Positions 1-28,078 of a DNA stretch of 28,078 nt are shown in pieces. Each line of letters opens with the position of its first letter. The first letter of the stretch is position 1. Position numbers and translations under genes: made by a program. The notes under the pieces were generated by a model, which did not search any database, had not been told where the DNA came from, and worked only from the letters and a program-made list of their open reading frames with translations. Origin of the DNA: a virus; the IMG/VR virus record IMGVR_UViG_3300025276_000165, positions 1 through 28,078 of that record. The stretch is one strand, 5' to 3'.

Positions 1-1
1 T

Positions 2-538
2 AAACACCAGTGTTATTCCTGCGGAGTATCGTTAAGTTCAGGAGATAACTGGGCACCTTCTATGTCTGATAGAGGACAGAGGATGTGCAAAGGATGTTTT
101 AATGTTAAGCATAACAAAAAAAATGGGCCTACCAGAATGTATGTTAACGGTAAGTACATTCCAAAGACACACCCACTGTACAAGTCAGGACGTTACAAAG
201 GGTTTGAGGATGCAGCCTTTAGTTCCTTAGAGAACTACAAAGACAACCCACAGGGTCAGGTGTATATAATCACGAACCCTGCGTGGGAAGGTTGGGTAAA
301 GGTAGGCATGGCAGTAGATGCAAATGATAGGGCTGGTGGTTATCAAACATGCTCACCCTACAGGGACTACGAGATAGCATACGTTGTAGATACAGAAGAC
401 CGTAGAGCAACAGAAGCAGAAGCACATAGAAGGTTAGGTGATATCTTTGAACAACGGAACGAGTGGTTCAAGTGTGACGTAGAGATAGCTAAACGCTGGG
501 TAGATTCAGTGATTGGAGATTACGATGAAGAAAGGTAA
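2..538 (+). CDS. GIY-YIG (T5orf172-type) nuclease with zinc ribbon, 5'-truncated
   Basis: The open frame runs off the left edge. An ATG at 62 exists, but the codons before it are open and encode CYSC, which pairs with CKGC just after the ATG to make a C-x2-C...C-x2-C zinc ribbon, so the real start lies outside the window. The C-terminal half has the GIY-YIG layout of the T5orf172/MUG113 type: VYI in the first strand, WVKVG in the second, then an Arg (DRAGGYQT) and a Glu in the following helix (EAEAHRRL). The family consists of small metal-dependent endonucleases, often freestanding in phages; the zinc ribbon probably binds DNA. It is the first visible gene of the replication operon and overlaps the exonuclease gene by 14 bases. 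A role in homing, host DNA breakdown or repair cannot be told apart from sequence. Confidence 0.75.
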   Translation, partial: KHQCYSCGVSLSSGDNWAPSMSDRGQRMCKGCFNVKHNKKNGPTRMYVNGKYIPKTHPLYKSGRYKGFEDAAFSSLENYKDNPQGQVYIITNPAWEGWVKVGMAVDANDRAGGYQTCSPYRDYEIAYVVDTEDRRATEAEAHRRLGDIFEQRNEWFKCDVEIAKRWVDSVIGDYDEER

Positions 539-1271
539 ACCCTTTGACAAATGTTTTATTGATGCTGATTCACTTATCTATCGCATAGCTATGAAGGGCA
601 TTAGTTTAGAGACAGCTAAGAAGTATTATGATGAGGAGATAGAGAAGATAGGCTGGGACACTTGCAGTAGTGAAGTGTTCGTAGCTGTCAAAGGCTCAGG
701 TAACTTTCGTTATGAGATAGCTGAAGATTATAAGAACAACCGCAAACAACAAGGTGAAAAAGACCCTGATCCTAGGCTTACGAAAAGGCGTAAGGCAATC
801 AACGAGTACGCCTATAGCTTAGGCCACCATAAGTCAGACGGGTGTGAGGCAGATGATATAGTAAGCATCTGGGCGCAGGAAGCATTGGACGCTGAAGAAC
901 ACTTTGTCATTGCTCATATAGATAAAGACATTGACATGGTGGAAGGTTGGCATTATAACTACAACAAAAAAACTTTATACCACACAAGTAAAGAACAAGG
1001 TCACTACAGGATGTGTTTACAAATGCTTACTGGTGACTCTACTGATAAGATTCAAGGGATTGTAGGTGTAGGTATTAAGACAGCAGAAAAGCTATTGGAT
1101 GAAGTTCCTGCTGTTGAGATGATAGGTAAAGTACAAGAGGCTTGGGAGAAAGCACATCCTGATGACTGGAACGAAAGGTTAGAGGTTTGTTGGAACTTGC
1201 TATACATGAGGCGTAACTGGGACAGCTTCCACAGACTGACTATAAAGGATGAACTCAATGGCATCTTTTAG
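525..1271 (+). CDS. 5'-3' exonuclease, FEN/T7 gp6-like
   Basis: A 248-aa protein with the features of the FEN superfamily that includes T7 gp6 and the Pol I 5' nuclease. Acidic metal ligands are visible at D13 (IDADSL), E108-D110-D111 (CEADD), D133/D135 (HIDKDID) and D171/D174 (TGDSTDK). They are followed by a helix-three-turn-helix, IVGVGIKTAEKLL (179-191), that grips DNA. Such enzymes remove RNA primers and resect or degrade DNA 5'-3' in phage replication. A TTG at 513 could extend the frame, but GGAG at 515-518 sits 6 bases before the ATG at 525, so I take 525 as the start. It overlaps the upstream nuclease gene by 14 bases and the endonuclease I gene by 14 bases, so translation is probably coupled. 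Confidence 0.9.
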   Translation: MKKGKPFDKCFIDADSLIYRIAMKGISLETAKKYYDEEIEKIGWDTCSSEVFVAVKGSGNFRYEIAEDYKNNRKQQGEKDPDPRLTKRRKAINEYAYSLGHHKSDGCEADDIVSIWAQEALDAEEHFVIAHIDKDIDMVEGWHYNYNKKTLYHTSKEQGHYRMCLQMLTGDSTDKIQGIVGVGIKTAEKLLDEVPAVEMIGKVQEAWEKAHPDDWNERLEVCWNLLYMRRNWDSFHRLTIKDELNGIF

Positions 1272-1626
1272 ATCAGGGCTGGAGAAGAAGTTATCAGAGA
1301 AACTAGACGGACAGTACAAGTTTGAACCTTACGGACTGCCCTATACCACACACAGGAAGTACCTACCGGACTTCGTACACGAAGACAAGGCAGTACTGAT
1401 AGAGTGCAAAGGTTTCTTTAGAGTAGGTGACACACAGAAGTACAAGGCAATCAAACAATCCATGCCGGAGTGGGAGATAATCTTTGTGTTGTCAAACCCT
1501 AGCAAGAGGGTACGGAAAGGTGGTAAGATTACAATGGGTGAGTGGTGCGACAAGGAAGGCTTTAAGCATTACACACTTAACACATCTAAAGAGATGACCA
1601 AGTACATCAAAGGGAAGAAAGTATGA
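1258..1626 (+). CDS. Endonuclease I, T7 gp3-like Holliday junction resolvase
   Basis: A 122-aa protein resembling T7 endonuclease I, which cuts branched DNA and helps break host DNA and debranch replicating phage DNA before packaging. It begins with FRSGLE, as in the family, and carries the PD-(D/E)XK pattern: E9, D38 (LPDF), E49 and K51 (IECKG), matching T7 E20/D55/E65/K67 in order. The later GGKITMGEWCDKEG segment also fits the family. An earlier in-frame ATG at 1249 is possible, but AAAGGA (1244-1249) is spaced correctly for the ATG at 1258. It lies directly after the FEN exonuclease; the same pair works together in T7. The stop codon overlaps the next ATG (ATGA). Confidence 0.88.
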   Translation: MASFRSGLEKKLSEKLDGQYKFEPYGLPYTTHRKYLPDFVHEDKAVLIECKGFFRVGDTQKYKAIKQSMPEWEIIFVLSNPSKRVRKGGKITMGEWCDKEGFKHYTLNTSKEMTKYIKGKKV

Positions 1627-1793
1627 AGGCTCTTACTCTTGAAGAACTTAAAGAAAGATTATTAAAATACCTAGATCAAGACTTGATGTGTGAACTGTTA
1701 GATGTTTCAACGCATGATCTAATAGAAGCTTTTGAAGGTAGAATAATTAGAAACTTTGATAGAATTGCAGAGGATTTTGAAGATGAGTATTAA
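1623..1793 (+). CDS. 56-aa hypothetical protein
   Basis: Small frame starting at an ATGA overlap with the endonuclease I gene and ending with an 11-base overlap into the DUF3310 gene, so it fills the space exactly. The product starts MKALTLEELKERLLKYL and is acidic and apparently all-helical (LEELKERLLKYLDQDLMCEL). It has no signal peptide or membrane segment. The D-x2-L...L-x2-A-F-x-GRI pattern in the second half (HDLIEAFEGRI) looks like a small helical module, but I do not recognise a named family. Tight packing between two known genes and coupled start and stop codons support it as real. The function is unknown; a replication accessory role is suggested only by position. Confidence 0.75.
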   Translation: MKALTLEELKERLLKYLDQDLMCELLDVSTHDLIEAFEGRIIRNFDRIAEDFEDEY

Positions 1794-2100
1794 TAACGCA
1801 ACAAGATTTGAATGGGACAGAGCAACCAACAAGACAGGACTAGAGCCTTGGGCTACAATGGCTGAAGAAGAACAAGAAGACATGGTAGGTGCGCCCAAGC
1901 ATTACAACTCAGGCAACATAGAGTGTATTGATGCAATAGAGGAGTCCATGTCCAGTGTTGCATTCAAGGGCTACCTCAAAGGCAATTGCATGAAGTACCT
2001 GTGGCGCTATGACTACAAGGGCAAGCAGGTGGAGGACTTACAGAAAGCAGGTTGGTACTTACGTAAATTAACAGAGATGGTAACAGAGGAGAACACATAA
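1783..2100 (+). CDS. DUF3310 protein (T7 gp1.7-related nucleotide kinase type)
   Basis: A 105-aa protein. Its C-terminal ~65 residues match the DUF3310 pattern: HYNSGNIECIDAIE, then GYLKGNCMKYLWRYDYKG, then DLQKAGWYLRKL. This domain occurs in T7 gp1.7, reported to phosphorylate dGMP and dTMP, and is often annotated as nucleotide kinase. No P-loop is visible, in line with T7 gp1.7, which lacks one. The ATG at 1783 is preferred over an upstream non-ATG start at 1756 because AGAGGA (1769-1774) lies 8 bases before it. It sits directly before the ribonucleotide reductase (TAATG junction), which fits a role in making dNTPs. The fold is sure; the activity is inferred from the family. Confidence 0.82.
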   Translation: MSINNATRFEWDRATNKTGLEPWATMAEEEQEDMVGAPKHYNSGNIECIDAIEESMSSVAFKGYLKGNCMKYLWRYDYKGKQVEDLQKAGWYLRKLTEMVTEENT

Positions 2101-3980
2101 TGGATCAGTACCAACAGTTTATACACAAGAGCAGATACGCACGATGGATACCTGAAGCAGGTAGACGCGAGACATGGGAGGAAACAGTACAAAGATATGT
2201 AGACTTCTGGACGGAACGTGGACAGATAGACGACAAGGTAGCTAGTAAACTGTACAAGGCTATACATAACCTAGACGTTATGCCGTCCATGCGCTGCATG
2301 ATGACAGCAGGAGTAGCGTTAGACAAGGATAACGTAGCAGGATTCAACTGTAGCTACCTAGCCATTGACTCACCGCGCAGCTTTGACGAGCTGATGTATG
2401 TCCTGATGTGTGGTACAGGTGTAGGCTTCAGTGTTGAACGTAACTTCATCACCAAGCTACCTGTCATTGCAGAGACATTCCACAAGACTGACAGCACCAT
2501 TGTCGTGTCGGACAGTAAGATAGGGTGGGCCTCTGCATTCCGTGAGCTTATCGCTATGCTCTACGCAGGTAAGATACCTAACTGGGACATGAGCAAGGTA
2601 CGTCTGTCCGGTGAGAGACTTAAGACCTTCGGTGGTAGAGCCAGTGGCCCTGAGCCTTTGATTGATCTGTTCAACTTCTGTGTTGAGAAGTTCAGCAAGG
2701 CAGCAGGACGCAAGCTGACCAGCATTGAGTGTCACGATGTTGTGTGTAAGATTGCTGACATTGTAGTTGTAGGTGGTGTTAGACGTTCAGCATTGATCAG
2801 CCTGTCTAATCTATCTGACCCACGTATGGCTAAGGCCAAGTCAGGTAACTGGTGGGAGCTGGAAGGACAGCGTAGACTAGCCAACAACAGCGTAGCATAC
2901 ACAGAGAAGCCAGACTTTGAGTCATTCCTGTCAGAGATGCAGACAATGTACGAGAGTAAGGCAGGTGAGCGTGGTATCTTTAGTCGTGTAGCAGCACAGA
3001 AGATAGCAGCACGTAACGGACGTAGAGATGCAGAGCAGGACTTTGGTACTAACCCATGCTCAGAGATCATCCTACGCAGTAATCAGTTCTGTAACCTGTC
3101 AGAGATTGTTGTCCGTGAAGATGACACACTCAAGACACTGAAGGCTAAGGCAGAGATTGCGTCCATCATAGGTACGCTACAGGCTACGTTAACAGACTTT
3201 AGATACCTGCGTAACATATGGAAAAGAAACACTGAGGAAGAGGCATTGCTGGGCGTTAGCATGACAGGTATAATGGATCACTACCTTCTGAGTAAGGGAG
3301 AGTCAAAGGACTTGTCGAAGTGGCTAGAGGAGATAAGAGATGTTTGTGTGGAGACTAATAGATCATGGGCTGCAACACTTGGGATTGCTCAATCTGCGGC
3401 TATTACATGCGTTAAGCCAAGCGGTACTGTTTCTCAGCTTGTCGATTCTGCTTCTGGCATCCATCCTCGCTTCTCTGAGTATTACATTCGCAGAGTACGT
3501 AGTGACAACAAAGACCCGCTTGCAGTCTTCATGTCCAACATGGGCTTCCCTGTGGAACAAGACCTGATGAGTCCATCGTCATCTGTGTTTAGCTTCCCTG
3601 TGAAAGCACCAAGCACTAGTGTGACGGTTAAACAAGTAGGAGCAATGCAACAGTTAGAACTTTGGAAAGCATATCAGAACCACTGGTGCGAACACAAACC
3701 AAGCATCACTGTTTATTATACTGATAGCGAGTTCTTGCAGATAGCTCAGTGGATATGGGATAACTTCGAACTGTGTAGTGGTATTAGTTTGTTGCCATTT
3801 AGTGATCATGTATATCAACAAGCTCCGTATGAGGACATCACTGCTGAGAAGTACAAAGAGTTAGTAGCAGCAATGCCAGTGGATGTTAAGTGGACTGACC
3901 TAGAACAGTACGAGAAGGAAGACAACACGACAGGTAGTCAAGAGTTAGCATGTGTAGGGGGTGCATGTGAAATAGTATAG
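2100..3980 (+). CDS. nrdJ: Adenosylcobalamin-dependent (class II) ribonucleotide reductase
   Basis: A 626-aa enzyme that reduces ribonucleotides to deoxyribonucleotides using a cobalamin-generated thiyl radical. The visible catalytic set is C84 (FNCSY), the NPCSE motif with radical-site C320 and E322, C331 eleven residues later (QFCNLSE), KPSGT at 439-443, and the C-terminal shuttle pair C618-VGGA-C623. The spacing of the radical cysteine to its partner and of the tail pair matches the monomeric Lactobacillus leichmannii enzyme (C408/C419 and C731/C736). It is shorter than that enzyme (~740 aa), as usual for phage forms. It begins at a TAATG overlap with the DUF3310 gene and is the last gene of the operon before the terminator. 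Activity should need cobalamin and a reductant from the host. Confidence 0.95.
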   Translation: MDQYQQFIHKSRYARWIPEAGRRETWEETVQRYVDFWTERGQIDDKVASKLYKAIHNLDVMPSMRCMMTAGVALDKDNVAGFNCSYLAIDSPRSFDELMYVLMCGTGVGFSVERNFITKLPVIAETFHKTDSTIVVSDSKIGWASAFRELIAMLYAGKIPNWDMSKVRLSGERLKTFGGRASGPEPLIDLFNFCVEKFSKAAGRKLTSIECHDVVCKIADIVVVGGVRRSALISLSNLSDPRMAKAKSGNWWELEGQRRLANNSVAYTEKPDFESFLSEMQTMYESKAGERGIFSRVAAQKIAARNGRRDAEQDFGTNPCSEIILRSNQFCNLSEIVVREDDTLKTLKAKAEIASIIGTLQATLTDFRYLRNIWKRNTEEEALLGVSMTGIMDHYLLSKGESKDLSKWLEEIRDVCVETNRSWAATLGIAQSAAITCVKPSGTVSQLVDSASGIHPRFSEYYIRRVRSDNKDPLAVFMSNMGFPVEQDLMSPSSSVFSFPVKAPSTSVTVKQVGAMQQLELWKAYQNHWCEHKPSITVYYTDSEFLQIAQWIWDNFELCSGISLLPFSDHVYQQAPYEDITAEKYKELVAAMPVDVKWTDLEQYEKEDNTTGSQELACVGGACEIV

Positions 3981-3988
3981 ATAAAACT

Positions 3989-4016
3989 AAGGGGCCTTAA
4001 GTGGCCCCTTTTTTTT
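3989..4016. terminator. Intrinsic terminator between convergent operons
   Basis: An 8-bp stem AAGGGGCC / GGCCCCTT with a 6-base loop (TTAAGT) is followed on the + strand by a run of eight T (4009-4016). It starts 8 bases after the ribonucleotide reductase stop and reaches the stop codon of the convergent 1031-aa virion gene. On the - strand the same stem is followed by AGTTTTAT, a weaker U-tract, so it may stop both converging transcripts. Confidence 0.9.
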
Positions 4017-7000
4017 ACATTGCTCTACGTAAATCTCTGTCCTTCATTTCTTTAAGTTTCTTAGCTTGCTGCTTTTCTACAAAGTCTTCAGCTCCTCCAC
4101 CCATAAAGTTATACCAAGCTGCACCAACCACAGGAAGTACACCGGACATGTTTTTCTTTACAACGTCCCAATCTATTTCTTCGTTTGTCAGTTCTACCGC
4201 TGTTTTACCTACTTTATTCATTACAGAAAGTCCCGGGGGTGCTACTGTGTTGGCGATGAAAGAACCAACATCTCCGACTGCTAAATACTTTTCTCTAGAG
4301 TATTCATTTAAGAAAAGAATCTTCAGCATGTACTCAGCAACAGCGTCAGGGAAAGTCTCAACAAGGTTCTCTCCGCTAGACAAGTCTACATCCATAGCCT
4401 CTGTATCAAAGCCGCCTTTAAGAAGCTTTCTTGTTTCTTCTACTGTTGCTCCCATGCCTCCTACAAATAAAGTATATCTTGCTGCATTCTCTAGTGCTTG
4501 TTTATAGTTTCCTTTACGTGCTTGATCTACAATGTCGGTACGCATAACATTGAGCTGCTTCAGGGCAAAAGATTTAAAAGAATAAAAGATACGCCCATTA
4601 GGTACTTTTAAATAACCAGCAGGCATTTCAGATAAAGAGATAGGCTGTATGTCTGACAAGTCATTCCAGAGCATGAGCTTAACATTCTCTGTCATCTCTC
4701 CTCTACGTAAGTCACCCAGTAGGTTATCCATCTCATCACCAAACACTTCCTTATGTTTATCTACTAGTTTTTTAGGGTCTTTTATTGCCTGCTTAGTGGC
4801 TTTAGTTAAACCGGATTGAATAAGGACGTTCTTACCTAGCTTATCTATATCTGTAAACAAAGCCAATTTCATAAACTTATTTGTAGCCTTACTCATACCT
4901 CCTGAATTATTAAACTCAGCAGCTACTTTGTTAAGTAAACCTAAGTCATCTACAGTTACTAAAGCTTTTGAGTTACGTGTGACTAAAGCCTTAAGTGTAT
5001 TACCTAAACCATTAACATACATTGACTGACCTAGGTCTGCCAACTGTATAGCTGCGGATTGAAACTGAGCCAGAAGTACTGCTGTCTGTCCATCTCTAAT
5101 TACAGCAGCTAGTCCACCCATTGCTTGTTCGCCTTCATTGAAACGAACGCCCAACAACAAACGTAAGTGGTCTGCTTGGTCATAATTTATTTGGTTGTTC
5201 TTTACTAGCTGTGCAACCAAGTTACCTACGCTACCGTCTACATCTATAGTACCGTCAGTTTTCTCTGCTAAAGATTTATTAGTATTAAAGAAGTTACGTT
5301 TTGCAATTTCTTGTTCCATCCTATCAGTATACATAGAAAGAGAGGTAGCACCATCATGGTAAAACTCTTGTAGTTCTGGAGGTATCCTGTCAATCACGCG
5401 ACCAGCTTCTACTCTGGAAGGGCCTCCGACACCTGATCTACTCTTCTGATACATCTTGTTAATGACATCAGCAATAACTTCTTCATCTAACGCTTGTACT
5501 TCAACGCCTTGTTTCTTTGCAATCTTCCTTAAGGCTGCTTCTACAGGCTTACGCAAGGTACTACCCATTGCTTCCTTCAACCCTTCTAAATCTTTCACAG
5601 CCCTTGGGAAATAGTTTTCTATGTAACCTACCTTAATGCCTGCGGTTTTGGCTCGTGTGTATAGGTCATCTAAGATTTCTTTAATAATAGGAGTCTTACT
5701 ATCTTGAGAAATTAATTGTTTAGCTAAGAAAGGTAATTTTTCCTGAGCTAACTTAGCCCCCCTTAAGAACTCTCCACTTTGTAGTGCGTTATCCACCTCA
5801 CGATAGGCTGCTTTTTCTTCGTCAGTCCCTTTCTTTAAGATGCGCTGGGTTTCTGTGAGGTAGCCCTTAGTTTTATCCTTAGACCTAGCCACACGCACAC
5901 TAGCATTAAACTCATACTTACGTAACGCACCAAAGACTGGCTGGCTAATCTTTTTAATAGTTGCTGTTACGGGGGAAGCTAAGTAATCAAAAGCCTTACC
6001 CAATTTAGTAGTAGACTCTAAAGGATTATTTCGCATAGACAAGCGAGTAATAGCTGTTTTCTTTTGTGGCATCGTAGGCTTCCATGTTGCCTTGGCTAAC
6101 ACGTCTACAATTTCCTCAGGTTTAAGACCTAGTTCTTGATAAGTTTCAGAGAGTGTTTGCTTCTTTGTCTTACCTTCAGCTATCTTTTCATCAAACTTTC
6201 TTTCCATCTTACCGACTATCTTATTAGCAGACTTAGTGCTGCCTTCCTTAGCCATTACTTTTGTAACCTTGTTTGACAAAGCCCTTGCTGCTATAACAGG
6301 AGCAGTTGCTATCGCTCTAGTAGCACGAACAGGTGCGCCAAATAAGGGGCCAGCGAGTGTACCAAACAGAGTAGACTTACCAACTGAGCCTAAGTCTTTT
6401 TCTTTTTCCATAGCAAGCTGGGCTGACAGCTCCATCTGTCCAGTAATGAAACCACCTATTCCCATCATTGCAGGTAGAGATTTACCTATGGGAGCTAACA
6501 GTGTAGGCGTTGCTCCTTCAGCAAGTAAATCCCCAACCATCATTAAGGTCGCGTCTTCACCACCAGCAGCTTCTTGAAGTGCAACAACTTCAGCTTTAGC
6601 TTCTCTCATTGTGGCTTCTCTACGAGCGTTCATCATCAACATACGATTGTCAAAATCAGCAGCCATAAACTCATCGCCATAGTACTCTTCCGCAGATACT
6701 AATCGACCACCTTTAGATATAGCTTCTGATGCACTATCTGTACGAGTACCCTCATCATCTACCCAACTACCTGTAGGGCTGACAGCCTCCAACATGCTAG
6801 ACCAGCGTTGGAAATCAGCAGTTCCTAAGTCAAATCCTAAGCCTATCTCATCCTTTCTTTTTAGCTGACCTGTAGTTCCATCAGGTAAAGTAGCTTCTCT
6901 AACTTCTGGATCAGGTCCATAGCCTAAGTAATTAGTTAAAGCTACACCAAAACCACCACCGCCCATAGGGGTAACGGAAACAGGTGCTTCTGATTCTGAG

Positions 7001-7110
7001 TACTCAACAACTTCATTAGTTTTAAAAGGGTTAAAGTCTACAGGTGTTACTTTAACAGCAGCGCCAGTGTCCTTAAAAGGGTTAAAGTCTACAGGAGTAA
7101 GTTTAGCCAT
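4015..7110 (-). CDS. Large internal virion-type protein (1031 aa)
   Basis: The last gene of the late block. Its length, helical make-up and position after the nozzle and two other large virion genes match the big internal virion proteins of T7-like podoviruses, which are ejected with DNA to build a channel through the cell envelope. I see no lysozyme or transglycosylase motif. The N-terminus has two copies of TPVDFNPFK (residues 5-13 and 22-30). A hydrophobic Gly/Ala-rich stretch around 195-235 (LLAPIGKSLPAMMGIGGFITG) could be membrane-active. The rest is mostly charged helix. The stop codon touches the bidirectional terminator. The virion assignment is by context; similarity to a named family is not claimed. 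Confidence 0.7.
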   Translation of the reverse strand: MAKLTPVDFNPFKDTGAAVKVTPVDFNPFKTNEVVEYSESEAPVSVTPMGGGGFGVALTNYLGYGPDPEVREATLPDGTTGQLKRKDEIGLGFDLGTADFQRWSSMLEAVSPTGSWVDDEGTRTDSASEAISKGGRLVSAEEYYGDEFMAADFDNRMLMMNARREATMREAKAEVVALQEAAGGEDATLMMVGDLLAEGATPTLLAPIGKSLPAMMGIGGFITGQMELSAQLAMEKEKDLGSVGKSTLFGTLAGPLFGAPVRATRAIATAPVIAARALSNKVTKVMAKEGSTKSANKIVGKMERKFDEKIAEGKTKKQTLSETYQELGLKPEEIVDVLAKATWKPTMPQKKTAITRLSMRNNPLESTTKLGKAFDYLASPVTATIKKISQPVFGALRKYEFNASVRVARSKDKTKGYLTETQRILKKGTDEEKAAYREVDNALQSGEFLRGAKLAQEKLPFLAKQLISQDSKTPIIKEILDDLYTRAKTAGIKVGYIENYFPRAVKDLEGLKEAMGSTLRKPVEAALRKIAKKQGVEVQALDEEVIADVINKMYQKSRSGVGGPSRVEAGRVIDRIPPELQEFYHDGATSLSMYTDRMEQEIAKRNFFNTNKSLAEKTDGTIDVDGSVGNLVAQLVKNNQINYDQADHLRLLLGVRFNEGEQAMGGLAAVIRDGQTAVLLAQFQSAAIQLADLGQSMYVNGLGNTLKALVTRNSKALVTVDDLGLLNKVAAEFNNSGGMSKATNKFMKLALFTDIDKLGKNVLIQSGLTKATKQAIKDPKKLVDKHKEVFGDEMDNLLGDLRRGEMTENVKLMLWNDLSDIQPISLSEMPAGYLKVPNGRIFYSFKSFALKQLNVMRTDIVDQARKGNYKQALENAARYTLFVGGMGATVEETRKLLKGGFDTEAMDVDLSSGENLVETFPDAVAEYMLKILFLNEYSREKYLAVGDVGSFIANTVAPPGLSVMNKVGKTAVELTNEEIDWDVVKKNMSGVLPVVGAAWYNFMGGGAEDFVEKQQAKKLKEMKDRDLRRAM
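7022..7095 (-). repeat. Two 23-bp exact direct repeats at the N-terminus of the 1031-aa gene
   Basis: The same 23 bases occur at 7022-7044 and 7073-7095, offset 51 bp (17 codons), so both are read in the same frame and give TPVDFNPFK twice within the first 30 residues. The identity at DNA level, including third codon positions, suggests recent duplication. Confidence 0.9.
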
Positions 7111-7115
7111 TGTTC

Positions 7116-8378
7116 CTAATCCTCTTCTACTTGTGAGTAGCTTCCGTCTGCATTTGTAATATAATAATTACCATCGTTACCTAGTTGTGCATTTGGGTAT
7201 TCGTTTAAAATAGACTGAGGTATTTTAGCAGTAGGAGGTGCGTTAGCCACAGCTTCTGATGTATCCTCAGGGTTTAGTCCTGTACCTTCAGGAGTTGGGT
7301 TGTATACAGTATTTGTGCCGTAGACAATTCCGTCTACCTCAGTTACATTCTTTAAAAATATTTCTTTAACTGCTAGTTGTCTAGCTTGATACTCGTCTGT
7401 GCCTGCCTTAGTAAGCTCTTTAGTTCGTTGAGCTACCATGTTTATAAGTTCTGTTTTCTTGAACTGTTCTAAGTTCGTCCAAGCATTGTTATTAGATCCA
7501 CCCTCTTCCAATACAGCAATTTCAAGAGCAGCCTGTGCATCAGTAAGGTCTTGTTTAGCAGTCTCAATTCCTTTATTGTCTTCAGTTTTGCTAGCGTCCG
7601 CAGGTAAGGGTAAATAAGTAACACCACCCTCTCCATCATTTGCTTGATACAGCATAGCAGCAGGGTTAGTTCCTACGTCTACCATACCACCCCAAACTGT
7701 AGTGCCGTTTTCTAAAGTATACTGTGATTGTGCCTGTACGTTTATTTCAGAAGACTCTGCTTTCCTATGAACATCAGCTACAATCTTAAAAGCCGCAGCA
7801 GACATGCCACCAAAATGTCCAGCCCTCACCTTACTAAAGAAAGGAGTGTCTTTTAATCCAAATGCTGACACTATAGCTACCTGTTGATTAATAGAGGTTT
7901 CTTTTTTACCAGCATCAGTAACCTGCTGATTCTTCTCTGCGGCTTCTGCTCTTCTTCTCTCACCATCTGTAGTAAGAACAAGCTGCTGCCCTTGTGCTAG
8001 TGTCATCTCTCCTTCCATTAAAGCCTTGGCTTGCTCTGGCATCCCTCTTTCAACTAATCTATCCGCTGTACCTTCGGTAGCTTTAGCTAGTTTAGCAGCA
8101 TCTGCTGCACCCTTAGCAATGCGAGCTGCACCAGCATAGTCTCCTTTAGCCATTAGAATCTTAGCTATCTTGTCTGCATCTTTAACAGGATCAAGACTAC
8201 CTAAAGCTACTTTTAGTTGCTCTTGGTTTGTTTGTTGACCTGTTATTCCACGGATACCACCCTGCATCATACGAGAAGCATTAGCGCCTAAGGCCAACTG
8301 CTGCTGCTGCATGTTCATCCGTGGATCAATACCTTGAGGAGATATACCTGTTAACATACCTGCTAAATCTTGTGCCAT
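7116..8378 (-). CDS. Putative virion protein (420 aa)
   Basis: Lies between two other large late genes with 2- and 5-base gaps, so it is co-transcribed with them. The N-terminal ~50 residues are rich in Gln and Met (MNMQQQQLALG). The middle is alanine-rich helix with degenerate repeats of the type KGDYAGAARIAKGAADAAKLAK (residues ~73-95), and the C-terminus is acidic and proline-rich, ending SQVEED. There is no signal peptide, membrane segment or enzymatic motif. Its place between the Gln-rich 632-aa protein and the 1031-aa protein is where podoviruses keep internal core proteins (compare T7 gp14-gp15-gp16). I do not recognise a family; the virion role is by context only. Confidence 0.6.
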   Translation of the reverse strand: MAQDLAGMLTGISPQGIDPRMNMQQQQLALGANASRMMQGGIRGITGQQTNQEQLKVALGSLDPVKDADKIAKILMAKGDYAGAARIAKGAADAAKLAKATEGTADRLVERGMPEQAKALMEGEMTLAQGQQLVLTTDGERRRAEAAEKNQQVTDAGKKETSINQQVAIVSAFGLKDTPFFSKVRAGHFGGMSAAAFKIVADVHRKAESSEINVQAQSQYTLENGTTVWGGMVDVGTNPAAMLYQANDGEGGVTYLPLPADASKTEDNKGIETAKQDLTDAQAALEIAVLEEGGSNNNAWTNLEQFKKTELINMVAQRTKELTKAGTDEYQARQLAVKEIFLKNVTEVDGIVYGTNTVYNPTPEGTGLNPEDTSEAVANAPPTAKIPQSILNEYPNAQLGNDGNYYITNADGSYSQVEED

Positions 8379-8380
8379 TA

Positions 8381-10279
8381 TTAACCACCTCCAGACATTA
8401 AATCATTAAAAGCATCTAACTTGCTTTTGCTACTCTCTGATTGTTGAGAATTCCCTTGATCAAGGATATACTGAGCAACAGCGTTATCAGAAGAGTTGCC
8501 TAAAGGACTGCCTAAAGGATTGTCTTCACCACCAAAGTATTTTTTAACTGCGTCAATGCCTTGAGTTAGCAACCCACCCTCATTTTGGAACTCACCACCG
8601 GACAGTGCCATTAGTGCTTGTTCCATAGCTGTTGGTTGATTACCAAACATACTACCCATCATGCCCTGTAGCTGCTGCTGTTGTAACAAGTTAGCCATGT
8701 TACCGCCTTGCATATAAGACTCAAGACCACGACCACCCATCTGTGATTGTAACTCAGCACCTGCCAACTGACCACGTTGTGCCATCTGTCCACCTGCCTG
8801 ACCTAACTGAGCCAGTGCCAAAGCTTGCTGTTGAGGCATATAGCCAGCATCTAACATGCCAGTACCCATACCTAAGCGACCCCGCTGTAGAGCCTGTTGT
8901 GCTGCTGCTGCACCTTGGTCTGCACCCTGCAAAGCCATAAGGTTCTGCAAGTACTGCTGTTCAAACCCTTGTCCAGTCTGCGCCCCTTGCATACCAACGC
9001 CTGCTAGTGTAGCACCACGGCCTATACCTGCTGTCTCTAGGTCTGAACCCATGCCTGCTAGGTTCTGTGTCATACCTGTCAACGTCTGTGCGCGTTGTAG
9101 CCCCTGTGCTTGCTCCTGCATACCCATCTGACGAGCTTGTAGAGATGCTGAGTTCTGAGCTTCGGCCTGTGCCTTAGCCATAGCTAGTTGCTCTGGTGTA
9201 CCGCCATAGGCTCCTGTTGAAACACCTAATCGTCCTTGTGCTAATAGTTTTTCTTCCAGCTCCATAGCGTTACGTTGTTCTTCAGGACGCTGTGTTGCTC
9301 TAATAGAAGAGTAAATGTCATTCTGTGCTTGCTCAGGGGAAGTCAGTAGCCCTTGACCTGCTTGTGATGCAAGGTTGCCATACTGTGTGCGTAGGTTTTG
9401 TAAGTCTTGAGGCTGACCAGCAGCTCCAAACTGTCCCATTGCACCGCCTAGTCCTGCCTGTGTAATGCCTTCCATACCTGTAGGCTGGCCTTGCTGACTT
9501 AACTGTTGACCAAACATACCACCCATAGCACCACGTTGAGCTGCAATAGAAGGATCAATAGAGTTGACATTACCAAACTGCTGCTGTGCGCCAGACATCA
9601 ACTGGTTCTGCATACGTTGTTGTTGTTGGTTAAGCCCTATGTTAGTACCACCTGAGGCATCTGTCTGTATATTGGCTAGGTTGGACGTTACACCATAAGG
9701 TTTAAACTGAGCAGCGTCAGAGCCTCGTTGACCCATCTGTTCAGCCATGTCTAAACCAGCAACACCTGTCTGATAAGCACCCTCTATGCCCTTCTGTCCT
9801 GCGTAGTAACCACCTGCGGCCTGTAAAGCACCACCTAAGTTACCACTCAACAAGCCACCTATGGCAGCACTACCGTAAGCGCCAGCACCATTGTTGCCTG
9901 AAGCATACGGGTTGTTACCTGCGGTGATTGGGCCTTGATTCTGATTGCCATATCCTCTATCGTTGACTATAGGAGGGCCATAGCTAACTGCTTGCTGTGG
10001 GGCAAAAGGAAACTGGGAAGTCCTAGTAGGGCCAACAGTTCCTCTGCCTGTCATGCCTGTGCCACCTGTGTCAGTCTGCGCTGCGCCACCTGTGCCAAAC
10101 ATATCGTTCAACATACCTTCCATATAGTCAGCCTGCGAAAACCCACCTTCTGGTGGTCTTAGCTCTGCCATCCCACCCTGAGGTAAAAACCCAGCGCCCT
10201 GCCCACCTTGTTGCATACGCGGCTGCATCATGCTTAATCGTCCACCGTATTGTAGGTCTCTATTTATAGGACTAGCCAT
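8381..10279 (-). CDS. Gln/Gly/Met-rich putative virion protein (632 aa)
   Basis: A very low-complexity protein: long stretches are built from Gln, Gly, Met and Ala, with runs such as QQQQRMQNQ and repeated MGMQEQAQGLQ or GMGTGML-like segments from about residue 200 to 560. The first ~130 residues are Pro/Gly-rich and look disordered. A Gly/Ala segment around 130-165 (GAYGSAAIGGLLSGNLGGALQAAGGYYAGQKG) resembles a short membrane-active patch. Similar Gln/Met-rich proteins are frequent after the tail nozzle genes in marine podoviruses, where they are found in virions. The start overlaps the stop of the 77-aa gene (TAATG). The function is unknown; a core or ejection protein is the best guess. Confidence 0.6.
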   Translation of the reverse strand: MASPINRDLQYGGRLSMMQPRMQQGGQGAGFLPQGGMAELRPPEGGFSQADYMEGMLNDMFGTGGAAQTDTGGTGMTGRGTVGPTRTSQFPFAPQQAVSYGPPIVNDRGYGNQNQGPITAGNNPYASGNNGAGAYGSAAIGGLLSGNLGGALQAAGGYYAGQKGIEGAYQTGVAGLDMAEQMGQRGSDAAQFKPYGVTSNLANIQTDASGGTNIGLNQQQQRMQNQLMSGAQQQFGNVNSIDPSIAAQRGAMGGMFGQQLSQQGQPTGMEGITQAGLGGAMGQFGAAGQPQDLQNLRTQYGNLASQAGQGLLTSPEQAQNDIYSSIRATQRPEEQRNAMELEEKLLAQGRLGVSTGAYGGTPEQLAMAKAQAEAQNSASLQARQMGMQEQAQGLQRAQTLTGMTQNLAGMGSDLETAGIGRGATLAGVGMQGAQTGQGFEQQYLQNLMALQGADQGAAAAQQALQRGRLGMGTGMLDAGYMPQQQALALAQLGQAGGQMAQRGQLAGAELQSQMGGRGLESYMQGGNMANLLQQQQLQGMMGSMFGNQPTAMEQALMALSGGEFQNEGGLLTQGIDAVKKYFGGEDNPLGSPLGNSSDNAVAQYILDQGNSQQSESSKSKLDAFNDLMSGGG

Positions 10280-10512
10280 CAGTAAGCTCCTCCGGTTATA
10301 ATTCCAGCCGTGAGTGTACCCGACACAGTAACTGCGGCTGCGGTGACAGTTCCTGTAAATGTTGGCCCAGCAGTATTAGATTTACTGTTAACAGCAACAG
10401 CAATATTATTATACTCTGCATCAATCTCTGTACCTCGTACAATCTTATTGGCATTGCCAGTAGCAAGTGCATCTTTAGCTGCAAAATTAGTAGTCTTTGT
10501 GTAATTAGACAT
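10279..10512 (-). CDS. Small virion-type protein (77 aa)
   Basis: Begins MSNYTKTTNFAAKDAL and continues with KIVRGTEIDAEYNNIA, a pattern common in the N-terminal part of phage tail appendage proteins and small virion proteins. The C-terminal half is Thr/Val/Ala-rich beta repeat (FTGTVTAAAVTVSGTLTAGI), typical of trimeric fibre shafts. At 77 aa it has no receptor domain, so it may be a short plug or tip, or a fibre stub left after loss of a distal domain. It directly follows the nozzle gene with no spacer and overlaps the start of the 632-aa gene by one base. Confidence 0.6.
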   Translation of the reverse strand: MSNYTKTTNFAAKDALATGNANKIVRGTEIDAEYNNIAVAVNSKSNTAGPTFTGTVTAAAVTVSGTLTAGIITGGAY

Positions 10513-12042
10513 TTAGATAAGTCTCCCCATTAAGGCATGTATGTCAATTTTTTGAATAGATAAAGGTACGGCATCAATCTGTGCTTCAATGCCAATAGTA
10601 ACGACTGAACCACTACCCCCTGTGTTAACAGAAGGTGTGTTAATTAAAGCATCAACACCACCGGAGTATTCTCCTATTGCATACTCTGCAACACCGTATT
10701 CAGCAATAGTGCTTGCCGAAGAGAAAGTAAAGACTTGCTTATTATAGGCGCTGGTGTAATCATAACCCCAGTTAAGAGTAATGTCCGTACCATGCGCCCC
10801 CACAATAGTCAAGTTAAATTTCTTTAGGAACTTTAGGTTTGACCCATTACCGAAATCAGTAGGATTGCTGAAGTAACGTAACTGATACGTAGCTGCACCA
10901 TCTAAATAACCTGAGTACTTAACAATACCTGTAGATTTACCTAAGTATATTGTACCGTCCTCTAGATTACCGAAGGATATAGGGTCTATCTCTGACCATG
11001 TGGTTACTCTGTGCGCTCCTGATTGATCTAGAGGGCCACGCATATCAAAGCAATACACCTCGTTACTTGTTGGCAATGAAAGAAGGTAGAAGGCTTCCCC
11101 TGCGCTGTACAGTGACTTAATAGGTAACACCTGTTGTGCTACTTCAGCCATTAGATCGTTACGTACATTCTTGCTAATGTCCCGCATAGGTAGAGACTTT
11201 TCTTGTATCACTCTACCAAAGCTACGAAGACCGGAGTCTGACAAAAACAAAAGATCAGTACCTGTAAGCTGAACAGAGTCTCTAGCAATACAACCTACAC
11301 CATCAACAGTATCTGCAAGAACCATATTTGCTGGGCTAGAAGCTCCAGAATAAACAATAATAGAATGCTTACCAAAGATAACTAAGAAGTCATTGTGTGC
11401 CGCTAGTGCCACAACCTCGTCATAACCAGAAGGCCATACTAATGTTAAGTCAATGTTTCCTGATTCGGAACCATGCCAATCGTTAGGGTCTAAGATAGCA
11501 GACCAATAAATTGTATGAGCATTCCCTGTCACATCTACTGTCCATGCACGACCAAAGGCTCCTAAGACTTCATTGCCAAAAGGTGCGTTGTTGCCACTGT
11601 CAACTAATTTTGTTAATGTAGTGCTACCACCTGAAGACCTTAGCGGATGATGTCCTTTCTGAAAGAACAAAACACTGTTGTTAAAAGATATAATCTTCCA
11701 GTTGTTAGCAGTAATAGAATAACCAGCAGGCAAAGTCACTACAACCAACGTGCTTGTTCCTGTAAATATCTTGTTGTTGCCTGTGGAAAACACTGTCTTA
11801 GTGCCAGTCCTAGCTGTAAACTCAAAGATAGTTTCTATGCCACGGCTACTACCTAACACAGCAGAGCCGTTAGTTGTGACTGCGCTATAGCCCTTACGTG
11901 CGCCTATACGTCCTAGCTTATCAATGACACAGTTATCAGCAACAGCAGCAAAGGAAGGGTCTACACTAATAGGTGAATCCTGTGTATTAAGCCCAGCAAA
12001 GCCGGGACTTGCTATGGTAATGTTCTGTAGTTGTTGAGCCAT
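10513..12042 (-). CDS. Tail nozzle protein, T7 gp12 (tail tubular B)-like
   Basis: A 509-aa beta-rich protein that starts directly at the stop codon of the adaptor gene (TAATG), the same order as gp11-gp12 in T7. The N-terminus, with FAGLNTQDSPISVDPSFAAV (14-33), CVIDKLGRIGARKGY (37-51) and many short beta strands such as IETIFEF and KIISFNNSVLFF, resembles podoviral nozzle proteins that form the tip of the short tail. It is shorter than T7 gp12 (794 aa) but near the length seen in SIO1/P22-like marine phages. No enzymatic motif is visible. The role is inferred from gene order plus general resemblance. Confidence 0.7.
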   Translation of the reverse strand: MAQQLQNITIASPGFAGLNTQDSPISVDPSFAAVADNCVIDKLGRIGARKGYSAVTTNGSAVLGSSRGIETIFEFTARTGTKTVFSTGNNKIFTGTSTLVVVTLPAGYSITANNWKIISFNNSVLFFQKGHHPLRSSGGSTTLTKLVDSGNNAPFGNEVLGAFGRAWTVDVTGNAHTIYWSAILDPNDWHGSESGNIDLTLVWPSGYDEVVALAAHNDFLVIFGKHSIIVYSGASSPANMVLADTVDGVGCIARDSVQLTGTDLLFLSDSGLRSFGRVIQEKSLPMRDISKNVRNDLMAEVAQQVLPIKSLYSAGEAFYLLSLPTSNEVYCFDMRGPLDQSGAHRVTTWSEIDPISFGNLEDGTIYLGKSTGIVKYSGYLDGAATYQLRYFSNPTDFGNGSNLKFLKKFNLTIVGAHGTDITLNWGYDYTSAYNKQVFTFSSASTIAEYGVAEYAIGEYSGGVDALINTPSVNTGGSGSVVTIGIEAQIDAVPLSIQKIDIHALMGRLI

Positions 12043-12674
12043 TATGAGTACCAGATAGTTTCTTCAGGATGTAATGCAGCATCCATTGCTATTGCGTCTG
12101 CTAATGAATCATCAGCTAATGCGAATAACTCCGCTGCGCTAGTACCGCCAGTCTCTCCTCTCTCTCGTGCTGCTAAAGCTGTAGCCTGTCGAACAACAGG
12201 GTTAAAGGGTACGTTCAGTACGTCAGTATCTGCTGTGAACTCTGAGGTACGCAACACAAGGTTAAAACGTAATGTATATGCTTTGTCTGGTATAGGATAC
12301 AAGTCAACACTATTGATACCGTTGATACTATAGAACTGTGTGGTTCCTTTAGGTACGCTTGTGAAGTCTAGGAATGCGTTGTCAAACCAACGAGATGTCT
12401 TGTACTGTAGGAAAGAGTTTAAGCTATCATTGGTAGCGTCTAGCATTTTAATGGTGTTGTCAGCACCTGTAAGTACGTAGTTAAAAACATTAGCTTGTGT
12501 ATCTACTGTGAGTGTAGTGCGTAGCCCTGTCCAATCCCAAGCAGTCTCTACTGATAGTTTAGCGTCATTGACATACTCACCTATCAGCTTAGAATACGAG
12601 TTTTCATTAACAGTAGCTACTTCATCCTCACGAAGTCTAACTAATACTTTGTTTACTAGCTGTAAGTAAGTCAT
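12042..12674 (-). CDS. Tail adaptor protein, T7 gp11 (tail tubular A)-like
   Basis: A 210-aa protein with the typical start of podoviral adaptors: MTYLQLVNKVLVRLREDEV, then YVNDAKLSVETAWDWTGLRTT (residues ~34-54), a beta middle part with IDLYPIPD-like sequence (VDLYPIPDKAYTLRF), and a helical end (VVRQATALAARERGE...AELFALADDSLADA). Adaptors join the portal ring to the nozzle. It overlaps the nozzle gene by one base and is 16 bases downstream of the 571-aa gene. Its order with the nozzle gene agrees with T7 gp11-gp12. Confidence 0.82.
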   Translation of the reverse strand: MTYLQLVNKVLVRLREDEVATVNENSYSKLIGEYVNDAKLSVETAWDWTGLRTTLTVDTQANVFNYVLTGADNTIKMLDATNDSLNSFLQYKTSRWFDNAFLDFTSVPKGTTQFYSINGINSVDLYPIPDKAYTLRFNLVLRTSEFTADTDVLNVPFNPVVRQATALAARERGETGGTSAAELFALADDSLADAIAMDAALHPEETIWYS

Positions 12675-12690
12675 TATATAACCTTATTGT

Positions 12691-14406
12691 TTAACTAAAT
12701 TGAGATGTAAAGGGTGACGTAAGTAAATCTTCAAGAGATACTTGATTAGGTGACAGAATGTCCTCAAACTCTCCAAGACCTATTTCACCCTTAAATCTAA
12801 ATAGTTCATTATTAAATATTTTATCTGTTGTTCTTGAGCCTGAGGGCATAGACATATTAAAGCCACCACCACCAGCAAGTAATCCACCTATCTCAGGTAA
12901 GTTTATCTCAGGTAAGTCTATCTTAGGTAGGTCATCAACCCAGTTGTCTAAAGGATTAACCGCTGCTCTAAATGCATCTTCAACAGGCTTTAAATTAATA
13001 TCGTCAACCCAGTTGTCTAAAGGATTAACAGCGCCTCTAACTCCTGTGTCTACAGCGGAGAGTAATTTCCCTGTGGGTCTTGTAACGGCATCATCAAAGC
13101 CACTACCAACTGTCCTGAGAGTATCTTCAATACCTTTTAAATCAGTATCTTTTACTTTCTCCCATGTGTTATCATCTATAAGACTACCTACTGCTCTTGT
13201 GCCGTCTTCAATCTTACTACCTGCCCAACGAACAGCGTCCTCTAGTTTACCAAAGTCAACACCAAAGTCTGGGAACTTACCATCAAAGTCAGGTAATGAA
13301 TAGTTGCCTAACGTACCGCCTTCTTTAATGTATTCAACAAAGCCACTCTTTAAAGCGTCTTTAGCTGAACCACCCTGTGCTACTTTTGAAATAGCTTTGT
13401 TAAGTCCAGCAGTGAAGTCATCTACTTGTATGCCCTTGCTTTGAAGGAAGGCATTATCTACACCTACCTTACCCAACGCACCTGCTGTAAGTTGTGGGCC
13501 GTAATAACCAACAAGCGCACCACCTATGTCTCCTGAAGCGCCAGATGCTGCTGCGTTCATCAAGCCCATTGTTTGTCCGTAGGTCAGACCACCTACTCCT
13601 TTACCTACAAGAGCCGCTGTCTCCGCTGCTTTACCTGCGTTTATAGCGTCACCAAAAGCAGAGCCACTGGTCATAGCAGCACTTCTAGCGGTCTCTCCTG
13701 CTGTCTTAGCTGCTGCTGCACCTTGTGGTGGCTTGAGCATACCTGTAACTTTAAGTCCATCTACACCAGCCATTAATAAATCTGTAGCTGTAACCTTTTG
13801 ACCTGTCGCTACTTTAAGAGCCGTAAGTGCTGCTGTGGCTCCGGGAATAAAGGAAGCACCCATAGAAATATAAGGGTTTGTAGCCAGATCTTCAAAGCTA
13901 GATAGTTCTTCTACCCACACGGTAGAATAAGAACCTACAGGGCCAGAGGCTTCATAGCGGCCACCATTTTTGTGGTCATCTCCAGCAATCTGTGCAACAG
14001 ACGATTGACTACCTGTGTTTAAGAATAACTTAGTACCGTCTTCTGCTTCTTGGTAAGGAGGTATTTCATTCTTATTAACGTAATCAACAACATTGGTATC
14101 TACTTCTTTATTGTAGTAGTCTTTTAGCTGACTAGTGGGGTTCCGTTGTAGTTTGTTTATGTCTCTATTTTTAACATTACTAAAGTCACCAGACTCTCTA
14201 GCCATGTCGGATAACGCACGACTTTGACCTTCTTGTTGGTTACGGAAATTACCCAGATTACCAAAGGCTTCTTGTGTGCTGCCTAGCTTTGACGCTCCTA
14301 TAAGAGAAGGAGCAGCAGGACGAGACAAAGCAGGAGCTGCCTGTGCTATGGGTTCAGGAGCAAAAGCATCTTCTGTGTCAAAAGGACTAGCGAAAGCATC
14401 AACCAT
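12691..14406 (-). CDS. Putative virion/tail-associated protein (571 aa)
   Basis: Unrecognised large protein between the 3TM holin and the tail adaptor. It begins MVDAFASPFDTEDAFAPEP, a disordered Pro/Ala-rich tail. Residues ~180-330 are Gly/Ala-rich with amphipathic or hydrophobic segments (ISMGASFIPGATAALTAL, GDIGGALVGYYGPQLTAGALG). Later there are acidic repeats: VNPLDNWVDD twice (about 459-468 and 482-491) and LPKID-LPEIN-LPEIG just after. This design, with disordered ends and a Gly/Ala membrane-like core, recalls internal virion or pilot proteins. It is the first gene wholly downstream of the strong promoter at 14795-14823. The role is inferred from neighbours only. Confidence 0.6.
   Translation of the reverse strand: MVDAFASPFDTEDAFAPEPIAQAAPALSRPAAPSLIGASKLGSTQEAFGNLGNFRNQQEGQSRALSDMARESGDFSNVKNRDINKLQRNPTSQLKDYYNKEVDTNVVDYVNKNEIPPYQEAEDGTKLFLNTGSQSSVAQIAGDDHKNGGRYEASGPVGSYSTVWVEELSSFEDLATNPYISMGASFIPGATAALTALKVATGQKVTATDLLMAGVDGLKVTGMLKPPQGAAAAKTAGETARSAAMTSGSAFGDAINAGKAAETAALVGKGVGGLTYGQTMGLMNAAASGASGDIGGALVGYYGPQLTAGALGKVGVDNAFLQSKGIQVDDFTAGLNKAISKVAQGGSAKDALKSGFVEYIKEGGTLGNYSLPDFDGKFPDFGVDFGKLEDAVRWAGSKIEDGTRAVGSLIDDNTWEKVKDTDLKGIEDTLRTVGSGFDDAVTRPTGKLLSAVDTGVRGAVNPLDNWVDDINLKPVEDAFRAAVNPLDNWVDDLPKIDLPEINLPEIGGLLAGGGGFNMSMPSGSRTTDKIFNNELFRFKGEIGLGEFEDILSPNQVSLEDLLTSPFTSQFS
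12935..13029 (-). repeat. Two 26-bp exact direct repeats in the 571-aa gene
   Basis: The same 26 bases occur at 12935-12960 and 13004-13029, offset 69 bp (23 codons), so both copies encode VNPLDNWVDD in frame. Immediately downstream in the gene (12895-12935), a 15-bp unit encoding LP(E/K)I(N/D) occurs about three times. Confidence 0.9.
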
Positions 14407-14408
14407 AA

Positions 14409-14792
14409 TTATTTCTCTCTTTGAACACCCTTAGTTTTTTCTACGGTACGCATAGCGCCTAGACCTAGCATACCCATGAGAACAGTTGTAAGCAGTGAGC
14501 TGTCAACAGGAGGTACAGTAAACCAGATGCCTAAGATAGGGGATAGGATTGTAGAGTAGACTAGAGCAAAGCAACATGACCAACCGACTGCTGGTCTCCA
14601 GCCTGCTACAAATAGATTCTTGTGTGCCGCCTCTACCTTATTGACTTCCAACTGGCCCTTGGATAACTCTAAGGCATGACGCTCTGCCATAGTACTAATT
14701 TCGTGTGCTAAAGCATTCTTAGTATCTTTATCTTCAATAAATTTATCTAATAAAGAAGTTACTGGACTAATTAAACTATTTAAAATACTCAT
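14409..14792 (-). CDS. Holin, 3TM gene-transfer-agent type
   Basis: A 127-aa membrane protein matching the family of three-TM holins first described in gene transfer agents (PF11351 type). It has a helical N-terminal part (ISPVTSLLDKFIEDKD), then the signature AGWRPAVGW at ~63-71 leading into hydrophobic segments (~66-92), then a last hydrophobic segment LLTTVLMGMLGLGAMRTVEK (~100-119). Holins permeabilise the inner membrane so that the endolysin reaches the wall. A consensus promoter has its -10 box ending only two bases before this ATG and no Shine-Dalgarno is visible, so this start would depend on read-through from upstream. A second small membrane protein gene lies just upstream. Confidence 0.8.
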   Translation of the reverse strand: MSILNSLISPVTSLLDKFIEDKDTKNALAHEISTMAERHALELSKGQLEVNKVEAAHKNLFVAGWRPAVGWSCCFALVYSTILSPILGIWFTVPPVDSSLLTTVLMGMLGLGAMRTVEKTKGVQREK

Positions 14793-14794
14793 AT

Positions 14795-14823
14795 ATTATA
14801 CACTATTTTTAGTTGAATGTCAA
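14795..14823 (-). promoter_or_regulatory. Sigma70-type promoter P3 (lysis/tail unit)
   Basis: Reading the - strand: -35 TTGACA (14818-14823), 17-bp spacer, -10 TATAAT (14795-14800). Both boxes are perfect consensus. The -35 overlaps the TGA stop of the 54-aa membrane protein and the -10 lies 2 bases before the holin ATG. The expected start of transcription, about 14788, falls inside codon 2 of the holin gene, so its clear target is the 571-aa gene and the tail and internal virion genes beyond. Confidence 0.85.
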
Positions 14824-14984
14824 GGTTTATTAAACAATTTCTTAACAGTGTCAGTTTCCCATATACGGATACCTAGCCACACTATAGTAAATATAGAGGC
14901 CGTAGGCGGAAGCCAAGCTGCTAAAGCAAGAACACCTGTAGAGGCAGCAGCTAAGTCAATAACATCCTTACCTGTGTCAAGCAT
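14820..14984 (-). CDS. Small membrane protein, holin-like (54 aa)
   Basis: Frame of 54 codons starting with MLDTGKDVIDLAAASTGVLA and ending KKLFNKP. It has one or two hydrophobic helices (about 9-24 and 28-41, with WLPPTASIFTIVWLGIRIW) and a basic tail. The WLPP...IVW-x-GIRI pattern is common in small phage membrane proteins annotated as class II or T7-type holins. It overlaps the upstream 74-aa gene by 8 bases and lies next to the 3TM holin, so this locus may encode a holin pair or a holin with antiholin. Its TGA is embedded in the -35 box of the downstream promoter. Confidence 0.75.
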   Translation of the reverse strand: MLDTGKDVIDLAAASTGVLALAAWLPPTASIFTIVWLGIRIWETDTVKKLFNKP

Positions 14985-15201
14985 AGTTAAGCCCTGCTGT
15001 GATTGCAGCGTTAAGAGGTGTCATGTCCTCTGTAGTCCAGAAGTCTTTGGCTATCATAATCTGTAGATGTTGTACGTTACGGTCTACAGTAGCAGCAGGC
15101 TCGTAGTGACTAGAGTCATCAGCAACAATAGCATTGATAAGGTCTACACTGGATAAGCACCAGAGATACTGCTGTGCTGGGGTTGCGTCTTGATGGCTCA
15201 T
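14977..15201 (-). CDS. Hypothetical protein (74 aa)
   Basis: Starts at a TAATG overlap with the S74 fibre gene and ends overlapping the 54-aa membrane protein by 8 bases. The product is mildly acidic and helical, with DATPAQQYLWCLSSVDLINAIV, TVDRNVQHLQIMIAKDFWTTEDM and TPLNAAITAGLNYA. There is no signal or membrane segment. I do not recognise a named family. Position between a fibre and the lysis genes is shared with small accessory proteins in other marine phages; a fibre-associated role is possible but unproved. Confidence 0.65.
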   Translation of the reverse strand: MSHQDATPAQQYLWCLSSVDLINAIVADDSSHYEPAATVDRNVQHLQIMIAKDFWTTEDMTPLNAAITAGLNYA

Positions 15202-16103
15202 TAGTTATTCTCCAGTTCTGTTACACGCGCTGAAAGCTCTTGTATGGCCTTCACAAGGATAGGGATAAGATTACCTGCCGTAGCCTCTAGCTTCTCAGGG
15301 TTAGACTCATAGACTAAGTTAAGCTTGTTCTTGTCTGCTCCAGCAGCCTCTAGCAACTCTTGTGCAATAAAGCCCTGCTCTACCTTACCGTCCTTAGAAC
15401 TACCATCACGAGTAGCCCATGTAAACTGACGTGGCTGTAGCGTGTTAAGGAAGTCTACACCGTAAGATGTGTCAACAATGTTAGTCTTGTCTCTAGCGTC
15501 TGACAACGAAGAGATACTCTGTACATTACAACGTAAAGCAGAACTATTGGCATTACCTAATGTAATTTCGTTACTGACTGTAGCAGCAGAAGCCAAGGAG
15601 TTTTGACCTACATTAACATTGCCTTGTCCTGTAGTGACGTTAGCACCTGCTGAGTCACCTAGAAAAGTATTACTAAAGGCCGTTGTTGCAGCGTTGCCAG
15701 CAATAAAACCAATAGCAGTGTTGAAGTTACCAAGACATTTATTAAGCGCATTCTTACCTATTGCTGTGTTACCTGCTCCTGATACATCATCTCTAAGAGC
15801 CTCGTTCCCTAACGCTGTATTGCTAACGCCTGTAGTAACAGTCTTACCAGCTTGTGAACCAATAAAAGTATTAGAAACGCCAGTCGTTATAGCTACACCA
15901 GCATTAGCACCTAGTGTTACATTATTAGTAGCTTTAGGGCTGTTTGCTGTCAGGTCTGCACCTAGCGATACAACAGCATTACTAGCATTTTTAGTGTACA
16001 GCTTCCTGTCTGTGACGTTGACAGCCAGCTCACCTTGAGTTAAAGCTCCAGCAGAAGGTACAGCATTTGCAGTGCTTGAGTTCTTTGTAATAATTGTAGT
16101 CAT
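15201..16103 (-). CDS. Tail fibre with C-terminal S74 intramolecular chaperone
   Basis: A 300-aa protein. The N-terminus (SAGALTQGELAVNVTDRKLY, ~17-36) is the common fibre opening seen in phage tropism and fibre proteins. The middle (~60-195) is a beta-helix-like array of short repeats of the type TTGVSNTFIGSQAGKTV / TTGVSNTALGNEAL / GNFNTAIGFIAGN. The C-terminus contains SDARDKTNI (~202-210), GVDFLNTLQPRQFTW and GFIAQEL, diagnostic of the peptidase S74 chaperone domain, which trimerises the fibre and cuts itself off at the Ser of the SDxRxK region. It ends in a helical coil (AIQELSARVTELENN). Probably a receptor-binding spike or fibre, one of several here. Confidence 0.85.
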   Translation of the reverse strand: MTTIITKNSSTANAVPSAGALTQGELAVNVTDRKLYTKNASNAVVSLGADLTANSPKATNNVTLGANAGVAITTGVSNTFIGSQAGKTVTTGVSNTALGNEALRDDVSGAGNTAIGKNALNKCLGNFNTAIGFIAGNAATTAFSNTFLGDSAGANVTTGQGNVNVGQNSLASAATVSNEITLGNANSSALRCNVQSISSLSDARDKTNIVDTSYGVDFLNTLQPRQFTWATRDGSSKDGKVEQGFIAQELLEAAGADKNKLNLVYESNPEKLEATAGNLIPILVKAIQELSARVTELENN

Positions 16104-16104
16104 T

Positions 16105-16560
16105 TTACTGACCTCCAGTAATTAAGATATATAGTCCAATTCCTACAATGATTAGTAAGACTGTCCCTAAGATTGTTTTGACTGCTTCTGTTGCTTTAGT
16201 CTGCTTGCGTAACTTAGCTAGACGTTGCTTCTCTAGCTTATGCTTGTGTTCCATTAGAGACTTGTGTTGTATGTGTAACATGTCACGCCACACTTCTCTA
16301 GGGGTTATCTTCTTGAGTTCCTTCTCACGCTCTCTAATGGCGTTCTTAGCCCATGCAAGCTCTAAGGCTTCCTCCTGTGTCAGTACATGATCACCCTGCT
16401 TAGAAGCCTCCTCAATCGTTTCTACGGCTACCTTGCTTTCCGTAAGACTTGTAAAAATACCAGCAAGGTCTGACAAGTTTGACCCAGACTCTTTCACAGT
16501 CTTTATTCCTGCGTTCAGAGTCTTGAGTACACCAACTACTGCTGAGATTTCTACAATCAT
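16105..16560 (-). CDS. Membrane-anchored coiled-coil protein (151 aa)
   Basis: The N-terminus is helical (MIVEISAVVGVLKTLNAGIKTV), the middle is highly charged helix (~70-125; EREKELKKITPREVWRDML and then a Lys/His-rich stretch), and a single hydrophobic helix occupies ~128-147 (TILGTVLLIIVGIGLYILI) just before the C-terminus. Proteins with a VWRDM- or W-containing charged coiled coil at this place between fibre and lysis genes are common in marine podoviruses, without known function. A tail-anchored lysis protein or inner-membrane spanin is possible, but the topology (C-terminal anchor) is not that of classical Rz. It is followed one base later by the S74 fibre gene. Confidence 0.65.
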   Translation of the reverse strand: MIVEISAVVGVLKTLNAGIKTVKESGSNLSDLAGIFTSLTESKVAVETIEEASKQGDHVLTQEEALELAWAKNAIREREKELKKITPREVWRDMLHIQHKSLMEHKHKLEKQRLAKLRKQTKATEAVKTILGTVLLIIVGIGLYILITGGQ

Positions 16561-16561
16561 A

Positions 16562-16765
16562 TTAGCTTCCTAGTTCGGGAGGTGTGTCAGGGAATGCTGA
16601 AGTGGACGGCCATGTTCTTAGATCAACACGGTACGTTAAAAGATCCGCACGCTGTGGATGATCAGGTATTGCAACCAATATGTCAGTGCGCGTTAATTCT
16701 GAATTACGCCACGCATATGCAGATAGCTCAGGACATACATAAGGCTCGTATTTAAAAGTACTCAT
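16562..16765 (-). CDS. Tail fibre assembly chaperone-like protein, copy A (67 aa)
   Basis: A 67-aa protein with W-R-N-S/D-E-L-x-R-T-D in the middle (residues ~19-28) and TYRVDLRTWPSTSAFPDTPPELG at the end. This resembles the C-terminal part of small phage tail assembly chaperones (PF16778 type: RNxLLxxTDW...YRQxLRDxP...P). It is clearly paralogous to the gene at 18011-18214: WRN-x-EL-x-RTD, the middle TYR and the WPST-x-x-FPDT-x-PE-x-G ending are shared. Both copies come right after a propeller-type adhesin gene, so each probably helps fold or attach its adhesin. It starts at a TAATG overlap with the adhesin stop. Confidence 0.75.
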   Translation of the reverse strand: MSTFKYEPYVCPELSAYAWRNSELTRTDILVAIPDHPQRADLLTYRVDLRTWPSTSAFPDTPPELGS

Positions 16766-17691
16766 TATAAAATCCTCACATAGCGAGTGCCGTTTAGAAG
16801 CGTGCCGTCTTTGGTGGGCATACCTACAGAATTTACTTTATTATACTCAAAGACTTTGTTGTCACGACCGTTCGTGGAGTACAGTTTTGTCCCTTTGAAC
16901 GCTACCCCTCCATAATCAATGCTGGCGCTTGACAAAGCATTTACATTAAATGTAACACCCGTGTATGTTCCTGAAGTTGTGTACTGAAACACTACTCCAG
17001 TTCGTGTGGTTGCGTACAAGTGTGTGCCGTCAGTCGTTAAATCTTGTATTTGTCCACCCGTATTAGAGTGCGTGCTGAAAGGTGTACCTGCGGTTCCTCC
17101 GCTGGAAGTAAGCGTAAACGGTACAACATTATCTGAATTAGCGTTAGAACCTCCACCGTTGTAGGACTGAACATACACATACACAATTGTGCCTATGACA
17201 GCCACACCAGTACAGCCGCCAACTGATCCAATTGACCAGCCACTGTCTATAGCTCCTGATGCGTTATACCGTTTAATAGTACCAGCATTTGACCCCGCGA
17301 TATAAAAATGCGAGCCGTTCCAAAAAATCCCATTGTTTTCAGAATCCCCAGAAGTTGTGAAGCTGACACTTTGATACGCTCCACTAGCGTTGTATTTAAA
17401 GACGCTGCCATTAGTGTTTCGGTCGCACAGCCAGAAGAAAGTACCATCAAAAGTTATTCCTGACGATATAGTTATTTGCGAAGCCACAGACCAATTGGTA
17501 CTGGTGTAAGCTGCGCCTGTAAGCTTGGCTGTTGCGTTAGGATAAGCTGATGTATTTGTGTCAAGAACTCCAGACTTTAGCCACTTCTCGCCTGACTCTG
17601 TAGTAATCAGGTTAACATCTGAGTATACGGCTTTCTGATCATTTATTTCTGAGCCACCACCACTACTTATAAAATCTGTAAAGTTACTCAT
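16765..17691 (-). CDS. Beta-propeller-like tail adhesin, copy A (308 aa)
   Basis: Shares its plan with the adhesin at 18211-19092: a Gly-rich start (SSGGGSE), then DVNLITTESGEKWLKSGV...SAYPNATA (compare SYENLIT-x3-G-x-VYLKGGV...STYPDATA), then blade-like repeats containing ITFDGTFFWLCD, VFKYNASGAYQSVSF, IFWNGSHFYIAG and YNASGAI, and a Y-x-RI ending. The repeats are less regular than in copy B, as if older. Such repeats usually fold into a propeller of antiparallel sheets; with no signal peptide and inside a tail operon, it is likely a receptor-binding tail protein. The ATG at 17691 (ATGA overlap) is preferred to the ATG at 17703, which would add four residues. Confidence 0.7.
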   Translation of the reverse strand: MSNFTDFISSGGGSEINDQKAVYSDVNLITTESGEKWLKSGVLDTNTSAYPNATAKLTGAAYTSTNWSVASQITISSGITFDGTFFWLCDRNTNGSVFKYNASGAYQSVSFTTSGDSENNGIFWNGSHFYIAGSNAGTIKRYNASGAIDSGWSIGSVGGCTGVAVIGTIVYVYVQSYNGGGSNANSDNVVPFTLTSSGGTAGTPFSTHSNTGGQIQDLTTDGTHLYATTRTGVVFQYTTSGTYTGVTFNVNALSSASIDYGGVAFKGTKLYSTNGRDNKVFEYNKVNSVGMPTKDGTLLNGTRYVRIL

Positions 17692-18011
17692 GCCATTACC
17701 CATCCGCGTGTAGCGTCTGCAAATATAAATTGAATTGAAAGATACTCTTTGTCCAGTGTCATATCAGTGCCGCTAGACATAATGTTACTGCCGTTGCGAC
17801 CTACAATTGTGTTGACAAAGTTACCTACGGTTATCAGCACTCGCTGACCAGCCGAAGGTGAAGCAGGTAGCGTTATGGTCTTTCCTGCTGCACTCACGTA
17901 GACATGAGTATTCACTGTGGCTGTCAATGATGAGGCTGTAGCTACTGTAGTAATACCTACAGCTATGGGGTCAGAAGAAATGACACCAGCCTTTACTTTT
18001 GTTAATGCCAT
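17688..18011 (-). CDS. Stand-alone fibre tip domain (107 aa)
   Basis: A 107-aa protein starting MALTKVKAGVI at a TAATG overlap with chaperone copy B. An upstream start at 18059 would lie inside that gene and is not needed. Residues ~35-107 match the C-terminal ~85 residues of the large fibre at 19093-20559: both have TITLPASP-x-AG, then VGRNGS-x-I, then F-x-DAT-x-GW near the end. In the fibre this is the distal domain; here it stands alone without any shaft. It could be a subunit that caps or swaps with the fibre tip, a helper, or a remnant. It ends with an ATGA overlap into adhesin copy A. Confidence 0.75.
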   Translation of the reverse strand: MALTKVKAGVISSDPIAVGITTVATASSLTATVNTHVYVSAAGKTITLPASPSAGQRVLITVGNFVNTIVGRNGSNIMSSGTDMTLDKEYLSIQFIFADATRGWVMA

Positions 18012-18214
18012 TAGCCCACCTCTGGTCTTGTATCTGGGAAGGAATCCGTAGACGGCCATTCACGCAATGCTGCACGATAAGTAATAATAGCGGCTGCATT
18101 CGGATAGTCAGATACTGTAGCGGCTATGTCTGTCCGAGCGAGTTCATCATTGCGCCAGAAGATTGCTGCTGAAGTTGGCGATATATGGTCTGCTTGTATA
18201 ACTAAAGACATCAT
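18011..18214 (-). CDS. Tail fibre assembly chaperone-like protein, copy B (67 aa)
   Basis: Paralogue of the 16562-16765 gene: WRNDELARTDIAATVSDYPN (~21-40) and TYRAALREWPSTDSFPDTRP (~46-65) align without gaps with the other copy, with about half of the last 48 residues identical. It resembles PF16778-type tail assembly chaperones. It begins with two adjacent ATG codons (18214, 18211); the first makes an ATGA overlap with the stop of adhesin copy B, which supports coupled translation with the protein it may serve. It is followed by the detached fibre tip domain. Confidence 0.75.
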   Translation of the reverse strand: MMSLVIQADHISPTSAAIFWRNDELARTDIAATVSDYPNAAAIITYRAALREWPSTDSFPDTRPEVG

Positions 18215-19092
18215 TTAATCCTCGTGTAGTTGTTTTTGCCTTGAGCCATATGATCTGTATTCGTTATATTAGCCACGCCAATTTGTTTTTGGTATTTGTA
18301 TACCTTTTGAGTAGAGTTACCTGCAACATAAAAAGCAGGGCTAACCCACACAATTCCTTCTGGATTTGCGTCTTGAGAAGCTACAGAAAAACTCTCATTC
18401 TGATACACGCCAGAAGTATTATATTTATGAGCTTTATCAGAATTAATCCCGATCACCCAAAGATACGTCCCGTCAAAGGTAATCCCTTTTGGATCAGTTT
18501 CTTGAGCAGCAACAGAAAAACTTACATTCTGATAAACGCCAGAAGCGTTATATTTGTAAACCTTGTCAGTCGCTCTTCCTACAACCCAGAAGTACGTACC
18601 ATCCCACGTAATTCCTTCAGGAGTATTGTCTTGAGAAGCAACACTAAAAGCTACGTTTTGATATACGCCTGAAGCGTTATATTTACCCACATCTCTGCCA
18701 GCTTGGCCTACTATCCAGAAGAATGTGCCGTCCCACGTTATGCCTGTGGGAGTGATATCTTGATTTCCCACGACAAAAGATACATTCTGATAAACGCCTG
18801 ACGCATTATATTTGAATACTGAATTCGTAGTACCTCTATCGACCACCCATAAAAAGCTACCATCCCAAGTAATATCAGCAGGCTGATTTACCTGCGCCGA
18901 AGCATCAAACGATGTGCCAGTGTACGCCATTAAGGCTGTGGCATCTGGGTAAGTAGATAGGTCTGTGGATGTAACACCGCCCTTCAAGTACACACGGCCA
19001 TCAGCCAAAGTGATTAGGTTTTCATATGAGTGTATATCTATTGTCTCATTTACTTGTGAGGCACTGCCGCCCCCGCCTAGTGTAATAGCCAT
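18211..19092 (-). CDS. Beta-propeller-like tail adhesin, copy B (293 aa)
   Basis: The N-terminus MAITLGGGGSASQVNETIDI leads into SYENLITLADGRVYLKGGV and STYPDATALM, a module also present in copy A. From ~74 to ~268 it is five repeats of the form ITWDGTYFWVVG...KVYKYNASGVYQNVSFSVASQD, with the KY residues at 94/95, 137/138, 180/181, 223/224 and 266/267, an exact 43-residue period. This looks like a propeller of WDG-type blades. It ends NNYTRIK. It starts after AAGGAG with proper spacing, two bases before the stop of the 488-aa fibre ends upstream. Probably a tail receptor-binding protein; the repeats may allow fast change by recombination. The fold is inferred. Confidence 0.72.
   Translation of the reverse strand: MAITLGGGGSASQVNETIDIHSYENLITLADGRVYLKGGVTSTDLSTYPDATALMAYTGTSFDASAQVNQPADITWDGSFLWVVDRGTTNSVFKYNASGVYQNVSFVVGNQDITPTGITWDGTFFWIVGQAGRDVGKYNASGVYQNVAFSVASQDNTPEGITWDGTYFWVVGRATDKVYKYNASGVYQNVSFSVAAQETDPKGITFDGTYLWVIGINSDKAHKYNTSGVYQNESFSVASQDANPEGIVWVSPAFYVAGNSTQKVYKYQKQIGVANITNTDHMAQGKNNYTRIK
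18292..18873 (-). repeat. 129-bp in-frame tandem repeats in adhesin copy B
   Basis: Four to five copies of a 129-bp unit (43 codons) coding for the propeller-like blades. On the + strand the recurring piece is the block around ATTCTGATA(A/C)ACGCC, found near 18391, 18522, 18653 and 18789. The copies differ at scattered bases, more than a very recent duplication would show, but the length is strictly kept. Confidence 0.85.
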
Positions 19093-20559
19093 TTATAGCT
19101 CCTTCCAGCCAATCGTTGCGTCAACAAATACCAAGGTCGCACCAGCGTCTGCCGCCAAGGTTCCGTCTTGTGTTTGCGAATTAATCTTTGAGCCATTGCG
19201 ACCCACGGTTACTGTGCCTGTGCCAGCGTTCTTGATGAACACCACGTTGCCTGCTGCTGGGCTTGCAGGCAGGGTAATTGTCACTGTGCTGCTTGAGTTG
19301 ACTATTAGCTGATCGCGAGTAACTGCGGTGTACGCAGATGTCTTGATAGCAAAGTCATTGAATGCTCCACCAACGCCTGCGCCTAGCTTGGCAGACGTGA
19401 TTGCTCCGTCAGCTATCTTTGCTGTTGTGACAGCGTTGTTAACGATCTTAGCCGTTGACACTGTGTTGTCGCTGGGTGTGCCTACGTTAGTGACTGCAAT
19501 TGCAGCGACCATAATCTCAATAGCTGATCCGTTTGCAGGGGCTTCTGAGAAAGTAACTACTGCGGGTGTTGCATTGGATACAGCATAAGTGGACTTGTTC
19601 TGGTACACACCATCTACATAAACTAGCGTGTTGTTTTCAATAGCCGCCCCTGATAGCGAAAAGGTTACGTCACTGCCGTCACCAGTGAAGCTGTTGAGCA
19701 GAAGGTCAGCAGCACCACCACCTATCTCACCCCATGCTGTAGAGTATCCTTCAAACTTCCCAAGCGTAGAGTTGTACCTGAACTGACCAGCTACGCCTGA
19801 TGGACGTTGAGCTGTAGTACCTGCTGACATCTTGACAGCGGTAGTTCCTGTAACTGTAACTGAGGTAAAGCTAGGGTTAGCACCTATAGACGCTGCACTG
19901 TTAGCAGCAGCAGTAGCTGAATTAGCAGAGGCCGTAGCAGAGTTAGCGCCAGCAGTAGCTGAGTTAGCGGAAGCAGTCGCAGAATTGGATGCATTAGTAG
20001 CACTTGTGGCTACAGCAGATACAGAATTAGCAGCACTTGTTGCTGAATTACCAGCATTATTTGCTTGTGTTGTAGCTAGTGCTACCTGAGCAGTGGCGAG
20101 TACTACTTTACTAGCAGCAGTAGTGGCGCTGGTAGATGCGTTAGACGCGCTTGTAGAGGCGTTTGAGGCTTTAGTAGTAGCTGTGCTTGCGCTTGCAGCA
20201 GAAGCAGTAGCGGAGTTACCTGAGTTGGTAGCTGAAGTAGATGCCCCACTAGCTGAGTTACCAGAAGCAGTAGCGGAATTAGATGCGGTTGTTGCGGATG
20301 TAGATGCGCCTGACGCACTAGTAGCTGCGGCATTCGCGGATGCTTGGGCTGCTGAAGCATACCCTGCAACACCTGTTGCACTAGTGGCTGCATTATTAGC
20401 ACTTGATAATGCACTGGTTGCGCTAGTTGCTGCGTTACTTGCACTTGTTGCTGCTTGACTTGCTTTGTCCGTTGCTATTACAGCTTGTGCGGTTACTGCG
20501 GTTAACGTGGCATCTGTGTTGGAATCACCAGCACCACCGTCCCCTCTAAAAATTGCCAT
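19093..20559 (-). CDS. Tail fibre with Ala/Ser/Thr heptad shaft (488 aa)
   Basis: The N-terminus MAIFRGDGGAGDSNTDATLT is a widespread marine-podovirus fibre anchor. Residues ~31-224 are almost only Ala, Ser, Thr and Asn in heptad-like units (NSATASA, NSATAGA, NSATASA, NSATAAA), likely a long trimeric helical shaft. Residues ~230-280 (FTSVTVTGTTAVKM, GQFRYNSTLGKFEGY) resemble a fibre shaft-to-tip connector. Residues ~285-355 form a beta domain (FTGDGSDVTFSLSG...LVYVDGVYQNKSTY), ~360-395 a repeat of VSTAKIVNNAVTTAKI, and ~400-488 a tip domain also found alone at 17688-18011. A good AGGAG precedes the ATG. It is the first gene after the capsid terminator and probably the main tail fibre. Confidence 0.85.
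   Translation of the reverse strand: MAIFRGDGGAGDSNTDATLTAVTAQAVIATDKASQAATSASNAATSATSALSSANNAATSATGVAGYASAAQASANAAATSASGASTSATTASNSATASGNSASGASTSATNSGNSATASAASASTATTKASNASTSASNASTSATTAASKVVLATAQVALATTQANNAGNSATSAANSVSAVATSATNASNSATASANSATAGANSATASANSATAAANSAASIGANPSFTSVTVTGTTAVKMSAGTTAQRPSGVAGQFRYNSTLGKFEGYSTAWGEIGGGAADLLLNSFTGDGSDVTFSLSGAAIENNTLVYVDGVYQNKSTYAVSNATPAVVTFSEAPANGSAIEIMVAAIAVTNVGTPSDNTVSTAKIVNNAVTTAKIADGAITSAKLGAGVGGAFNDFAIKTSAYTAVTRDQLIVNSSSTVTITLPASPAAGNVVFIKNAGTGTVTVGRNGSKINSQTQDGTLAADAGATLVFVDATIGWKEL
19888..20469 (-). repeat. Low-complexity 21-bp-periodic repeat coding for the fibre shaft
   Basis: About 580 bp made largely of GCN, ACN, TCN and AAY codons with an underlying 21-bp period (seven residues). 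It also creates long stop-free frames on the opposite strand, which are not genes. Confidence 0.85.
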
Positions 20560-20580
20560 GAATAGCTCCTAAGAAAACAA

Positions 20581-20615
20581 GAAATAAGAAAGGAGGGTTC
20601 CGTTAAGAACCCCCC
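20581..20615 (-). terminator. Intrinsic terminator after the major capsid gene
   Basis: On the - strand GGGGGGTTC / GAACCCTCC (20592-20600 with 20607-20615) forms a 9-bp stem with one G-U pair and a 6-base loop, followed by TTTCTTATTTC. It lies 13 bases after the capsid stop and before the fibre gene. The imperfect T-run suggests partial termination, which would give more capsid than fibre mRNA. Confidence 0.82.
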
Positions 20616-20627
20616 AGTTACTACAGT

Positions 20628-21569
20628 TTACTTAACAGCTAGGTTAAAGCCAGCTTCAGGACGCATAACCTGACAACCGTACAGAGTATCAGCAGTATAC
20701 AGAGTGCCTAAGAACTCCTGCTTGTACTGAGTCTGTGAACGTACAGCTTGCTGCTCTGCAAGAACACTGGTGTCCTTGTGGATTAGCTGGGCAGCACGTA
20801 CCTTAATAGCGTCAGTTGGGTCCATGATGGGGCAGTTAGTAGATACAAATACATCTACACCATACAAGTTACCAATCTTACCTGTTTCAACAGACTTGCC
20901 GTTAACAAAGTCAGTAGAGGTATAACGATCAATGCCCATGATCTGATTACGCAGAGTAGGTGGTACAATGAAGCTACGACCGTCCATAGGTACGTCTGCA
21001 TCGTCCATCTTCTGAATCAAGTCACGGAATACCCTGTCAGAGAAAGCACCAATGTCAGCCTGACCGTCAATGTCAAAAGCTTCCAAAGCACCAGAAGTAG
21101 TGTTGATCTGGAAAGAGCCAGTGTTGACCCAGCTAGAACCGTTACCGTTACCGAACTTCTTACCTAGTAAAAACAGATCGTCATCTACCTGCTTTGCCAA
21201 GCCGTAGCCTGCATCACCAGTGTAGAACTGACGTAGTGAGGACAATGCCTGCACTTCAGTAATGTCTTCAATCAAACGTGAGAATTCAAAGTGCTTGTCA
21301 ATGTTAATCAAGACTTCAGATTCTACGTTGTTTTGAATAGTTACAGCAGTGTTAGCTGCCTTAGCTGTAGCTGAACCACGGATAGGCTTAGGGACGTGAA
21401 TAACATCGCCCTTCTTGCCTGTCATGCTCATCTTCTTTACTAGGTTAGCAAGAACCAAGTTAGTCTGGTAAGCAGCGATTACCTCGTCACTCCAGATTTC
21501 TGGGATAAATTTAGCGGCTGAAGTATTGTCTACTGCTCCGCCCATGTTGGGATATACTGATGTAGTCAT
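20628..21569 (-). CDS. Major capsid protein
   Basis: A 313-aa protein with the plan of HK97-fold capsid proteins in marine podoviruses: N-terminal FIPEIWSDEVIAAYQTNLVL (~21-40), GKKGDVIHVPKPI, the strand-rich LINIDKHFEFSRLIEDITEVQ (~90-110), AKQVDDDLFLLG (~126-137), a conserved middle FRDLIQKMDDADVPMDGRSFIVPP (~186-209) and a C-terminal TLYGCQVMRPEAGF. It directly follows a scaffold gene and precedes a terminator, as usual for the most abundant virion protein. A strong ribosome site AAAGGAA lies 8 bases before the ATG. No delta-domain is obvious, in agreement with the separate scaffold. Confidence 0.88.
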   Translation of the reverse strand: MTTSVYPNMGGAVDNTSAAKFIPEIWSDEVIAAYQTNLVLANLVKKMSMTGKKGDVIHVPKPIRGSATAKAANTAVTIQNNVESEVLINIDKHFEFSRLIEDITEVQALSSLRQFYTGDAGYGLAKQVDDDLFLLGKKFGNGNGSSWVNTGSFQINTTSGALEAFDIDGQADIGAFSDRVFRDLIQKMDDADVPMDGRSFIVPPTLRNQIMGIDRYTSTDFVNGKSVETGKIGNLYGVDVFVSTNCPIMDPTDAIKVRAAQLIHKDTSVLAEQQAVRSQTQYKQEFLGTLYTADTLYGCQVMRPEAGFNLAVK

Positions 21570-21594
21570 AACAAATTTCCTTTAAGAGAATAGT

Positions 21595-22368
21595 TTAACG
21601 GACTCTCCCTGTAGCATACGCTTGAGTAATCTCGTCACTCAAGGACAAATACCTTTCAGGATCATCCTTCATAAGTTTAATAATGTCTGATCGTCTATAG
21701 ACTTTACGTGAGCTGGCTTCACCGCTGCCAGTAGCTCCTCCAGTGGAGGCATTCTTAACAGCTTTCTTACGCTCCGTTTTCTCTGTTGCTACCGTTTGAC
21801 TGATAGCGCCCTGTCGTTCCTTCCAGTTGGTAAACAGTTCATCTGCTGCCTCATGGTCGTAACCTTGATCCGCTTGAACAAATAGCTGTGTCCGAATCTT
21901 TGAACCTTTAATCCATTCTGCAAACTTAGGGTCTGTAACTATATCCTGCATATCAGGATGTCTAGTAGCTAACTGACTCAAAGCTGTAGTTTGTTTGTAC
22001 TGCTGAGTTTGTGCTTCAGCGGCTTTGATTGAAGGGTGATTCTTAATAGCCTTTGCTACTGCTTTATCTGGGTCAGAGAAAAAGTCTATTTCTTCTTCAG
22101 GTTCTTGTGTTGGGGTGTCGAGTTGTGTCTGTATGTAGCTATCAACTACTGAACGAAGTTCTCCAACTTCACTGCTCTGACGACCCAATAGCTTCTCAGC
22201 TTCTTGGTGCATCCTTACTATATCAGCAGTGGACTTTCCTTTGTATTTGTCAGGGATGTCATCTTCAGGGCTTGTCTGTTCTACAACAGGTTCCTCTGTT
22301 ATTAGACCTACTTCTTCATGTTCGTTAATTTCTTCTTCTTTAAGACGCTCGTCATGTAGTGTTGCCAT
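21595..22368 (-). CDS. Capsid scaffolding protein
   Basis: A 257-aa, acidic, mostly helical protein just upstream of the capsid gene. The first ~55 residues are very acidic and disordered (KEEEINEHEEVGLITEEPV), then comes helix with DKYKGKSTADIVRMHQEAEKLLGRQ (~41-65), a feature common in phage scaffolds. The middle includes DFFSDPDKAVAKAIKNHP (~95-112) and HPDMQDIVTDPKFAEWI. A basic C-terminal region (~195-235, RKKAVKNAS...SSRKVYRRSDIIKLM) would be the capsid-binding part. The size is close to T7 gp9 (~300 aa). Scaffolds line the procapsid and leave before DNA fills it. Confidence 0.85.
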   Translation of the reverse strand: MATLHDERLKEEEINEHEEVGLITEEPVVEQTSPEDDIPDKYKGKSTADIVRMHQEAEKLLGRQSSEVGELRSVVDSYIQTQLDTPTQEPEEEIDFFSDPDKAVAKAIKNHPSIKAAEAQTQQYKQTTALSQLATRHPDMQDIVTDPKFAEWIKGSKIRTQLFVQADQGYDHEAADELFTNWKERQGAISQTVATEKTERKKAVKNASTGGATGSGEASSRKVYRRSDIIKLMKDDPERYLSLSDEITQAYATGRVR

Positions 22369-22422
22369 TATATAAACTCCGTGAGTATTCTCATTGTGGA
22401 GATGTGTTATGTAAGGATTCGG

Positions 22423-22653
22423 TTAGGAGTTAGCCTTACGCTCTAGTGCTAACTTCTGCGCTCTGTTCTTCTCCCACTTACGGGTGGCTGCTGGTGAGTC
22501 ACCGTAGATAGGACACAACTTGATGCGCGGAGGTGTTAGTACTTTCTTAGACAGTTTACCACATACTGAACATGGTATGTCTAATGTGTCGGTAGATACG
22601 AAGCGTTCAGTCATATGATCGTCTTCGCACTTAAAATCAAACAGTAAAGCCAC
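22423..22653 (-). CDS. FmdB-type zinc-ribbon protein (76 aa)
   Basis: MALLFDFKC starts a small ribbon resembling the FmdB/CxxC_SSSS regulatory ribbon: a first half with C9 and H13 (FKCEDDHMTERFV), then IPCSVCGKLSKKVL with the C-x2-C pair at 28/31. A Cys at 47 follows in IKLCPIYGD. The C-terminal 20 residues are charged helix (WEKNRAQKLALERKA). The first knuckle is C-x3-H rather than C-x2-C. Such ribbons precede structural genes in many marine phages, with unknown role. It overlaps the upstream 80-aa gene by one base (TAATG). Confidence 0.75.
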   Translation of the reverse strand: MALLFDFKCEDDHMTERFVSTDTLDIPCSVCGKLSKKVLTPPRIKLCPIYGDSPAATRKWEKNRAQKLALERKANS

Positions 22654-22895
22654 TAGTCGTCACTCTCTAGCTGCTGCTTCTCAGCGTTGTCTATTTGATT
22701 CTCTAGGTTCAGGATGTTAGACATGACAAGCAGTTGACCCTTGCGGGTGTACAAGTCCTCTATATCCTTACTAAATTCTATAGAGTTTACCAATTCAGCG
22801 TTAGCTTTAACGTCTTCAATAAAGGTTTTCCAACCTTCAGTTCTAAACATCTGACGCAGATTACGGTAATACAACTCTAGTTCTGGTTCAATCAT
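22653..22895 (-). CDS. Hypothetical helical protein (80 aa)
   Basis: First gene downstream of the promoter at 22942-22970, with a leader of about 40 bases containing AGGGAG before the ATG. The protein is acidic and helical: MIEPELELYYRNLRQMF, then GWKTFIEDVKANAELVNSI, then YTRKGQLLVMSNILNLENQI and a charged tail. The pattern LYTRKGQL-x-x-L near the middle is shared by small proteins between portal and scaffold in other podoviruses, as far as I recall. I do not know its function. The late context suggests a head assembly factor. Confidence 0.7.
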   Translation of the reverse strand: MIEPELELYYRNLRQMFRTEGWKTFIEDVKANAELVNSIEFSKDIEDLYTRKGQLLVMSNILNLENQIDNAEKQQLESDD

Positions 22896-22941
22896 ACTGT
22901 TTCTCCCTAAGGACAGCGGTTAGTAAGTAATGTACCTACCT

Positions 22942-22970
22942 ATTATAACATATTAGCATAAGAAAGTCAA
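22942..22970 (-). promoter_or_regulatory. Sigma70-type promoter P2 (capsid unit), extended -10
   Basis: On the - strand: TTGACT (22965-22970), 17-bp spacer, TATAAT (22942-22947), with TGT directly before the -10 (extended -10). The expected start is near 22935, 40 bases before the 80-aa gene. It lies in the only open gap (22896-22997) between portal and capsid clusters and should drive scaffold and capsid. Confidence 0.9.
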
Positions 22971-22997
22971 GTGTTATTTCTTATTTTTACTTAGCCT

Positions 22998-23174
22998 TTA
23001 GCGACCACCACCGCCTTTCTTTACCTTAGGTGCTGCTCTTTTCTTCTTAGCTGTAGCAGCCTTTAAGTAACCAGCAGGGCTAATGCTTGTGCTTCCTACA
23101 TTTCGCTGAAGTGCCATTTTTTTCTTAGCTGGTCTGCCTACTTTAGTACCGTATGTTCCTTTACCTTGTGGCAT
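22998..23174 (-). CDS. Small very basic protein (58 aa)
   Basis: The product begins MPQGKGTYGTKVGRPAKKKM and ends KKKRAAPKVKKGGGGR. It has 16 Lys/Arg among 58 residues and no Asp or Glu. VGRP-A-KKK resembles an AT-hook (GRP in a basic setting), and the middle (ALQRNVGSTSISPAGYL) is uncharged. The start lies two bases after the stop of the next basic gene. It probably binds DNA or RNA; a virion nucleic-acid-binding protein is one option. Small frames starting MPQGKGTYG are seen in other phages, which supports it. Last gene before promoter P2. Confidence 0.75.
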   Translation of the reverse strand: MPQGKGTYGTKVGRPAKKKMALQRNVGSTSISPAGYLKAATAKKKRAAPKVKKGGGGR

Positions 23175-23176
23175 GT

Positions 23177-23320
23177 TTACTTCCTCTTAGTTGTTTTAGA
23201 TGCTTGTTTAAATGCCTTTGCTGTAGGCGCTCCTTTACTTCCTGCTTTTCTCATTTTTTCTTTTGATCCAGATGCAATACGTTTTCGTTTAGCGTGGATG
23301 TTGTCATAAAGACCAGCCAT
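23177..23320 (-). CDS. Small basic protein, GLYDNIHAKRKRI type (47 aa)
   Basis: The product starts MAGLYDNIHAKRKRIASGSK and ends KAFKQASKTTKRK. It has 15 Lys/Arg and two acidic residues in 47. The pattern GLY-x-NIHAKRKRI-x-x-GS-x-EKMRK-x-GSKGAPT is well conserved in small phage proteins of marine and environmental viruses, function unknown. AGAGG sits 7 bases before the ATG. Probably nucleic-acid-binding and perhaps packed in the head; no data here prove it. Confidence 0.85.
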   Translation of the reverse strand: MAGLYDNIHAKRKRIASGSKEKMRKAGSKGAPTAKAFKQASKTTKRK

Positions 23321-23324
23321 CTTA

Positions 23325-23579
23325 TTACCTCTTTGACTTAGCGCCTGAGCATTTCCATCTCTTGCGTGATAGGTTGTTAGGTGTGTTCGGATCGTTTTGC
23401 TTTTTCTTAGATAAGCCTTTCTTAATACCTAGGCTTCTGGCACAGTAGCTGTCACCTTTAGAAGTCCCCGCTCTTACACGAGGGCCTCCGTCTTTAGCTT
23501 TACCTGCTTGTCCGAAGCTTACCTTCTTGCCACTAGAGGTTACTTTGACTTTGGCTTTACCTTGCCTTGGCTTTGGCAT
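23325..23579 (-). CDS. Basic protein with SYCARS...W-x-C motif (84 aa)
   Basis: 84 residues with 25 Lys/Arg. The first half is low-complexity and basic (MPKPRQGKAKVKVTSSGKK). The second half has GDSYCARSLGIKKGL (42-56), then NDPNTPNNLSRKRWKCSG (62-79). The SYC-x-RS...DP-x-(S/T)-x-N-x-x-(S/R)-(R/K)K-x-W-x-C layout is frequent in small phage and virus proteins of unknown function; its two Cys could bind metal or be disulfide-linked. The ribosome site GAGGAG precedes the ATG. It overlaps the 45-aa gene by 40 bases in another frame. Confidence 0.82.
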   Translation of the reverse strand: MPKPRQGKAKVKVTSSGKKVSFGQAGKAKDGGPRVRAGTSKGDSYCARSLGIKKGLSKKKQNDPNTPNNLSRKRWKCSGAKSKR

Positions 23580-23677
23580 TTTAGCTCCTCCTCTAGTTTA
23601 GTTATCTTATTTCTAAGATCATCAAACTGTGTGTTAATCTGTGATACTACGTTTTCTAAGTCTCGTGTGCTTATCAT
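23540..23677 (-). CDS. Short coiled-coil protein (45 aa)
   Basis: Starts at a TAATG overlap with the portal stop: MISTRDLENVVSQINTQFDD, followed by LRNKITKLEEELKCQSQGK. Hydrophobic residues at heptad spacing (V10, I14, F18, L21, I25, L28, L32) predict one coiled-coil helix. The last 13 codons overlap the start of the 84-aa basic gene. Tight coupling to portal and good heptads support it; the function is unknown, perhaps a small head-assembly helper. Confidence 0.65.
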   Translation of the reverse strand: MISTRDLENVVSQINTQFDDLRNKITKLEEELKCQSQGKVKPKSK

Positions 23678-25650
23678 TATTGTGTTGGCCTTTCTGGTTT
23701 ATTGGCGTTACCCTCAATGACTGCAATATTGCGTTCTTTGAGGAGCTGATCAGAAATCTTCAAACGTCTTTCAAACTCTTTATCGTCTGCTGTTCCTACT
23801 GCTAGGTTAGTGGTCGCTGCTTTCATGCGATCAATCTCTAACTCTTGTGGTATGGCCTGTGTTTCCGCTGCCATCTTGCCTGCTCTAGCCGCAGACTCTT
23901 CTGCCTGTCCATTGAGTGCAGCAGTCTGTGACGCTTGGAATGCCATCTGTGCTTGCTGTGCTTCCTGTGCTGCCTGCTGTGCTGCTTGCTCTTGCTCAGG
24001 GTTAGGCGTATTAGCTTGCTCAAGTGTAGCAATAAGCTCTTCACGGTTAGACAAGTTCATGTTATCAATGATGGACATAACCAGCTTAGGATACATAGGC
24101 GTGTCTGGAGACATGGTTTGTAGCAACTGTACAAGCTGTGTAACCTCATACTCACGGGCAATGATACCCAAGGAACTAGAAGTATGGAACTTGTAATCAC
24201 CTACAGGATACATCTCAGGCTGAAACTGCATATACCTATATGCTGCTTTCTCTACAAAAGGAATCAGGAAAGCCTCTTGGAAGTTAATAAGCGTACGTTT
24301 ATGACGCTTTATAACAGCACCTAAGCTCATAGAAATACCAGCAGCAGTAGACTCACCGTTGACTGACCCAGCAATACCAGCACTGTCAATAGCGCCTGTA
24401 GCTGTCTGTACCATTGTCTGCAAAGCTTGTGCTTGTGAAAAGGTAATCTGATTAACCTGACCAAAGTTAAATGGCTGTAGGATTTCAGCAGGGTTACCGT
24501 TAGTAAGAATAACTTTTCCTGGCCTAATCTCTGGTTTAGCGCCACGAGGCATACGACTAGCGTCCATTGCCATCATAGGGTGTATAGTAAGAGCAAGGGC
24601 ATCAATACGTGCGCGTAGTTCTGTGTCAAGGGCTTTCTGTGAGTTATAACCTTTCTCACATACACCACGACCCCAGAAGCGGCTAGGGACTACATCCCAT
24701 GGGAATGCCACGATAGGACGGTCTTGCATCATATAGGGGTTTTCTGTAGCCTTAAGTAACGTACCACCGTTAGCAATAACTACTACAGCTTCAACGTAGT
24801 AAGAATCGTCATCTTCATCATCTGTTAAGGTGACTTCTTCTTCGTCATCTGTTTCTTCCTGTGCGTCAACTAACAAGTGACGAGGAACAAGACCGTAGTA
24901 CTTAGTAAGACGTACCTTATCGTCAGAGTATGCATCTAAGTCTTGATCAGGTTCAAGCTCAAAGTCACTAGATGATGTATGGATAGGCTCATCACGGTAG
25001 ACACCGCTCTCTTGTAGCTGCTCAACTTTATGCTCAGATACAAATTCATCTACAGCACAACCTAAAGCTTCCTCAATGGATGTAGCTACCGGATCAATAA
25101 GGAAATTCTGAGGCATGACAGGACGTAGCTTAACGCAAGTACGGTCTCTAGTTGTGACACCCACGGCTTGTAGCTCACCACCCATGACAGGTTCAGTAGC
25201 GGGGGCCATCTCTTTTTCTTCTTCCAGTACTACTTCAGCAATACCTGTACCAAAGACAGCAGCGTTAATCAAGCACTCTGCTACAGCTTTACGTACTTTG
25301 TTCTTCTTAAAGTCTTGCTCAAGATGCTTACGTAGCATAGCAATGTCTGCGCTGTCTTGGTCATGGATGTCATCTTTAATGTCAAACCATATACCACGGC
25401 CAAAGGTAGCTTCCTCTAGCTCCGCTACTGATGACTCTACTGCCTGCTGGAGTGCAGGAGAAATAATCTTAGAACGCTCAGTTGTCCGTACTTGGTCTTC
25501 TGCCGCCCATTGCCCACGCCAAAGTCTATAGTACTCCTCAAATCTATCAGAGTAATTAGCTTCATAATGATCTCTCCAGCTACTGCACTTGGTCATTACC
25601 CAGCCTTCAAGAGTCTCGCTTATCAGATCATCTGTCTTGTCTTCATACAT
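23677..25650 (-). CDS. Portal protein
   Basis: A 657-aa protein directly after the large terminase gene (two-base gap), the normal place of the portal. The N-terminal part is helical with YEANYSDRFEEYYRLWRGQW (~28-47) and VAECLINAAVFGTGIAEVVL (~142-161), as in podoviral portals. The centre has an Asp/Glu-rich loop (EETDDEEEVTLTDDEDDDSY, ~265-284) and the conserved FPWDVVPSRFWGRGVCEKG (~314-332). The second half has RPGKVILTNGNPAEILQPF and the helix-rich FGQVNQITFSQAQALQTM; the C-terminus (~560-620) is Gln/Ala-rich. The portal is the dodecameric DNA gate and packaging motor dock. The acidic loop is a local feature that I cannot assign. Confidence 0.9.
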   Translation of the reverse strand: MYEDKTDDLISETLEGWVMTKCSSWRDHYEANYSDRFEEYYRLWRGQWAAEDQVRTTERSKIISPALQQAVESSVAELEEATFGRGIWFDIKDDIHDQDSADIAMLRKHLEQDFKKNKVRKAVAECLINAAVFGTGIAEVVLEEEKEMAPATEPVMGGELQAVGVTTRDRTCVKLRPVMPQNFLIDPVATSIEEALGCAVDEFVSEHKVEQLQESGVYRDEPIHTSSSDFELEPDQDLDAYSDDKVRLTKYYGLVPRHLLVDAQEETDDEEEVTLTDDEDDDSYYVEAVVVIANGGTLLKATENPYMMQDRPIVAFPWDVVPSRFWGRGVCEKGYNSQKALDTELRARIDALALTIHPMMAMDASRMPRGAKPEIRPGKVILTNGNPAEILQPFNFGQVNQITFSQAQALQTMVQTATGAIDSAGIAGSVNGESTAAGISMSLGAVIKRHKRTLINFQEAFLIPFVEKAAYRYMQFQPEMYPVGDYKFHTSSSLGIIAREYEVTQLVQLLQTMSPDTPMYPKLVMSIIDNMNLSNREELIATLEQANTPNPEQEQAAQQAAQEAQQAQMAFQASQTAALNGQAEESAARAGKMAAETQAIPQELEIDRMKAATTNLAVGTADDKEFERRLKISDQLLKERNIAVIEGNANKPERPTQ

Positions 25651-25652
25651 AA

Positions 25653-26906
25653 TTAGTACCCTGCGTATTTATCTAAGAATTCGTAGTCTTCTTCTTCATA
25701 GTCTATAGAGTACGCAACCTTAGCTAACTGGTCTATGTACGCTAATGCGTCTACCAAGTCATCGTGGACTAGTACGTTAGGGAACTGAAACAGCTCATCT
25801 AAGAACTTACTGTTCCACTCACCCTTGTTAAGCGTTATGTTACCGTGTTCAAAGCGCCCTTGCAACGCCCAAACAACTCTATCAATCTTTCTCTTGTTGC
25901 CGTGTGTAAGCTCTTCCACTCTAAAGAAGCGTTGATTCTTCTTCATAATGTCATTGAGGTAAGGATGAACAGCGTTCTTTAACGCTCCTTTTTCAATGCC
26001 AACTGCGATTGGCTTATAGTCTCTAACTGCTTCAAAGATTCTTCGTGCGGTCTCTTCAACGCCCCAACGGCCATGTATGATATTAGCAACCCACCAGCCC
26101 TCAGTGTTCGCTTTAACAACCGCAATAGCTGTCGCGTCAAGTCTGCTAGTCTTGGTGGTATTTTTACCCGCCTCAGAAAAGCCTGCCAAGTCAACAGCAA
26201 TGTAATACTCACCATCAGTAGGCTCCTCTTCGCTAAACTTAATGTACTCTTCTTTGAATAACTCACCGCCCATTGCCTCAAACGATGCCATGAACTCCTG
26301 ACGGAAACTAAAGGCTGACATTGATTTCTCAGCGGCCTTGATCTCATCAGCGTCCAACAGCGGGTTGTCGTAGCTCGTGTAGTGGAAACCAGAAAAGGTA
26401 TCGTCATCACCGACACAAGCATATGTATATAACTCATAGAAGTGGTTACGACCCATTGGCGTACCAATGAACATTGCTCCACCCTTCTGATCCGCAAGGG
26501 CTGGTCTCAGGATTTGCTCCCAGACCTCCGGCTTCATGTCAGCGTACTCATCCATAACCAAGTACTTAAGACTGACACCACGCATGGTTTCTGGTCTGTC
26601 TGCACCCTTGAGGGCTAAGATAGCACCGTTAATAAACTTTATTTGTAGGTTATTGATATGACTAGAGGCTATGACACTATGCCCTATCTCTAAGAGCATC
26701 TGCCACATAATGTCCCTAGCCTGACCCTGAGTAGGGGCAACATAGAACACCTGACCTTTAGTGGAGCTTAATGCCTCTACAATGAGCTTGTAAGCAGCAA
26801 CACGGGACTTGCCTGTACGTCTACCAGCAGCAATGACTTTAAACCGTGAAGGGCTATCCCACACTTCCTGCTGCCAAGGCAACAAGGATATGTTTAAATC
26901 AGTCAA
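25653..26906 (-). CDS. terL: Terminase large subunit
   Basis: A 417-aa packaging motor. ATPase domain: Walker A AAGRRTGKS (26-34), Walker B YLVMDE (115-120) with catalytic E120, coupling motif FIGTP (146-150). RNase H-like nuclease: D239 (YIAVDLAG), E305 (GIEKG) and D386 in HDDLVDALAY (381-390), the three metal ligands. Short, as for podoviral terminases. The start is odd: TAG of the upstream endolysin gene is in frame and directly followed by TTG (26904-26906), so translation begins at this TTG or later. No ATG occurs before residue 67, beyond Walker A, so a TTG start by reinitiation is likeliest. It cuts concatemers and pumps DNA into procapsids with the portal. Confidence 0.95.
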   Translation of the reverse strand: MTDLNISLLPWQQEVWDSPSRFKVIAAGRRTGKSRVAAYKLIVEALSSTKGQVFYVAPTQGQARDIMWQMLLEIGHSVIASSHINNLQIKFINGAILALKGADRPETMRGVSLKYLVMDEYADMKPEVWEQILRPALADQKGGAMFIGTPMGRNHFYELYTYACVGDDDTFSGFHYTSYDNPLLDADEIKAAEKSMSAFSFRQEFMASFEAMGGELFKEEYIKFSEEEPTDGEYYIAVDLAGFSEAGKNTTKTSRLDATAIAVVKANTEGWWVANIIHGRWGVEETARRIFEAVRDYKPIAVGIEKGALKNAVHPYLNDIMKKNQRFFRVEELTHGNKRKIDRVVWALQGRFEHGNITLNKGEWNSKFLDELFQFPNVLVHDDLVDALAYIDQLAKVAYSIDYEEEDYEFLDKYAGY

Positions 26907-27281
26907 CTAGTAGCACCACATTACAGGAGACTCATTACCGTCAAGATCGCGGATGTCAACATGCACAAAGCTACCAGCAATTCCAATTCCCGTAAAGCCC
27001 ATCTTAATGGCCTCTTCAATAATCTTATAACGCTGTGTACCATTGGTGACTTTAATATCTGCGGCAATACCTTGGGCATGAGTTCCTGCTTTCTCCTTCT
27101 CTCTTTCAATTGGGTGGTCTACTGATCTATAACCACTCGTGATAACGAAGGGAAACTCACACCTTGTTCGTAACAAATCTAACTTTAATAGTAGTCTATC
27201 ACTGATGTTGTTCTCACCTGTGTACTGACAGGCAAACTCTTCTCTAGTGAAGTAATCTAAATCATTGTTAATGTTATACAT
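26907..27281 (-). CDS. M15 peptidase endolysin (124 aa)
   Basis: Matches the D-Ala-D-Ala carboxypeptidase/L-Ala-D-Glu endopeptidase family M15 (M15_3 type): SGYRS (49-53), zinc-binding GTHAQGIAADI (66-76) with H68 and D75, then SFVHVDI (104-110) with H107. D109 next to the last His is typical. It is 124 aa if started at ATG 27281, which follows AAGGGG at a fair distance; a TTG at 27299 would add six residues. No signal peptide or anchor, so it needs a holin, and two holin candidates lie at 14409-14984. Its place between the terminase genes is unusual. It overlaps terS by 8 bases and abuts terL. Confidence 0.88.
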   Translation of the reverse strand: MYNINNDLDYFTREEFACQYTGENNISDRLLLKLDLLRTRCEFPFVITSGYRSVDHPIEREKEKAGTHAQGIAADIKVTNGTQRYKIIEEAIKMGFTGIGIAGSFVHVDIRDLDGNESPVMWCY

Positions 27282-27675
27282 CAGTGTAGTCCCCTTCAAT
27301 GGGTTCTTTATTACCAGAGATCACAGTGGTTTCCCCACCTACCCCAGTAATGGATATATTAATAGCGTTACTACCACCGTTTAGCTTGTCCTTCTCAAAG
27401 TAGCTGACGGGTAGTAGTCTATCCATGCACAGCTTCCATGCCGCTGCTTGATTCTTATGGTCATCGTCCAAGGCAGCGTTAAGAATACTGTCCAACACCT
27501 TCCTACTCTTAGGGGATGCCAACATTCTAGCTTTGTATTCGTTAATGGTCGCTGCATCACCCTTGGGTCTGCCTACGGCCTGACGCTTACCTACGGTTTT
27601 TGACACAACATCTGCTTTCTTTGGTCTACCAACACGCTTTGCTGACTGACCACTCTTTGATTCTTTATTACTCAT
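27274..27675 (-). CDS. terS: Probable terminase small subunit
   Basis: A 133-aa protein preceding endolysin and large terminase genes. The N-terminus is basic with two GRPK motifs (VGRPKKAD, ~15-22, and VGRPKGDA, ~34-41), like AT-hooks. The centre is helical (INEYKARMLASPKSRKVLDS, ~44-63; NQAAAWKLCMDRLLP, ~75-89) and the C-terminus is beta (AINISITGVGGETTVI). The pattern HKNQAAAWKLCMDRLLPVS is common to small terminases of marine phages as annotated. Role: recognition of the packaging site and regulation of TerL. AAGGGA stands 8 bases before the ATG. It is the first gene of the late block after promoter P1. The function rests on position plus moderate resemblance. Confidence 0.8.
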   Translation of the reverse strand: MSNKESKSGQSAKRVGRPKKADVVSKTVGKRQAVGRPKGDAATINEYKARMLASPKSRKVLDSILNAALDDDHKNQAAAWKLCMDRLLPVSYFEKDKLNGGSNAINISITGVGGETTVISGNKEPIEGDYTDV

Positions 27676-27691
27676 TGTATTTCCCTTAGCC

Positions 27692-27775
27692 CTTAAGGAT
27701 ACTTAAGTACACTTTAATTGATTTCTTTAATTATTAATAAAAGATCAAGCCTAACGATGCTTAAGGCTACTTAAG
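27692..27775. repeat. Pair of 16-bp CTTAAG-type repeats in the terS leader
   Basis: CTTAAGGATACTTAAG (27692-27707) and CTTAAGGCTACTTAAG (27760-27775) differ at one base and are 68 bp apart. Each holds two palindromic CTTAAG hexamers exactly 10 bp apart, about one helical turn, as expected for a dimeric protein bound on one face of DNA. They lie between promoter P1 and terS, so they could be operators or transcript signals. Confidence 0.75.
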
Positions 27776-27813
27776 GTCGAGAAGTAGTCTTTATCTTCTT
27801 TACTATACAGTAG

Positions 27814-27842
27814 ATTATACCATATTTACAACCAAAAGTCAA
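27814..27842 (-). promoter_or_regulatory. Sigma70-type promoter P1 (packaging unit), extended -10
   Basis: On the - strand: TTGACT (27837-27842), 17-bp spacer, TATAAT (27814-27819), with TGG directly before the -10. Expected start near 27807, giving a leader of ~130 bases before terS that includes the CTTAAG repeats. It is close in sequence to P2: both have the same -35, spacer length and AATATGK before TATAAT. Confidence 0.9.
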
Positions 27843-28078
27843 GTCTTTTCTGCTCTTATGTCAACATATTTATACATAAGGGCCGTCCCTTTAATAGCTA
27901 AAGGCTATACTCGTGTGTGTCAAGCTTTATTTAAGGAAAACAAGGGCTTAGTATACACATGGATTACCGGATTATACACACATTAATTACCCTTTATCCT
28001 AAATTGCTACTTTTTTGTATCTAAGGGGGAACTACAGATAAACATAAGCTACACCGGGGGGGCCGGGGGGTCGTGTGG

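Follow-up and report, generated by a model that had tools for sequence, protein, structure and literature searches.

What are four tiny genes, three of them encoding extremely basic proteins, doing between portal and scaffold in a marine virus? The locus lies in a virus record of 28,078 bases and 30 genes, analysed here at its full length (the window), within a minus-strand run that encodes endolysin, terminase, portal, four tiny genes, two small genes, scaffold and capsid. The endolysin gene of this run (26907-27299, minus strand) is directly upstream of the terminase gene and far from the holin gene (14409-14792, minus strand).

Layout of the cassette

The features needed below are as follows, where "slot" means the portal-to-P80 stretch, compared between the window and 82 relatives found in viral contigs, 83 sequences in all.

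23677..25650, minus strand: portal protein, 657 aa, bounding the cassette on its upstream side (phrog_1216 portal, 2.9e-55; SU10_portal, 1.2e-27)
23540..23677, minus strand: P45, 45 aa, weakly charged, the least conserved (75/83 slots; dN/dS 0.382)
23325..23579, minus strand: P84, 84 aa, basic, YCARS...RKRWKC core (related to DUF6321, the FCARM type; a relation to the FKARH type is probable)
23177..23320, minus strand: P47, 47 aa, basic, phrog_16028 module (1.3e-22)
22998..23174, minus strand: P58, 58 aa, basic, conserved N-terminal MPxGKGTYGxxVGRPxKKK (at least 332 confirmed relatives)
22942..22970, minus strand: sigma-70 promoter-like TTGACT-17-TATAAT (11/12 matches), between the cassette and the P80, P76, scaffold and capsid genes
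22653..22895, minus strand: P80, 80 aa, downstream boundary of the swap slot (tblastn, 81/86 relatives; dN/dS 0.196)
22423..22653, minus strand: P76, FmdB-like zinc-ribbon (Zn_ribbon_8 at 18.7 bits, below the Pfam cut-off of 34.4)
21595..22368, minus strand: scaffold protein (phrog_19777 head scaffolding, 1.1e-5)
20628..21569, minus strand: major capsid protein (phrog_267, 4.3e-50)

A preliminary description of this DNA had reported four tightly packed tiny genes after the portal gene, and all four are indeed found on the minus strand at 22998-23677, downstream of portal, with gaps of 2 bases (P58/P47) and 4 bases (P47/P84), a 40-base overlap of the P45 and P84 frames, and a P45 start sharing 1 base with the portal stop. 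Their placement between portal and scaffold is likewise right, with P80, P76 and a conserved promoter also intervening before the scaffold gene. P76-type FmdB-like zinc-ribbon proteins occur in the head modules of 79/86 relatives.

A promoter with at least 11/12 matches lies no more than 150 nt upstream of P80 in 71 of the 83 sequences, as against 1/83 after shuffling and 0/82 inside the portal gene. Judging from this near-consensus sequence, the portal transcription unit appears to close with the cassette, and transcription of scaffold and capsid appears to have its own start.

Charge and selection

Three of the four proteins are strongly basic, as had been described, with Lys+Arg over Asp+Glu counts of 16/0 (P58), 15/2 (P47) and 25/3 (P84); P45, at 9/7, is near neutral and falls outside the basic set, and its only matches are of coiled-coil type, all sub-cutoff. 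Net charges of +13 over 47 residues (P47), +16 over 58 (P58) and +22 over 84 (P84) make these proteins small and basic in the manner of T4-type internal proteins, and their net charge per residue (0.26-0.28) stands apart from that of the next among the 30 window genes (0.053; median -0.01).

The reading frames are also conserved, a check that the preliminary description had proposed. Median pairwise dN/dS is 0.074 for the P84 type (273 pairs), 0.099 for P47 (21 pairs, those of 118 that qualified), 0.288 for the P58 family (817 pairs) and 0.382 for P45 (782 pairs), compared with 0.107 for portal (40 sampled sequences) and 0.153 for capsid; these values come from pairs with dS of 0.1-1.5, which are not independent of one another. 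P84 and P47 are thus under strong purifying selection, and the low ratios in all four indicate real genes rather than chance open reading frames.

One detail of the earlier description had to be dropped, namely the AT-hook-like reading of P58. The AT-hook core is RGRP; P58 reads VGRP instead, RGRP occurs in just 1 of 158 family members, and V precedes GRP in 139 of the family's 157 GTYG..GRP matches, so we reject P58 as an AT-hook protein. The family itself is widespread, with at least 332 relatives confirmed among 599 pattern matches in viral contigs. Its members reach down to 19 aa, the conserved head alone forming a free 19-aa ORF in CRP-171, and P-SCSP1u carries an unannotated short version.

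A swap slot between portal and P80

Across the 83 slots, a gene of the YCARS (P84) type is found in 48 and one of the FKARH type in 33, with neither in 2 and both in none; HMM re-scoring contributed to these counts by recovering a YCARS or FKARH gene in 6 of 8 slots that were empty by naive count. Since 25 of the slots came from outside the portal query (the window and loci from small-gene queries), with a bias toward the YCARS type, we redid the counts on the 58 portal-selected slots, of which 28 carry YCARS, 29 FKARH, one neither and none both. Exactly one member of the P84 superfamily is therefore present in 57 of these 58 slots, and two in none. This strict one-of-two rule suggests that the P84 type serves a required function that either form can supply.

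A quick maximum-likelihood tree of the portal (82 rows, 80 of them labelled) requires at least 16 changes between YCARS and FKARH, of which well supported branches force 11. The portal-P80 slot is a swap site in which other tiny, mostly basic families come and go: among the 83 slots we count VGRP (P58) in 60, a 41-aa HGGKG family in 56, QWSARK in 20, LKRWT in 19, NIHAKR (P47) in 14 and HKMPDG in 9. In one locus (L255) the portal is identical to that of the window over the compared columns, yet P47 is missing and an HGGKG gene is present instead. P47, P58 and the other tiny basic families look like optional companions.

The P84 superfamily

Profile comparison links P84 to the DUF6321-type alignment (P=96%, E 1e-9), whereas the links between YCARS and FKARH profiles (P=43%, E 2.4e-4) and between FKARH and DUF6321 profiles (P 59%, E 9.5e-5) are weak; intermediate sequences, for example in L077 and L048, make the superfamily link believable. 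P84 of the window has no match to the DUF6321 Pfam profile (PF19846) at E<=0.1, the gathering cut-off being 28.5 bits, and for this reason we file it as a relative of DUF6321 rather than a member; it is a profile-level relative, but its YCARS type has a different N-terminal half. A superfamily match also lies inside phrog_220, 'minor head protein and DNA pilot' (E 3.4e-5). No mention of DUF6321 was found in the open-access literature.

An AlphaFold2 model of P84 built from 30 sequences predicts a helical C-terminal half (pLDDT 85-88; helices at 40-54 and 67-74, short strands near the end) and a low-confidence N-terminal third, and P47 is predicted as two helices with a loop between them. Neither the P47 nor the P84-superfamily profile matched a PDB sequence at E<=1, and Foldseek returned no PDB fold match for the P84 model. 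A comparison by hhalign did not connect P47 with P84, and we therefore treat them as two families.

Among 18 annotated phage records, 16 hold one superfamily gene and none holds two, a rate that is biased because several of these records were fetched through the superfamily itself; in CRP-403 and CRP-171 no superfamily gene was found at the thresholds used. In CRP-7, gp64 (L009:3199-3342), a 47-aa KKDACYKK...KCRKVG protein, adjoins the YCARS gene and by eye resembles a segment of P-SSM2_123 (L330:4404-5219), possibly another module with free and fused forms.

P47 in distant marine phages

P47 is a clear member of phrog_16028, its residues 3-47 matching positions 5-49 of 50, 45 positions in all (1.3e-22); we saw no feature that sets it apart from this family, and the module reads GLY.NIHAKRKRI..GS.EKMRK.GSKGAPTAK.F. 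A tblastn search places it in 95 of 50,697 phage records, chiefly those of cyano-, pelagi- and roseophages, and in 84 of the 95 the identity is at least 60%; the window portal, by comparison, matches 27 phage records, all at less than 27% identity. Identity of P47 is about 61-83% across phages of cyanobacteria, SAR11 and roseobacters and a lake gammaproteobacterial phage. Its synonymous sites are near-saturated (median pS 0.79), which disfavours recent horizontal transfer as the sole cause of this conservation.

In seven of eight annotated records examined, P47 lies near portal, scaffold, capsid, terminase or tail genes, the neighbours in the eighth (CRP-4) carrying no names; in the T7-like marine phages examined, the module follows the scaffold or capsid gene. 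Furthermore, among 80 viral contigs picked by P47 alone, 56 have a superfamily gene within 1.5 kb (34 of the DUF6321/FCARM type, 17 FKARH and 5 YCARS), while of the other 24 contigs 17 had room but no such gene and 7 had little room. These 56 genes fall within 219 kb searched, against 6 in the 485 kb beyond, a 21-fold higher density near P47 than in the rest of the loci, and all 62 lie on the same strand as P47.

Homologues in T4-like cyanophages

The DUF6321 type matches 514 of the 50,697 phage records, mostly those of Synechococcus phages. Free-standing in T7-like marine phages, in the T4-like phages examined it forms the C-terminal domain of larger proteins, mostly encoded near the gp13-gp17 genes; relatives of the modules adjoin gp13-gp16, including the TerS gene gp16, and in Sf-FS3 the DUF6321 gene has a different neighbourhood. 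Both modules can even share one protein, as P47 and DUF6321 do in ACG-2014e gp95 and P-SSM7_194. A P47 module also sits near the C-terminus of P-HM1_163 (L336:1987-3294), a 435-aa 'possible cytitidyltransferase'. We considered and rejected the idea of many NIHAKR repeats per T4-like genome, because one phage's version, used as query, matched 1 of 8 records, and that once.

In T4, residues 4 and 7 of a capsid-targeting propeptide of 10-19 residues direct targeting, and residues 8 and 10 processing (PMC9026906, in the available text). A pattern with positions taken from that source, but written after a few such N-termini had been seen, fits 15 of 24 complete module proteins of up to 200 aa in T4-like cyanophages, against 18 of the 927 remaining ORFs with 60 aa or more in these loci (Fisher 3.6e-18); as the module proteins are related to each other, N-termini were also clustered, giving targeting-like starts in 4/10 versus 3/430 clusters (4.6e-6). 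None of 55 module proteins above 200 aa, S-CREM2 ORF137 included, has the pattern. In the module proteins of T4-like cyanophages, [ILV]xE occurs within three residues before the start of the DUF6321 module in 43 of 84 cases, compared with 369 of 2111 other Glu residues of the same proteins. A search of the open-access literature found capsid targeting and cyanophages mentioned together only in PMC9026906, once, and cyanophage alone in PMC12810830, within the text available for both.

The loci with T4-like DUF6321 genes also hold a second family of ~105 aa with a targeting-like start (L351, L361, L362, L378, L379, L393 and L401), a candidate internal protein. S-SZBM1_191 (L333:16312-16629) belongs to this family and directly adjoins the DUF6321 gene.

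Presence in virions

S-CREM2 ORF137 scores 44.7 bits against DUF6321, above the Pfam cut-off of 28.5, and is represented by 4 unique peptides in the available part of the published virion proteome (PMC10665884). The strict targeting pattern is absent from ORF137; of 93 S-CREM2 CDS tested, only ORF154 and ORF155 fit it, and both are in the virion proteome (PMC10665884), which on its own is weak evidence because a large share of those 93 genes encode virion proteins. ORF154 is a virion-associated cytidylyltransferase (L334:32609-33469), and its capsid-targeting-like N-terminus would explain how an enzyme enters the virion.

A contrary case is S-SZBM1, in which the pattern fits 2 of the 28 genes tested, _191 and _192, the latter also with DUF6321; neither is among the 30 virion proteins given in the available text (PMC9146016), though _192 yields few tryptic peptides of the length usually seen. 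From the proteins of the window, tryptic digestion is expected to yield a single peptide of 7-35 aa each for P47 and P58 and three for P84. DUF6321 proteins are labelled 'virion protein' in S-SCSM1 and 'structural protein' in Sf-FS3, the basis of these labels being unstated. The accessible portions of the P-SCSP1u cryo-EM paper and of the P-SSP7 and P-SS2 papers contain no mention of these tiny proteins that we could find.

The place in or near the head proposed in the preliminary description therefore receives indirect backing from several directions, namely the seven of eight P47 neighbourhoods, the gp13-gp16 adjacency, the targeting-like N-termini and, within the accessible proteome data, S-CREM2 ORF137.

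Discussion

We propose, as a reading with about an even chance of being correct, that P84, P47 and P58 are small proteins of the head interior that accompany the packaged DNA and bind it, playing in podoviruses the part of the T4 internal proteins. They would be made with the portal transcript and taken into the prohead, where their Lys and Arg residues would bind the packaged DNA, and on infection they would leave with it; the slot would need one P84-superfamily member, YCARS or FKARH, with P47, P58 and other tiny basic proteins optional and interchangeable. No capsid-targeting propeptide with a prohead-protease site was seen in the P84, P47 and P58 sequences, and head entry may instead proceed by binding to DNA, portal or scaffold. 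For this phage we infer presence in the virion, DNA binding and ejection from the comparisons above, and the nucleic-acid binding, condensing or counter-ion roles raised in the preliminary description may follow from charge and from the analogy with T4 internal proteins. T7 gp6.7 and gp7.3, small ejected virion proteins with genes near portal, are alike by description in their small size and gene position.

The T4 analogy has several parts. Within the available text, some 1000 molecules of internal protein are packed with the DNA of T4, and of the positively charged residues only the lysines of these proteins were seen contacting DNA phosphates (PMC3012670); the proteins are basic, number ~300-370 copies of each in a head, attach to DNA when salt is low and are in many cases ejected (PMC9026906). 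IPI, IPII and IPIII are likewise small, basic, diverse and exchangeable among related phages, as far as these sources describe them, whereas no targeting peptide was seen on the podoviral versions. Basic virion proteins proposed to neutralise DNA are also described for eukaryotic viruses (the PBCV-1 DNA-binding and the adenovirus and baculovirus protamine-like proteins), while the same source, in its available part, states against such a role that evidence is lacking for any large contribution of basic proteins to the neutralisation of DNA in phages (PMC3281028).

The proteins could instead never enter the virion, acting as late nucleic-acid or ribosome binders in the infected cell (in host shut-off, late translation or mRNA stability) and lying near head genes for the sake of late expression. 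P47 at 61-83% identity across hosts whose phage portals fall below 27%, with synonymous sites near saturation, does point to a universal rather than phage-specific target; we nevertheless regard this explanation as unlikely, as it sits poorly with capsid-targeting-like N-termini on the T4-like homologues and with a DUF6321 protein in the S-CREM2 virion, as reported in the accessible proteome data. Quite unlikely, in our view, is a role as assembly factors that are not retained, serving portal, scaffold or terminase in guiding DNA into the prohead. The head or packaging neighbourhood of P47 in 7/8 annotated records, the T4-like homologues beside TerS gp16 and the match within the 'minor head protein and DNA pilot' family phrog_220 (E 3.4e-5) would all suit such cofactors, but P47 is conserved though portals barely match, which gives no hint that it diverged together with a partner in the head, and S-CREM2 ORF137 is retained in the virion according to the same proteome data.

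Injected anti-defence proteins like T4 IPI*, swapped as host defences differ, would make sense of a slot that resembles the diverse T-even internal-protein set with its shared targeting sequence (PMC3012670, available text); each family here is highly conserved across unrelated hosts, unlike an arms-race protein, and we hold this to be very improbable. Finally, disruptins, amphipathic and helical antimicrobial peptides of short length that occur in phages without spanins (PMC12819732, accessible part), are matched by the short, cationic products and late gene region of the cassette, but an outer-membrane-breaking lysis role is scarcely credible for genes outside the lysis genes (holin 14409-14792, endolysin 26907-27299), for a P84 with a conserved Cys/Trp core whose superfamily forms the C-terminal domain of large proteins, and for homologues whose capsid-targeting-like N-termini would be senseless on lysis peptides.

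Returning to small head-internal proteins, marine phages commonly carry these unnamed small families (at least 590, at least 598 and at least 332 confirmed viral-contig relatives), and the one-of-two swap offers a ready genetic test. A broader and more doubtful possibility is that tailed phages of the sea draw on a common set of exchangeable mini-modules that bind DNA inside the head, kept as free slot genes in podoviruses and as prohead-protease-cut precursors, some of them capsid-targeted, in T4-like cyanophages. Were such a set real, it would amount to a protamine-like system of phages that also exists as a polyprotein. If the proteins are indeed head-internal and DNA-binding, the view on DNA neutralisation set out in the available text of PMC3281028 would need revision for abundant marine viruses.
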